DNA of 52,718 bases from NCBI GenBank assembly GCA_031256445.1, contig JAIRQN010000038.1, positions 1 through 52,718 on the forward strand. The letters run 5' to 3'. The position numbers and the translations under genes are program-made. Shown here one piece after another: positions 1 to 52,718 of the stretch; within the stretch, counting starts at the first letter, position 1; every line of letters starts with the position of its first letter. The notes under the pieces were generated by a model. That model was not told the origin of the DNA. It ran no database searches and saw nothing but the letters and a program-made list of their open reading frames with translations. The DNA is from Treponema sp. (GTDB lineage Bacteria; Spirochaetota; Spirochaetia; Treponematales; Breznakiellaceae).

Positions 1-58
1 TACATTTCTTTCGTATTTTTTAGCAATATTCTGAATAGACACATAAAATCAATCAATA

Positions 59-670
59 TTACCATACTTTAGGCTTATTATGTGGAGGTGTTATATTTAG
101 ATTTTCTCCGGCAGATTCAATTAAATATAAACCATTTTCCAAAGCGTAATTTTTTACCTTTAAAGGAACTACAACGCCTGCAACAGCTCCTAGAAATGAG
201 CGTTTGTCATTATGTAAATCAGCAAATGCACGCATTTTTTCTAAACGTTTTATATGTTCGTTTATATAACTAATAGAAAGATTTGTTTTTATTTCAACCA
301 ACATAGCGGTATCGCCGTTTTGCAAAAAAACATCTATTTCAAAATATATTTTGTTTTTATGGTCTTTTACTTTAAAATTTGTACTTGCTGTTTGAAACAC
401 TACGCCTAAGTCAATGAATCTATCAATCAAAGTTGGAGACAGCAGACTTTCAACAACATCGCCGAAACGGTTGTCCATATCCCCAAAACGCCTATTGTTT
501 TCCGCTATTGTTTCCTTTAGTAAACGATCTGTTTCTTTTAATTGCCGATCTGTTTCCTTTAATTGCCGATCTGTTTCTTTTTGCTGTTCCCGATTTTCCA
601 TTAATGCTGCCCAAACTTGCTCAAAATCCAAACCTCTAGGGTAATCTGTCTGTGTTTGCATATCTCCCAT
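59..670 (-). CDS. Coiled-coil protein with PD-(D/E)XK nuclease-like domain (DUF3782-like)
   Basis: 203 residues from the chosen start. Residues about 28-56 are a heptad coiled coil built from repeats of KETDRQL. The C-terminal half contains E-I-D (111-113) and V-E-I-K (125-128), spaced as in the PD-(D/E)XK nuclease fold. Proteins of this architecture are widespread, often multicopy and of unknown function in treponemes and cyanobacteria; no substrate can be named. I chose ATG 670 rather than ATG 682 because GAGG lies 8 bases upstream of 670 and the upstream ATG overlaps that ribosome site. The gene is AT-rich and sits alone on the minus strand, next to a palindrome cluster, which suggests an accessory, possibly transferred gene. 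Nuclease activity is unproven. Confidence 0.7.
   Translation of the reverse strand: MGDMQTQTDYPRGLDFEQVWAALMENREQQKETDRQLKETDRQLKETDRLLKETIAENNRRFGDMDNRFGDVVESLLSPTLIDRFIDLGVVFQTASTNFKVKDHKNKIYFEIDVFLQNGDTAMLVEIKTNLSISYINEHIKRLEKMRAFADLHNDKRSFLGAVAGVVVPLKVKNYALENGLYLIESAGENLNITPPHNKPKVW
522..583. repeat. 21-bp tandem repeat encoding coiled-coil heptads
   Basis: Nearly identical 21-base units (one heptad, KETDRQL or a variant) follow each other about three times inside the coiled-coil gene. Because the unit is in frame, gain or loss of copies would lengthen or shorten the coiled coil without breaking the gene. Confidence 0.7.
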
Positions 671-687
671 AAATAACCTCATATTAA

Positions 688-763
688 GCCGCTTCTAGCG
701 GCGATGTTAATCGCCGAACCTTCGAACCTATGGTTCGCGGTTCGCAGACTCCGCGAAGCGGAG
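688..763. repeat. Cluster of four adjacent GC-rich palindromes
   Basis: Four perfect hairpins are packed into 76 bases: GCCGC/GCGGC (688-692, 698-702), GGCGAT/ATCGCC (700-705, 710-715), CGAACC/GGTTCG (723-728, 732-737) and CTCCGC/GCGGAG (749-754, 758-763). They stand out as GC-rich in an AT-rich patch with no gene. The block shares GCGGCGATG right after a GCCGC hairpin with a second block at 1486-1579. It could be a REP-like element, a mobile palindromic element or a degenerate integron attachment site; the sequence alone does not decide. Confidence 0.6.
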
Positions 764-841
764 ACGATAACTCCTACCCATAATATAGCACTTTTTAATG
801 GTTATTAATAGCGATTTTATATAAAAACACCCATTATTACC

Positions 842-871
842 TTGCTAAAAATCCTAAAAAAAGGATATAAT
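842..871 (+). promoter_or_regulatory. Promoter of the 43-aa ORF, leaderless geometry
   Basis: TTGCTA (842-847), 18-base spacer, TATAAT (866-871), then exactly 6 bases to ATG 878. The predicted transcription start is the A of the ATG. Confidence 0.5.
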
Positions 872-877
872 TAACCA

Positions 878-1009
878 ATGTCAGAAAAAACAGCCTTTTC
901 AGAGAAAAAAACGCCCCAAACTGTAGGTTTGAAAACTCCAAGCTTAAAATTGTCGAAGGCTATTTTAAGCACTGATCCAGGCAAAAGGCAACTCTGGACA
1001 AGACAGTAA
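878..1009 (+). CDS. Small ORF, 43 residues, lysine-rich, unknown
   Basis: ATG 878 to TAA 1007-1009. The product begins MSEKTAFSEKKTPQTVG and ends GKRQLWTRQ; it is basic, has no membrane segment or signal peptide, and resembles nothing I recognise. It is credible as a gene because a consensus TATAAT lies 6 bases before the ATG with TTGCTA 18 bases further up, the same spacing as at several longer genes in the window. It ends 18 bases before the MotA-like gene, so the two may share a transcript. It could still be a chance ORF in an AT-rich region. Confidence 0.4.
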   Translation: MSEKTAFSEKKTPQTVGLKTPSLKLSKAILSTDPGKRQLWTRQ

Positions 1010-1027
1010 TTTTTATTGGAGGGATTT

Positions 1028-1474
1028 ATGTTTAGATATATTATTTCTGTGGTTTTATTTATTGCCGGAATTTCTTTTTCAATAATAGCTACAAAAGGTG
1101 ATACAAGTTCGATATTATCTTTTATTAATATACCAAGTTTTGCAATTGTTGGAATAATTCCGTTTCTATTTGTTAGTATATTGTTTGGTATAAAAAATAC
1201 TGGTTCGATATTTTTAATACCTTTTAAAAAAGAAACAGATAAAGAGAAATTAATAGAAGCAATTAATTACTTCAAATTTCTTGGAAAAACCATTTGGTTA
1301 GCAAGTTTTTTATTGTTATTAATCAGCGTTATTTCTTTATTATCAGTTGATGATATTAGCGCTTACAGAGCTAATTTTGCAATGAGCCTACTTTCAATAT
1401 TATACGCAATAATTTTAAATGTTTTAGTAATAATACCATTTTTTGTATTTATCAAAAAACAATTAAAGGTGTAA
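1028..1474 (+). CDS. Small integral membrane protein, MotA/TolQ/ExbB-like
   Basis: 148 residues with about four hydrophobic segments (roughly 2-24, 33-55, 83-105 and 116-140) separated by one charged loop (KKETDKEKLIEA). The arrangement, with a final NFAMSLLSILYAIILN segment before a basic tail, resembles the proton-channel core of MotA/ExbB proteins, which pair with a MotB/ExbD-type subunit. No partner gene is present here. The first in-frame codon is TTG 1016, but GGAGGG lies 4 bases before ATG 1028, so I start there. The gene is very AT-rich, unlike the rest of the window, a sign of recent acquisition. The family call rests on weak resemblance only. Confidence 0.6.
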   Translation: MFRYIISVVLFIAGISFSIIATKGDTSSILSFINIPSFAIVGIIPFLFVSILFGIKNTGSIFLIPFKKETDKEKLIEAINYFKFLGKTIWLASFLLLLISVISLLSVDDISAYRANFAMSLLSILYAIILNVLVIIPFFVFIKKQLKV

Positions 1475-1485
1475 AAATTTTTACG

Positions 1486-1579
1486 GGCACAAAAAAATGT
1501 GCCGGAGCGAAACGCCACAAAGGTGCGAAGTACCGCCCGGCGTTTTGCGGAAGCCAAGCCGCCATTTAAGGCGGCGATG
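1486..1579. repeat. Second palindrome block, related to 688-763
   Basis: Holds GGCACA/TGTGCC (1486-1491, 1498-1503), an imperfect long-range pair GCGAAACGCC/GGCGTTTTGC (1507-1516, 1539-1548; 9 of 10 pair) and GCCGCC/GGCGGC (1558-1563, 1570-1575). GCGGCGATG at 1571-1579 repeats the motif at 698-706. The first hairpin sits 12 bases after the MotA-like stop and could act as a terminator, although no T-run follows. GTTATGC at 1592-1598 resembles an integron core site, but I find no matching inverted copy. Confidence 0.55.
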
Positions 1580-1622
1580 CTGTTACCGTTTGTTATGCGA
1601 TGTTGGGGCGTACATTAAATCT

Positions 1623-2024
1623 ATGCCAAAAGCAAGAAAGAAGCCAAAGCAATTGCCGGAAAACCGTCTCGCCATAATCGGTAAAAACCTGCAATCCATA
1701 AGGAAGCGGCGGGGGCTGACCCAGAATGAATTGGGAGAAAAAATCGGGCTTACCCGCGAAGCTGTGACTTCTTATGAGGCAGGAAGATCCCATCTCACTG
1801 ACATTACAATTATTTATATATCTGCAGCTCTTGGGGTTTCCGTTAATGAAATCCTGGGGCTGGAACGCCGAACTGCCGAAACTCCAATATCGAGACGATG
1901 GGCAAAACGGATTGAGATTATCGAAAGTCTCCCTGAATCCGTAAAGAAGCATATTCTTCGCACTCTGGATGATTTGATAAAAGCCAATACGCGGATATCA
2001 AGTATTACAGGAGGCATATTATGA
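1623..2024 (+). CDS. XRE/Cro-CI family transcriptional regulator
   Basis: 133 residues. After a basic N-terminus (MPKARKKPKQ) comes a classic Cro/CI helix-turn-helix (about residues 17-75): LRE-like helices with GLTQNELGEKIGLTREAVTS as recognition unit and a conserved WE/YE-type turn. The C-terminal 55 residues have no known domain and may mediate dimerisation. Its stop overlaps the next start (ATGA at 2021-2024), so it is translationally coupled to the PanE-like gene and may regulate that operon. ATG 1623 is chosen over upstream in-frame codons because the protein starts cleanly there and because TACATT (1611-1616) lies exactly 6 bases upstream, as at other leaderless candidates. No Shine-Dalgarno is visible. 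Confidence 0.88.
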   Translation: MPKARKKPKQLPENRLAIIGKNLQSIRKRRGLTQNELGEKIGLTREAVTSYEAGRSHLTDITIIYISAALGVSVNEILGLERRTAETPISRRWAKRIEIIESLPESVKKHILRTLDDLIKANTRISSITGGIL

Positions 2025-2977
2025 AAAATATATGCGTGTTCGGGATGGGCGGAATCGGGGGATATTTGACAGCGCGTTTTGCCGCCGCCAGAAACGCCGA
2101 ACCGGACAGTATTTTTATTACCGGCATAGCAAGAGGTGAAAGTCTTAAAGCCATTAAGGAAAAAGGCCTATGCTTCCGCAATACCGATGGACAGGAAAAT
2201 TTCTTTCACCCTGATTTGATAACGGATGCTTCAGGCTCTCTGAGCGGAAACGCTCTGGGCGAACAGGATATTATTTTTCTGTGCGTAAAAGGCTATGACC
2301 TTGCCGTTGCCTGCGCCGCAATCAGCCCGGTTGTCAGGCCAAAGACCGTCATTGTGCCGCTGCTCAACGGGATAGACATATGCGGGCGGATACGTACGGT
2401 TATTTCTTCGGGCATTGTGCTTCCTGCCTGTATTTACATCTCCGCCCTGCCTCTTGGGCCGGGCCATATTGCCCATGCCGGCGGCAAGGGAAACATCATC
2501 GCCGGAAACGAAAGCGGGCAAGAGTATGATCCCGCCCCGCTTGTTTCACTTATGGCAAAGGCCGGTATTCCCTTTGACTGGCAGGCCGATCCCTTCCCTG
2601 CCCTGTGGACGAAATATCTTTTCATCGCTTCCTACGGCCTCGTTACGGCAATGAGCGGAAAATCCTTCGGGCAAATTCTGGAAACGCCGGAATTGTCCGC
2701 CGCGGTACAGAATATAATCAAAGAAATTTACGCCATTGCCGAGGCAAAAGGCGCATCCGGCGCAAAGCTGCCCGATTCTGTTATTACCAGCTCTTTTGAG
2801 AACGCCCGCAATTTTCCCTATGAGGCGACAACGTCCTTTGCCCGTGACGTGCAAATTCCCGGAAAGCCAAACGAATCGGAGCTGTTCGGCGGCACGATTT
2901 TACGCCTCGCAGGAGAACTGGGTATTCCCACACCGGCAGTAAAAGCAGCCCATGATTCTATCATGAAAAAATGTTAA
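2021..2977 (+). CDS. Ketopantoate reductase-family oxidoreductase (PanE/ApbA-like)
   Basis: 318 residues, usual for the family. The N-terminal Rossmann motif is GMGGIGG (8-14), where NADPH binds; the C-terminal helical domain contains the family's WTKYLFIAS helix and PNESELFGG segment. PanE reduces 2-dehydropantoate to pantoate in coenzyme A synthesis, in the cytoplasm. The catalytic lysine appears to be present (WTK), but the asparagine four residues further on in classic PanE (KxxxN) is isoleucine here, so this may be a paralogue acting on another 2-oxo acid. GGAGG precedes the ATG by 6 bases inside the coupled XRE gene. The pairing with a dedicated regulator also hints at a catabolic role rather than housekeeping CoA synthesis. 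Confidence 0.82.
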   Translation: MKNICVFGMGGIGGYLTARFAAARNAEPDSIFITGIARGESLKAIKEKGLCFRNTDGQENFFHPDLITDASGSLSGNALGEQDIIFLCVKGYDLAVACAAISPVVRPKTVIVPLLNGIDICGRIRTVISSGIVLPACIYISALPLGPGHIAHAGGKGNIIAGNESGQEYDPAPLVSLMAKAGIPFDWQADPFPALWTKYLFIASYGLVTAMSGKSFGQILETPELSAAVQNIIKEIYAIAEAKGASGAKLPDSVITSSFENARNFPYEATTSFARDVQIPGKPNESELFGGTILRLAGELGIPTPAVKAAHDSIMKKC

Positions 2978-3036
2978 TTACGCGGCGACTTATATTCCAT
3001 CCCGTTTTGTATGACAGCAAACTTTGGAGAAATTTT

Positions 3037-4104
3037 ATGAGAAACATTTTAGGTTTTTTAATGATTGGTTTTTTAATGTCATGCGTCAGCCCGCATACTG
3101 GCAGATCTCCTTCCGGTCAAAATCAAAAGGACATCAGGCCAAGATATTTATACCCCAATGATTTTATGGCGGACCCTGCCGCGCATGTATTCAACGGTAA
3201 GCTGTATATTTATCCCTCTCACGACAGGAGATCCTCCGGTTACTCAGGCAATACGATGGACGGCGGCGCGTACGATATGGCGGATTATCATGTGTTTTCG
3301 TTAGACGACATATTCTTCGGTGACGTAACGGATCATGGCGTTGTTCTGGCTCTTTCTGATATTCCCTGGGCAAAGGGCCAGTTATGGGATAATGACGTAG
3401 CTTACAGGAACGGCGCGTATTATATGTATTTTCCGGCAAAGGATCAAAACGATATTTTTCGAATTGGCGTTGCCGTCTCTGACCGCCCTGAAGGCCCTTT
3501 CATTCCGCAGCCGCAGCCGATTCCCGGAAGTTACAGCATAGACCCGTGCGTATTCGAAGACAACGGCAGTTTTTATATGTACTTCGGAGGCATCTGGGGC
3601 GGCCAGCTTCAGTTTTATGACGGTAACATTTTTGCCGGTTCATCAGGAAGAAACAGCTTGCCGTCCGGCGAAGCTATTTCACCCCGTGTTGTTAAGTTAA
3701 GCGATGATATGCTTCAATTCGCGGAAAGTCCCAGAGAACTGAAAATTCTTGACAATAACGGCAATCCTCTTTCAGGCGCTAACGGAAGACGTTTTTTTGA
3801 AGCGTCATGGATGCACAAATATAATGACAAATATTATTTTTCATATTCAACAGGCGACACTCACAATATATGTTACGCTACAGGCGAAAACCCTTACGGC
3901 CCGTTTACATATCAGGGCGTTATTCTGACTCCTGTTACAGGATGGACTACTCATCACTCAATTGTGGAATTCAGGGGGGAATGGTATCTGTTTTATCATG
4001 ATGCCGGCCCTTCCGGCGGAACAGATCATTTAAGGAGCATGAAAGTAACCGGATTGACGCACCTTCCCGACGGAACGATAGAAAGAATAAACGGGATGAG
4101 GTAG
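3037..4104 (+). CDS. GH43-family glycoside hydrolase, lipoprotein
   Basis: 355 residues from ATG 3037, which has GGAG 7 bases upstream; an in-frame ATG at 2971 would place 22 odd residues before the signal peptide. The N-terminus is a type II signal with lipobox LMSC (C16), so the enzyme is anchored facing the periplasm or outside. Five-bladed propeller features of family 43 are visible: the catalytic-base region FMADPAAHVF near residue 30, DPCVFEDNGSFYMYF in the middle, EASWMHK with the probable acid glutamate, and HHSIVEFRGEWYLFYHD near the end. The family cleaves arabinose- and xylose-containing side chains or xylo-oligosaccharides; the exact substrate cannot be read. It follows the PanE-like gene on the same strand. 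Confidence 0.88.
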   Translation: MRNILGFLMIGFLMSCVSPHTGRSPSGQNQKDIRPRYLYPNDFMADPAAHVFNGKLYIYPSHDRRSSGYSGNTMDGGAYDMADYHVFSLDDIFFGDVTDHGVVLALSDIPWAKGQLWDNDVAYRNGAYYMYFPAKDQNDIFRIGVAVSDRPEGPFIPQPQPIPGSYSIDPCVFEDNGSFYMYFGGIWGGQLQFYDGNIFAGSSGRNSLPSGEAISPRVVKLSDDMLQFAESPRELKILDNNGNPLSGANGRRFFEASWMHKYNDKYYFSYSTGDTHNICYATGENPYGPFTYQGVILTPVTGWTTHHSIVEFRGEWYLFYHDAGPSGGTDHLRSMKVTGLTHLPDGTIERINGMR

Positions 4105-4156
4105 TAATTTACAACAGGCTTGGCTGCGCCGGGATTTTTCAAAAAAAAATAAAACC

Positions 4157-4185
4157 TTGACTAATAAAAAACAATATGTTAAAAA
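4157..4185 (+). promoter_or_regulatory. Promoter of the radical SAM gene
   Basis: TTGACT (4157-4162), 17-base spacer, TAAAAA (4180-4185), with ATG 10 bases further on. The leader would be about 4 bases, and no Shine-Dalgarno is seen. Confidence 0.5.
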
Positions 4186-4195
4186 TTAACATAAC

Positions 4196-5455
4196 ATGAC
4201 GCTCAAGCTGATATACCCCAAATGGAACAAACTGCCCGGACAGACAACATTCAATCTTCCTCCTCATGGACCTGTGGTGTTTGCCGCCGCTCTGCCCTCT
4301 GATATAGAAATTTTTTTTACAGATGAAAATGTCGAAAGTATAAATTTTGATGATGAATGCGACCTTGTCGCGATTTCCATGATGCTCAGTACCCAGGTGA
4401 AACGCGGCTGGGCGATTGCCGATGAGTACCGGAGCCGCGGCAAGAAGGTAATATTCGGCGGAATAGCGGCGATGCTGCACGCGGAAGAAACAATGGAACA
4501 CGCGGACAGCGTATTTCTGGGCGAAGCCGAAACGCGCATGGAGCAGGTTATTAAAGACTGGAAAGAAAGCAAACTGCAGAAAGTTTACAACTACATGACG
4601 CAAATGCCGCCTGTTGAGGCAGTAGGACCGGCGCGGCGCGATTTGTATAAAAAAGAACTGTACAATCACAAGGGAGTGCAGATGGCAGACCTTTTTCACG
4701 CGTCCCGCGGATGCCGTTTCAGCTGCTACCCCTGCGCCGTCTCGTACCTCGGCGGCCGGTCTTTCCGTCCGCGCCCAATGGACAAAGTAATTGAAGAACT
4801 TTCGGCAATTGAAAATAACCGGCTCTTCATTGTTGACAATTCTCTGGCCCAGGACAAGGAATGGGAAAAGCAGCTCTTTAAAGAAATGATTCCCTTAAAA
4901 AAGAAATGGATCAGCCACACTATCGAAGATGATCCTCAGATACTGGAGCTGGCCGCCCGGGCGGGAGCCTGGTATGTATATCAGGCGATATATGACACAT
5001 CGGACTATATTAAAGAGCGCGTTAAACGCTATCACGATCACGGAATCGGCGTTGAAGGAACAATCCTTCTGGGTCTTGATAATCAGACAGAAGACGACAT
5101 AAAAAAACTGATCGATTTCCTTATGGAAATTAACCTTGATCTTGCGGAATTCACGGTGATGACTCCCTTCCCGCACACAAAAGCATGGGACGATATGGAA
5201 AGGCAGGGGCGCATTTTTGACAAAGACTGGAACCACTACAACGCGGGACAGACGGTATTCACCCCGAAACATTTCAGCGCCGAAAAACTTGCTCAGCTTT
5301 ACGACAGCGCGTGGGAGACATTCTATAAAGAAGAATCCCAGGAAGAAAAAATGTTCCAGTTGTTTTTTAATCTGGTTAACCGTGAAATGGAAGACGGGAC
5401 ATACCGTCCAAGGAACAAGCGGCTGATTCATAAATCCTTCGGCAGGGAAGTCTAA
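4196..5455 (+). CDS. Radical SAM protein with N-terminal B12-binding-like domain
   Basis: 419 residues. Residues about 1-130 resemble the cobalamin-binding Rossmann domain common in this class (VAISMMLSTQVKRGWAIADE, then KKVIFGGIAAML). The radical SAM core follows, with the cluster-binding C173-x3-C177-x2-C180 in RGCRFSCYPCA. A second strand set (EGTILLGLDNQTEDD, EFTVMTPFPHTKAWDD) is typical of the BchE/HpnJ-like radical SAM group. It would cleave S-adenosylmethionine to a radical and modify an unknown substrate, perhaps by methylation or rearrangement. A 123-residue gene follows after 6 bases, and an acyl carrier protein gene faces the pair; a lipid or acyl substrate is possible but speculative. 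Confidence 0.85.
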   Translation: MTLKLIYPKWNKLPGQTTFNLPPHGPVVFAAALPSDIEIFFTDENVESINFDDECDLVAISMMLSTQVKRGWAIADEYRSRGKKVIFGGIAAMLHAEETMEHADSVFLGEAETRMEQVIKDWKESKLQKVYNYMTQMPPVEAVGPARRDLYKKELYNHKGVQMADLFHASRGCRFSCYPCAVSYLGGRSFRPRPMDKVIEELSAIENNRLFIVDNSLAQDKEWEKQLFKEMIPLKKKWISHTIEDDPQILELAARAGAWYVYQAIYDTSDYIKERVKRYHDHGIGVEGTILLGLDNQTEDDIKKLIDFLMEINLDLAEFTVMTPFPHTKAWDDMERQGRIFDKDWNHYNAGQTVFTPKHFSAEKLAQLYDSAWETFYKEESQEEKMFQLFFNLVNREMEDGTYRPRNKRLIHKSFGREV

Positions 5456-5461
5456 ACATAA

Positions 5462-5833
5462 ATGCATGTACCGGAAAAATATTACGATGAGGTTTTTGAA
5501 TTCAGGGGCAAATGGGATATGCCTTCCCGCTGCGGTCTTAGAATTATTAAAAAAGAAACAACAATTGTAATCGTTACGGAACTTTATCAGGACAATCCGG
5601 GCACATCGGTAACAGCGGCGGGAAAACTTCTGGCGGATCAAATTTGCCGGGAAAAGAATTTAATCCCGGAAAAAATAATTTACCTTGAATGTAATCCCGA
5701 CACCAGTTCCAAATTGTCGTTTTATGACGAGGAATTCTTTGAGGTTGATTTCACTAAAAAGGATAAACCGGTTTACAGGCAGCTAAACGCCAAAGAACTT
5801 AAAGATTTATTGGGCTTTCCAGAGAGGCTGTAA
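5462..5833 (+). CDS. Conserved-looking hypothetical protein, 123 residues
   Basis: I do not recognise this protein. It is acidic, soluble and mixed alpha/beta in appearance, with a hydrophobic strand KKETTIVIVTELYQD, a helix (SVTAAGKLLADQIC) and an acidic stretch YDEEFFEVDF. It starts 6 bases after the radical SAM stop and is surely cotranscribed, so it may assist that enzyme. The nearest purine-rich site, GGGAAG, is too far upstream (about 14 bases) to be a good ribosome site, so translation may be coupled. Its last 27 bases overlap the end of the acyl carrier protein gene on the other strand. Confidence 0.7.
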   Translation: MHVPEKYYDEVFEFRGKWDMPSRCGLRIIKKETTIVIVTELYQDNPGTSVTAAGKLLADQICREKNLIPEKIIYLECNPDTSSKLSFYDEEFFEVDFTKKDKPVYRQLNAKELKDLLGFPERL

Positions 5834-6055
5834 AATATCGACCGTGTCCTGCACAGTGCGGGCATTTTTAAAAAGACCGGGATTTACTTTCTCGCCGATA
5901 TAATCCTTCAGGATTATTACAAAGTCAACCATGTCAAGCGAATCAAGATCCAAATCATCATCCAGCAGTTTGCCCGGCTCTATCAAATCCGCGTCAACCT
6001 GAAATTCACTGCTTAACAGCTCTTTTACTTTTTTGAATATTATTTCCTTATCCAA
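5807..6055 (-). CDS. acpP: Acyl carrier protein
   Basis: 82 residues starting MDKEIIFKKV, the usual size of an ACP. The phosphopantetheine site is DSLDMVD with S39, preceded by the acidic helix II signature LDDDLDL. A 4'-phosphopantetheine arm on S39 carries growing acyl chains in the cytoplasm. I start at TTG 6055: ACGGAG lies 6 bases upstream, and the longer frame from 6121 runs straight through a near-consensus promoter, so its first 22 codons cannot be translated from that transcript. No other fatty-acid gene is near, so this may be a dedicated ACP for the neighbouring radical SAM pathway or a displaced general one. The symbol is assigned on family only. Confidence 0.85.
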   Translation of the reverse strand: MDKEIIFKKVKELLSSEFQVDADLIEPGKLLDDDLDLDSLDMVDFVIILKDYIGEKVNPGLFKNARTVQDTVDILQPLWKAQ

Positions 6056-6091
6056 GAAAAACTCCGTTATTGTGGTTCCTGTATCACTTGG

Positions 6092-6121
6092 ATTATATAT
6101 TATTTTACGGAAAATAGTCAA
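6092..6121 (-). promoter_or_regulatory. Sigma-70 promoter of the ACP gene
   Basis: On the minus strand TTGACT (6121-6116), 18-base spacer, TATAAT (6097-6092). The leader to TTG 6055 would be about 30 bases and contains GGAG. Confidence 0.75.
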
Positions 6122-6172
6122 TATATTTGTCCAAAAACCTGTTTTTGAATTTAGTAAAAACTGTTAACTTTC

Positions 6173-6201
6173 TTGACAATTAGACATTTGTACATGAAAA
6201 T
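6173..6201 (+). promoter_or_regulatory. Candidate promoter of the cupin gene
   Basis: Perfect -35 TTGACA (6173-6178) with GAAAAT (6196-6201) at 17 bases. The better -10 match TATATT (6201-6206) would need a 22-base spacer. AAGGAGG lies just before ATG 6234. Confidence 0.5.
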
Positions 6202-6233
6202 ATATTATTCATTGAAAAAAAAGGAGGTTTTTT

Positions 6234-7439
6234 ATGGCAAATAAAGAGCTAATTGAAAAAACCCTTAATAAAGGAGAGGGTGTTTTCCGTTTGAACCCTA
6301 ACTTTATACCGCGTCCGTTCGGCGTTGAAGGAAGGCGGCTTCGCCTCCATCCGGATGATTACTTCGCCTACGGGCTGGAGCGCGGTTCAATTAAAGAGCG
6401 GTGGATGGCCTCCACGAACATTGCACAAAACGGGCCTCTGGCAGGTCCTGCCGAGGGGTTAAGTTTTGCCGCCGTAGACTACGGAAGCGAAGAGAAATTC
6501 AGCCTGAAAGAGGCGATTGAAATTTTGGGCGCGCGGGTAATCGGAAAGGAATTGATGGATAAATACGGCGGGTTTCCGGTTTTTTCCAAATTCTATGATC
6601 TTAAGACCCCCCTGTTCCACCACCTTCATCTTGATATGGAGGCCGCCGCCAGAGTCGGTAAACTTGGCAAACCCGAATGTTACTATTTCCCGCATCAGTT
6701 CGCGAGCCACACAGGCGAAATGAACGCGACTTATTTTGGCTACGATCCGGACACCGCCCCCGAAGAGGTTAAACAGCGCCTGCGCGATTACAACAAGGGC
6801 GACACCAGAATAACCGAACTTTCCCGCGCATGGAGAATCGAGCTTGGTTCCGGCTGGTACTCCCCTGCCGGCGTTATACACGCGCCAGGTTCTGTAATGA
6901 CATACGAGCTTAACTGGAACGGCGATGTAAACTCGGTTCACGAGAATGTGGTTTCGGGCATTACATACCCGCGCGGGTTTTTAAACGGCGAATGCCCCGA
7001 GGACAAAAAAGACGACATCGATTATATTTTCAGCCTGCTTGATTGGGAGAAAAATACAGACCCGCACTACAAAAAACGTTTTGGCCGACCGCCAGTCACA
7101 ATCGTCAAAAACGAGGATAACGAAGAGAAATGGATTTCCTACGCCAACGAAGGCTACTTCAGCGCGAAAGAACTTTCCGTTAACCCCGGCAAGTCCGTCA
7201 CTGTCAGCGAGTGCGCCGCGTACAGCGTGATCTTCATCCAGGGGCACGGCAAATTTGGCGCGCACCTCTGCGAAGCGCCGGGTATGCTCCGCTTCGGACA
7301 GCAGAGCGCAGATGAATTTTTTGTATCGGAAGACGCCGCGAAAAAGGGGATTGTTATAACAAACGCAAGCCCTGTAGAGCCGCTTGTTTTAATAAAAGGA
7401 TTTGGACCAAATCAAAGCGGCGCGCCGGACAAAAAGTAA
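6234..7439 (+). CDS. Phosphomannose isomerase-like cupin protein
   Basis: 401 residues with type I mannose-6-phosphate isomerase features. Probable metal ligands are H130 and H132 in FHHLHLD, E148 in GKPECYYF and H216 in PAGVIHAPG, matching the HxH...E...H pattern of that zinc cupin. A second cupin-like barrel follows (residues about 310-390, VNPGKSVTVSEC to SPVEPLVLIKG). Such enzymes interconvert mannose-6-phosphate and fructose-6-phosphate in the cytoplasm. The sequence is divergent and the usual QVHP motif is changed, so another sugar or sugar phosphate is possible. It has a strong AAGGAGG site 6 bases before ATG, stands as a single-gene unit, and is closed by the terminator at 7446. Confidence 0.72.
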   Translation: MANKELIEKTLNKGEGVFRLNPNFIPRPFGVEGRRLRLHPDDYFAYGLERGSIKERWMASTNIAQNGPLAGPAEGLSFAAVDYGSEEKFSLKEAIEILGARVIGKELMDKYGGFPVFSKFYDLKTPLFHHLHLDMEAAARVGKLGKPECYYFPHQFASHTGEMNATYFGYDPDTAPEEVKQRLRDYNKGDTRITELSRAWRIELGSGWYSPAGVIHAPGSVMTYELNWNGDVNSVHENVVSGITYPRGFLNGECPEDKKDDIDYIFSLLDWEKNTDPHYKKRFGRPPVTIVKNEDNEEKWISYANEGYFSAKELSVNPGKSVTVSECAAYSVIFIQGHGKFGAHLCEAPGMLRFGQQSADEFFVSEDAAKKGIVITNASPVEPLVLIKGFGPNQSGAPDKK

Positions 7440-7445
7440 AAAAAA

Positions 7446-7483
7446 ACAGGCGCTTTTTGGAATTTTAGCGCCTGTCTTTTTTT
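7446..7483. terminator. Bidirectional rho-independent terminator
   Basis: Stem ACAGGCGC/GCGCCTGT (7446-7453, 7468-7475) followed by a C and eight T on the plus strand and by an A-run before it, which reads as a T-run on the minus strand. It serves the convergent cupin and symporter genes. Confidence 0.9.
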
Positions 7484-7496
7484 TATAGAAGTAAAT

Positions 7497-8870
7497 CTAC
7501 CTTCCGAATTTGTCAATATACCCCATTACAAAGATCAGAATAATAAATACCGGAAGTATCCAGGCGTAGAAAAATTTGCCTACAGCCGGGAAACCAATGC
7601 CGGTTCCTTCGTTCGCTTCCTTCAGGAAACTTGCCCAGCCCCAGCCTTTTTTTGAAACGCAGAAAAGAATATAAATCACTATGCCAAGGGGAAGTAAATT
7701 GTTGGAAACAATAAAGTCCAGCAGTCCAAGAACGCCGTCTCCGTCTCCCAACGGCTGAAATTTCGACCAAACGTTCCAGCCAAGCGCGCACGGAAGAGCA
7801 AGTATACATAACGCTATGCAGTTTACAATACAGGATTTTCTTCTGCTCCAGCCTTTGATGTCCATCGCGAATGACATGATGTTTTCAAAAACCGCGACTG
7901 TCGTTGCAAGACCGGCGAATGTCATAAGAATGAAGAACAGTCCGCCCCAAAGCTGGCTTCCGCCCGGCATTGTATTAAAAACAGGCGGCAGGGTTACAAA
8001 CAAAAGACCTGCGCCAGCGTTGGGAGCTACTCCGAACGCGAAACACGCCGGGAATACGACAAAGCCGGCCATGATTGCGGATAATGTATCCAAACCGGTA
8101 ACAGTGATTGCCTCGCCCATGAGCTTTTTGTCTTTCTTTATATAGCTGCCGAAGATTGCCATACTGCCGATACCAAGACTCAATGTAAAGGCCGCCTGAG
8201 CCAGCGCTTCGTATACAATTCTCCAGAAGCCAAATTCTTTGAAAGCATTAAGATTCGGTTTCAGATAAAACGCTACGCCCGCTCCAGCGCCCGGAAGGGT
8301 CAGCGCCCTGATCATCAAAATAATGAGAATTACAAACAACCCTATCATCATTGAATTGATAACCTTCTCTACGCTCTTTTGAAGGCCGCCGCCGACAATT
8401 GCAAAGCCGATAATGGTAATCCCAAGCATCCAGCCGATAGTATTGGCGGGACTTGAAAGGAACTCGCCGAATAACGGACCTGCCTGCGCGGCTGTTACGC
8501 CTACAAAGTCGCCTTTAAACATTTTAAAGGTGTAACCCAGAATGAAACCGCAGATAGTTGTGTAGAACATCATGAGGATATAATTGCCGCCCATTGCCGC
8601 CCATGAAAAGAGATGCCACTTCTGACCCGGTTTCTCCAGAACATGGAATGATCTTGCCGCGCTCTTCTGGCTTGCCCTGCCTACGGCAAATTCCATCGTC
8701 ATTACAGGAAGCCCCAGAATAACAACAAATACCAGATAGATAAGGACGAAAAGCGCTCCGCCGTATTGTCCGGTAACCCACGGGAAACGCCATACGTTTC
8801 CCAACCCAATCGCGCATCCGGCTGAAAGCAGGATGAATCCCAAGCGGGATGAAAAATTTTCTCTACTCAT
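7497..8870 (-). CDS. Neurotransmitter:sodium symporter family transporter
   Basis: 457 residues and about 11 membrane segments, the size of short bacterial LeuT/MhsT-like carriers. TM1 carries the family signature GLGNVWRFPWVTGQYGG (about residues 21-37), whose unwound stretch binds sodium and the substrate amine, followed by MTMEFAVGRASQKSA. These inner-membrane carriers import amino acids with sodium; the substrate cannot be read. There is no Shine-Dalgarno: instead CATAAT ends 6 bases before ATG 8870, so the mRNA is probably leaderless. It is a single-gene unit ending at the shared terminator. Confidence 0.92.
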   Translation of the reverse strand: MSRENFSSRLGFILLSAGCAIGLGNVWRFPWVTGQYGGALFVLIYLVFVVILGLPVMTMEFAVGRASQKSAARSFHVLEKPGQKWHLFSWAAMGGNYILMMFYTTICGFILGYTFKMFKGDFVGVTAAQAGPLFGEFLSSPANTIGWMLGITIIGFAIVGGGLQKSVEKVINSMMIGLFVILIILMIRALTLPGAGAGVAFYLKPNLNAFKEFGFWRIVYEALAQAAFTLSLGIGSMAIFGSYIKKDKKLMGEAITVTGLDTLSAIMAGFVVFPACFAFGVAPNAGAGLLFVTLPPVFNTMPGGSQLWGGLFFILMTFAGLATTVAVFENIMSFAMDIKGWSRRKSCIVNCIALCILALPCALGWNVWSKFQPLGDGDGVLGLLDFIVSNNLLPLGIVIYILFCVSKKGWGWASFLKEANEGTGIGFPAVGKFFYAWILPVFIILIFVMGYIDKFGR

Positions 8871-8876
8871 GGCAAT

Positions 8877-8905
8877 ATTATGTCTTTTTTTTGATTCTTG
8901 TACAA
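8877..8905 (-). promoter_or_regulatory. Promoter of the symporter gene, leaderless geometry
   Basis: TTGTAC (8905-8900), 17-base spacer, CATAAT (8882-8877), then ATTGCC and ATG 8870. The -35 is weak (3 of 6 matches), the -10 good (5 of 6). Confidence 0.5.
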
Positions 8906-8958
8906 TACATCTTTAATTTTTTTAATTTCTTTTTTCACGGGATTACATGACTTTAAAT

Positions 8959-11037
8959 TCACTCAAGCGGCGGGAAATAGCCGGTATTGTCCCTGCCTGA
9001 CCTTTCCATCAGGTAGGCTTCGACTTCGAGGGGGAGCCAGGCTCTTCCAAAATCGGTGGGAAGGCGCGAGGTATAGTTAAAACTGTAAGAGCCGGTTGGA
9101 ATGACGGCGGTTGATTTAACAAGAGAGCCGATGCCCTGGGGACGGTATAGATGCATCGCGTCTCCTCCTGTTTCACGGCAAAGGTACTCAATAGCCGCAG
9201 ACGCCTGCTGATCTCCTGTGATAATGGCGTTAAACACAATTCCGTTATTCGCAAGATAGGCCGCCAGTTCAGAAAGACTGTACTGTTCAAACGCCAGATC
9301 TCCCGTGTTTCCGGAGCCTATGTAGACAACGGACCTTCTTGCCGAAGCGTTTAATAAATCGGACGCGGCAAGGCGCAGGGCAAGATCAAAACGCCAGCGG
9401 GAACTGTATGCGTCACTCTGGCCGCGAAGCGCGTTTTCAAGAGACAGCTCGTGCTGTTCCCTTCGCGGAGAGACAGCCGCCGATACTACGGAAACAATTT
9501 TTGTGTTTTCCATTTCACGTAACGCGCTGGCTATGTCGCGGGAAGCCGCTGCGAAAGCGTCCCGCATGTTAACGGTTTTTTCCGAACGTTCAGCAAGCAG
9601 GGAAATATCGGCTCCGCTTCGCATGAAACCGGGAAGAAGGAATACCTGGTTTAAAACCGCTGCGCCGTCTTCCGTAAGCAGGAAATTGTTGCTGTCAAGC
9701 CCCTGTATCGGGCGGCGCAGCCTGTCTTCCACAGTCAATTCCACAGTGATATTCGGGAAACGCTCCGTGTAAACATTGCGTATCTGCACAAAAAGGCCGG
9801 AAGCAAGATCGTCAAAGCGGGTCATTACGGCGACCTCGCCGGTGTTAAAATCGGCCGCAAGCAAATTGCCGTTTCGATCCATATCGGCGCATACAAGGCG
9901 CGTTTTTTCATTGCCCGCAAGCCCCAGTTCGCGGACAGTCGCCGCGCCCGGATCGATCTGCAAAACCCTGTTGGCGTCCGCCGCAAGCATTGTCCCGTCC
10001 GGCAGGAACCGAAGGCTTTCAGGCCCTCTTAATCCGCTTACAGCAAGGCGTCCAAGATAATTCCCGTTTGGATCAAACATAAAAACCGCTCTTGAGGCAT
10101 TGTCCGCGGCGTAAATTCTTCCGTTGCCTGCCGCGATTCCCGTAGGAGATCTAAAACCGGGAAAAGCCGGGTTTCTGATTCCAAAAGACAGAATAAAATT
10201 CCCGTCAGGATCAAATTTGCTGATGCGCATGTTTCCGTATTCGACTACATACAGATACCCATCCTCATCAACTGCGAGGTTCTGCGGCCCGATTAACTGG
10301 CCGCTGTTCCTGCCTCTGGAACCGATATAGGAAAGCCAGTTTCCCTGGCTGTCAAGAACGCTTATCCTTCCTCCGCGGTATTCCGAAAGGTAAAGCCTTC
10401 CGTCCTGCCCGCGGATCAAATCATAGGGTCTGTCAAAACCGTTGAGAGGGCCGCGTTTGCGATCCTTGATTATTCCGTTTACGTCTACTCTGACAATCTC
10501 ATTGCTGCCGTAAGCCACTATCCACGCCGAGCCGTCGCTGTTTCCAAGTACGGATGTCGGCTGACGGTAGAGAACGGTATCTTCGTATTTGCCCGGATAG
10601 CGGCCTGCCAGAATATAGCGCACTCCGTCATCCGCGATCGGCAAAAGATACCTTCTGTTCGCGACTGTTTCAATCCGGGAACCAAGCAGCATACCTGCGC
10701 CTGTAGACCTGCCGTATATGTCAAGCGCGGCCCGCCATTGCCTTATTGCGGTTTCCTCAAAGCCGGACCTGTAGTATGCCTTGCCGAGCCAGTCAAGGAT
10801 CAGCGCCTCCGCAGGCCTGAAAGAAAGAGCCCGTTCAAAAGAGAGTATCGCTTCGTTATACGCAAACCGGTTGTAGGCATGCACGCCGAGTCTGAACTCT
10901 TCCGCCGCCGACAATGCCGCAGGTCCTGTGCCGCCTGTCACAGGGCTGCGGAGAGCTTCGCCGGGCTGATTCTGCGCGTATAGGGAAAAAGAAAAAATAA
11001 AAGACAATACAGGGATTAACCTTAAAAAAAATTTCAA
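8959..11037 (-). CDS. Secreted TPR / NHL beta-propeller / VWA-like protein
   Basis: 692 residues. A Sec signal peptide (about 1-21, ending SLYAQ) is followed by two TPR-like helical repeats (about 45-110: RLGVHAYNRFAYNEAILSFERAL, LDWLGKAYYRSGFEETAIRQW). An NHL six-bladed propeller (about 150-410) has repeated units such as GPQNLAVDEDGYLYVVEYGN. A C-terminal part (about 430-640) resembles a von Willebrand A fold (SVVYIGSGNTGD, NNGIVFNAIITG), although a clean MIDAS motif is not visible. It is probably a periplasmic or surface scaffold. It overlaps the upstream TPR gene by 4 bases (ATGA), so both are made together. From memory, treponemes carry similar proteins of unknown role. Confidence 0.8.
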   Translation of the reverse strand: MKFFLRLIPVLSFIFSFSLYAQNQPGEALRSPVTGGTGPAALSAAEEFRLGVHAYNRFAYNEAILSFERALSFRPAEALILDWLGKAYYRSGFEETAIRQWRAALDIYGRSTGAGMLLGSRIETVANRRYLLPIADDGVRYILAGRYPGKYEDTVLYRQPTSVLGNSDGSAWIVAYGSNEIVRVDVNGIIKDRKRGPLNGFDRPYDLIRGQDGRLYLSEYRGGRISVLDSQGNWLSYIGSRGRNSGQLIGPQNLAVDEDGYLYVVEYGNMRISKFDPDGNFILSFGIRNPAFPGFRSPTGIAAGNGRIYAADNASRAVFMFDPNGNYLGRLAVSGLRGPESLRFLPDGTMLAADANRVLQIDPGAATVRELGLAGNEKTRLVCADMDRNGNLLAADFNTGEVAVMTRFDDLASGLFVQIRNVYTERFPNITVELTVEDRLRRPIQGLDSNNFLLTEDGAAVLNQVFLLPGFMRSGADISLLAERSEKTVNMRDAFAAASRDIASALREMENTKIVSVVSAAVSPRREQHELSLENALRGQSDAYSSRWRFDLALRLAASDLLNASARRSVVYIGSGNTGDLAFEQYSLSELAAYLANNGIVFNAIITGDQQASAAIEYLCRETGGDAMHLYRPQGIGSLVKSTAVIPTGSYSFNYTSRLPTDFGRAWLPLEVEAYLMERSGRDNTGYFPPLE

Positions 11038-11792
11038 AGCCGCTCTCCCGTAACATGTTTAAAATGACGCATAATTTCCTGTTCTTTCGGAGCAAGCTCA
11101 AGCGCCCTGCGCAGCCATGTCCGCGCCTCGACGACTTCGCCGCTTTTGTAATATGCCCAGCCGAGCGAGTCAAGGTAGGCGGCGTTCTGCGGCCTGATAT
11201 CAACCGCCCTTTTACAGAGCCTTAAAGCCCGCATTATATCCATTCCCGTATCGGCAAGGATAAAACCCATGCTGTTCATGGCGGTCGCGTTATTGGAATC
11301 GATGTCCAGTGATTTTTCATAAAGCTCTATCGCTGCTTTATATTTCTTTTGACACCACGCGGAGTACGCAAGGGTGTTATACAGAAGAGGCGACTCCATC
11401 CCGCTTTGCTGAAGCTTGTTAAGCTCAAATTCCGCCATTTTAATGCGTTTTGTAATTACATAAATATAGGCAAGCGTCATTCTGCACTGATAAATGCGCA
11501 GGATATCGCTCCCCATCGTGACAACCTGTTCAAGATAAACAAGCGCTTCGTCATATTGAGCGAGTTTCGTATAACAGAGTCCCAGGTAATAAATCAGCTC
11601 AAGCCGCTCATCTTCGTCAAAACCATCTTTAATTCTGTTTTTTAAAAGAAATTCATCCAGGGCTTTTTCCCATTCTTTTTTTTTGTAAAGGCCAATTCCC
11701 TCTTTAATTTTGTCAAACGAGCGGACATCGCCTGGTTTTTGTTCCTGATTCTCGCCTGAGTTCAGGGCTTCTTCCATGCCTCGGGCAGTCAT
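11034..11792 (-). CDS. TPR-repeat protein
   Basis: 252 residues without signal peptide or membrane segment, so probably cytoplasmic. From about residue 27 to the end the protein is made of tetratricopeptide repeats, for example YYLGLCYTKLAQYDEALVYL, YNTLAYSAWCQKKYKAAIEL and LDSLGWAYYKSGEVVEARTW. Such repeats form a superhelix for protein binding. The first 25 residues are charged and probably disordered. ATG 11792 follows the surE stop closely, with GGGAGGAATT further upstream. The stop overlaps the start of the NHL protein, suggesting that the two function together. No enzymatic role is visible. Confidence 0.85.
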   Translation of the reverse strand: MTARGMEEALNSGENQEQKPGDVRSFDKIKEGIGLYKKKEWEKALDEFLLKNRIKDGFDEDERLELIYYLGLCYTKLAQYDEALVYLEQVVTMGSDILRIYQCRMTLAYIYVITKRIKMAEFELNKLQQSGMESPLLYNTLAYSAWCQKKYKAAIELYEKSLDIDSNNATAMNSMGFILADTGMDIMRALRLCKRAVDIRPQNAAYLDSLGWAYYKSGEVVEARTWLRRALELAPKEQEIMRHFKHVTGERL

Positions 11793-11798
11793 TTATGG

Positions 11799-12560
11799 CT
11801 AATTCCTCCCGTTTTTGGAAGCCGGCTGAACCATTACCACGCTTAACGCCGCGTTATTTTTCCTTACTTCCGCCCAGTCTGAACCTTCGGCAGGCGTATT
11901 CCCGACTTTTCCCGCATTGGTAAAACAGTACAGTTTCCCGTCCGGAGCCGGATATGTTTCTATACTGTCATCATAATACCGCAAAGAAGGAAAAGCGGTA
12001 ACAAGAGCATCGGGTTTTTTTCCGTTATTGGGAAAATTTACGTTAATAAACGTACCTTCTTCCCAGAAGTTCATTATCAAAGACAGATTTTCAGTTATAT
12101 ATTCGACAACAGGTTCCCAATGCCATTCTTTGGCATCGACAAGGGAAAGCGCGGCGGAGGGAACGCCGAAAATACTGCTCTGTCTGGCGGCGGCGGCTGT
12201 TCCGGAATAGACAATGTCTGTTCCCAAATTTGATCCGACATTTATTCCTGACAGAACCATATCCGGCCCGTTTTTATAATCCATTACATTATCTTTTGTC
12301 TTAATGTTTATTTCGCCAACTCCGCCAAGCAGGCCGACAATCACGCAGTCTACAGGCGTGCCTGAACAGGCCCAGGTATCTTCTTCAACCTGTTTCAGCA
12401 CAATCGGCTCATTTAAAAATTCAATGGAATGGGAGGAACCTGAACGGTTAATATCGGGAGCGACAATGAAAACCCTGTGTCCCGCTCCGCGAAGCGCTTT
12501 TGCCAGCAGGTTCAGTCCCGGCGAGGAAATGCCGTCGTCATTTGTCAGCAGCACCCGCAT
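11799..12560 (-). CDS. surE: 5'/3'-nucleotidase SurE
   Basis: 253 residues starting MRVLLTNDDGISSPG, the SurE N-terminus in which D8 and D9 bind the metal. The further motifs PDINRSGSSHSI, SGINVGSNLGTDIVYSGTAAAA and the extended C-terminal arm fit the family. SurE is a metal-dependent cytoplasmic phosphatase that removes phosphate from nucleoside monophosphates and is linked to stationary-phase survival. I start at ATG 12560, which has GGAGG 5 bases upstream; the longer frame from 12614 adds 18 residues outside the fold. The start lies 23 bases inside the galactokinase-like gene, so the genes are translationally coupled. Confidence 0.95.
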   Translation of the reverse strand: MRVLLTNDDGISSPGLNLLAKALRGAGHRVFIVAPDINRSGSSHSIEFLNEPIVLKQVEEDTWACSGTPVDCVIVGLLGGVGEINIKTKDNVMDYKNGPDMVLSGINVGSNLGTDIVYSGTAAAARQSSIFGVPSAALSLVDAKEWHWEPVVEYITENLSLIMNFWEEGTFINVNFPNNGKKPDALVTAFPSLRYYDDSIETYPAPDGKLYCFTNAGKVGNTPAEGSDWAEVRKNNAALSVVMVQPASKNGRN

Positions 12561-13803
12561 AAGCCCTCCTGCGCTCGGGGACAACCCGGGCTCCTGTGGC
12601 AATCTTAATCTCATAGATTACCGGCCTGAACCCAAAAATTCGTTCATAATCTTCAAGACGTTTTCTGTATTCCTCGACCAGTTCGCGCCTGATAATTGTA
12701 TATGTACACCCTCCGAATCCGATTCCTGTCATCCGCGAGCCGGCAGCGCCTTCAATTTCCTGCGCGCGTTTGACAAGCCAGTCAACTTCGGGGCAGCTTA
12801 TTTCGTAAAGATCCCTCAGGCTTTCGTGCGAATGATAAATTATTTTTGCAAGGGACGCGATATCGCTGCGCTGCAGGGCGTCGCACGCGCCGTCTATCCT
12901 GTCTATCTCATGGACGATATGCATGCTTCGGCGCCTTATCTGTTCCGGAAAATCACCTAACACATCAAGAAGGTCTGTTGAGGCGAAATCCATGAAATCC
13001 GCTCCTTCGAACTTTTGGGAAAGAAATTCAAGACCCTTTAATGTTTCGGCTCTCCTGGACGCAAGCTCGCTTCCCGCTCCCATTCTGGGAACGCGGGAGT
13101 CTACAATAATAATGCTGAACCGGGAAAGCGGTGATTTTATTTTAATAATATTGTCTGATGAAACATCAAAAACCATGAATTGATCTTTACGCGCGAGGAA
13201 ACAGACAAGATAATCCGAAGCGGAAGCGCCGCTGCCGAAGAACTGCACATGGGCTTTGTGAAGTTTCTTCGCGAGATCGTTATCGCTTATCTGAACGCGG
13301 AACAGGCTTCTTAAGGCAACCGCCGCCGCGGTTTCTATAGCCGTTGAAGATGCAAGCCCAATTTGCTGCGGGATGTTGCCGCAAAAAGAGAAATTGAGGC
13401 CTTTCATGGGATAACCCATTTCCATAAAGGTAAAAATTGCAGTTTTTAAATAATTTGCCCATCTGTCTTCACGTCTGTACTTAAGATTAATAAGAGTGCT
13501 TCTTTTGCGCTCTCCAAGATCGGCCGCGTAAAACCGGAAAGAATTGTCTTTGCGTACGCTAACCGCGACAGAAATAAAGCGGTCTATCGCGCAGGAGAGA
13601 TAATAGCCGGATTCCGGCTCCAATTGAATTGTGGTGGCAGGCGCGCCGTTTGAATCAACGCCTTTTTGTTCGCGAATGGCAGGTTCTTTTGCCGCCGGTT
13701 CGCCCAAAAAATGAATTCTGCCGGGCGCTTCGGCTATAACGACATGGGATCGGTCGTTTTCAGTTTCATATTCAATTCGATGTATCTGACCAATATCCAA
13801 CAT
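12538..13803 (-). CDS. Galactokinase-like GHMP kinase
   Basis: 421 residues. GHMP motifs in order: APGRIHFLGEP (26-36), PQQIGLASSTAIETAAA (145-161, phosphate loop) and a C-terminal GSRMTGIGFGGCTYTII. D197 aligns with the catalytic aspartate of galactokinase (the MDQ position). Galactokinase itself would phosphorylate galactose at C1. However, the sugar-binding HTDY after GE is missing: GEP is followed by about 30 residues of unrelated sequence before the GYYLSCAIDRF strand that normally follows at once. The substrate may therefore not be galactose. It heads the surE-TPR-NHL operon from its own promoter and lies downstream of the BMP/ABC importer on the same strand, suggesting phosphorylation of an imported sugar. 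Confidence 0.8.
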   Translation of the reverse strand: MLDIGQIHRIEYETENDRSHVVIAEAPGRIHFLGEPAAKEPAIREQKGVDSNGAPATTIQLEPESGYYLSCAIDRFISVAVSVRKDNSFRFYAADLGERKRSTLINLKYRREDRWANYLKTAIFTFMEMGYPMKGLNFSFCGNIPQQIGLASSTAIETAAAVALRSLFRVQISDNDLAKKLHKAHVQFFGSGASASDYLVCFLARKDQFMVFDVSSDNIIKIKSPLSRFSIIIVDSRVPRMGAGSELASRRAETLKGLEFLSQKFEGADFMDFASTDLLDVLGDFPEQIRRRSMHIVHEIDRIDGACDALQRSDIASLAKIIYHSHESLRDLYEISCPEVDWLVKRAQEIEGAAGSRMTGIGFGGCTYTIIRRELVEEYRKRLEDYERIFGFRPVIYEIKIATGARVVPERRRAYAGAADK

Positions 13804-13830
13804 TTGAACCCCGTGAAAAAATCTTGGTTT

Positions 13831-13859
13831 ATCTTATCAAGATTAAATCTTATTTTCAA
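13831..13859 (-). promoter_or_regulatory. Promoter of the galactokinase-like operon
   Basis: TTGAAA (13859-13854), 17-base spacer, TAAGAT (13836-13831). The leader of about 20 bases ends with ACGGGG before ATG 13803, so this is a leadered promoter. Confidence 0.6.
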
Positions 13860-13936
13860 TGGTGTATTATTTAAAAATATGTTGCATATTATGGTAAAAA
13901 TGTTTAAAATAAGCCTGAGCCGCTTGCAAAAATATG

Positions 13937-14812
13937 TTATTTAATAAGCATGTGTTTTTTATTAATATCAACTTTTGATAAAAAAGATACTACTATTATT
14001 GCGATTAAAGTACAAATATAGGGAAGAGCGAGAATAAAATCCGCCGGAAGATTCCAAAAGCCCTGCGCATGGTTGGAGAAAGCTTCCGCCAGAGCAAAAA
14101 GGAAGGCGGCAAGGATAAGCCCAAATGGTTTTCTGGCGCCGAGGAAAATAATAACAAGGCCGATCCAGCCTTTTCCGGCTGACATTCCCGGCACAAAAAC
14201 GCCGAGGTTAAGGCTCATGAACGAACCGCCAATTCCGCAGAGAAATCCGCAAATGACGAATGCCAGCGTCTGGTAATAAAGAGGTTTTATTCCAAGTGAA
14301 ATCAGAGCGCTTTCGTTTTTTTCACAGGCGCGCAGTCTGTAGCCGAACGGGGTCTTGAATAATATCAGCCAGGAGATAAAGATAAAAAACAATGCCAGGA
14401 AAAAGAAATGAAAACCGCGCTGCTGATGAAAGGCCGCCGGATACAGGACGCTTGCGGCTGTGACCACTCCCCTTGTATTGAATAATTTTTCCAACAGCAC
14501 AATACTCAGTCCGCCCGCCAACAGGTTTACCGCAAGCCCGGTAATGAATAAATTTGCGCGTAATTTAAAGGCGGCAAAAGCGTGAATAAGCGAAAGTAAA
14601 ACCGCTGATACCGCCGCCGCCGGCACAGCCAGGAAAACGCTGCCTGTAAAATGAAATACAACAAGCGAAGTAAACGCTCCGGCGAGAAGAAGCCCTTCCA
14701 GAGCTATGTTGAGCGTTCCGGCAAGCGCGGGGAAAAGTCCTCCGGCGGCGGCGAAGAGCAGGGGAATCATTATGGTGACGGAGCTCTTAAGGACAGGGAT
14801 TATACTTTCCAT
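13937..14812 (-). CDS. ABC transporter permease, BMP/nucleoside-sugar type
   Basis: 291 residues with about 8-9 membrane segments. The conserved LFAAAGGLFPALAGTLNIALEGLLL near the N-terminus and LAFVICGFLCGIGGSFMSLNLG in the centre are typical of the second, shorter permease (NupQ/PnrE-like) of BMP-dependent importers in the branched-chain/ribose permease superfamily. It would form the inner-membrane channel together with the next permease upstream. Its start overlaps the end of that gene by 13 bases. It is the last gene of the transporter set; only a weak hairpin follows before the galactokinase-like promoter. Confidence 0.92.
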   Translation of the reverse strand: MESIIPVLKSSVTIMIPLLFAAAGGLFPALAGTLNIALEGLLLAGAFTSLVVFHFTGSVFLAVPAAAVSAVLLSLIHAFAAFKLRANLFITGLAVNLLAGGLSIVLLEKLFNTRGVVTAASVLYPAAFHQQRGFHFFFLALFFIFISWLILFKTPFGYRLRACEKNESALISLGIKPLYYQTLAFVICGFLCGIGGSFMSLNLGVFVPGMSAGKGWIGLVIIFLGARKPFGLILAAFLFALAEAFSNHAQGFWNLPADFILALPYICTLIAIIVVSFLSKVDINKKHMLIK

Positions 14813-15906
14813 TGCCTGTTTTTCCTTTTTCGTGAGAAAATATCCCTGATTACAAGGCTTGTCGCAAGGAAGAAAATGACAGCCTGCACAATCGAAGCGG
14901 TTTCAAAATTGAGGCCGGTATTCTGCATTGCGATTCTCGCTCCGGCGCCGATCCATGCGAAGAAGAGAGCCGCCGGTATTATCGCCGGAGGGTAAAAACA
15001 GGCAATCAAGGCGACAGCAAGCCCGTTCCATCCCATTCCCGAGGAGAATTCTTTTACTGCCGCGTGATATGTGCCAAGTACGGCGACGCTTCCCGCAAGT
15101 CCGTAAAAGCCGCCGCTTACCGCCATCGCCAGAACTGTATTCAGTTTTGTATTGATCCCTCCGTAACGCGCAAATATTTCGTTATATCCCGCCATCCGAA
15201 ATTCATAACCCTTCCCTGTTCCGTAAAGAAAAAAGTGAACAATAACGACAGCGGCCGCGCCGATGAAAATTCCCGTGTTAAGGTTTGACGGCTTTAAAAT
15301 TAAAGTCAGCCTCATGCTTTGCGCAATCTTTCCCGTAGACTGAAGAGAGGCTGCAGGATCGGCCAGCGGGCCTGTGATAAAATAATTAACAACGGGAATT
15401 ACGGCGCATGAAAAAAGGAATGTCGTTATAAGCTCGTTGGCGTCCCATTTCGCCCTGCAAAAACCGCTGAATGCCGCCATCGCGCCTGACGCAAGTATTC
15501 CTGCAACGGCCGCAATGAGTCCTCCCATTATACTGAACCGGGATAACGCGATGGCGGCGATTGTTGTTATAAACGCGCCAAGGTAAATCTGCCCCTCTCC
15601 GCCAAGGTTAAGGTTTCCGGCTTTCATTGCCACAGTAATACCCAGCGCTCCCAAAATTAACGGAATTGACGCGTTAAGCATATTGCCGAAACTGTAAATA
15701 TTTCTGAACGGCCCAATGAAGAAAAAATAAAGCGTCCTTGCCGGAGTATCGCTTAATATAAAAACTATCAGTACTATGACAAGAACTGCCGCAGCAGGGA
15801 TAATAATCATTCCCGGTGAAAAAACAGAAGCGCGGGAAAAATCCGCTATCCGGTTTTTTAATCCGGCGTCAGGAGGACCGCTTTGAATTTTATCTCTCTC
15901 TTTCAT
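14800..15906 (-). CDS. ABC transporter permease, BMP/nucleoside-sugar type
   Basis: 368 residues from ATG 15906. A cytoplasmic N-terminal tail is followed by about ten membrane segments. The motif AVKAGNLNLGGEGQIYLGAF (read here as AMKAGNLNLGGEGQIYLG) is the hallmark of NupP/PnrD-type permeases. The ORF is open to TTG 15933, but nothing supports that codon, while AGAAGCGGGA precedes ATG 15906. It pairs with the downstream permease to form the channel and follows the ATPase gene by about 40 bases. Confidence 0.92.
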   Translation of the reverse strand: MKERDKIQSGPPDAGLKNRIADFSRASVFSPGMIIIPAAAVLVIVLIVFILSDTPARTLYFFFIGPFRNIYSFGNMLNASIPLILGALGITVAMKAGNLNLGGEGQIYLGAFITTIAAIALSRFSIMGGLIAAVAGILASGAMAAFSGFCRAKWDANELITTFLFSCAVIPVVNYFITGPLADPAASLQSTGKIAQSMRLTLILKPSNLNTGIFIGAAAVVIVHFFLYGTGKGYEFRMAGYNEIFARYGGINTKLNTVLAMAVSGGFYGLAGSVAVLGTYHAAVKEFSSGMGWNGLAVALIACFYPPAIIPAALFFAWIGAGARIAMQNTGLNFETASIVQAVIFFLATSLVIRDIFSRKRKNRQWKV

Positions 15907-15946
15907 AATTCCCGCTTCTTTTTTGTTAACCAAATTATATATACGG

Positions 15947-17461
15947 TTAACGCTTTTCTCCGCTGTTCATGCATCTGCAAATTTCGTCTTTTATACCGTC
16001 TTTATTGGCAAAAACACCGGAAATTCCGCCTTTGTACATTACAATTATCCGATCCGATAGAGTGAGAATTTCATCAAGATTTGTCGAGATAAGGATAACA
16101 GCGGCTCCTCTTTCCCTGAGAGCGGCGATTTCACCCATTATAAAACGGCTTGACTTAATATCCAAACCCCATGACGGCTCGGAAAAAACAATGTAATCGC
16201 ATAACCTGTTTATTTCACGCGCCAAAATTAATTTCTGCAGATTACCTCCGGAAAGAGCGGATGCCCTTTCGTTCAGGTTCGGCGCGTCTATATTGAAATT
16301 TTTTACCCATGAACCGCACAGGTTTCTTGTTTCATTTTTCTTTTTATGGAATTCATGCCTTTTATTGATTATCATGTTCTCTTCTATCGTGGCGTCCGCC
16401 GCGCTGCCTACGCGAAGACGATCCGCCGGAACGTAGGCAAGCCCCTGATTGCGCAGGGCGCGGATGCTCAAAGCGGAAATATCTTTTCCCTTATGCAGCG
16501 CCTTCCCTGACGCCGGATGCAGAAAACCGCCGAGAACCGCTTCTATTACTCCAAGTCCGTTCCCGCCAACGCCCGTAAATCCAAGAATTTCCCGCTCATT
16601 TACCGAAAAGGAAACATTATCAAGAAGCGGCCTCTTCTGCCCGTGCCGCGTAACTGTCACATTTTCAAAGGCAAGCACGGGATCTCCTGTTCTGGCGTCT
16701 TTGCGCGGGGGAATGCCCGCCGGATGCGCGGAATTTTCATTTTCATCGTTTATCATTAACCGCGCTATTTCATTTTCATCAATTTCTGACAGGTTACGGA
16801 CTGCCGCAAGTTCTCCCCGGCGAATGACAGCGACGCGATCGCTGATTTGCTTTATTTCACCTAACTTGTGGGTGATAAAAATTATTGATTTTCCCCCTTT
16901 AACCAGCGATTTTAACGTATTAAACAGCGAGCTGGTTTCCTGTTCTGTCAGTATAGAGGTAGGTTCGTCAAGGATAATAATTTGCGCGTTCCGGTAAAGG
17001 AAACGGCATATTTCAAGCTGCTGCATTTCTCCCAGAGTTAAATCTTTTACTTTACAGGAAGCGTTAACTGAAAAACCATGATCGTCAATAATTTTTTGCG
17101 CTATTTTATCCGCCTTTTTCGCGTCAAAAAAGAATTTCCATTTAAGAGGTTCCATCCCCATTACAACATTTTCCGCCGCCGTATAATCTGTGAACAGCAT
17201 GAAATGCTGGTGAACCATGCCGATTCCAAGCCTTTTGGCCGTTAAAGGAGAATCGATTATCTCTTTCTTTCCGTTTATGAAGATCTCTCCGGCATCGGGA
17301 GTTTCAAGTCCGGCAAGTATTTTCATCAACGTGGTTTTGCCGGCGCCGTTTTCTCCCGCGATACATAGAATCTCGCCTTTTTTTAAATCGAAAGTAATAT
17401 TGTTATTGGCTTTCCTTGCGCTTCCCGGGTACGTTTTGCTGATGTTCTGCACCGCTATCAT
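15947..17461 (-). CDS. ABC transporter ATP-binding protein with two ATPase domains
   Basis: 504 residues made of two fused nucleotide-binding domains. Domain 1: Walker A GENGAGKTTLMKILAG (about 38-53), signature LTLGEMQQLEI, Walker B IIILDEPTSIL. Domain 2: a degenerate Walker A GVGGNGLGVIEAVLGG, signature ALSGGNLQKLILAREI, and Walker B-like YIVFSEPSWGLD. The degenerate second loop is usual for RbsA/NupO-type proteins and does not imply loss of function. It energises the two permeases. It begins 14 bases after the BMP lipoprotein stop, with no Shine-Dalgarno; TATAAT ends 8 bases before its ATG, so an internal near-leaderless start is possible. Confidence 0.95.
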   Translation of the reverse strand: MIAVQNISKTYPGSARKANNNITFDLKKGEILCIAGENGAGKTTLMKILAGLETPDAGEIFINGKKEIIDSPLTAKRLGIGMVHQHFMLFTDYTAAENVVMGMEPLKWKFFFDAKKADKIAQKIIDDHGFSVNASCKVKDLTLGEMQQLEICRFLYRNAQIIILDEPTSILTEQETSSLFNTLKSLVKGGKSIIFITHKLGEIKQISDRVAVIRRGELAAVRNLSEIDENEIARLMINDENENSAHPAGIPPRKDARTGDPVLAFENVTVTRHGQKRPLLDNVSFSVNEREILGFTGVGGNGLGVIEAVLGGFLHPASGKALHKGKDISALSIRALRNQGLAYVPADRLRVGSAADATIEENMIINKRHEFHKKKNETRNLCGSWVKNFNIDAPNLNERASALSGGNLQKLILAREINRLCDYIVFSEPSWGLDIKSSRFIMGEIAALRERGAAVILISTNLDEILTLSDRIIVMYKGGISGVFANKDGIKDEICRCMNSGEKR

Positions 17462-17475
17462 AAAATAAAATTATA

Positions 17476-18507
17476 TTATAGCGAAGGGACAACATAATTT
17501 ATCCTGCCCGCGCGCAGATCATCAAGAAAGACTTCGAATTTAACGCGAATGTCCTGCGGCAGACTGTTGATGTAGAGGGGATCGTCTTTTATAAATCCAA
17601 GATACCCCTCTTTTATTCCGATTGTCTGTGAAATTCCGTACTCTATATTTCCTGCCAGCGCTTCATTTAAGATTTCCATAACAAGTTTTTTCTGCTCCAT
17701 TATGCCGCAGCCGATCACAAGGCCTTCTGCCAAACTGTATTCATTTATATTGTAACTTACGATATACGCGCCTCTGTCAACCGCCGTCTTTATCATTCCG
17801 AGGGAAGCGCCGCCCGCTATGGAGGTAAACACATCCACCCCCCAATCAATCATCGCGGAGGCAAGTTCCGCCGCTTTGTTCGCGTCCGCCCATGAGCCGA
17901 TTATCCTGCGATCAAGCTCAATTTCCGGATCGGCAAGCCTTGCTCCGTCAAGAAAACCCGGCGCCATCTGCTTTGTCAAAAGCGGATATTCCTGCGCGGC
18001 GATAAAGCCAATCTTCTTCTGCGCGTTTGCGTGCCGCATTGAACTTGTCGTGACAAGAGCGGCAAGATACCCAAGGTAAAGAGACTGTTCGTACTGGTTG
18101 TAAAGGTATGTTCTTATCTGCGGATTTCCTTCGTAATGCGCGTCTGTGATAATAAATTTCTGATCGGGAAACATTCTTCCCACATTGGCGGCAAGCTGCG
18201 GTAAAGAAGGGTTTGATCCAAGCACAATATCATATTCCCCGCCTGAAACCATCTCTCCAAGCTGCTGTTCCCACTCAGCCTGATTAAAACCTGCTTCATA
18301 AATTTTAACATTTACATTTGGGTTGTTTTTCGCGAAATCAAGCGCCCCTTGCGCCATTAATTCATATGTCGGGCTTCCCGCAGTTACCCCGGTAATAAAA
18401 ACCAAAACTGAAAATGTATTGTCAGTTTTTTCAGGCGCGGTATTTTTTTTACAGCCAAAAGAAAATAAAAACGCAAAGAGCAATAATACAACCGGTAACT
18501 TTTTCAT
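17476..18507 (-). CDS. BMP-family (PnrA/TmpC-like) substrate-binding lipoprotein
   Basis: 343 residues. Type II signal peptide with lipobox FSFGC, so C19 is lipidated and the protein is anchored in the periplasm. The rest is the two-lobed BMP fold (FSVLVFITGVTAGSPTYE, YDIVLGSNPSLPQLAANV, KKIGFIAAQEYPLLTK, VDVFTSIAGGASLGMIKTA). Family members capture purine nucleosides (TmpC/PnrA of T. pallidum) or sugars. A sugar ligand is plausible here because an FGGY kinase lies upstream and a galactokinase-like gene downstream. Its own strong promoter overlaps the stop codon of the FGGY gene, and the -10 ends 6 bases before ATG, so the message should be leaderless and can be made independently of the kinase. 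Confidence 0.92.
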   Translation of the reverse strand: MKKLPVVLLLFAFLFSFGCKKNTAPEKTDNTFSVLVFITGVTAGSPTYELMAQGALDFAKNNPNVNVKIYEAGFNQAEWEQQLGEMVSGGEYDIVLGSNPSLPQLAANVGRMFPDQKFIITDAHYEGNPQIRTYLYNQYEQSLYLGYLAALVTTSSMRHANAQKKIGFIAAQEYPLLTKQMAPGFLDGARLADPEIELDRRIIGSWADANKAAELASAMIDWGVDVFTSIAGGASLGMIKTAVDRGAYIVSYNINEYSLAEGLVIGCGIMEQKKLVMEILNEALAGNIEYGISQTIGIKEGYLGFIKDDPLYINSLPQDIRVKFEVFLDDLRAGRINYVVPSL

Positions 18508-18513
18508 AATAAT

Positions 18514-18542
18514 ATTTTAAAAAATCATGTTTTTTTTGTCAA
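18514..18542 (-). promoter_or_regulatory. Promoter of the BMP/ABC operon, leaderless geometry
   Basis: Perfect TTGACA (18542-18537), 17-base spacer, TAAAAT (18519-18514), then ATTATT and ATG 18507. The TGA inside TTGACA is the stop codon of the upstream FGGY kinase gene. Confidence 0.8.
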
Positions 18543-20056
18543 TTAAGGCATCTTTCCTGTTTATACCTGACAAAAAAATCATTATACAGCCGCGCATTTT
18601 CGGGATTGGGCTCAAAACGCCTCTGAACCGCGCACATTGCCCCAGACGCTTCCCTGTATGACGAAAATTTTCCAAGAAAGCAGGCGCCGATTACCGCAAG
18701 GCCCAAAAGTTCGGCTTCTTTCAGCGCAGGTTCCAGCGCCGGTCTGCCCGTTATGTCAGCCTTCATCTGATTTAGCGCGGCGTTTCCCGCAAGGCCTCCC
18801 GTTACGTGCAACTGTTCCGCCGCAGCGCCGGATTCTTCCATTACGGTGATAATATCCCTGATGGCGAAGCATATCCCCTCAAGCACTGAATTCGCCAATT
18901 CACTCCTGCCGGAAGACAGGGTTAAACCCCGCCACAGTCCGCGCGAAACGGAATCCCCTGCCCTGCTTCCGGCAAGATACGGCAAAAAGACAAGAGAGCC
19001 GCTGCCGGGCCCGCTTTCCTTCGCGAGCGAGAAAAATTCATGGAAACCGGAAAGCCCCAAAAGATCGCGGCACCACTGTATAGCCATGCCTGTCGTATTA
19101 ATTACCCCGGATAAATTCCAGTAAGGTTTTACAGGGTGACCGTAAGACATCAGTTTTTCATGGCTGATATGATCTTTAACGCAGATATTTATTCCGTCCG
19201 AAGAGCCGGTTCTGTCGCAGATTTGCCCGGGTTCTGTTACGCCGCTCCCCAAAATTGACGCGAAAAAGTCCGGCCCTCCTGAAATAACCGGAATATTTTC
19301 CGCAAAACCAAAACGCCGCGCGGCGGAAGGAAGAATGTTTCCAAAGGGATCGCCGGGCCGGATAAAAGGAGGAAACTTGTCCGCGTCCAGCTTCAGTTTT
19401 TCAAGGACGCTATCGTTCCAGAACCAGCGGTCAAAACCATCGGAGGGGAAAACAGTTTTCGCTTCGCCTGTCAGCGCATAGGCAAGGTATTCCGGGCAGC
19501 CCAAAAAATATTTTGTTTTATGGTATAGTCCTGCTTCATCATTTTTTATACTTAATATTTTGGGAAGGAAAAAACATGAATCGACAAACCCGCCCATTAA
19601 AGCTGAAACTTCGCTTGAGTATTCCAGCAGCTTTTCCGTATTCAGACCCGGCTGAGGTTCAAAAGCGGAACTTTCGCGCTGCGGGCCTTCGTCCATCCGC
19701 GATGATTTCATTTGAGGTTCAAGCCAGAGCCATGCGTTTCCTGCCAGGGGAGAAAACCAGTCAGAAGCGTCCGGCTCTTTAAACACAGGAACAAGACTTG
19801 GGCCGTTCCCGCTTAAAACAATCGCGCGCACACCGGCGAAACCGCCGTTATGCACATTTGACTGCCGCTTTAAATCAGACAGCAGTTTATGACAGCACTC
19901 TTCAAACGCGCGCAGCCACATGGAAGGCACCGCTTCATACTTTAAACCGCATTTGTTTACAGAAAGAGCCGCCGAGGCGAATGACAAACGGTTTCCGTCA
20001 AGATCCCACAAAGCCGATTTAAAGATCGATGTTCCTATATCAATTGTAAGCAGCAT
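18539..20056 (-). CDS. FGGY-family carbohydrate kinase (xylulokinase-like)
   Basis: 505 residues, the usual length. The N-terminal phosphate loop is TIDIGTSIFKSALWDLDG. The C-terminal domain has the family block GGLAGNAALNQMKADITGRP plus EAELLGLAVIGA. A central glycine-rich segment (GQICDRTGSSDGINI) lines the nucleotide site. These cytoplasmic kinases phosphorylate xylulose, ribulose, rhamnulose or similar; the exact sugar cannot be read. It lies directly upstream of the BMP importer on the same strand, consistent with import and then phosphorylation. It has no Shine-Dalgarno; TTGACA-N17-TGTGAT ends 6 bases before ATG 20056. It is divergent from the LPP20-like gene. Confidence 0.88.
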   Translation of the reverse strand: MLLTIDIGTSIFKSALWDLDGNRLSFASAALSVNKCGLKYEAVPSMWLRAFEECCHKLLSDLKRQSNVHNGGFAGVRAIVLSGNGPSLVPVFKEPDASDWFSPLAGNAWLWLEPQMKSSRMDEGPQRESSAFEPQPGLNTEKLLEYSSEVSALMGGFVDSCFFLPKILSIKNDEAGLYHKTKYFLGCPEYLAYALTGEAKTVFPSDGFDRWFWNDSVLEKLKLDADKFPPFIRPGDPFGNILPSAARRFGFAENIPVISGGPDFFASILGSGVTEPGQICDRTGSSDGINICVKDHISHEKLMSYGHPVKPYWNLSGVINTTGMAIQWCRDLLGLSGFHEFFSLAKESGPGSGSLVFLPYLAGSRAGDSVSRGLWRGLTLSSGRSELANSVLEGICFAIRDIITVMEESGAAAEQLHVTGGLAGNAALNQMKADITGRPALEPALKEAELLGLAVIGACFLGKFSSYREASGAMCAVQRRFEPNPENARLYNDFFVRYKQERCLN

Positions 20057-20062
20057 ACTGTA

Positions 20063-20091
20063 ATCACACTATACATATATTGGCATGTCAA
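20063..20091 (-). promoter_or_regulatory. Promoter of the FGGY kinase gene, leaderless geometry
   Basis: TTGACA (20091-20086), 17-base spacer, TGTGAT (20068-20063), then TACAGT and ATG 20056. The -35 is perfect, the -10 has 4 of 6 matches. Confidence 0.55.
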
Positions 20092-20125
20092 GTAGCGCGA
20101 CTGTTGACAGACTGCGGTATCACAG

Positions 20126-20154
20126 TTGACAACATTTATTTATTTTAAAATAAT
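20126..20154 (+). promoter_or_regulatory. Promoter of the LPP20-like lipoprotein gene
   Basis: TTGACA (20126-20131), 17-base spacer, AATAAT (20149-20154). The leader of about 23 bases holds CCGGAG before GTG 20184. A second TTGACA lies at 20104-20109. Confidence 0.55.
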
Positions 20155-20183
20155 TAAGGTGAATTTAAAATCCGGAGCGCATT

Positions 20184-20819
20184 GTGAAGAAAAAAATATT
20201 TTTATTTATGGCGGTTCTTGTCTGCATTTGCTTTCCTGCCTGTAAAGCATCCAAAGAGGACAAAAATAAAAAAGCACAAACCGCTAATGAGGCGTTAAAT
20301 AAAGAGGGCGTTATGCTCAATTCCGGTATTCAGGTCCGCCAGGAAGTGAATATTCCCAATTCGCCGGAATGGATCAACGAAATTCCCCCTGATGATTTAA
20401 TTTACGGAATTGGAACCGCCAAAATGTCCTCGGTATCCATGTCAATGACCACAGCGGAATTGAGAGCCAGAGCTGCCATTTTCCGTTATATTAATGATAT
20501 AGCCACGGCCGCGCTCAGGGATTATTTTGCCGGCGGCGGCGATGCATCAGATTCCGCCTATCCCGCTTACATGGAAAGCGTAGCCATGAATATTTCCAAT
20601 ATGGAACTGTCAGGCACACGCCCGGTTAAACGCTGGCAGGCGGAGGATTCTGCATGGTGGTACCTTGTAGAGTATAAAAAATCCGATCTAAGACTCGCGT
20701 TAGCTGTAATATTCACGGGCCTGCAGTCAGAATATCCGCAATTTGACGCTTTGAAAATTCTCGGCTGCGCGGACGCGGGTCTTGCCGTGAATAACAGGCC
20801 GTTAATCAGAAACAATTAG
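20184..20819 (+). CDS. LPP20-like lipoprotein
   Basis: 211 residues from GTG 20184, with GGAG 7 bases upstream. The type II signal ends in lipobox FPAC (C20). The mature part starts with a charged linker (KASKEDKNKKAQ), then NIPNSPEWINEIPPDDLIYGIGTAKM and the helix AELRARAAIFRYINDIA, typical of the LPP20 domain, whose members are outer-membrane or periplasmic lipoproteins of unknown function. It is a single gene; its TAG overlaps the TAA of the convergent trmB gene by 3 bases. Confidence 0.8.
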   Translation: MKKKIFLFMAVLVCICFPACKASKEDKNKKAQTANEALNKEGVMLNSGIQVRQEVNIPNSPEWINEIPPDDLIYGIGTAKMSSVSMSMTTAELRARAAIFRYINDIATAALRDYFAGGGDASDSAYPAYMESVAMNISNMELSGTRPVKRWQAEDSAWWYLVEYKKSDLRLALAVIFTGLQSEYPQFDALKILGCADAGLAVNNRPLIRNN

Positions 20820-21472
20820 GTTTTAACAAAAAACAGCTCTCTTATAATGTGTTCCTTTGCAAGCCCTTTTTGTTCAAATTTTGTTTTGGGCCGCCAGCTC
20901 TGCGGGGATGCGAAATCTTCGTACATGTTGCGCAATCCTGCGGTAGAGGCAAGCTGTGAAAGGGCATATTGCGCGTAATCTTCCCAATCTGTCGCCATAA
21001 ACAAATAACCGCCGGGTTTCAGGCATCCCGCCATTGTTTCCGTGAAAGGCCGCTGAACAAGGCGGCGTTTGTTGTGTTTTTTTTTTGGCCAGGGATCGGG
21101 AAAAAAAATATGAATTGCCTCCAGAGAACGCGGCGGTATCATTTTTTCCGTTACCGGCGCCGCGTCATTTTCTATAATTCTGACATTTAACAGACTTCTC
21201 TTCTCCATTTCCCATAACAGCCGCCCGATTCCGGGACGGTGTACTTCAATGCCCAGATAGTTTTTTTCCGGATTGGCCGCCGCTATTTCTGCTGTTGCAA
21301 GCCCCATGCCAAAGCCAATTTCCATTGTAACGCCGTTTTCATTGCCAAAAACATCTGAAAAATCAATATTATTTTCACTGAAGGGAATAATAAATTTATC
21401 AGCGGATGAAGCGTATGCTTTTTTTTGGGCGTCCGTAAAATGCCCGGCGCGTATCACATAACTTTTAAGCAT
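20816..21472 (-). CDS. trmB: tRNA (guanine-N7)-methyltransferase
   Basis: 218 residues from ATG 21472. The methyltransferase fold shows MEIGFGMGLATAEIAAANP for SAM binding, then GIEVHRPGIGRLLW, and the family-specific FFPDPWPKKKHNKRRLV, followed by the final RPKTKFEQKGLAKEH block. TrmB methylates G46 in the variable loop of tRNAs in the cytoplasm. The start is fixed by TGATG overlap with the stop of the upstream lipoprotein gene, giving translational coupling; the longer frame to 21508 lies within that gene and is unlikely. Confidence 0.95.
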   Translation of the reverse strand: MLKSYVIRAGHFTDAQKKAYASSADKFIIPFSENNIDFSDVFGNENGVTMEIGFGMGLATAEIAAANPEKNYLGIEVHRPGIGRLLWEMEKRSLLNVRIIENDAAPVTEKMIPPRSLEAIHIFFPDPWPKKKHNKRRLVQRPFTETMAGCLKPGGYLFMATDWEDYAQYALSQLASTAGLRNMYEDFASPQSWRPKTKFEQKGLAKEHIIRELFFVKT

Positions 21473-22125
21473 CAGTAGATAGATACGACATTTGTATAAG
21501 CGCCGCAAAAATTCGCTTCATCCTCGCTCCAGAGAGCGGCTGTTCTCGCCGCAGGGGGAAGATTAATCTGCGAAACGCTGCCTGTCAGCGAAGGTAAATT
21601 GATTGTCGTCAAATAACCGCCGCTTCTGTCATAACAGATCAGGCGATTCACAGGCCATTGCGATTTAACCGTATAGTAACCGTCTTTAATTTCAATTTCC
21701 GGGAAGGGGAAACGGACAACTCCGTCGTAGGTAAAACTGCGCTCCCCTTTCTCACCGCCCTTATTTACCAGAACCGCCCGGTATACGCCGCGGGGAAGGG
21801 TGTTTTCTTTGGCGGCGATGGCGCGGCTTCCTATCCATGTTTTTCCGTCCTGCGTGTAACTTACCCATTCATCGCTTGTAAGACGCCAGCGAAGCTGATC
21901 GCGGTCGTGGAACAGGTACAATTCATCAAGATTTTCAAGCCCGTCTTCATCTTCTGGAATAATAAAAAACGAATATTGCTCACGCGGTCCTGTTTCAGTC
22001 TGATAGATGACGAGTTGAATAAAACCGAAAGTAATCTCGGGTACTGTCCTTGAACATGATGAGGATATAAATATTAAAGCCAAAATAAAAAGAATCAAAA
22101 AACAATGATTGTCTTTTATTTTCAT
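21472..22125 (-). CDS. Hypothetical lipoprotein
   Basis: 217 residues. The N-terminus is a type II signal with lipobox SSSC (C24). The mature part looks beta-rich (ITFGFIQLVIYQT, EQYSFFIIPEDEDG, GVYRAVLVNKGGEKGERSFTYDG) and names no known family. It is coupled to trmB, which it precedes, but I see no functional tie. There is no Shine-Dalgarno; TGGACA-N18-TATAAT ends 7 bases before ATG, so the transcript is probably leaderless or starts one base upstream. It is divergent from rdgB across 81 bases. Confidence 0.75.
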   Translation of the reverse strand: MKIKDNHCFLILFILALIFISSSCSRTVPEITFGFIQLVIYQTETGPREQYSFFIIPEDEDGLENLDELYLFHDRDQLRWRLTSDEWVSYTQDGKTWIGSRAIAAKENTLPRGVYRAVLVNKGGEKGERSFTYDGVVRFPFPEIEIKDGYYTVKSQWPVNRLICYDRSGGYLTTINLPSLTGSVSQINLPPAARTAALWSEDEANFCGAYTNVVSIY

Positions 22126-22132
22126 TATATTA

Positions 22133-22162
22133 ATTATATTATAAATGGCTGGAAAATGTCCA
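22133..22162 (-). promoter_or_regulatory. Promoter of the lipoprotein-trmB operon
   Basis: TGGACA (22162-22157), 18-base spacer, TATAAT (22138-22133), then 7 bases to ATG 22125. Confidence 0.65.
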
Positions 22163-22206
22163 TAACGGGCGCTGACTAAAACCGAATTTTATGATAACCT
22201 TGCGCA

Positions 22207-22824
22207 ATGAACATCTGGTTTGCGACAAACAATGCCCATAAAAAGGAAGAGCTTTCGGCTATTTTAAACATTCAATTAAAAATACCGTCAGAAGAAGGAA
22301 TTGAGTATGATTGCGATGAAACAGGCGTTTCTTTTTATGAAAATTCACTATTAAAAGCAAAGGAACTAAAAAAACTTCTTGTCAGTAAAGGCAATGAAGA
22401 CGCTGTAATTGCCGATGATTCCGGCCTGTGCGTTGACTGTCTTGGCGGCAGGCCCGGAATATTTTCGGCGCGTTATGGAAGCGTAAACGGACAGGAGTTG
22501 AAAAGCGCTGAACGCAATCTTTTGCTTCTTGCCGAGATCGGCGAAAATCCAAAACGAAGCGCGCGTTTTATATGCGCAATGACGCTCCTTGTCAATAATG
22601 AAAAATTTTTTATCGTACAGGAAACAATCGAAGGAGAAATTGTAAATATGAGCGAAATAAAAGGGGAAGGCGGTTTCGGTTACGATCCGGTTTTCCTGAT
22701 TCCGCAGCTTGGCCGCACTATGGCGCAGCTGTTACCGGAAGAAAAAAACATCTTGAGTCACCGGGGAAAAGCCGGGAAACATATTGCAGCTATATGTCAA
22801 AATTTAAATTTAATCCGGAATTAA
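22207..22824 (+). CDS. rdgB: XTP/dITP diphosphatase (RdgB/HAM1)
   Basis: 205 residues. It starts NIWFATNNAHKKEELSAIL, the HAM1 nucleotide-binding N-terminus, followed by ADDSGLCVDCLGGRPGIFSARY and the GEGGFGYDPVFLIP block near the end. The enzyme hydrolyses non-canonical purine triphosphates (ITP, dITP, XTP) to monophosphates, keeping them out of DNA. No Shine-Dalgarno is visible; TATGAT (22190-22195) ends 11 bases before ATG. Its last 31 bases overlap the uvrD-like gene, so the two genome-maintenance genes are coupled. Confidence 0.95.
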   Translation: MNIWFATNNAHKKEELSAILNIQLKIPSEEGIEYDCDETGVSFYENSLLKAKELKKLLVSKGNEDAVIADDSGLCVDCLGGRPGIFSARYGSVNGQELKSAERNLLLLAEIGENPKRSARFICAMTLLVNNEKFFIVQETIEGEIVNMSEIKGEGGFGYDPVFLIPQLGRTMAQLLPEEKNILSHRGKAGKHIAAICQNLNLIRN

Positions 22825-24884
22825 ATGAACCGCAGATACAGGCGGTGCGGGCAATTGAAGGGCCTGTCCTTATAATCGCCGGCGCAGGCTCCGGAAAAAC
22901 AAGGGTTATTACCTACCGCATCGCGCATATGCTGGAGCGGGGAATTCCCCAATCCTCGATTCTCTGCCTGACATTTACAAATAAAGCGGCCGGTGAAATG
23001 GAAACAAGGGTTAAAGAACTTACCGGCAAAAAAATGCAGAGTTTGACTGTCAGCACATTTCACGCTTTTGGACTTAAAATTTTAAAAGAAGAATGCGAAC
23101 TTTTAGGTTACAGAAAAAATTTTTCTGTTTATGATGAAACGGACAAGATGGCCCTTATTAAAGAATCGCTTCGTGAATGCCGTATGAATTTCCACAAGGT
23201 TGACATTTACGCTCTTGGACAATTTTTTTCAAGGATTAAAACAGGAATGGTTCAATGGAACGAGAACGCCTCCATGGAACCGGTTTTTAATGAATACCAG
23301 CAGGGATTGAAAATTTTTAACGCGGTGGATTTTGACGATCTTCTTGCAATTCCGCTTGATTTGCTTGAGAAACATGGGGATATCGCATTAAAGTACCGCA
23401 AAAAGTACCGTTATATCATGGTAGACGAGTTTCAGGACACAAGCCTTATCCAGTACAGACTGATGAGGCTTCTTGCGGATTCGCAAAACGCCAATATCTG
23501 CGTTGTCGGGGATGACGATCAGTCCATTTATTCCTGGCGGGGAGCCAATTACGAAAATCTTTTGTTGTTTGAAAAGGATTTTCCGCAAAGAAAAGAAATT
23601 AAACTTGAGCAGAATTACCGCTCCACTTCCGCCATACTGAACGCGGCCAACGGAGTTATTTCACATAACACAGGCAGAAAGGACAAGAAACTCTGGACAG
23701 GCAGGCAGGCAGGCAAACCCATAACCCTGTTTTACCCTGAAAATGAAAGCGCCGAATCTGATTTTATCGCCGCCCGGATCAGGCATTTAATGATCATGGA
23801 AGATTACAAATACCACGATTTCGGCGTGCTTACAAGAACAAATTCGCTCATGAAAAACATCGAAGAGGCATTCCTGGCGGAAAACATCCCATACCGCGTA
23901 TCGGGAGGAACAAGTTTTTTTCAGCGAAAGGAAATCAAGGACATTATTTCCTATATGCGGATAATCGCCAATACAAGCGATGACATCAGTCTGTTACGTG
24001 TCATCAACACGCCGAGGAGGGGCATTGGAAAGACGACAATTTCGGCGTTAAGCGACATGGCAAGAAAAAACCGCTCAAGCATCTGGGACTCCATTTCGCG
24101 CCTTAACCTTGAACGCTCGGCAGGACAGCAGGGTCTTTTCGCGGATCATAAGGCATTAACGGAGCTTGACGGGTTTTCCGTAATGACGGAAAATTTTAAA
24201 TCGCTGTTTCTTGAACGAAAGGGAGAAAACGGAAAACCCTGGAAATTATCCGGCTGCGTCCGCGCGCTGGTTGATAATATCGACTACTGGGGCTACCTTG
24301 TTATCGAGCACGGCAAAGATGAAAAAAAAGCAAGGTGGAAATACGGCAATATTGAATATTTCATTAAAATGATAGAAAACTGGGAATCTGATCCTGACAA
24401 TTTAGACGCCGGGCTTTACGCGTGGCTTAACAGGATCAGCCTTATCACGCGCGATGACGGGGAAGACGATAACAGGGGCAAAGTAAACCTGATGACAATT
24501 CACGCGGCAAAGGGGCTTGAGTTTCCTGTTGTATTTATCGCCGGCGCCGAAAAGGGTCTTATTCCCCATGAACGCAGCGTTGTCAGTGACAGCGGGGAAG
24601 ATGAAAAAGAAGACAACGGAAGCGTTGAAGAAGAGCGCCGTCTTTTTTATGTCGCCATTACAAGGGCGAGGGAACTATTGTACATAACATCCTGCCGTAA
24701 ACGCCGCCGTCTGCAGAATGCCACCGACTGCTGCCCTTCCCCGTTTCTTGAAGAAATACCGGCACAGCTGATCATGCTCTGCGAAAAGGAAAAAGACACG
24801 GAAGTTACAGGCGAGCAGGAAGACATTTTCATGGAAAAAATGAAGGCTATTTTTGACAAGCCGCAGTCAGAGCGCGGGAAATAA
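22794..24884 (+). CDS. uvrD: UvrD/Rep/PcrA-family ATP-dependent DNA helicase
   Basis: 696 residues of superfamily 1A helicase. Motif Q/I: NEPQIQAVRAIEGPVLIIAG then GAGSGKTRVITYRIA; motif II: YIMVDEFQDTSLIQY; motif III: VVGDDDQSIYSWRGA; motif IV: LEQNYRSTSAIL; motif V/VI: VNLMTIHAAKGLEFPVVFI and VEEERRLFYVAITRARELL. It unwinds DNA 3' to 5' in repair and replication restart. It begins inside rdgB; its end overlaps the convergent membrane-protein gene by 38 bases. Whether it is UvrD, PcrA or Rep cannot be settled from the motifs. Confidence 0.93.
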   Translation: MSKFKFNPELNEPQIQAVRAIEGPVLIIAGAGSGKTRVITYRIAHMLERGIPQSSILCLTFTNKAAGEMETRVKELTGKKMQSLTVSTFHAFGLKILKEECELLGYRKNFSVYDETDKMALIKESLRECRMNFHKVDIYALGQFFSRIKTGMVQWNENASMEPVFNEYQQGLKIFNAVDFDDLLAIPLDLLEKHGDIALKYRKKYRYIMVDEFQDTSLIQYRLMRLLADSQNANICVVGDDDQSIYSWRGANYENLLLFEKDFPQRKEIKLEQNYRSTSAILNAANGVISHNTGRKDKKLWTGRQAGKPITLFYPENESAESDFIAARIRHLMIMEDYKYHDFGVLTRTNSLMKNIEEAFLAENIPYRVSGGTSFFQRKEIKDIISYMRIIANTSDDISLLRVINTPRRGIGKTTISALSDMARKNRSSIWDSISRLNLERSAGQQGLFADHKALTELDGFSVMTENFKSLFLERKGENGKPWKLSGCVRALVDNIDYWGYLVIEHGKDEKKARWKYGNIEYFIKMIENWESDPDNLDAGLYAWLNRISLITRDDGEDDNRGKVNLMTIHAAKGLEFPVVFIAGAEKGLIPHERSVVSDSGEDEKEDNGSVEEERRLFYVAITRARELLYITSCRKRRRLQNATDCCPSPFLEEIPAQLIMLCEKEKDTEVTGEQEDIFMEKMKAIFDKPQSERGK

Positions 24885-25479
24885 AATAACCGCCGAAAAT
24901 CACAATGAAGCGGTCAATAAGATTGACCGGGAGACGGGAGAGAATGTCCATCGCCAGAACAGGAATCGACCCCTGAAAAAACCATTCCTTAAAAGCGTCT
25001 TCGGCGCTGAATGCCGGTTTGATGTTTGGCAGTACCGTGTAGAAAACATAATCTATCAGTCCGCCGAGAATGCTTATGGCGATGCAGACGATGATGTACA
25101 GCATCATGAGCCGCGCCAGAATGCTTATAAAAACCGCGCGTTTTCTGTCTTCATTTAACGTCCGTATTTTTACAGCGGCGGGTTTTAAAATAAATATGAT
25201 AATTACTTCGGCAATGCTGCATAAAATGAACGGGGTGACAATGTCGTCCTTTACCGCAAAACCAATTACCCATGTAAGAACAGCGGTAACAAGTCCCGGA
25301 ATTAAACCTGCGTAAAAGGTAACTGCGGCGGTAAATACGGTATCTACAAATAACGGCAGTTTCAATACAGGCACGAGCAACGGGTGAATGATGGAATTTA
25401 AAGATGCCGCCATGACGCATAAGGCGGCTGTTCTGACCGGCGTAATCTTTAGAAAACGGACGGGATTTGGACTTAACAC
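24847..25479 (-). CDS. Predicted multi-pass membrane protein, ECF S-component-like
   Basis: 210 residues with about 5-6 hydrophobic segments (LPLFVDTVFTAAVTFYAGLI, GLVTAVLTWVIGFAV, ISILARLMMLYIIVCIAIS and others). The pattern and size recall substrate-binding S components of energy-coupling-factor importers, but no A or T component is near and no ligand can be named. It starts at GTG 25479 without a Shine-Dalgarno; TATGAT lies 11 bases upstream. It is divergent from the histidine kinase across only 45 bases, so it may be the kinase's missing sensor or its target; that is inference. Its end overlaps uvrD by 38 bases. Confidence 0.65.
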   Translation of the reverse strand: MLSPNPVRFLKITPVRTAALCVMAASLNSIIHPLLVPVLKLPLFVDTVFTAAVTFYAGLIPGLVTAVLTWVIGFAVKDDIVTPFILCSIAEVIIIFILKPAAVKIRTLNEDRKRAVFISILARLMMLYIIVCIAISILGGLIDYVFYTVLPNIKPAFSAEDAFKEWFFQGSIPVLAMDILSRLPVNLIDRFIVIFGGYFISRALTAACQK

Positions 25480-25512
25480 TGGAAAAGTCTATCATAAAAA
25501 AATGAATGCGCC

Positions 25513-25518
25513 TATAAT
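25513..25518 (+). promoter_or_regulatory. -10 box of the histidine kinase operon, leaderless geometry
   Basis: Perfect TATAAT followed by exactly 6 bases (AAAAAT) and ATG 25525. No good -35 is seen; control by an activator is possible. Confidence 0.55.
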
Positions 25519-25524
25519 AAAAAT

Positions 25525-26328
25525 ATGGAAGCGCAGTATTTCGCCGCAGGAGCGTATTTTTCCCTTTTACTGGTGCTGGTCTTTTTTATTACGCTTTCAT
25601 TGATTTTGGTTTATTCCTTAAATAAGGAACTGAAGAAATCCCTGAGCCGGGAAGAAGAAGGCTCTGTTTATTCGCGGGCTATCCTTCTTGCCCAGGAAGA
25701 TGAAAGAATGCGAATAAGCCGGAAACTGCACGATACTGTGGCGCAGGATCTGTGGCGGCTTTCGTTTCAGACAGAAAGCATAGATAAAGCCTCGGACGCC
25801 GCGGAACGGAAGAAACTGTGCGCGGAGGTTGTCAGGGGGCAAAAGGAGCTTATGCGGCTGGTCAGAGGCATTTGCGATAACCTTATCCCTCCGGATTTTC
25901 AGCGCAGGCATTTTGACGATTCGCTGAGGAACCTGTGCAATAATTTTGAACAGCGCACCGGCATTAAGTGCCGGCTCGTTATTCAGGATAAACTTTTTTT
26001 GAATCCAGGAGAAAGCGATATACAGCTTCAGTGTTTCCGCATTGTGCAGGAGTGCCTGACGAATATTGAAAAACACTCAGGAGCCGCGCAGGCATCGGTA
26101 CTTATCAGAAAAAACGCGGAAGGCGAACCTGTTATATGCGTTTCGGATGAAGGCAAAGGCTTCAGCCCTCCCGGCAAAGATTCCTGCCGTAAGCTGCGCA
26201 CAGACGGACACTACGGGTTATGGAACATATATGAACGCGCCGCCTCATTATCAGGCGTTGTCACGATTGAAAGCGAAGCCGGGAAAGGCGCATCGGTAAC
26301 ATTGCGTTTAACAGGAGGCAGTTCATGA
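25525..26328 (+). CDS. Sensor histidine kinase, HisKA_3 type
   Basis: 267 residues. One N-terminal membrane segment (about 8-31), then directly the dimerisation/phosphoacceptor helix RISRKLHDTVAQDL with H69, and an ATPase domain with SDEGKGFSP and a final GHYGLWNIYERAASL. This is the NarL-type kinase family. There is no periplasmic loop or PAS domain, so sensing must come from the membrane segment or a partner; the divergent membrane protein is a candidate. Its stop overlaps the response-regulator start (ATGA), the expected pair. The -10 hexamer ends 6 bases before ATG. Confidence 0.93.
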   Translation: MEAQYFAAGAYFSLLLVLVFFITLSLILVYSLNKELKKSLSREEEGSVYSRAILLAQEDERMRISRKLHDTVAQDLWRLSFQTESIDKASDAAERKKLCAEVVRGQKELMRLVRGICDNLIPPDFQRRHFDDSLRNLCNNFEQRTGIKCRLVIQDKLFLNPGESDIQLQCFRIVQECLTNIEKHSGAAQASVLIRKNAEGEPVICVSDEGKGFSPPGKDSCRKLRTDGHYGLWNIYERAASLSGVVTIESEAGKGASVTLRLTGGSS

Positions 26329-26930
26329 TCAATATTGCGCTCATTGACGATCACCCTCTGGCGGCAAGCGGCATCGGCGCGTGGCTTTGCGCCACAGGCC
26401 GCTTCGCAATCGCCGGAACGGCGAGAACTCTCAATGAAGCCGGTAATCTCATGGAAAAGCTGAACCCTCTGCCGGAAATCGTTATTCTCGACGTATCGCT
26501 TGGGACAGAAGACGGCTTTGATTTTATTCCCGCGCTGGAAGATATTTGCGCCCAAAAAGGCGTGGAAAGGCCCTGCATTCTGGTCTGTTCAATGTACGAA
26601 GACCCTTTTTTGATACAGCGCGCGCTTGATTCAGGCGCAAACGCATACGTGGCAAAGTGCGCGGAATCTGAAGAAATAATCACGGCTATTGATAAAATTC
26701 TTGCCGGAGACCTTTACGTCAACCCAAAATACCAGATACAGACGCCCAAACGCGCCTGGCAGATGCTGACCAGCCGGGAAAACGAAATTGTATCTTTGAT
26801 AAAACAATCCCTCAGCAGCCGGCAAATCGCCAAACGCCTTGGAATCAGTATCCGGACCGTAGAAAACCACCTGGCGCATATTTACGAAAAAACTGAAACA
26901 TGTTCACGGGAAGAACTGCTGGAACTGTAG
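26325..26930 (+). CDS. NarL/LuxR-family response regulator
   Basis: 201 residues. The receiver domain has acidic residues D8 and D9 (IDDHP) and phosphoacceptor D56 (IVILDVSLG). A LuxR-type helix-turn-helix (about 142-195) reads LTSRENEIVSLIKQ and SSRQIAKRLGISIRTVENHLA. The partner is the kinase immediately upstream, with a 4-base start/stop overlap and GGAGG inside the kinase gene. Likely targets are the divergent membrane protein or the downstream repeat lipoprotein, but no operator could be identified. Confidence 0.94.
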   Translation: MINIALIDDHPLAASGIGAWLCATGRFAIAGTARTLNEAGNLMEKLNPLPEIVILDVSLGTEDGFDFIPALEDICAQKGVERPCILVCSMYEDPFLIQRALDSGANAYVAKCAESEEIITAIDKILAGDLYVNPKYQIQTPKRAWQMLTSRENEIVSLIKQSLSSRQIAKRLGISIRTVENHLAHIYEKTETCSREELLEL

Positions 26931-26957
26931 TAATAATGAACCGTGCGTAAATTACTC

Positions 26958-26986
26958 ATGACAGATTAAATTTCCCAACTTAAAAT
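26958..26986 (+). promoter_or_regulatory. Promoter of the repeat lipoprotein gene
   Basis: ATGACA (26958-26963), 17-base spacer, TAAAAT (26981-26986). The predicted leader is about 57 bases and ends with AAGGAG before ATG 27050. Confidence 0.6.
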
Positions 26987-27049
26987 TATCAAAGAACAGG
27001 TTCTCAAACATGAATTTGTTTTTTTTTGGGAAAATTCAAGGAGAAAATT

Positions 27050-30000
27050 ATGAAGAAAAAAAGTAAAGGGGCATTGTCCCTGGTGGCAGGCATCATGCTT
27101 GCCGCAGTTCTGGCGGCCGGTTTTACCGCCTGTGATGACGGCAACGCAAATGTAACATTTACAGTTATATTTGACGCCAATAACGGCAGCGGCACGCCTC
27201 CCGCTCAAATGCAGGCAAACGCCAATTCCGCCATAACCCTTCCCGATCAGAGCGATCTTGCAAGAAGCGATTTTATCTTTGACGGCTGGAACACGAGTTC
27301 CGCAGGTACGGGAGCCAATTACCCTGCCGGTTCTTCCTATATATTAACCGGCAATACTACCTTATACGCCAAATGGAATACAGCCGCCTATACTGTTACA
27401 TTTGACGCCAATGACGGAGACGGCAAACCGCCCAATCCAGCGCCGGCAAGCGCGGGTTCCGGTATAATCCTTCCCGGTCAGGACAGCCTTATAAAAAGCG
27501 GCCATACATTTGGCGGCTGGAACACAGAGGCTGACGGTACAGGAACCAATTACTCCGCCGGTTCTTTCTATTCCGTGAACGGCAATATTACCCTGTACGC
27601 CAGATGGGATATCACTTCTTCCTATTCCGTTATAGGCAGTATTACAGTCGGCGGTTCAATGTACGAAGGTACGATATCCGCGAACCAGACTCACTTTATT
27701 AGGGTAAGTTTTGACGCAGGCAGTACCTACAGAATATACTGGAACGACAATGATAATACTGATTCATTGAACGCTGATGTGCGTGTTGGTTTGATTAAGG
27801 AATCAAATTCTTCAACGGTTCAGCCTGTTGTTGATAATACCGGTAATAATGCTTTTATTTACACTGTTTCGCCGGGTGAAGGCGGTAATTATCTGATGGC
27901 AGTGCAGGGTTTTTATTCCGGCGGCAGGTATGACGCGGGAGTCATCTGCATTGCCGGCACTGTTACAGTTAACGGCGATATATATCAGGGCAGCTTAATT
28001 GCGGATCAAACGCAGTATGTATTGGTAAGTTTAGATGCAGGCAGCGCTTATAAAATTTCATGGAATGATCGCGATAATCAGTCTGGCTCATCGTTTACTG
28101 ATATACATGCAGGCCTTATAAGAGAGTCAACTTCCGCAGTAGTTCATTCTTTCGTTGACAACCGCAGCACCAATGCATTTATATACGCTGTTCCGTCAGG
28201 GGCCGATGATGATGATAATTACCTGATAGCGGTACAGGGGCTTAGCTCTTCGTTCAGCGGCAGATATGAAATAAGCTGTGAGTCAACCAGCGACAGCATA
28301 ACCGCCTGTTCAGTTGTCTTTAACGCCAACAGCGGCAGCGGTACGCCTCCCGTTTCGATGTCGGCAAGCGAAGGTTCTGATATAACCCTTCCCGGTCAGG
28401 GAAACCTTGCAAAAAGCGGTAATTTTTTTATCGGCTGGAATACAGAAGCTGACGGTACAGGAACCAATTACCCTGCCGGTTCAACCTATACCGTAACCGG
28501 CGAAATTATTCTGTACGCAGAATGGGATACAGCCGCCCCCTGTGCTGTTACCTTTAACCTTAACGGCGGCACAGGTTCGGCTCCCGGCCAGATAGCAAGA
28601 GGCGCAGGTTTGAGCGCAACCCTTCCCGGCCAGGGAAACCTTGCAAAAAGCGGTTATATTTTTAACGGCTGGAACACAGAAGCTGACGGTACAGGAACCA
28701 ATTACTCAGCCGGTTATTCCTATACTGTAACCGGCAATATTACCCTGTACGCCAGGTGGGAAACTGCCTATACAGTTACGTTTGACGCCAACGGCGGCAC
28801 AGGCGCGCCTTCTGAACGGGCAGTTATGCTGGATTCAATCATATCCCTTCCCGGCGAGGGAAACCTTACAAGAAGCGGTTTTGTTTTTAACGGTTGGAAC
28901 ACAGAAGCTAACGGTTCAGGAACCAATTACCCTGCCGGTTATTCCTATACTGTGACAGAGAATGTTACACTGTACGCCAGGTGGGGTAATATTGCCACGC
29001 CGACAGGGCTTAAAGCGGAAGCTATTTCATCATCAGGTATATCATTGTCATGGAACGCTGTACAAGGCGCTTCCGGTTATTATGTGTATATAAATACCAG
29101 CAGTTCCGCTGCCGGCCGTACCAAATCAGATTCGCTTAGTTCTACTAACAACATCACTTTAAGCAACCTTTCAGCAAACACTACATATTATTTCTGGGTA
29201 ACAGCTTACAACAACAGCGCAGAAAGCAGCTTGTCATCGTATGTTTACACGAAAACTTATCCGGTAACTTCAACAATGGAAGTCACTATTGCCATGTGGG
29301 ATAGTTATGGTGACGGCTGGAATAATAATGCAGCTTTGAGAATAAGTGTAGATAGGACAAATCTGGCAACAAACGCCAGGATTACCAGTGGCGGCACAGG
29401 AAGTTATACATTTAATGCTAGGGTGGGTGAAGTTGTTGAACTATACTGGGTTAGTGGCGGTCAATATGATTATGAATGCGCCTTTGCTGTATATTACACC
29501 GATAATGCGCCAAACCCGTCATTTAACCCTTCATCAGGAACGAGTGATACCAGTAAATTATTGGCTTCTAAACTGTACAGTCCTTCAGGAGTTGTTGGTA
29601 ACGGAACTCTGATGGGTTCGTTTACAGTAGGTACTATTATGAAAGAAGACTTTGAAGGAACTACTCATTCATTTACCATCGTAAATGGTACACAGACCAA
29701 TAAATGGTGGGTAGGAACCGCCACTGCTGAGAGCGGCGCGAAGTCTGCCTATATTTCCAATAATAGCGGCGCATCAAATGCATATACTATTACTACTGCA
29801 AGTACGGTTCATATGTATCGAGACGTGACATTTACGGCAGCCCCTGTTTCAACATATACGCTTAGTTTCGATTGGAAAGCCCAGGGAGAAACTACATCAT
29901 CAACTCTTTATGATTATTTAACGGTATACCTGGTGGACACATCAACTTCAATTACAGCCGGCAGTCTGCTTAATGCTACAGCATTGGGAACATTTAATTT

Positions 30001-30151
30001 GGGCGGCAGTTCAGATTGGAATCAGGCAACCATTGATATTCCTGCATCAAATAATGGAACCACAAAACGTCTGGTGTTTACCTGGCGCAACGATAATTCG
30101 CAAGGCTCTCAGCCGCCAGTTGCGATAGATAATATATTATTAACGAGGTAG
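27050..30151 (+). CDS. Large surface lipoprotein with Listeria-Bacteroides repeats and FN3 domain
   Basis: 1033 residues from ATG 27050 (AAGGAG 8 bases upstream). Type II signal with lipobox FTAC (C28). Five InlB B-repeat/Flg_new units of about 70 residues occur, two before and three after a central part; each has FDAN-x-G near its start, GWNTEADGTGTNYPAG-like cores and LYA-x-W at the end. The central part is a duplicated domain of about 100 residues (SITVGGSMYEGTI... and TVTVNGDIYQGSL...). Next come a fibronectin III domain (about 648-740), a WDSYGDGWNN module and a jelly-roll-like C-terminus (WWVGTATAESGAKSAYIS, FDWKAQGET). It is probably exposed and binds host material, polysaccharide or other cells. 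It is a single gene closed by the hairpin at 30166. Confidence 0.88.
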   Translation: MKKKSKGALSLVAGIMLAAVLAAGFTACDDGNANVTFTVIFDANNGSGTPPAQMQANANSAITLPDQSDLARSDFIFDGWNTSSAGTGANYPAGSSYILTGNTTLYAKWNTAAYTVTFDANDGDGKPPNPAPASAGSGIILPGQDSLIKSGHTFGGWNTEADGTGTNYSAGSFYSVNGNITLYARWDITSSYSVIGSITVGGSMYEGTISANQTHFIRVSFDAGSTYRIYWNDNDNTDSLNADVRVGLIKESNSSTVQPVVDNTGNNAFIYTVSPGEGGNYLMAVQGFYSGGRYDAGVICIAGTVTVNGDIYQGSLIADQTQYVLVSLDAGSAYKISWNDRDNQSGSSFTDIHAGLIRESTSAVVHSFVDNRSTNAFIYAVPSGADDDDNYLIAVQGLSSSFSGRYEISCESTSDSITACSVVFNANSGSGTPPVSMSASEGSDITLPGQGNLAKSGNFFIGWNTEADGTGTNYPAGSTYTVTGEIILYAEWDTAAPCAVTFNLNGGTGSAPGQIARGAGLSATLPGQGNLAKSGYIFNGWNTEADGTGTNYSAGYSYTVTGNITLYARWETAYTVTFDANGGTGAPSERAVMLDSIISLPGEGNLTRSGFVFNGWNTEANGSGTNYPAGYSYTVTENVTLYARWGNIATPTGLKAEAISSSGISLSWNAVQGASGYYVYINTSSSAAGRTKSDSLSSTNNITLSNLSANTTYYFWVTAYNNSAESSLSSYVYTKTYPVTSTMEVTIAMWDSYGDGWNNNAALRISVDRTNLATNARITSGGTGSYTFNARVGEVVELYWVSGGQYDYECAFAVYYTDNAPNPSFNPSSGTSDTSKLLASKLYSPSGVVGNGTLMGSFTVGTIMKEDFEGTTHSFTIVNGTQTNKWWVGTATAESGAKSAYISNNSGASNAYTITTASTVHMYRDVTFTAAPVSTYTLSFDWKAQGETTSSTLYDYLTVYLVDTSTSITAGSLLNATALGTFNLGGSSDWNQATIDIPASNNGTTKRLVFTWRNDNSQGSQPPVAIDNILLTR
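28310..28985 (+). repeat. Three tandem DNA-level repeats in the surface lipoprotein
   Basis: Three consecutive units of about 220 bases, each encoding one Flg_new module, share near-identical stretches, for instance TGACGGTACAGGAACCAATT (with small changes in the third). Two more diverged units lie at about 27150-27610. Such repeats can recombine and change module number. Confidence 0.75.
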
Positions 30152-30165
30152 AAAGGCTCCAATGG

Positions 30166-30202
30166 AGGTGTCCGAAAAGCTGAAAAACTTCTTCGGACAC
30201 CT
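30166..30202. terminator. Hairpin between convergent genes
   Basis: Perfect 11-bp stem AGGTGTCCGAA/TTCGGACACCT (30166-30176, 30192-30202) with a 15-base loop, between the ends of the repeat lipoprotein and recG. There is no strong T-run on either side, so termination may be partial. Confidence 0.7.
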
Positions 30203-30214
30203 TCATTAATTAAT

Positions 30215-32293
30215 TTAAAATGCGACATTGCACAAGGGAGGCGCCTGTTCAAGCACTCTGGCTATTACGCGGTGTCCTTCAAGTAAAAGATCAGGATCGC
30301 TTTCCAGAATGGAGAACGCGTCTGTCCGGGCGCGTATAAGCTCATCCGCGTCACGGACAGGGTTCGCTATTCCAAGCGCAAGGTAACCAGATTGTTCAGT
30401 CCCCGCGATCTGGCCCGGACCGCGCATCTTTAGGTCTTCTTCCGCTATTATAAAGCCGTCGTTGTTTTTAAGCATAACCAGTAAACGTACTTTCGCGTCT
30501 TCGGTATATTCGTCACTGTAAACAAGAAAACAATAAGACTGATCCTGCCCTCTGCCCACGCGCCCGCGCAATTGATGAAGAGCGGACAGTCCGAACCGCT
30601 GCGCGTGTTCAATAACCATGCAGGTCGCGTTGGGCACATCTACTCCCACTTCCACAACGCTGGTAGCGGCGAGAATATCAATTTTTCCCCTGTAAAAATC
30701 ATCCATCGTTTTTCGTTTAACGTCTTCATCCAGTTTTGAATGAATTAACGCGGTTTTAAATTCGGGGAACACTTCTTTCGCAAGCCGCCGCGACATGGAA
30801 ACGGCGTCTTTTAAATCTTCTGTGCCTTCAATTAACGGATAGACAAAATAGGCCTGCCTGCCTTTTTCCAGCTCCCTGCGTATAAAATCATATACCCTTC
30901 TTTCGCTTGATTGCCTTGCGAGATGAGTCTCAACAGGTTTTCTTCCGGGAGGCATATCTTTGATGACAGAAACATCCATGTCGCCGAAAACTGTTAAAGC
31001 CAAAGTGCGCGGAATGGGAGTCGCGCTCATCATTAACAGATGGGGATTGCCGCCTTTTGTCATTATCAGAGAACGCTGCATTACGCCGAAACGGTGCTGT
31101 TCGTCTATTACAACCAGTTTCAGATTTTTATACTGCACATCCTTCGAAAAAAGAGCGTGTGTGCCAACTACGATATCTATCTCCCCTGCGCCAAGGTTTT
31201 TCAGCAGCTCTTTTCTTCCCGCAGCTTTTATATTTCCTGTAAGAAAAGCGATGCGGCATCCCAGAGGTTCAAGAAGACGGGCCGCGTTTTCAGCGTGCTG
31301 GCGCGCCAGCAATTCTGTCGGAGCCATTATCGCCGCCTGCCCCCTGTCATCAATAGCGCGTAACGCGGCTAGAAAGGAAACAAGGGTCTTTCCCGATCCG
31401 ACATCTCCCTGTAAAAGACGCGACATCGGCGCGCCGCTGCCCATATCAGAATTAATATCAGCCGCGGCTTCAGTCTGTCCGTCCGTCAGCTTAAAGGAGA
31501 GTCTTTCCGTAAGCCGCGCCTGCAAAGGCGTAAACTGCGCTTTTTTGCCGTTTTCCGGCGCAATATTAACATTTTTTCTTTTACGCCTTTCAAACGCCCT
31601 TTTCCCTGCCATGATTTCCAGATAGAAAAGTTCTTCGTATATCAATGTTTTTTTCGCTTTTTCCAAATCGTCCAAGGAAGACGGAAAGTGAATATTCTTT
31701 AACGCTTCCTTTTTTGAAAAAAGCCCGTATTTTTCAATCAGTTCATCAGGAAGCTCGTTTTCTATATTGTTAATGCAGCTCTTAAGCGCGTTTGCCATAA
31801 AAAGATGCAGTTTATTCTGTTTTAAACCGGATGTCAGCGGGTAAACGGGCAGTATTCTTTTAAAACCGGCTCCGGATTCATATGGTTTTGTCTCAAATGA
31901 GCTTGAATGAAGCTCTCCTTTTTTATTGTATTTGAAACTCCCCCAAAGGTAATGCCTGGAACCTTCGGCAAGCTGTCTGTCAAGCCAGGGAAGCTTATTT
32001 ATATAAAAACATATTAAAACAGCCCTTCTGCTTTCATCTTCAATATTCACTTTCAGCGCTTTTGCCGATTTGAAAAAAAAATACTTCCTTGAAATAACAG
32101 TTATAACGGTACACACGTTTCCTGTTTCAAATTGATCAATTAAAACGCTTTTGCTGCGATCTTCCCAATCCCTGGGATAATAAACAAGCAAATCCGCGGC
32201 GGTGTTTATTCCCAAACGGGAAAGCGGTTTAAGACTGGCGCTTCCTATATCGCGTATTGTATCAACAGAACCGGCAAGGGAACGCAGAAACAT
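30215..32293 (-). CDS. recG: ATP-dependent DNA helicase RecG
   Basis: 692 residues. The N-terminal wedge domain (about 60-160, OB-fold) is followed by helicase motifs: LLQGDVGSGKTLVSFLAAL, VIDEQHRFGVMQR (the DEQH box), LMMSATPIPRTLALTVFGD, and the C-terminal LRGRVGRGQDQSYCFL. RecG remodels stalled replication forks and Holliday junctions in the cytoplasm. The start overlaps the YggT stop (TGATG at 32295-32291), and the gene ends the dnaE-yggT-recG operon. Confidence 0.96.
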   Translation of the reverse strand: MFLRSLAGSVDTIRDIGSASLKPLSRLGINTAADLLVYYPRDWEDRSKSVLIDQFETGNVCTVITVISRKYFFFKSAKALKVNIEDESRRAVLICFYINKLPWLDRQLAEGSRHYLWGSFKYNKKGELHSSSFETKPYESGAGFKRILPVYPLTSGLKQNKLHLFMANALKSCINNIENELPDELIEKYGLFSKKEALKNIHFPSSLDDLEKAKKTLIYEELFYLEIMAGKRAFERRKRKNVNIAPENGKKAQFTPLQARLTERLSFKLTDGQTEAAADINSDMGSGAPMSRLLQGDVGSGKTLVSFLAALRAIDDRGQAAIMAPTELLARQHAENAARLLEPLGCRIAFLTGNIKAAGRKELLKNLGAGEIDIVVGTHALFSKDVQYKNLKLVVIDEQHRFGVMQRSLIMTKGGNPHLLMMSATPIPRTLALTVFGDMDVSVIKDMPPGRKPVETHLARQSSERRVYDFIRRELEKGRQAYFVYPLIEGTEDLKDAVSMSRRLAKEVFPEFKTALIHSKLDEDVKRKTMDDFYRGKIDILAATSVVEVGVDVPNATCMVIEHAQRFGLSALHQLRGRVGRGQDQSYCFLVYSDEYTEDAKVRLLVMLKNNDGFIIAEEDLKMRGPGQIAGTEQSGYLALGIANPVRDADELIRARTDAFSILESDPDLLLEGHRVIARVLEQAPPLCNVAF

Positions 32294-32892
32294 CAGAACG
32301 GCAATCCGGACAGGAATCTCACAAAAACCGGAATTAAAATTTTACCGCCTGCCCAAATTGCAGTTAACAGCACAGCGGGGATAATAATGCCTTTCGGAAA
32401 AGTAACGATCTGATCTTTAAAAAGAAGCCGGTTAATTTTGAATAAAACAGGCCGTGAAACCGAATCTACCGCCTGCCAGAAAACATTGTAAATATCGCGG
32501 TTTGTAAGATACGCAATAAGGCGCAGGATTATAATTAAAATAAAAAAACCCAAAATAAAGGATATTACAGACCATAATGACTGAACTATAACAGCCATTA
32601 TGCCGAAAATTGTAATTCTGTTTCTGCCGGAAACAGCGGATAAAATATTCTGAAGCAGCGAAAGAGCCGCGATGCCCGCGACAGGAGAAAGATCTATATT
32701 CGCGAAACGCAGGCTGAAGTTCCTGCGCCACCAGTCAAGATACGGGTCTGTAATGCGGGATAATATTTCAACCGGTTTGCCTGTTACAGCTCCGGCAAAC
32801 CAGGAAATCATGATACGGATAAAAATCAATAATGTATAAATGCCTATCAATGAAATCAAAAAATTAAAAACCGTCTGCACTAAACCCTCCAT
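32293..32892 (-). CDS. YggT-family membrane protein with two YGGT units
   Basis: 199 residues. Two related halves each have a hydrophobic pair around a YGGT core: IYTLLIFIRIMISWF then SRITDPYLDWWR in the first, and a second set with ILRLIAYLTNRD and VSRPVLFKINRLL. Members sit in the inner membrane and are linked to shape or osmotic tolerance; function is not established. The start overlaps the dnaE stop by 13 bases and the stop overlaps the recG start, so it is an operon-internal gene. Confidence 0.85.
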   Translation of the reverse strand: MEGLVQTVFNFLISLIGIYTLLIFIRIMISWFAGAVTGKPVEILSRITDPYLDWWRRNFSLRFANIDLSPVAGIAALSLLQNILSAVSGRNRITIFGIMAVIVQSLWSVISFILGFFILIIILRLIAYLTNRDIYNVFWQAVDSVSRPVLFKINRLLFKDQIVTFPKGIIIPAVLLTAIWAGGKILIPVFVRFLSGLPF

Positions 32893-35800
32893 GCGTCAGC
32901 TACGCACTCAAATTTTTTTATAATGTCAATATCATCATTTTGTAAAAAACCTATACCTGCGCCGGCAAGGATTACTTTTTCTTTTGTTCCGCCGTCTGTC
33001 AGCGGAACATGCAGATATAACTGACAGCCGCCGCTATTATGCGCAAAATAATCCCTGAGAGGAAGCAGATTTTCATCGTTTTCAGCGGCGGTTTCTTTTA
33101 ATCTTATGTGTATTTCCCTTGCTTTTTTTTCGGGCTGTTTTTCAGGTGCGCGCGCCGCAGGTTCTTCTCCCGCAGCGGCTTTTCGCGAAGCGCTTCGGCT
33201 CAGGTAGGGATAATCGGCGATGCTGGAAACCCTGAAAGCGGGTTTTAAAGGATTGCGATCGCCCTGAGGATCTATGCTTCCTTTAAGCGCCATTATTTCG
33301 TCCAGCTTAAGAAGATGACGGCATTCGGCGTAAATCCTTGAAAAAAAGACAAGGTCAATCTCTCCTTCAAAATCCTGCATCACAGCGAATGCCATTTCAT
33401 TTTCATTTTTATCTTTAAATTCCCTGAGCGTTTTCAGGTAACCTATTACCGTATAATTGCCTTTATCCATATTCGCGATATTGGAACTTTTAAGATCCGC
33501 CATATAAAGCCAGGTATTCCTGTGCATTTGAATTTTCTGGTTATTCTCTTCCGTTTCTCTTATCGCGCTGTCAATGTTCTGCCTGTTTATAAAATCTTCC
33601 GCTATAAAACTGTATTTTTCTTTGTCTTTCTGATAATCTATTTTTCCCCGTAAAATCGCGACTTTGTCAACTTCCAAAAAATTCCCGCATTTCTCCCACG
33701 CCGCGGAAAAAAAGGTAACCTCAATTTCGCCGTTATAGTCCTGTAGCGAGGCGAAAGCCATTTTTCCGCCCTTTGATGTGTTAATGATTTTTAATGTTTT
33801 GATTATTCCCACAAGAATGCAGTTTCCTGTAATTATTTTTTCCAGTTTTCCCAGATTAACATTTACTGTTTTATTCCAGATTTCCCTGTATTCATCCATT
33901 GGGTGTCCGGAAAAATAAAACCCCAGAAGTTTTTTTTCCAGATTTAATCTTTCTTCCCTGCCTGCCGGTTTAAATTCCTCATATTTGAATTCGGGTATTT
34001 TCAGATCAGATGGATCTTCAAAGAGATTTGATTGTCCGAATTCCTCATCTTCTTTCTTTTTTAAAGCGTATTCCGCAAGCCGTTCAAGATTCCCGGCAAG
34101 CGTTTCGCGGGTAATTCCAAAACTGTCAAAAGCGCCCGTTTGCACCAAAAGTTCAATTACTTTTTTTCCGGTAATTTTTATATCTATTTTGTCAAGAAAA
34201 TCCGTAAAACTTTTATAAGGTTCCTCCTGTCTCCCGCGCACAATTTCATCAGCGGAAGCTTCTCCTACTCCCTTAATTCCCAGAAGACCGTAAATAATTT
34301 TTCCGTTAACAACTGTAAAATGCTTGCCGGATTTATTAACGCAGGGAGGCTCAACGGAAAGGCCCATCTTTCTCGCTTCGTCTATGCATTTTGAAAGTTT
34401 TTCGTTATCTGCGCTGTTAATTTCGTTTGTCAGGTTAGCTGCCATAAATTCAGCGGGGAAATTCGCTTTCAGATACGCGGTATGATACGCGATTACCGAA
34501 TACGCCGCCGCGTGGCTTTTGTTAAAGCCGTACCCCGCAAAAGGAACAAGCATGTCATAGATGAAACCTGCTTTTGATTCCGGGAAACCCTGCTTTGCGG
34601 CTCCTTCAAGAAAAGGAATTTTTTCCTTTTCAAGAATTTCCTTTTTCTTTTTTCCCATTGCGCGGCGCAGCAGATCCGCCTTTCCCATACTGTAACCGGC
34701 GATTATTTTCGCCACTTCCATCACCTGTTCCTGGTATACGATTACGCCGTATGTTTCTTTTAGAATTCCTTCCAGGCTTTTATCAGGATATGTGATAGGC
34801 TGTTTTCCGTTCTTTGAATCCACAAAACGCGGAATATTCTGCATTGGTCCCGGCCTGTACATGGCATTTAACGCTGTCAGGTCTTCAATTGAACCGGGTT
34901 TTGTCTGCTTAAGGATATTCTGCATTCCTTCGGATTCAAACTGAAAAACCTCAAAACTCTTTCCTTCGCCCAGCATTTTAAAAGTCGCTTCATCGTCTTC
35001 TTTCATATCCTTTACGCAGAAACTGCTGTATTCGCCCTGGCGAAGACGGATTAGCTCTTCTGTATTTTTTATTACGTCCAGGGTTTTAAGTCCAAGAAAA
35101 TCCATTTTAACAAGACCGCAAGGTTCAAGATAGTTCATGCTGTACTGCGTTGAGATCGCCCCGCTCCTGCCGGTTCTGGCATCATCGCGTTCCTGATACA
35201 GCGGAACCAAATCAATCAGCGGATATTTGCCGATAACAACGCCGGCGGCGTGAAGCGATGAATTCCTGTTTAAGCCTTCCAGTTTGCGGGCAAGTTCAAA
35301 AAGTTCAGCGTAACGCGGATCTTTTTCCAGTTCCAGCAGTTTCGGTTCGTTTTCAAACGCGCTTTTAAGCGTAATATCCTGGCCCTGCTGGCCTTTGGGA
35401 ACAAGTTTTGTTATTGAAATCGATTCCGCAAAGGGAATCCCCAATGTGCGCGCGACATCCTTTAATACGGCTTTGGCTCCAAGCGTTCCAAAGGTAATGA
35501 TCTGCCCTACCCTCTCTTTGCCGTATTTTCCGGTAACATAGTTTATTACTTCTTCTCTTCCGTTATTGGCAAAATCAATATCGAAATCCGGCATGGAGAT
35601 GCGTTCGGGATTTAAAAAACGCTCAAAAAGCAGATTGTATTTAAGCGGTTCAATGTCCGTTATGTGAAGAGCATAGGCTACGATGGAACCCGCTCCGGAA
35701 CCGCGGCCAGGGCCAACGGGGATGCCTCTTTCCCTTGCGTATTTTATAAAATCCCAGACAATCAAAAAATAGCCTGTAAACCCCATGCTGATAATTGTAT

Positions 35801-36923
35801 CAAGTTCATATTCGGCTCTTTTCCTTATTTCTTCCCGCCGGTTTGTGTTCAGTTCTTTTTCATAACGCTCCGCAAGCCCTTCTTCGGCAAGATGGCGGAG
35901 ATACTCGTCCGCGCGCGCTGCTTCACCGGACGATGCGCTTTTAAAACTCTCCGGAATGCGGAAATCCGGCAGATAACGCGGCAGCTCCTTTACGCTGATG
36001 CCGGGAACATCCGTTTTACAGCGGCGCGCGATACGCGCTGTGTTTTCAATCGCCTGAGGGTAACCGCCGAAAAGCTGCGCCATTTCATCGCCCGTTTTAA
36101 AGTAAAACTGATCCCCATAGTATCTTTTTCTTTTTTCTTCGGAACGCACTTTACCTGTGCCTATGCACAGCAGAATATCATGGGCTGTATAATCTTCCCT
36201 GTTAAGATAGTGCACATCATTTGTCGCCGCCAAAGGAATTCCTGTCCTGGCGGAAATTCCAGCGACAGCTTCATTAATGTCTTTCTGCGATAGATCGCTG
36301 CCTCTTAACCCTCCCGAGGGAATGCCATGATCCTGAATTTCCAGGTAAAAACACGGTTCTCCGTTTTCGTCATAGCCAAACAGATCGCGGTAATAAAGGG
36401 CTTTACTTTGCGCGTCATCTATTTTTCCTGCCTGAATTAAACGCGGAATTTCCCCTGACGCGCACGCGGAAAGCGCGATAAGCCCTCCGTGATATAAGGA
36501 AAGAATTTCTTCGTCTATTCTTGGCCTGAAATAAAAACCTTCGGTATATGCGAGAGAACAAAGCTTAACAAGATTAAAATAACCTTTCCGGTTTGCGGCC
36601 AGAAGAATCAGATGGTAATACCTGTTTTCATGCTCGGCGCCTTTTTTATCAAAACGCGAACCGGGAGAAACATATACTTCGCAGCCTATAATCGGATTTA
36701 CGCGGAAAATTTTTTTTTCAGTTTCATTTCCGTCTGCATTTTCCACAACGGTTTTTTTACAGGCCTCGATAAATTCCATAGCTCCGAACATGTTGCCGTG
36801 ATCTGTCAGGGCAAGATGAGTCATGCCAAGTTCTTCCGCCCTTGTGACAAGGGATTTTATCGAGACAGAGGCGTCGGCAAGAGAATAATCACTGTGAACA
36901 TGGAGATGGACAAATTCAGTCAT
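32880..36923 (-). CDS. dnaE: DNA polymerase III alpha subunit
   Basis: 1347 residues. The PHP domain starts LHVHSDYSLADASVS with LTDHGNMFGA following; the palm has the catalytic MPDFDIDF; the finger and HhH parts (GYGFNKSHAAAYS) are normal. The protein is longer than the usual 1,150-1,200 residues because the C-terminal side carries two OB-fold segments in tandem (about 1030-1110 and 1155-1235), each with a K-T-L, MAFA, Q-D and G-x-I-x-(L/V)-x-FF pattern. The replicative polymerase acts in the cytoplasm. There is no Shine-Dalgarno; TAAAAT ends 9 bases before ATG. It heads dnaE-yggT-recG. Confidence 0.97.
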   Translation of the reverse strand: MTEFVHLHVHSDYSLADASVSIKSLVTRAEELGMTHLALTDHGNMFGAMEFIEACKKTVVENADGNETEKKIFRVNPIIGCEVYVSPGSRFDKKGAEHENRYYHLILLAANRKGYFNLVKLCSLAYTEGFYFRPRIDEEILSLYHGGLIALSACASGEIPRLIQAGKIDDAQSKALYYRDLFGYDENGEPCFYLEIQDHGIPSGGLRGSDLSQKDINEAVAGISARTGIPLAATNDVHYLNREDYTAHDILLCIGTGKVRSEEKRKRYYGDQFYFKTGDEMAQLFGGYPQAIENTARIARRCKTDVPGISVKELPRYLPDFRIPESFKSASSGEAARADEYLRHLAEEGLAERYEKELNTNRREEIRKRAEYELDTIISMGFTGYFLIVWDFIKYARERGIPVGPGRGSGAGSIVAYALHITDIEPLKYNLLFERFLNPERISMPDFDIDFANNGREEVINYVTGKYGKERVGQIITFGTLGAKAVLKDVARTLGIPFAESISITKLVPKGQQGQDITLKSAFENEPKLLELEKDPRYAELFELARKLEGLNRNSSLHAAGVVIGKYPLIDLVPLYQERDDARTGRSGAISTQYSMNYLEPCGLVKMDFLGLKTLDVIKNTEELIRLRQGEYSSFCVKDMKEDDEATFKMLGEGKSFEVFQFESEGMQNILKQTKPGSIEDLTALNAMYRPGPMQNIPRFVDSKNGKQPITYPDKSLEGILKETYGVIVYQEQVMEVAKIIAGYSMGKADLLRRAMGKKKKEILEKEKIPFLEGAAKQGFPESKAGFIYDMLVPFAGYGFNKSHAAAYSVIAYHTAYLKANFPAEFMAANLTNEINSADNEKLSKCIDEARKMGLSVEPPCVNKSGKHFTVVNGKIIYGLLGIKGVGEASADEIVRGRQEEPYKSFTDFLDKIDIKITGKKVIELLVQTGAFDSFGITRETLAGNLERLAEYALKKKEDEEFGQSNLFEDPSDLKIPEFKYEEFKPAGREERLNLEKKLLGFYFSGHPMDEYREIWNKTVNVNLGKLEKIITGNCILVGIIKTLKIINTSKGGKMAFASLQDYNGEIEVTFFSAAWEKCGNFLEVDKVAILRGKIDYQKDKEKYSFIAEDFINRQNIDSAIRETEENNQKIQMHRNTWLYMADLKSSNIANMDKGNYTVIGYLKTLREFKDKNENEMAFAVMQDFEGEIDLVFFSRIYAECRHLLKLDEIMALKGSIDPQGDRNPLKPAFRVSSIADYPYLSRSASRKAAAGEEPAARAPEKQPEKKAREIHIRLKETAAENDENLLPLRDYFAHNSGGCQLYLHVPLTDGGTKEKVILAGAGIGFLQNDDIDIIKKFECVADAWRV

Positions 36924-36963
36924 TTACATTGTATTTTAGCTTGAAATACAATAATGAACAAGG

Positions 36964-39831
36964 CTACTTCCATCCCTCAGGGAACAGAATCACCGTCACA
37001 GGACCGCCTGCAAGCATATCGCCGCAAAGAGAGCGCACATCGCCTGCTGTTACGGAATTTATTACCTGCGGTCTGTCATTGAGTCTCGCAAGCGGCGTAT
37101 TGTACAGAACGGCTGAATTCGCGTAACTTTGCGCGATGTACAGGTTTCTTTGCAGCGAATTTTCATGCTGTTTAAGCAGCGCCTCTTTCGCTTTATTAAA
37201 AGTATCCGTATTAAGCGGCTGCCGGGTTAACATTGTAATCCTTTCAATAACCGCGGCTGCCAGTTCATCGGCGCGCGCCGGGCTGCAGTTAAAAAAGGCG
37301 TTAATGGTATATTCGCCTGACGGTATCACATTAACTGATGCCCCGCAGGATATGGAATAAACGCCTCCCAGTTTCTCGCGAATCTCGTCCGTAAGCAAAA
37401 TATCAAGATACTCTGTCAGGACAGCGGCAGTCTGGTTTCTTTTTTCGTCAAACTCCGAAGGGCCAGGCGTAAACCACGCCAGAAATACCATGCTCCTTTC
37501 ATCCTGTCCCTTGTTAATGATTTTTTTGGTTTCCGGGGCAGGACGGGTTATAACAGGATCTGTCCATGAGTTCATTGAAACAGCAGCCGGAATTGAAGCG
37601 ATATACATTGCCAAAAGCTCCCGCATCTGGCTTATATCGAAATTCCCGGTAAAAACAAAAGTATAATCAGAGGGATTAACACATCTTTTAATAAAATCAA
37701 GCGCCTTGTCAACCGATACCCTGTCCATGTCGGCAAGTTCCAATGGCATATAACGCGGATGGTTATTATAAATTGTTTTGGTCAGTTCGCGCGAAAAGAC
37801 ATTCTGAGGATCGTCATCCTGATGAATCAAATTCGTTCTGTACTGATCTATCATCGCGGCTACCGCCCTTTCATCCAGACCCGGTTTTGTAAAATACAAA
37901 TGAATCATTTCAAAGAGGGTTTTTAAATCCTTTATTGTGGACGATCCCTGAAAACCCCTGGTGTTGGACGATACAGAAAACGACACGGACACCTGTTTGC
38001 CGGAGAGCTTATTTATCAATTCGGTGTGCGAATACGGGCCTAAACCTGACACGCTGATCATTTCTGACGCCAGTTTTGCGCTTACAATATCCTCAAGAGG
38101 CGCGTTATTTGTTCCGCCGTTTGCGATGGCGTACATGATAATTTCGTTGTTTTTATTGGATGTTTCCCTTAAAATAACCTCAGTTCCGTTGCTTAAAGAA
38201 AGAATTTTGGCTCCCGTCTGCCCGTCTGCTTTCTCATCAATAATTTTTCCGGGTACGGGCGGCCTTTCCAGAAGATCGCCGGAAAGCGAATCAGATTTTC
38301 TTTTTTTAATCTTCGCTTTGGCTGTTTCGTTAAACACGGCTTTTATTTTTTCTTCCGAAGGAAGGTTTTCACTGTCGGCCTGCGGAGCGATTAAAAAAAC
38401 AATGCAGTCATTTGTTTCAAAATATTTTTTTACAGCCGCCGTTATTTCTTTAAGACCTATTGCGGGAAGCATTGAATTTACAGCTTCCATCTCCCATTCA
38501 ATGTCCGCCATATCTTCCCCATGTATAATGTGAGAAGTGAAATTCCTGATATACAGGCGCGATTCCCTTCTGTCTTTCTCTGACAGCTGATTTTCCAAAT
38601 AGGAAACAACATTTAATTTAGCCCTTTCAAGTTCGCTTTCCGTAAATCCGTAACGGCGCATCGATTCCTTCTCCAGCAGAAGTTCTCTGAGCGCCGGCTC
38701 GGCTTCGCCCGCTTTCGGCTGTGTTCCAAGTGTATAAAACCGCGAGTTTGACGACCAGTTCCAGCCTCCGGCCCACGCCTCAATTGATTTCGCGTCCGGA
38801 TCCAATGACAGCTCCGCAAAGCGCCGGCTGAGCATGTCGTCAATCAGGTAATCTATCAAAGAATCGCGGTAATATGCGAGCGTGCCCCTTTTTGAGCCTT
38901 CCTTTTGCCTGAAATAAACTGAAAAGCTTGCGGCTGTAAGTTCGGGATCTGTAATAATCTGCACACGGAAATTATTTTTTTTGGGAGGAGGCAGTTCGTA
39001 CAAGGGCCTGTTAACAGGCTCCTGCGCAGCGGGCATATTAAAATGACGCGCAAGATCAGCCTGCAGCGCCTTTCCGTCAAAATCGCCTACAAAAACAAGC
39101 GCCATATTATCGCTTTTATACCACCGGTCGTAAAACGCTTTTAACTGTCGCGATTGGGCGTTCTCTATTATATGAGAAAGTCCGATTACCTCGCGATCAG
39201 CGTACGCGGAGCCTTCAAAAAGAACCGGCATTGTTATTTTACGAACCCTTTCCATAGCGCCTAACCTTGTGCGGAATTCTTCAAGAACAACAAGGCTTTC
39301 GCTTGCCACGTCCTGCGGAAGAAAACTTACCGCGTATGTCCAGTCGTCAAGGATCGCCAGCGCCTTGTCCGGTATCTTTTTGATTCCGTCTTTTTCTTCG
39401 ACAGGAACGTCAAAATGATAGACTGTTTCATCATAATAAGTGTAGGCGTTGGCATCAGCTCCGAAACGCATTCCCAGCGAGCGCAGGTATTCAATCAGTT
39501 CCAGTTTGGGGAAACGCGCAGTATCGTTAAACGCAAGATGTTCAACAAAATGGGCAAACCCCCTTTCATCGTCATTTTCCAGCACTGAGCCGGCGTTTAC
39601 AACAAGCGCGAGATGGGCCCTGTTTTCCGGACGCTGATTTTCCAGGATATAATATTTCAATCCGTTTGGAAGAGTTCCGGTTAACGCTTTTTCCGTAAGC
39701 GGAATTTTATCACTGCCGTTTCCCAATCCCGCGAAATTACGCGTTTTGTCACCGGCGCATGCGCAGGCAAGAAAAATAATAAATAACAATCCAATAAACG
39801 AAATAATTAAATGTCTGGCGTATATTTTCAT
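36964..39831 (-). CDS. M16-family zinc peptidase, lipoprotein
   Basis: 955 residues. A type II signal (about 8-23, FLACAC) probably lipidates C23. The first M16 unit has the inverted zinc motif H94-FV-E97-H98 (HFVEHLAFNDT), and the distal glutamate lies in SLVVLEEFRTR about 76 residues later. A second, inactive M16 half follows (about 520-950), as in pitrilysin-like proteases. It probably degrades peptides in the periplasm. It begins at ATG 39831 without a Shine-Dalgarno; TATATT ends 6 bases upstream. dnaE follows only 40 bases downstream. Confidence 0.93.
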   Translation of the reverse strand: MKIYARHLIISFIGLLFIIFLACACAGDKTRNFAGLGNGSDKIPLTEKALTGTLPNGLKYYILENQRPENRAHLALVVNAGSVLENDDERGFAHFVEHLAFNDTARFPKLELIEYLRSLGMRFGADANAYTYYDETVYHFDVPVEEKDGIKKIPDKALAILDDWTYAVSFLPQDVASESLVVLEEFRTRLGAMERVRKITMPVLFEGSAYADREVIGLSHIIENAQSRQLKAFYDRWYKSDNMALVFVGDFDGKALQADLARHFNMPAAQEPVNRPLYELPPPKKNNFRVQIITDPELTAASFSVYFRQKEGSKRGTLAYYRDSLIDYLIDDMLSRRFAELSLDPDAKSIEAWAGGWNWSSNSRFYTLGTQPKAGEAEPALRELLLEKESMRRYGFTESELERAKLNVVSYLENQLSEKDRRESRLYIRNFTSHIIHGEDMADIEWEMEAVNSMLPAIGLKEITAAVKKYFETNDCIVFLIAPQADSENLPSEEKIKAVFNETAKAKIKKRKSDSLSGDLLERPPVPGKIIDEKADGQTGAKILSLSNGTEVILRETSNKNNEIIMYAIANGGTNNAPLEDIVSAKLASEMISVSGLGPYSHTELINKLSGKQVSVSFSVSSNTRGFQGSSTIKDLKTLFEMIHLYFTKPGLDERAVAAMIDQYRTNLIHQDDDPQNVFSRELTKTIYNNHPRYMPLELADMDRVSVDKALDFIKRCVNPSDYTFVFTGNFDISQMRELLAMYIASIPAAVSMNSWTDPVITRPAPETKKIINKGQDERSMVFLAWFTPGPSEFDEKRNQTAAVLTEYLDILLTDEIREKLGGVYSISCGASVNVIPSGEYTINAFFNCSPARADELAAAVIERITMLTRQPLNTDTFNKAKEALLKQHENSLQRNLYIAQSYANSAVLYNTPLARLNDRPQVINSVTAGDVRSLCGDMLAGGPVTVILFPEGWK

Positions 39832-39837
39832 ATTTTC

Positions 39838-39843
39838 AATATA
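39838..39843 (-). promoter_or_regulatory. -10 box of the M16 peptidase gene, leaderless geometry
   Basis: TATATT on the minus strand, followed by GAAAAT and ATG 39831. The -35 region is poor; an overlapping TATGAT lies 5 bases further upstream. Confidence 0.45.
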
Positions 39844-39892
39844 TCATAAAAACGCGGTAACCGAAAGCTATTAAAAGCTCATGCTGCGAATT

Positions 39893-39924
39893 ATCCATAA
39901 AAATGTTTTAATAATCCATAAAAA
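39893..39924. repeat. Direct repeat with 21-bp period upstream of the M16 gene
   Basis: ATCCATAAAAA occurs at 39893-39903 and 39914-39924, two helical turns apart, in the 104-bp gap between fliJ and the M16 gene. The spacing suits a regulator binding one DNA face, but no regulator is known. Confidence 0.45.
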
Positions 39925-39935
39925 CCGGCGCTTTT

Positions 39936-40361
39936 TTATTGCGCAAGCTGCCTTGCGGAGGCAAGATCGTCCGCTTCGGCGTCCCTGTAATCCGAGATTT
40001 CCTTTTTATACCCGGTTAAACGTTTTTCTTTTAATTTTTCTATTGCTTTAAGCTCTTTATACGCTTCCAGATACTCGGCGCGCTTTTCCTCGACAACAAT
40101 TTCCGCTTTAGCCGCCTGTTCAGTAAGGTTCTGAGCCTGTCTGTCCAGCCTTATGATATAATTGTCCCAGACAGGCATTTGCAGCGGATCTGTAAACCTC
40201 TGAGCGGCCGCGCCGTGGCGCTTTACAGCGGTTTCCTTTATTTTGTTTTCAATTTCCGCAAGAATGCCTATTGCCTTTCCAAGTTCGTTTTTGCATTCAT
40301 TTTCCCTGAATTCCCTTAAATTCAGGACTTTCTGCAAAGGGCCGAAATCAAATCTTTTCAT
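39936..40361 (-). CDS. fliJ: Flagellar export chaperone FliJ
   Basis: 141 residues, almost wholly a charged helical coiled coil, with the FliJ-like opening KRFDFGPLQKVLNLREFRENE and later AKAEIVVEEKRAEYLEAYKELKAIEKL. FliJ sits in the export ATPase ring as a central stalk and helps engage export substrates. The call rests on the coiled-coil pattern and on position as the last gene after fliI, where it stands in other spirochaetes. No clear Shine-Dalgarno; it starts 9 bases after fliI. Confidence 0.88.
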   Translation of the reverse strand: MKRFDFGPLQKVLNLREFRENECKNELGKAIGILAEIENKIKETAVKRHGAAAQRFTDPLQMPVWDNYIIRLDRQAQNLTEQAAKAEIVVEEKRAEYLEAYKELKAIEKLKEKRLTGYKKEISDYRDAEADDLASARQLAQ

Positions 40362-40370
40362 GCGTATTCG

Positions 40371-41864
40371 TTAAATGACATTAACGCCGGGCATTTTGGA
40401 AAAAAGAGCCGCTACGCTGTTAAGCGCATTTGCCGTGTCCGCTGCCGCAGGCGTTTTTGTTTTTTCAGGCGCTGGTTTTTCCCTGCGCGCAAAAGATGCG
40501 AGCGAAGCGAGTTTCGCGTTGTTGTCTTTCATTTCTTCAGGCGGAATTTCAATCCCCGCTATCTGCGACATTGCTGTAAGCGTCTGCTCCAGAGGAGACG
40601 GCTCATCCATGTCCTGGATTAAAAATTCTTCAATAGGTCCGTGTTTGGCAATCGCGTCGTCGGTAGCCGGGTTTGTTCCCTGACGGTAAGCGCCGATATT
40701 GATAAAATCCTCGGCTTCTGCGTAAGCCGCCATGCTCCTTCTCAATACGCCGGTTACGTTACGTGTCATTCTGCCCGATACGTCAGGCGCGAGGCGGGAT
40801 ATGCTTTTAAGCACGTCAATCGGCGGAAAATGATGGGCCTCGGCGAGCTTTCTTGAAAGGACAATATGGCCGTCCAGAATACCGCGCACCGTATCCGCTA
40901 CAGGTTCGTCCATATCATCGCCGTCAACCAGAATTGTATAAAAACCCGTAATGCTTCCCTTGTCCGAAGTGCCCGACCTTTCCAGAAGTTTCGGCATGGA
41001 ATCGAACATGCTTGGCGTATATCCCCTTTGCGCCGGAAATTCCCCGGAAGCAAGGCCTATTTCCCTCATGGCGCGGGCAAAGCGCGTAACAGAGTCAAAG
41101 AGCAGCATTACGTCATTGCCCTGATCGCGGAAGTATTCCGCGACCGCGGTCGCCACATATGCTCCTCTTAAACGGGCAAGCGGCGGCGAATTGGAAGGCG
41201 TAACAATCAAAACGCTCCGCTCCAGCCCCTGGGGGCCAAGATCCTTTTCTATAAAGTCGTTTACTTCCCGTCCGCGCTCGCCTATAAGAGCGACAACGTT
41301 TACATCCGCAGTTGTGTTACGCGCAATCATTCCAAGCAGCGTGGATTTGCCGATGCCGGAACCGGCGAAAATTCCCAGGCGCTGGCCCTTGCCCACGGCA
41401 AGAAGGCCGTCTATCGCGCGCACTCCGGTTGTAATGCGCTGCGTTACGCGCTTCCTTTTAAGCGGATCGGGCGGACTTGTAAGGGCCGGATACATGCACG
41501 ATGACGCGACATCGCCTTTTCCGTCAATCGGACTGCCGAACGCGTCCAGTACGCGGCCCAAAAGCCTGCCGGATACCGGCACTTCGAGCCGGGTACCAAG
41601 GGCGATTACCCTGTCTCCAACTTCAATTCCATCGGTTTCATCATAAGCCATCAGTTGAACTGTTTCATCTTTTAATCCAACGACTTCGGCCCTTATATGA
41701 CCTTTTCCCTTTGGAACGATAATTCTGCATATTTCTCCGATTACAGCCGAAGGTCCGCGGCTTTCGATCAATAAACCCTGCACTTTAGTGACTTTGCCTG
41801 TGCATTTTATGGGATCTGTCCGCTGCGTGGATGCTATGTATTTTTCAAAAATTGCCGTTTCCAT
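40371..41864 (-). CDS. fliI: Flagellum-specific ATPase FliI
   Basis: 497 residues from ATG 41864, with GGGGGG 5 bases upstream; GTG 41876 is in frame but lacks a ribosome site. ATPase motifs are GIFAGSGIGKSTLLG (Walker A), VMLLFDSVTRFA (Walker B) and the FliI-type RGYTPSMFDSMPKLLERSG. As part of the cytoplasmic export apparatus it energises delivery of flagellar subunits. Beyond the usual end (about residue 452) there is a tail of about 45 residues rich in Ala, Pro and Lys (EKTKTPAAADTANALNSVAA) not normally present. Confidence 0.97.
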   Translation of the reverse strand: METAIFEKYIASTQRTDPIKCTGKVTKVQGLLIESRGPSAVIGEICRIIVPKGKGHIRAEVVGLKDETVQLMAYDETDGIEVGDRVIALGTRLEVPVSGRLLGRVLDAFGSPIDGKGDVASSCMYPALTSPPDPLKRKRVTQRITTGVRAIDGLLAVGKGQRLGIFAGSGIGKSTLLGMIARNTTADVNVVALIGERGREVNDFIEKDLGPQGLERSVLIVTPSNSPPLARLRGAYVATAVAEYFRDQGNDVMLLFDSVTRFARAMREIGLASGEFPAQRGYTPSMFDSMPKLLERSGTSDKGSITGFYTILVDGDDMDEPVADTVRGILDGHIVLSRKLAEAHHFPPIDVLKSISRLAPDVSGRMTRNVTGVLRRSMAAYAEAEDFINIGAYRQGTNPATDDAIAKHGPIEEFLIQDMDEPSPLEQTLTAMSQIAGIEIPPEEMKDNNAKLASLASFARREKPAPEKTKTPAAADTANALNSVAALFSKMPGVNVI

Positions 41865-41898
41865 AAAGCCCCCCACTTTATAAACCGCCTGTTATTTT

Positions 41899-43098
41899 CT
41901 ATGTCTGCTGGTCAGTAATTCTTTTGCCGACGTTCTCAAGCTGCCCGGCGAGTTTTTTGTCTGATTCCCTTTTACCCTTTGTGGCCATAGTCGCGATTGC
42001 GGCCAATGCCGCCGAAGCGGTAAGAGCGGCGTTCACTCCGGCGGAAAGCTCCGGCGTTTCTTCGGCTTCCCCGCTGGATATGGATTCTTCCGTATCCATC
42101 AATGTTGAAGCCGCCGCAAGTTCGGTATTGAGGCCGGCGGTCTTGATTGCGGATACCGGCGGATGCAGGTCGGCATTCGATTTTATGGGAGAAATCTCAA
42201 GAATTTTATTTTCCAGTTCTGCAAGCTGGCTGAAGATACGCGCGTCTATTTCGCCGAAATCAGTTTCGATAATACAGCCGCCTGAATCCACGCAGTTATC
42301 CTCTACAACATGAATTGTTTTAACTCCTTCGAGCATATTGATAAATTCCTGTTTATGCTCGGTGGTAATTTTTAAATCGTTCATGTTTACCTTTATGATG
42401 ACTTCCCCCCTCGATTTTACCTTGCGAAGAGCCTGCACAACATTCGAAATAACCACATTGCGCTGATTTTCGGATAAAATTTTTACCACTTTGCGCGCGA
42501 TTAAAAGAACCAGATTGACAATTTCCTGTTCGCTTTCCGAAAGAATTTCCGCTCTTTTATCCTGGGCGCGCTCAAGCACAACCTGCGTTCTTTCTATCAG
42601 GCGGTCTACTTCCGCTTTCCCCTGCGCATAACCTTTTTCGTATCCGTCTTCCCTGCCCTTATCCTGGGCATCTTTGCGTTCTGTTTCCAGAGTCTGCCTG
42701 ATTTCTTTCTCGATTTCAGCGGCTTTTGTTTTCGCTTCCTGCACAATGCGCGCGGCTTCCTGTTCAGCCTGCTGTTTTAAGGCAGCCGCGTCATCATTTT
42801 TTATTTTAGCTTCCGACAGAGCGGTATTGTTCGCTTCCCTGATGATCCTTTCAGCTTCCATTTTGGCGGCGCTGATCATTTTTTCTTTTTCAGATTCCCA
42901 GCTGAATTTGAACAATTCCGCTTCGCGTCGAAGATCTTCCGCTGTAGGCCCTGTGTATACTTCGACATTGCCTGTTTCTTCGGTTTTATCCTCAGCGGGA
43001 GCAATGTTGGAATGTTCCTGATACGAAGTGGGAGAATCGATAATAACCTTATTGTTCGAATTCACCAGTTCACCTGGCCTGAAAACAGCTTTAAGCAT
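41899..43098 (-). CDS. fliH: Flagellar assembly protein FliH
   Basis: 399 residues, longer than common FliH proteins (about 230-310). Residues about 55-150 are a long Glu/Lys/Ala coiled coil with regular A-x-x-x-(A/E) spacing; about 180-300 is the FliH/V-type stalk domain (ILSESEQEIVNLVLLIARKVVK, VEDNCVDSGGCIIETDFGEIDA). FliH binds FliI and docks it to the export gate and C-ring. The last 50 residues are unusual: a short Ala-rich hydrophobic stretch (NAALTASAALAAIATMA) and a basic tail. A GAGGG site precedes ATG. Confidence 0.92.
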   Translation of the reverse strand: MLKAVFRPGELVNSNNKVIIDSPTSYQEHSNIAPAEDKTEETGNVEVYTGPTAEDLRREAELFKFSWESEKEKMISAAKMEAERIIREANNTALSEAKIKNDDAAALKQQAEQEAARIVQEAKTKAAEIEKEIRQTLETERKDAQDKGREDGYEKGYAQGKAEVDRLIERTQVVLERAQDKRAEILSESEQEIVNLVLLIARKVVKILSENQRNVVISNVVQALRKVKSRGEVIIKVNMNDLKITTEHKQEFINMLEGVKTIHVVEDNCVDSGGCIIETDFGEIDARIFSQLAELENKILEISPIKSNADLHPPVSAIKTAGLNTELAAASTLMDTEESISSGEAEETPELSAGVNAALTASAALAAIATMATKGKRESDKKLAGQLENVGKRITDQQT

Positions 43099-43118
43099 AA
43101 AATACCCTCTTTATACCT

Positions 43119-44168
43119 CTATACAACCAGTTCGTCCTCGCCTGCGCGGGCAACGACGATTTCGCCGGTATCCTCAAGATGCCTGATAATGGATACAATT
43201 TTCTGCTGGGCTTCCTCAACGTCTTTAAGACGCACAGGCCCCATGTACTCCATATCTTCCTTGAGCATACCCGCGGCGCGTTTACTCATATTCTTGAAAA
43301 TCTTGTCCTGCACCTGCGAGTCAACAGACTTTAACGCTTTCGCGAGTTCCTGCGAATCGACTTCGCGCATAACTTTCTGAATCGCGCGGTCGTCGAGCAT
43401 GACAATGTCTTCGAATACGAACATTCTCTTCTTGATCTCTTCGGCAAGCTCGGGATCTTCGTCTTCAAGAGCTTCGATGATCTGCTTTTCCGAAGCGCGG
43501 TCAACAAGGTTGAGAATTTCAACGATGCTTTCCACGCCGCCTGCCGCCGTGTAATCTTCGCTTGACAGCGATGAAAGTTTCTTTTCAAGAACCCGTTCCA
43601 CTTCGCGCAATACTTCAGGACTGGTTCTGTCCATTGTAGCGATACGGCGGGCTACGTCGCTTTGCACCTCATTGGGCAGATTTTGCAGAATGGTAGACGC
43701 CTTGTTGGGCTCAAGGTATGCCAGAATAAGGGCTATCGTCTGCGGATGCTCCTGCTGAATAAAGTTTAAAAGGTGCGCCGGGTCTGTGCGGCGGATAAAG
43801 TCAAACGGACGCACCTGAAGGCTTGATGTAAGCCGGTTAATGATGTCAATCGCCTTCTGACTGCCAAGTGATTTTTCCAGAAGTTCCCTTGCGTAATCAA
43901 TGCCGCCTGAGGAAATGAACTGGTTTGCCATCATCATTTCCTGGAATTCCTGGAGGATCGCGTCTTTTTGCTCCGAATCTATTGTCTCAAGCCTCGCGAT
44001 TTCAAATGTCAGAGTCTCAATCTCGTCTTCGCGAAGGAACTTGAATATCTCCGCGCTTATTTCTGAACCTATTGTAACAAGAAAAATCGCGGCTTTCTGG
44101 CGTCCTGTATATTCTCTCGCTTTCTTTTTGCCGCCTGCTGCCGAGCCGGCCATTGATCCTTTTGCCAT
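43119..44168 (-). CDS. fliG: Flagellar motor switch protein FliG
   Basis: 349 residues. After a basic N-terminal stretch (MAKGSMAGSAAGGKKKARE) the usual three domains follow: the N-domain binding FliF (GRQKAAIFLVTIGSEISAEI), the middle domain with EHPQTIALILAYL (about 138-150), and the C-domain with the charged torque helix (MFVFEDIVMLDDRAIQKVMREVD). FliG forms the C-ring part that interacts with MotA at the cytoplasmic face. The start has GGAGGAATAAAAT upstream; the gene is spaced 3 bases from fliF. Confidence 0.97.
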   Translation of the reverse strand: MAKGSMAGSAAGGKKKAREYTGRQKAAIFLVTIGSEISAEIFKFLREDEIETLTFEIARLETIDSEQKDAILQEFQEMMMANQFISSGGIDYARELLEKSLGSQKAIDIINRLTSSLQVRPFDFIRRTDPAHLLNFIQQEHPQTIALILAYLEPNKASTILQNLPNEVQSDVARRIATMDRTSPEVLREVERVLEKKLSSLSSEDYTAAGGVESIVEILNLVDRASEKQIIEALEDEDPELAEEIKKRMFVFEDIVMLDDRAIQKVMREVDSQELAKALKSVDSQVQDKIFKNMSKRAAGMLKEDMEYMGPVRLKDVEEAQQKIVSIIRHLEDTGEIVVARAGEDELVV

Positions 44169-44171
44169 ATT

Positions 44172-45878
44172 TTATTCCTCCGCCAGCCATGTTCTGATTA
44201 GGTTGCCAGCGTCTTCCGGATGTTCCTTTGCCATGTTTATTACGCTTTCCATCAGCTCCATCCTTGTGCGCTCTTCCACAGATATGGATACGTCCATACC
44301 TTCCTGTTCCGCTTCAGCCATCGCACTCTCGCGGAGCATCTGCTGCCGGCGCGCTCTCTCTTCTTCCGCAAGGCGCCGCCTTCTTTCCATTTCGCGGGAG
44401 ATCATCCTGAACAATATGAACCCAAACAGCAGCAATGTCAAACCTGATATAAAAATAATGATTGTTGTCTGCATTTGCTTCTTTTTAAAGTAAGCGTCAT
44501 CTTCGGCCTTGAACTCGGCGGAGCGCTCGAAGGCGATATTCTGCACTGTAACGGAGTCTCCCCTTGCCGAATTGTAGCCGATTGCGTCGCGTATCAGATC
44601 TCCGGCCTTGCGCAGGTCTTCCGCAGGCACAGGAGTATATTCCCTTTCAATGCTGCCGTCTGTAAGGATAACCGGTTTTCCCTTTTCATCGTACTTTATT
44701 TTCCATTTTCCGTCTATGTTTACGGAAACCGTTACGCGATCAATCTGCGGGCTTTTTTCTTCCTGGATAAGCCGCTGGTTGATTTCTTCGTTGTGCGTCC
44801 TTGTGGTTGAAGCCACTTTTCCGTAAAGATTTCCCATGTCCTTGAATGAAGGAGGAACCTGCCCTTCTACGCCGGCAGGGCCTTCGGGATTAAAGCCCGT
44901 TCCTTCCCATTTTGTCTCAGAAATTGACTCTGACAGTAAAACAGAAGGCACAATTAATGAATCGTCATACGGAAGTCCCGGAGTGCGGGGTCTTATTGTT
45001 ACGGGAAAATTTTCCTTTGTGTCAATCTTCTTTTTGGACATATCCATGTCAATTTTAATATTAAGGTCCTTCACGCGGTTGGAAGAAAAAGTATGCTGCA
45101 AAGCGGTCAACACCAGGCCACGGTATTTTTTTTCAAGATCAAGAACCATTTTGCTTTCAAGCTCAATTGTTTTTAGCCTGTCAAATTCCGCAAGACCGTC
45201 AAAATCGTTAAGTATATTTCCGTAATTGTCATTAATTGTTATATGCTCATCACGCAGTCCTTCAATCGCGAATTTTAACAGTTTGTGAATTCCTTCAATT
45301 TTTTTCCTGTTTTGGGTAATATCGCTTCCGGGTTTGGGCGTGATAATAACGCTTGCCGTTACGGGATTTTGATCCGAAAGGAAAAGTTCTTTGGGCGGCC
45401 ATTCGACAATTACATTCGCGTCGTCAATATCGTCTATGGATTTGATATGCTCCGCGATCATTTTGGTCTGCGCGCGGCGGAAGTTCACCTTGCGTTCAAA
45501 GTCGGTAATTGTCCACCGTTCCCTGTCAAAAACCTGCCAGGGGTCTGTCCCTGACGGAATAAGGTCTTCCCTCGCCAGAATCGCCCTCATCCTCCGCGCT
45601 GTCTGTTCATCGGCTACCTGTACTATGCCGTTGGCTGTAACGGCGGATTTTACTCCTTCCTGATCCAGCCTGAACATGATTCTGTCCAGCGCCGCTTCAT
45701 CCGTAATCGGCCGCGAAATAACCGGCACCATAACAGGCGACGCCGATACCCTGAACAGCGCGACAACGCCGGCTATGCCGACTATAACAACCGCGGCAAG
45801 AATTACGCGCTGCTGCATGGTCCAGCCTGCCCACAGACCCATCAGTCTGCCCAATAATTTTTTGAAAAATTCGTTCAT
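44172..45878 (-). CDS. fliF: Flagellar MS-ring protein FliF
   Basis: 568 residues. Two membrane helices, about 22-43 (VILAAVVIVGIAGVVALF) and about 463-485 (TTIIIFISGLTLLLFGFILF), bracket the periplasmic ring-building motifs, including the YscJ-like part (DDANVIVEWPPKELFLSDQNPVTASV). The C-terminal cytoplasmic tail (MELMESVINMAKEHPEDAGNLIRTW) binds FliG. FliF is the scaffold of the MS ring. GGGAGGGGAA lies just before ATG. Confidence 0.97.
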   Translation of the reverse strand: MNEFFKKLLGRLMGLWAGWTMQQRVILAAVVIVGIAGVVALFRVSASPVMVPVISRPITDEAALDRIMFRLDQEGVKSAVTANGIVQVADEQTARRMRAILAREDLIPSGTDPWQVFDRERWTITDFERKVNFRRAQTKMIAEHIKSIDDIDDANVIVEWPPKELFLSDQNPVTASVIITPKPGSDITQNRKKIEGIHKLLKFAIEGLRDEHITINDNYGNILNDFDGLAEFDRLKTIELESKMVLDLEKKYRGLVLTALQHTFSSNRVKDLNIKIDMDMSKKKIDTKENFPVTIRPRTPGLPYDDSLIVPSVLLSESISETKWEGTGFNPEGPAGVEGQVPPSFKDMGNLYGKVASTTRTHNEEINQRLIQEEKSPQIDRVTVSVNIDGKWKIKYDEKGKPVILTDGSIEREYTPVPAEDLRKAGDLIRDAIGYNSARGDSVTVQNIAFERSAEFKAEDDAYFKKKQMQTTIIIFISGLTLLLFGFILFRMISREMERRRRLAEEERARRQQMLRESAMAEAEQEGMDVSISVEERTRMELMESVINMAKEHPEDAGNLIRTWLAEE

Positions 45879-45903
45879 ATTCCCCTCCCGTTTATTTAAA
45901 AAA

Positions 45904-46299
45904 TTATCTTGTATTAATTATATCTCTCCAGCTTTGTACAAGCCTTGTCATTATATTGCGCGCAGTGCCCATCGACATGTTGGCCAGCCCCTGCGCGATT
46001 GTAATGTCATGAACATCAACCGAGTCAGGGTTGAGAATCGCCTCTGTTTGCAGCTTGCTTACCTGGTGCTGCTGACTTGATACTTTATCAAGCGCCTGAA
46101 GCATTGCCTTTTCAAAAGAAGCCGCCCCTGTTACGCCCTGCGCCCCTATTTTTTCCTCAAGCGCCATCAGTTTATTCCCGCTGCCAAAATACGGGCTGTC
46201 CTGCGGCAGCATATGTTTAGGATGAGAGCGGTTCATCACTGTCGCGTAATTTTTGGCGGCGTCCGCGCTTATATAAGCATCGTTACTGAAAATTTTCAT
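45904..46299 (-). CDS. fliE: Flagellar hook-basal body protein FliE
   Basis: 131 residues, slightly longer than the usual 100-115. The C-terminal 80 residues fit FliE: SFEKAMLQALDKVSSQQHQVSKL, then NPDSVDVHDITIAQGLANMSM and the final helix. FliE connects the MS ring and the rod and is exported by the flagellar system. The N-terminal 50 residues are not conserved in my memory of the family. A TGGGAGGGAATT site precedes ATG, and position between flgC and fliF supports the call. Confidence 0.94.
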   Translation of the reverse strand: MKIFSNDAYISADAAKNYATVMNRSHPKHMLPQDSPYFGSGNKLMALEEKIGAQGVTGAASFEKAMLQALDKVSSQQHQVSKLQTEAILNPDSVDVHDITIAQGLANMSMGTARNIMTRLVQSWRDIINTR

Positions 46300-46330
46300 A
46301 ATTCCCTCCCAGGAAAATCTTCTTTATAAA

Positions 46331-46792
46331 TTATCTTGAACCAATGCCCAGCGCGCGCTGGAACATGGCCTTTGATCCTTCTATTATCGCGGCATTCGCC
46401 TCGTATGAACGGGAGGCGGAAATCATATCCACCATCTCGGTAACAATATCCACATTCGGCATTTCTACATAACCCTGCCTTGGGCCTGAAAGAATCGCGT
46501 CAGGGTGAGTCGGATCGTAAACAAAGCGCGGTTCCGTCGAATTGTCTTTTTGAATTTCGGCGACCCGCACTCCTGTGCCAATTCCGTTATCCATCGACTG
46601 GGGCAGAAACGGCGATCTCCAGTACGGGCTTTCCGCGCGCGGCCTCATGATAACGCGGCTTCTTTTATAGGGGCCGCCTTCGCTGGTCCTTGTCGTGTTT
46701 ACATTGGCAAGATTGTCGGATATTACGTCGAGCCTTACCCTTTCGGCGCTTAAACCTGTTGACGCTATATTAATTGAACTGAAAATTCCCAT
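46331..46792 (-). CDS. flgC: Flagellar basal-body rod protein FlgC
   Basis: 153 residues. The rod-protein N-terminus is GIFSSINIASTGLSAERVRLDVISDNLANVNT, with the family's later FVYDPTHPDAI and the C-terminal NVDIVTEMVDMISASRSYEANA block. FlgC forms part of the proximal rod in the periplasm. It starts 4 bases after flgB with GAGAGG upstream, inside the same operon. Confidence 0.97.
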   Translation of the reverse strand: MGIFSSINIASTGLSAERVRLDVISDNLANVNTTRTSEGGPYKRSRVIMRPRAESPYWRSPFLPQSMDNGIGTGVRVAEIQKDNSTEPRFVYDPTHPDAILSGPRQGYVEMPNVDIVTEMVDMISASRSYEANAAIIEGSKAMFQRALGIGSR

Positions 46793-46796
46793 TTAT

Positions 46797-47210
46797 TTAA
46801 CCTCTCAATACCTGATTAATCTGATTGAATTCATGATCAATAGATTGCGCGTAAAGCATGTAGCTCATGTAATTTTCCAGAGCCGCGTTAATCTCTTGTT
46901 CCGGATCTACGTTGTTTCCGTTGTTATTGTATGAGCTTGTGTAATCCAGAACCCTACGAATCTGCACATCCCTGTAATCCCTGTCCTTGTGATTCGGAAT
47001 ATGCTTTGGATGCGTCATTGTCAGTTCCAGAGCCGGTTTTTGCTTCTCGCTGTCCAGCGCCCGCTTAAGCTCGCTTTCAAAATTTACAACTGAGCGTTTA
47101 AAATTCGGCACATTCGCGTTGGCGAAGTTATTTGCTATCACAGAACGTCTTACAACGCTTGCGTCCATCGATCTGTGAAGAATATCCACTGTTCTTGCAA
47201 AAGTATTCAT
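46797..47210 (-). CDS. flgB: Flagellar basal-body rod protein FlgB
   Basis: 137 residues from ATG 47210. The rod N-terminus is VDILHRSMDASVVRRSVIANNFANANVPNFKR, with the C-terminal DPEQEINAALENYMSYMLYAQSIDHEF. FlgB is the first proximal rod protein. I start at 47210 because GGGAGGAAGG lies 8 bases upstream; the longer frame from 47243 adds 11 residues that translate the ribosome site. It begins the flagellar gene set, and a sigma-28-like promoter lies in front. Confidence 0.97.
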   Translation of the reverse strand: MNTFARTVDILHRSMDASVVRRSVIANNFANANVPNFKRSVVNFESELKRALDSEKQKPALELTMTHPKHIPNHKDRDYRDVQIRRVLDYTSSYNNNGNNVDPEQEINAALENYMSYMLYAQSIDHEFNQINQVLRG

Positions 47211-47233
47211 TAAAAACCTTCCTCCCTGTTCAT

Positions 47234-47261
47234 TTTTCGGCAAATTCTGAAAAATACTATA
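47234..47261 (-). promoter_or_regulatory. Candidate sigma-28 (FliA) promoter of flgB
   Basis: Minus strand TATAGTAT (47261-47254), 12-base spacer, GCCGAAAA (47241-47234). The consensus TAAAGTTT-N11-GCCGATAA is matched in 6 of 8 and 7 of 8 positions with a spacer one base long. The leader would start near the GGGAGG of flgB. Confidence 0.45.
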
Positions 47262-47274
47262 ATTTTCATAGTAT
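47254..47274 (-). terminator. Weak AT-rich hairpin after hslU
   Basis: Stem ATACTAT/ATAGTAT (47274-47268, 47260-47254) with a 7-base loop and a short T-run after it. Its left arm overlaps the hslU stop. Any termination is probably partial and would reduce read-through into flgB. Confidence 0.35.
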
Positions 47275-48897
47275 GTACCGGCCTAAATCCTGATCTTTTA
47301 CGATATCGGCGAGCTTTTCATTTACATAATCCACTGTTATATCAATTTCCGTAGGTGAAATATCTGACGCTTCAAAGGACAATTCCTCCAGAAGCGTTTC
47401 CATTATTGTGTGAAGCCGGCGCGCGCCGATATTCTCAAGTTTAGAATTGACCTCCGCCGCGAGCGAGGCTAAATGTTCAATTGACTGCGGCGTAAAGGTG
47501 ATTTTTACTTCTTCGGTAGCCAGAAGTTCTGTGTACTGCTTTATCAGCGCGTTTTTCGGCTCTGTCAGGATGCGCAAAAAATCATCTTTGCCCAGGGAAT
47601 CCAGTTCAACGCGAAGGGGGAATCTTCCCTGCAATTCGGGGATTAAATCCGAAGGCTTGCTGACATTAAAAGCGCCCGCCGCGATAAAGAGGATATGGTC
47701 TGTGTTAACCGGCCCCCATTTTGTGTTAACGGTCGCGCCTTCGACAATGGGAAGAATATCGCGCTGCACGCCTTCGCGCGATACGTCATGACCGCCTCCC
47801 CTGTCTCCTTTAACCGCGATTTTATCAATCTCGTCGATAAAGATAATGCCTGTCTCTTCCACCCTCTGGCGGGCTTCATCGCTGACCTTGTCGCGGTCTA
47901 CTAATTTTTCCGCTTCTTCGGCTTTCAGTATCTCTTTTGCCCTTGCCACATTTACCACTTTTTTCTTCTGACTGCCGGATAACATTCCTACAAGCCCGGA
48001 AATGCTGGCTTCCAGATCTTCCATATTCCCGCCCATCATTTCAAAAACGGGATATGACGGGTTTTGGTTTACAATTAATTCTACCGGCCTGTCGTCAAGT
48101 TTGCCTTCGCGGAGCATTATGCGCAATTTTTCCCTTGTTGTTTTGAATTTATCATTATCGTTCCTTTTTTCTTCCGCCGGCATTTCCCCGGCGGTTTCTG
48201 TATCGTTCATGTATTGCGGGTTCTCATCTGCCGGCTCTGCGGACATCGCGGTCTTTTGCTCTTCGCCGTCTGCCAAAAGGCCGTTACCGGTTTTATCCGC
48301 TGACTGTTTATTTCCTTTTAATATGGGAAACCCTATCTGCAAAGTAGTCCCCACAATGCTTCCCCCGAAATTTTCAGGAGTTATGGCAAAGGCGCCTGCG
48401 GGACGCACTACTGGACCCGGTTTTGCCGTTTCCCTGTGTTTTTTGGAATTATCAGGAAGCAGCAGATCAAGCAGCGCCTCTTCGGCTCTCTTTTCAGCTT
48501 CCTGCGTAACCGCTTCCTGCATTTCCTGTTTAACCATCTGAAACCCGGCTGCCATAAGGTCGCGAACCATGGATTCAACATCGCGCCCCACATAACCGAC
48601 TTCGGTATATTTTGTCGCTTCCACTTTCAAAAAAGGAGAACCGGCAAGTTTGGCAAGCCTTCTTGCGATTTCAGTTTTTCCCACTCCCGTGGGTCCTATC
48701 ATCAGTATATTCTTGGGGGCGATGTCTTCGCGCAGTTCCGGATCGAGTTTCAGCCTTCTTATCCGGTTGCGAAGCGCTACAGCGACAGCCCTCTTCGCCT
48801 TCTTCTGGCCGACAATATATTTATCAAGTTCGCTTACAATTTCTTTGGGAGTAAGTTTGTTCATTTTATCGCCCGCAAGCCTGCTATCTTTCAGCAT
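47266..48897 (-). CDS. hslU: ATP-dependent protease ATPase subunit HslU
   Basis: 543 residues, about 100 more than usual. Walker [16 protein letters not shown] (68-82), Walker [12 protein letters not shown] and the family end DLGRYIL are intact. HslU unfolds substrates and feeds them to HslV in the cytoplasm. The extra length is mostly in the I-domain, residues about 149-250, a low-complexity acidic insert where E. coli has about 25 residues. I start at ATG 48897, overlapping the hslV stop with GGAGGAATT upstream; an alternative ATG 48864 gives the common N-terminus NKLTPKEIV but has a weaker site. Confidence 0.96.
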
Positions 48898-49442
48898 AAT
48901 TCCTCCAATGTTATCTGCATATTTGTATAAATGCAGATGTTACCTGCTATTTTCAGGCTTTTTTCCGCTATTTCAGCCGCGCAAAAGCCGCTGCCTTCAA
49001 GAAACGCAAGGGCGGCGGCGTAGGCGTAATTGCCTCCAGAGCCTATCGCAAGAGCGTTTTCCGCAGGTTCGATTACATCTCCGGTTCCGGAAATTAAAAG
49101 CGTCTTTGAAGCATCCGCGACAAGAAGCAGCGCTTCAAGGCGCCGCAGGGTGCGATCCATTCTCCAGTCTTTGGCCAATTCCACAGCCGCTCTTAAAAGG
49201 TCGCCTGAATATTCTTTCAGTTTTGTTTCAAAACGATCAAAGAGGGTAAATGCGTCGGCGGTAGCTCCGGCAAAACCGCAAAGCACTTTGCCGTCCATAA
49301 GGCGGCGCACTTTGCGCGCGTTGTTTTTCATTACCGTCTCTCCCATTGTTACCTGACCGTCTCCCGCCATGGCGACCCTGCCGTCTTTTCTTACCGCGAT
49401 TACAGTCGTTGATCGAATCCTCTCTCTGTTTTTATTGTTCAT
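48891..49442 (-). CDS. hslV: ATP-dependent protease peptidase subunit HslV
   Basis: 183 residues. A propeptide of 11 residues precedes the catalytic TT (T12 as mature N-terminus) in [20 protein letters not shown]; the family blocks [25 protein letters not shown] and [13 protein letters not shown] follow. HslV forms the threonine-protease double ring capped by HslU. AAGGAA lies before ATG. The stop overlaps the hslU start, a coupled pair. It follows the recombinase gene by about 40 bases. Confidence 0.97.
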
Positions 49443-49482
49443 TCATGGTTCCTTTTTTTCGCTCCTCGCTTCGTATTCCCCA

Positions 49483-50397
49483 CTAACCATGAGGATGCGC
49501 CTTTTCATATACTTTTCTCAGTTTCTGCATATTCACATGCGTATAACGCTGCGTGGTAGAAATGCTGGCGTGTCCGAGCATCTCCTGCACAATCCGCACA
49601 TCACAGCCCGCGTTTACAAGATGCGTGGCGAAACTGTGGCGCAGCGTATGGGGATGGATATTTTTTCCGGCTCCTGACTGCTGCGCGTCCATGCTTTGCG
49701 CGTAACGCGCGATTATCCAGCGCACGCCGGCGATTGAAATGGGATTCCCTTTCCTGCTGATGAAAAGAAATCCTTTCTTTTCGTTTATGCCTTTCATCCG
49801 CAGCCGCGCGGATCTGTGGGGAAGATACTCGCAAATCGCGGATTTCGCCTCGTCAGAGAAAAACACATAACGCTGCTTTCCGCCCTTTCCTGTAATTTTC
49901 GCATTTTCCATGCCGCCGCCGATATTTTCCATGGAAAGGGAAACCAGTTCTGATATGCGCAGCCCTGCCGAATACATGGCCAGAATAAGGGCTTTATCCC
50001 TTTGCGGCCAGAGAATTCCGGAACTTTCGGGCAGCGCCGTAAATTCCGCCATTTCATTTTCCCATAACACGGAAGGCAGCCTGACAGGCATTTTAACATT
50101 GCGCAAAGCTGTGCACGGATTATCCTGCCTTTTATCAAAACGCATCATCCATCTGTATAACCCCCGCAGCGAAGAAAGATGCCTGTTAACGCTGGAAGCC
50201 GCCATATTTTCGGCGCTCAATTCCGCGATAAAACTCTGCACCTCACAGGCATGCGCCATCTGCGGCGCAATTTCATGATTGGCGCAGTAATTCGCATAAC
50301 GCGCAAGATCGCTGCGGTAAGCATGCAATGTCTTGTCCGCGCAGCCCTTCACAGCGTGCAGATATGAAAGATATTCTGTAATTAAATCATTGTTCAC
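49483..50397 (-). CDS. xerC: Tyrosine recombinase, XerC/XerD type
   Basis: 304 residues. The N-terminal SAM-like core-binding domain (about 1-90) is followed by the catalytic domain with R147 (GLRISEL), K171 (GKGGKQR), H250 and R253 (HPHTLRHSFATHL), H276 (LGHASISTTQRY) and the nucleophile Y285. All catalytic residues are present. Xer recombinases resolve chromosome dimers at dif near division. No mobile-element feature is seen, and the position between topA and hslV is a conserved spirochaete arrangement, so it is a housekeeping enzyme. It starts at GTG 50397 immediately after topA. Whether it is XerC or XerD cannot be told. Confidence 0.92.
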   Translation of the reverse strand: MNNDLITEYLSYLHAVKGCADKTLHAYRSDLARYANYCANHEIAPQMAHACEVQSFIAELSAENMAASSVNRHLSSLRGLYRWMMRFDKRQDNPCTALRNVKMPVRLPSVLWENEMAEFTALPESSGILWPQRDKALILAMYSAGLRISELVSLSMENIGGGMENAKITGKGGKQRYVFFSDEAKSAICEYLPHRSARLRMKGINEKKGFLFISRKGNPISIAGVRWIIARYAQSMDAQQSGAGKNIHPHTLRHSFATHLVNAGCDVRIVQEMLGHASISTTQRYTHVNMQKLRKVYEKAHPHG

Positions 50398-50400
50398 TCT

Positions 50401-52530
50401 TTACTCTTCTCCATCCGCGCTGTGAAGATAATCGCATTCAGGGTTTATGCAAACCTTATGCGAACCGTTTTTCTTGTCATATTTTTCCACCATGAAATAT
50501 CCGCACTTGGGACAATCCTGATTGATTGGCTTGAAGTGGCTGATAAAATCACAATCGGGATAATTTGTGCAGCCGTAGAATTCCTTGCCTCTGCCTTTGG
50601 TCTTGCGCGCGACAACATCTCCCTGGCATTTTGGGCACCTGGCAAGCGGAATTGATTTTGTATTCCTGCACTCGGGAAACCCGCTGCACGCGAGAAAAAA
50701 GCCGAAACGGCCCAATTTCTTGACAAGCGGCTTTCCGCATTTTTCGCAGATATAATCGGTCGCTTCATCAAGAGCGCCTTTATAAGAATCGATATTGGCG
50801 CTGACGTCATCCACGGCGGTTTTGAACGGCTTCCAGAATTCCCTGATCATTTCCGGCCAGCTTGTCTTGTTTTCCTCTACATCATCCAGTTTTGTTTCCA
50901 TGGAAGCGGTAAAATCCGCGTCTACATAGAGCGTAAAATGTTCCACCAGCACGTCGTTTATCAATTTGCCGAGGACTGTGGGAACAAGCTGTTTGTTTGA
51001 GCGCGTAACATAATAACGGTCCAGCAGGACTGATATTATGGAAGCGTATGTAGAAGGGCGGCCTATTCCTTTTTCTTCCAGCGTCCGGACGATGGAAGCG
51101 TCTGAATACCGCGCGGGACCCTGGGTAAAATGCTGTTCGCTTCTGAATTTATCAACTTTTACCTTATCGCCTGTTTTTAGTCCGGGATAATGATTTCCGC
51201 TTTCTTCCTTTGAAGCAAGCAGTTTTAATACCCTGTAAAAACCTTTTTCCAGCAGTTTCGTCCCGCTTACGCGGAAAAGGCCCTCGTCACCGCCCGATAC
51301 CACTTTTATATCAACGCTTACCGTCCTGCTTTTGGCGTTGTTCATCTGGCTTGAAACAAATCTTTCCCAGATAATCGTATAAAGACGCATTTGATCTTTT
51401 GACAGGTGCTCTTTTATGGATTCGGGGGTATATTCGGTATAGGTAGGCCGGATCGCCTCGTGCGCGTCCTGGGCGTTTTTTCCTACAGCATACTCAACCG
51501 GTTTTTCGGGCAGTTCGTTCGGGTAATTTTTGCCGAGCCATACGCGCACATCTTCAAGCGCAGTTTGCGAAATACGGACGCTGTCCGTGCGCATATATGT
51601 AATCAAACCGACTCTTGAAGAGCCGATGCTTACGCCTTCGTACAACTGCTGGGCGACCTGCATTGTCTTGCGTGAGGTGAAACCAAGCCTGTTCGCGGAG
51701 GTCTGCTGCAGCTGCGAAGTTGTAAATGGCGGTTTGGGCCTTATGGTCTTGTCGGTTTCACGCACATCGTTTACAACGCATTCTTTGTTTTGAATTTTTT
51801 CAATAATATCTTTTACGTCATTTTCGTTTTTTAATTCCGGTTTACCGCCGTTCCAAAACACAAGCTGCGCTGTATAAACAGTCTTGCCGGATTTAAAATC
51901 CGCTTCCAGCGTCCAGTATTCAACAGGAATAAAACTTTCAACTTCTCTTTCGCGTTCGCAGATAAGGCGCAGCGCCACAGACTGAACGCGGCCGGCCGAA
52001 AGGCCGTTTTTTACTTTTTTCCACAGAAGAGGCGAAAGATTATAGCCTACAAGCCTGTCCAATACGCGTCTGGCTTTTTGCGCCGAGACTTTCGCTTCGT
52101 CAATATTGCGCGGGTTAAGAACCGCTTCTTTTACCGCCTGGGGAGTTATCTCGTTAAAACTGATCCTCTCAATCGGAACCTGCTGCGTTTTGGCGGTAAT
52201 CGCGTTCCTTAAATGCCAGGCAATCGCCTCGCCTTCGCGGTCATTATCGCAGGCAAGCAGCACTTTACCCGATTTTTTGGCGTCTGTCTGAAGTTCCTTC
52301 AGTATTTTTGCCCGCCCGCGCACGGTAATATATTCCGGTTCAAAATTATTATCAACATCGATGGCTGTGCGGGATTTGGGCAGATCGATTAAATGTCCCA
52401 TAGACGCTTTAACATTGTAGGAAGGTCCCAGGTATTTCTCGATTGTTTTTACCTTTCCAGGAGATTCCACGATAACAAGAATCTGCTTCTCCTGTTTTGG
52501 CTTTTTCTTTTTTGTTTCAGTCATTTTCAT
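50401..52530 (-). CDS. topA: DNA topoisomerase I
   Basis: 709 residues from ATG 52530. The Toprim domain is ILVIVESPGKVKTIEKYLG with CDNDREGEAIAWHL; the active-site tyrosine lies in VGLITYMRTDSVR (about residue 310). Three zinc-ribbon repeats end the protein (CEKCGKPL, CPKCQGDV, CPKCGYFM, each with a second C-pair). It relaxes negative supercoils. I start at 52530 because AAAGGCG lies 5 bases upstream; upstream in-frame ATG 52581 lies in dprA. The start is 14 bases inside dprA, showing coupling. Residues 2-15 are a basic stretch. Confidence 0.97.
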   Translation of the reverse strand: MKMTETKKKKPKQEKQILVIVESPGKVKTIEKYLGPSYNVKASMGHLIDLPKSRTAIDVDNNFEPEYITVRGRAKILKELQTDAKKSGKVLLACDNDREGEAIAWHLRNAITAKTQQVPIERISFNEITPQAVKEAVLNPRNIDEAKVSAQKARRVLDRLVGYNLSPLLWKKVKNGLSAGRVQSVALRLICEREREVESFIPVEYWTLEADFKSGKTVYTAQLVFWNGGKPELKNENDVKDIIEKIQNKECVVNDVRETDKTIRPKPPFTTSQLQQTSANRLGFTSRKTMQVAQQLYEGVSIGSSRVGLITYMRTDSVRISQTALEDVRVWLGKNYPNELPEKPVEYAVGKNAQDAHEAIRPTYTEYTPESIKEHLSKDQMRLYTIIWERFVSSQMNNAKSRTVSVDIKVVSGGDEGLFRVSGTKLLEKGFYRVLKLLASKEESGNHYPGLKTGDKVKVDKFRSEQHFTQGPARYSDASIVRTLEEKGIGRPSTYASIISVLLDRYYVTRSNKQLVPTVLGKLINDVLVEHFTLYVDADFTASMETKLDDVEENKTSWPEMIREFWKPFKTAVDDVSANIDSYKGALDEATDYICEKCGKPLVKKLGRFGFFLACSGFPECRNTKSIPLARCPKCQGDVVARKTKGRGKEFYGCTNYPDCDFISHFKPINQDCPKCGYFMVEKYDKKNGSHKVCINPECDYLHSADGEE

Positions 52531-52718
52531 TTTCGCCTTTGCTTTCGTTGATATATTCCATATTCCATTTCTTAAGAACATCAGCGGCCGTATTAATTAT
52601 CTGCGCTCCGTCGCCGGCCAGTTTTACGGTGCCCCGTTTATCATATAAAATGCCGCGCTGCTCCATTGCGCATGACGCAACCCAGACATCTTTTCCGTGT
52701 TCAAGCGCGAAACCGGCT
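52517..52718 (-). CDS. dprA: DNA processing protein DprA, C-terminal part (runs off the window)
   Basis: The last 67 codons of an ORF entering from the right edge, ending at TGA 52519-52517. The translation includes AGFALEHGKDVWVASCAME and GTVKLAGDGAQIINTAADVL, matching the end of the DprA Rossmann domain (SALEQGR-x-VFAVPG-type) and the following GA-x-x-I-x-x-A-x-DVL helix. DprA loads RecA on incoming single-stranded DNA during transformation. The VFAVPG motif is modified (VWVASC), so competence function is uncertain. Position upstream of topA agrees with the spirochaete order. Confidence 0.85.
   Translation of the reverse strand, partial: AGFALEHGKDVWVASCAMEQRGILYDKRGTVKLAGDGAQIINTAADVLKKWNMEYINESKGENEND

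Follow-up and report, generated by a model that had tools for sequence, protein, structure and literature searches.

UhpB, NarX and NarQ are histidine kinases that have membrane sensor domains of their own, unlike the kinase described below. LiaS, BceS and UhpB each rely on a second membrane protein (LiaF, BceAB and UhpC, respectively) that belongs to another family than the protein described below. The fold of ECF transporter S-components serves, according to the available part of a 2024 study, as the membrane receptor domain 5TMR-LYT (PF07694) of the sensor kinases LytS, YpdA and BtsS, and an AxxxA motif in helix 1 is given there as the contact of S-components with EcfT (PMC11109136). BtsS binds pyruvate, as stated in an excerpt of PMC10653868. 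The link drawn in 2024 rests on folds, its evolutionary origin being called elusive and the trees not conclusive in the portion available, and the words 'operon' and 'standalone' are absent from the text (PMC11109136). In Caulobacter, HmrC is a stand-alone S-component-like membrane protein clustered with the kinase HmrA; in the sections of the report at hand, genetics put HmrC in the pathway of the kinase, the authors place it upstream and a complex with the kinase dimer is predicted (PMC11481889). A literature search combining ECF transporter S component with histidine kinase sensory domain gave no match, and no further case of a stand-alone S-like kinase partner was found among the literature matches listed.

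In this study, we analyzed a divergent gene pair of Treponema sp. (order Treponematales, family Breznakiellaceae) and its homologues. The window is the whole stretch of 52,718 nucleotides of contig JAIRQN010000038.1, and the features of the cassette, including the S-component-like membrane protein (MP), are listed in Table 1.

Table 1. Features of the MP-kinase-regulator cassette in the window.
Feature	Position	Strand	Basis or remark
MP (210 aa, starting with GTG), membrane protein resembling S-components; proposed receptor subunit for a ligand	24847..25479	-	ORF call, family match, AlphaFold model, linkage census
Divergent intergenic region, 45 bp	25480..25524	.	Two -10-like boxes facing outward, separated by 17 bp; no -35
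-10-like box TATGAT	25495-25490	-	Just upstream of MP
-10-like box TATAAT	25513-25518	+	6 bp ahead of kinase ATG
Sensor-less HisKA_3 histidine kinase, 267 aa	25525..26328	+	ORF call, Pfam domains, hydrophobic-segment prediction
Codons of the sole hydrophobic segment of the kinase (residues 14-32), proposed MP contact	25564..25620	+	Segment computed; contact proposed
H-box stretch of the kinase (residues 66-72), where lineage affinity switches; phospho-acceptor H69 at 25729-25731	25720..25740	+	Lineage comparison
NarL-type response regulator, 201 aa, Response_reg and GerE; acceptor D56 by position	26325..26930	+	Pfam domains

A preliminary description of this DNA had noted a kinase with one membrane helix and no input domain, divergent across 45 bases from a multi-pass protein resembling ECF substrate-binding components, and a perfect plus-strand -10 box lacking a -35. 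All of these points were borne out. The sequence holds no TTGACA-like hexamer 17 bp upstream of the plus-strand TATAAT, which is kept at the aligned place in four of the seven compared sequences (the window counted), with TATACT in two more; TATCA at 25490-25494, the minus-strand TATGAT, is invariant in all seven. The single match of a promoter scanner (25468-25495) was dropped as being at chance level (mean of 0.6 in shuffles), and the plus-strand TATAAT was not listed by the scanner. The start of the regulator overlaps the end of the kinase by 4 bp, and no conserved gene was seen 3' of the regulator when the gene maps of homologue loci were inspected by eye.

Above the Pfam cut-off the kinase carries HisKA_3 (60-123), HATPase_c (168-262) and no other domain, and just 13 residues precede its one hydrophobic segment. 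Response_reg and GerE in the regulator likewise exceed the cut-off, and the pair thus has the composition of a HisKA_3/NarL two-component system, with the architecture of catalytic core and regulator found in UhpB, NarX and NarQ. An extracytoplasmic region is absent in 38 of the 87 kinase ORFs of the loci taken in, and many kinase relatives carry an additional one (ORF starts were set as the longest possible, hence some N-terminal lengths are too long). On the kinase-core tree, which was built by a quick method and leaves many branches (30/79) unresolved, the sensor region changes state at least five times while MP persists, and the missing input domain of the window kinase is one among several such gains or losses.

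Sequence family and predicted fold both identify MP as a homologue of ECF S-components. NF045596 (CD3073 family) matched 31 of the 35 MP family members at E<=10 (best 4e-24), the window MP itself scoring 22 bits, under the curated NCBIfam cut-off of 180, and Pfam ECF_trnsprt matched four of the 35 (best 4.8e-8). In Pfam the window MP met nothing better than E 1.3 (EMP70), and PF07694 was not among the 25 of 40 Pfam families listed for the other 34 members. The MP profile gave no match up to E 10 in PDB sequences, so a structure comparison was needed. The AlphaFold model of MP is multi-pass (pLDDT 90.8, pTM 0.86). Ranks 1-9 of Foldseek were ThiT/RibU with probabilities of 0.99-1.00, but E values of only 0.03-0.27; VIA placed in ranks 1-16 nothing but S-components and, from ECF transporter entries, chains of S-component size (Z 14.3-9.3, against 8.8 in the following row), to be read with the warning of the tool that Z near 13-14 is possible for unrelated helical models. 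Lower-ranking VIA matches (pMMO/AMO subunits, Lnt) were read as a common helical arrangement, and the VIA list does not exclude families absent from it. A match to P13 porin (NCBIfam, E 4e-4) was shared by two of the 35 members only and was taken as chance in hydrophobic sequence. Helix 1 of the model begins at residue 14, and the alignments with most S-component chains open at residues 11-14 of the model and close to the start of the chain itself, which indicates the lack of an N-terminal H0. Many conserved polar residues map to helix ends and to loops predicted to face outward in the S-component fold, as judged from conservation, the helices of the model and an inferred topology (alignment A1 comprised 34 of 38 homologues plus the window, leaving out one open-ended sequence and three with X).

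The neighbourhood conservation of the pair, which the preliminary description had proposed as a check, was examined in a census inside the order, and a kinase was found within 1 kb of 67 of the 75 stand-alone MP homologues with full flanks: 15/17 in the genus, 5/5 in other genera of the family and 47/53 in other families of the order. About 2% would be expected by chance, as estimated from the density of kinase matches (17 over 2.79 Mb), and this census rules out that MP and kinase are unrelated neighbours. A NarL-type regulator is also encoded with them in most cases. Among the 53 homologues from other families, neither kinase nor regulator was found near two (L145, L264) and only a regulator-like gene near three (L146, L245, L246). 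Over genus, family and order, cut flanks included, the arrangement was divergent in 37 cases, MP first on the same strand in 29, kinase first in nine and convergent in five, and it changes at least 10 times on the kinase-core tree, fusion being counted as one arrangement. MP and kinase distances correlated at 0.864 over 80 pairs, L147 included, a value reached by none of 1000 within-genome swaps (mean 0.46, max 0.66); since linked genes share history anyway, this signal of co-inheritance is not independent of linkage. Four fragments were kept out of the census, as were 10 ORFs that were long or fused, and the near-duplicate genomes G280 and G333 were counted separately. One genome, G260, a single contig of 4.06 Mb, contains four homologues. 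As for sampling, 39 of the 47 matches of the first search were taken in (one other being the window), with L099 added as a kinase without MP; the second search contributed 80 stretches, mostly the best-scoring, plus 10 of the 19 matches whose ORFs exceed 400 aa, and from the f25 matches L174 and L265 only were taken in. Alignment A3 holds the window and 39 of the 52 loci named, and leaves out fragments, open ends, sequences with X and two long N-terminal extensions.

MP domains also occur in fused form. L137 and L138 encode MP, HisKA_3 and HATPase as one protein followed by a regulator gene, and in seven further fusions the MP domain ends in HD_5 (MP-HD-GYP); the fused domains stand far from the window MP, with family-model E values of 4e-15 and 5e-17. 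Taken with the S-component homology and the pairing conserved across the order, the fused forms make a sensor the best reading of MP beside the kinase, and the variation of the kinase sensor region while MP stays was counted in the same direction. The transporter-like MP is most likely the missing sensor of the kinase, and we consider it probable that MP is the ligand-binding receptor subunit of a split receptor kinase.

The homologues in transporter context bear on the alternatives. Two of them come from outside the order: L174 (G205) belongs to a gene run of S-component, a 170-aa protein, ATPase, ATPase and CbiQ, with no kinase in the stretch, and L147 (G122) is flanked by genes for an ABC ATPase and CbiQ and faces a convergent PAS/HisKA_2 kinase gene; both are, by context, transporter subunits and distant homologues of MP. 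The other 118 of the 120 stretches contain no CbiQ/EcfT gene (the search model was built from matched-strand ORFs and the L147 gene). The preliminary description had named homologues in ECF operons without a kinase nearby as evidence against its reading. Such homologues exist outside the order, kinase-free in L174 and with the converging kinase in L147, but the lack of CbiQ in the remaining stretches lets the receptor reading stand inside it. CbiQ/EcfT matches were found in the genomes of all 59 relatives and three in the own genome, none of them close to an MP homologue of the order; use of such an ECF module by MP is thus conceivable. MP might be an ordinary S-component sharing a solitary EcfAA'T module encoded elsewhere, with the two-component system merely regulating its expression and the kinase sensing a signal of its own; membership of the S-component superfamily, the ECF runs of L147 and L174 and the general knowledge that divergent regulator/transporter pairs are common would all fit. 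We regard this as unlikely in view of the fusions to kinase and HD-GYP outputs, the many kinase ORFs without an extracytoplasmic region to sense with, and the absence of CbiQ near any homologue inside the order. The helix 1 AxxxA points the same way: it is absent in the window MP, and none of the six registers shows it in more than 4 of the 117 members (24/117 anywhere in helix 1; the window row lacked its first residue, and script position p is residue p+1). The motif is a weak discriminator, because just one of the two members in ECF runs, L174, has it and L147 lacks it.

On a second reading, which is slightly less probable, the kinase would be constitutive or sense within the membrane, and MP would be a ligand-free negative accessory regulator like LiaF. 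LiaFSR, in the excerpts available, exemplifies a membrane inhibitor acting on a kinase that is short or has one helix, and NCBIfam LiaS is a distant match of the kinase; this is opposed by the outward position predicted for many conserved polar residues of MP, and by the HD-GYP fusions, in which inhibiting a kinase cannot be the role of the domain. A third reading, about as improbable, is that MP transports via EcfT and also signals through the kinase, a double role attributed to UhpC and DctA as transporter partners: the points given for an ordinary S-component, the fusions and a small-xxx-small motif at residues 21/25 in 37/117 members could be cited for it, but no CbiQ gene lies in the stretches around the homologues of the order and the fused forms could hardly topple onto EcfT.

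MP as a receptor subunit can be set beside the described systems. It resembles the NF045596 S-components in sequence family and predicted fold, but lies beside a kinase and a regulator instead of A/T genes and has no fixed helix 1 AxxxA. It shares with the 5TMR-LYT kinases, as far as the source describes them, an S-component fold in the role of kinase receptor domain; there, however, the domain is fused and has the extra helix H0 (PMC11109136), whereas MP is a separate subunit without H0 and is paired with a HisKA_3/NarL system. In the relatives L137 and L138 the membrane domain and the kinase form one chain. HmrC, likened here by description, is also stand-alone, S-like and clustered with a kinase gene, but the HmrC-HmrA pair, in the sections available, has five helices, a hybrid kinase with HAMP and a periplasmic domain and a link to c-di-GMP, and is a single case (PMC11481889). 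A ligand-binding membrane partner acting as sensor had been put forward in the preliminary description as a new arrangement; the sensor role is upheld as the best reading, but the arrangement is not new, given what these two sources already report (PMC11109136, PMC11481889).

Contact of MP with the kinase, ligand binding and signalling are steps that we infer. MP would bind a small extracellular ligand in the pocket that opens outward in the S-component fold and that should hold many of its conserved polar residues (N28, D46, T47, S136, R182, N186, D189 and R190), and it would dock on the kinase dimer, not on EcfT, via the single membrane helix of the kinase. Ligand binding may then alter the geometry of the helix or linker and set kinase or phosphatase activity at H69, and thereby govern whether the regulator is phosphorylated at D56 and binds DNA. 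Recombination would be able to exchange an input module, made up of MP with the helix and linker of the kinase, and an output module of kinase core plus regulator, the window copy representing one exchange. The window MP and the kinase membrane helix affiliate with one lineage, and the kinase core and regulator with another, with the switch at the H-box. By these sequence affinities the window cassette, in a draft assembly, appears to be a natural chimera of an input module joined to an output module at the H-box, and since it joins the proposed modules it was counted for the split-receptor reading. The chimera may also be a misjoin in the assembly, even though neither GC (0.458 left and 0.466 right of the junction) nor tetranucleotide distances show a break.

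New here are the large family, the sequence bridge from transporter to receptor and the natural module swap; the novelty is limited to a variant, because receptor kinases with an S-component fold (PMC11109136) and HmrC (PMC11481889) had already been published, to judge from the parts of both papers available. The family ties transporter and receptor uses together at the sequence level through its ECF-run, separate and fused members, and the order of events becomes testable within one family. We tentatively suggest, as a possibility somewhat short of even, that spirochaetes keep in one sequence-traceable family the stages leading from an ECF S-component to a receptor, namely an ECF-run subunit (L147, L174), a separate kinase-side receptor (the window and dozens of relatives) and a fused kinase or HD-GYP receptor domain, and that split receptors are modular, their input module (S-like protein and kinase membrane helix) being transferred to other kinase-regulator pairs by H-box recombination as in the window. 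A split receptor lets ligand binding and signalling be examined and swapped apart, and MP offers a candidate sensor for many spirochaetal kinases without a sensor of their own.

The histidine kinase of the window carries HisKA_3 and HATPase_c as its sole Pfam domains and a single hydrophobic segment (residues 14-32), which bears out the preliminary description of a kinase with one membrane helix and no input domain, and H69, D70, N180, D208 and G210, which do not vary across the family alignment, are retained. Its gene and that of the S-component-like membrane protein (MP) were confirmed from the ORF coordinates to lie on opposite strands, 45 bp apart, and the plus-strand -10-like box proposed earlier was found, likewise without a -35 element. 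TATCA was invariant in 7/7 compared sequences and TATAAT occurred in 4/7. The 1041-aa protein encoded after the regulator is a possible target. Visual inspection of 14800-20056 suggested a minus-strand series of genes for an ABC permease, an ABC ATPase, a lipoprotein binding protein and an FGGY-like kinase.

Features of the MP-kinase locus in the window
Feature	Position	Strand	Remarks
MP, membrane protein, 210 aa	24847-25479	-	ORF
Histidine kinase, 267 aa	25525-26328	+	ORF; HisKA_3 and HATPase_c (Pfam)
Response regulator, 201 aa	26325-26930	+	ORF; Response_reg and GerE (Pfam)
1041-aa protein with List_Bact (Flg_new) repeats, fn3 and weak MAM match	27026-30151		Next gene after the regulator
TATAAT (-10-like box)	25513-25518	+	Without -35
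TATCAT	25490-25495	+	TATGAT on - strand, just upstream of MP; occupies expected -35 place

The earlier view that MP resembles the substrate-binding components of ECF transporters was upheld by both its sequence family and its predicted fold. Alone, MP matched no Pfam family and gave a weak match to CD3073, a family of putative ECF S-components (E 1e-4, 22 bits vs a cut-off of 180). Because its homologues match CD3073 (31/35 at E<=10, best 4e-24) and Pfam ECF_trnsprt (4/35, best 4.8e-8), the relation to S-components is settled. An AlphaFold model built from 40 sequences (mean pLDDT 90.8) placed ThiT and RibU at Foldseek ranks 1-9 (probability 0.99-1.00, E 0.03-0.27), with no Foldseek match at E<=0.001. 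A second comparison of the model, by VIA, returned at ranks 1-16 either entries for S-components or chains of S-component size from ECF transporter entries, including 4huq, titled merely 'a transporter'. The Z scores were 14.3 for RibU (rmsd 3.2 over 159 residues), 12.5 for the FolT complex, 12.2 for BioY, 11.8 for ThiT and 10.7 for the PanT complex, followed below the S-components by pMMO at 8.8; a best Z of 14 can arise for unrelated helical models, and for MP the sequence family agrees with the fold. MP has the S-component fold by prediction, but it lies below the family cut-off and lacks the docking motif. On the model, the helices would be compatible with both termini inside (N-in, C-in) and with the positively charged loop 99-109 on the same side, and many of the conserved polar residues (N28, D46, T47, S136, R182, N186, D189 and R190) would then fall in the outer half, which is the ligand-binding place in S-components.

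MP homologues were present in 25/59 relatives and in 58/296 genomes drawn from the phylum. A total of 120 stretches were fetched, 119 of them around MP homologues, and three models, for MP, the kinase core and the regulator, were used to score the neighbouring genes. For homologues of 180-310 aa that stand alone and are flanked on each side by 1.5 kb or more, a kinase of the window kind lay within 1 kb in 15/17 loci of the same genus, 5/5 of other genera of the family and 47/53 of other families of the order, against about 2% expected by chance (our own estimate, based on the 17 kinase matches that 2.79 Mb yielded at E<=1e-3), so the neighbourhood of the pair is kept. In both exceptions from the genus the layout is again divergent, with the kinase 1.7-2.1 kb off; among the six from the order, the kinase is 2.7 kb away in one, three show just a regulator-like gene and two have neither. 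Order loci with cut flanks had the kinase in 13/22. Outside the order, one of six loci with full flanks had a kinase of the window kind, and by Pfam other-class kinases adjoin three of the six, a dCache kinase in L148 and kinases with SBP_bac_3 in L150 and L151. These last two loci come from a different family within the phylum and have S-like genes next to SBP_bac_3/HisKA/receiver/AraC-type HTH kinases (L150:681-3678 and L151:3300-6372), a second and apparently independent pairing. Across genus, family and order, cut flanks included, 37 pairs are divergent, 29 have MP first on the same strand, 9 have the kinase first and 5 are convergent, and a quick tree of the kinase core shows at least 10 changes of arrangement, with fusion counted as one arrangement; the MP-kinase link therefore outlives rearrangement. 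Over 80 pairs the MP and kinase distances correlate at 0.864 (mean 0.46 and maximum 0.66 in 1000 trials with kinases swapped among paralogues within a genome), which speaks for co-inheritance rather than contact, because linked genes share a history anyway. At L154:4403-6214, kinase and regulator form one ORF of 603 aa beside a divergent MP.

As in the window, 38/87 kinase ORFs above 200 aa in the fetched loci have one helix with fewer than 60 residues before it, and in many others the helix is preceded by an extra region of about 130 residues, which models as helices (pLDDT 83, pTM just 0.43). The state of this region changes at least 5 times on the kinase-core tree while MP remains, and the constant partner of the kinases is MP, not the extra region. 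Kinases with the extra region from nine loci (L069, L071-L074, L076, L078, L079 and L096) have a lipobox-like signal at the start, e.g. FLSC, and may from their sequence be lipid-anchored at the N-terminus. In short kinases of 226-276 aa (L081, L082, L084, L085, L086, L090, L091 and L095), the alignment shows a gap of about 28-33 DHp-hairpin residues following the H-box, so that the dimerisation domain is unusually small.

We consider it probable that MP is a receptor subunit, which would bind a ligand and act on the membrane helix of the kinase. The main rival holds MP to be an ordinary S-component under the control of the two-component system, and the presence of CbiQ/EcfT, the ECF T component, in 59/59 genomes and the location of distant homologues in ECF runs favour it. 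One such homologue outside the order (L174; E 5e-10 in the MP model) is itself above the ECF_trnsprt cut-off and belongs to a full run of S-component, 170-aa unknown, two ABC ATPases and CbiQ (L174:333-3900), with no kinase in the stretch; another (L147; E 3e-24) has an ABC ATPase on one side and CbiQ on the other, and a PAS/HisKA_2 kinase converges on it. Both look like transporter subunits, and L174 shows AxxxA, the EcfT docking motif, in helix 1, which L147 does not. The situation named beforehand as contrary to a sensor role, homologues in ECF operons without a kinase nearby, thus occurs outside the order in L174, but no CbiQ lies near any homologue of the order, and none was found in the other 118 of the 120 stretches searched. 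The sensor-less kinases also speak against the rival, as do fusions of the MP-type domain and, a weaker point, the fact that AxxxA is not a fixed feature of helix 1 (at most 4/117 at any of six registers). The fused set comprised 10 fetched long ORFs holding an MP-homologous stretch, among 19 listed. L137 (509 aa) and L138 (547 aa) have an N-terminal MP domain followed by the HisKA_3/HATPase_c core, with a regulator gene next, and seven (L135, L136 and L140-L144) end in HD_5, of the HD-GYP class; from these sequences the MP-type domain thus appears to feed at least two output types in cis. In the tenth, a 439-aa protein without a Pfam domain (L139:2544-5048), the S-like domain is C-terminal and a GGDEF gene follows 30 bp on.

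The receptor-subunit reading has published relatives. Structure predictions by Partipilo and Slotboom 2024 (PMC11109136) showed that the fold of S-components is also that of 5TMR sensor kinases, and the authors report the helix 1 AxxxA motif as conserved in S-components and absent from receptors; in the receptors that they describe the domain is fused to kinase, PAS, GGDEF, EAL, MCP or phosphatase outputs. In Zappa et al. 2024 (PMC11481889), Caulobacter HmrC is an S-like protein that stands alone and belongs to the pathway of the kinase HmrA; the authors place it upstream of HmrA and model the two as a complex. The window system would work like both. MP is not a member of PF07694 (5TMR-LYT), with neither a model match nor the H0 helix. 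The arrangement is therefore less new than first proposed, S-fold receptor kinases and HmrC being described in the two sources. Among the open-access literature matches listed, none described such a split receptor, and we rate as new the widespread occurrence of a probable split receptor kinase of S-component type, which is tied by sequence to transporter members, has fused forms and, in the window, a likely natural exchange of modules.

The evidence for that exchange comes from the window itself. Its MP is 74 and 63% identical to those of the relatives' loci L061 and L062 (37 and 33% to L078 and L079), and its regulator is 74 and 58% identical to those of L079 and L078 (42% to L062; that of L061 is off the contig and absent from the comparison). 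The kinase resembles L061/L062 to about residue 66 and L078/L079 from residue 72, with the junction in the H-box. Quick trees of 25 (MP), 25 (kinase core) and 18 (regulator) rows, with groups named after the identities were seen, joined the window MP to L061/L062 (SH-aLRT 99; alternative rejected, AU p 5e-14), and its kinase core (support 91, not starred; alternative p 2e-41) and regulator (support 98.9; alternative p 3e-72) to L078/L079. Because MP and core agree with each other in both L061 and L062, the window cassette is, from these sequences, the likely recombinant; no composition break was found at the junction, and an assembly misjoin is possible in this draft assembly. Kinase residue 67 (25723-25725), at the junction and two places before the phospho-acceptor H69, is K, a position that is E or D, nearly invariantly E, in the other 28 alignment rows. 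The same genome holds a decayed second cassette (L100/L268, G000:C50:1-800) that lacks the front parts of the MP and kinase genes, in which a kinase C-terminus of L061 type (73% over 95 residues) and a regulator start directly abut a C-terminal fragment of MP. Another MP-kinase pair of this genome, which is intact (L069, G000:C53:1-10000), lies on a contig of 36.5% GC, vs 46% in the window; this contig may be mis-binned or an island. If the chimera is real, MP and the kinase membrane helix were kept together while the rest was replaced, as the split-receptor model predicts.
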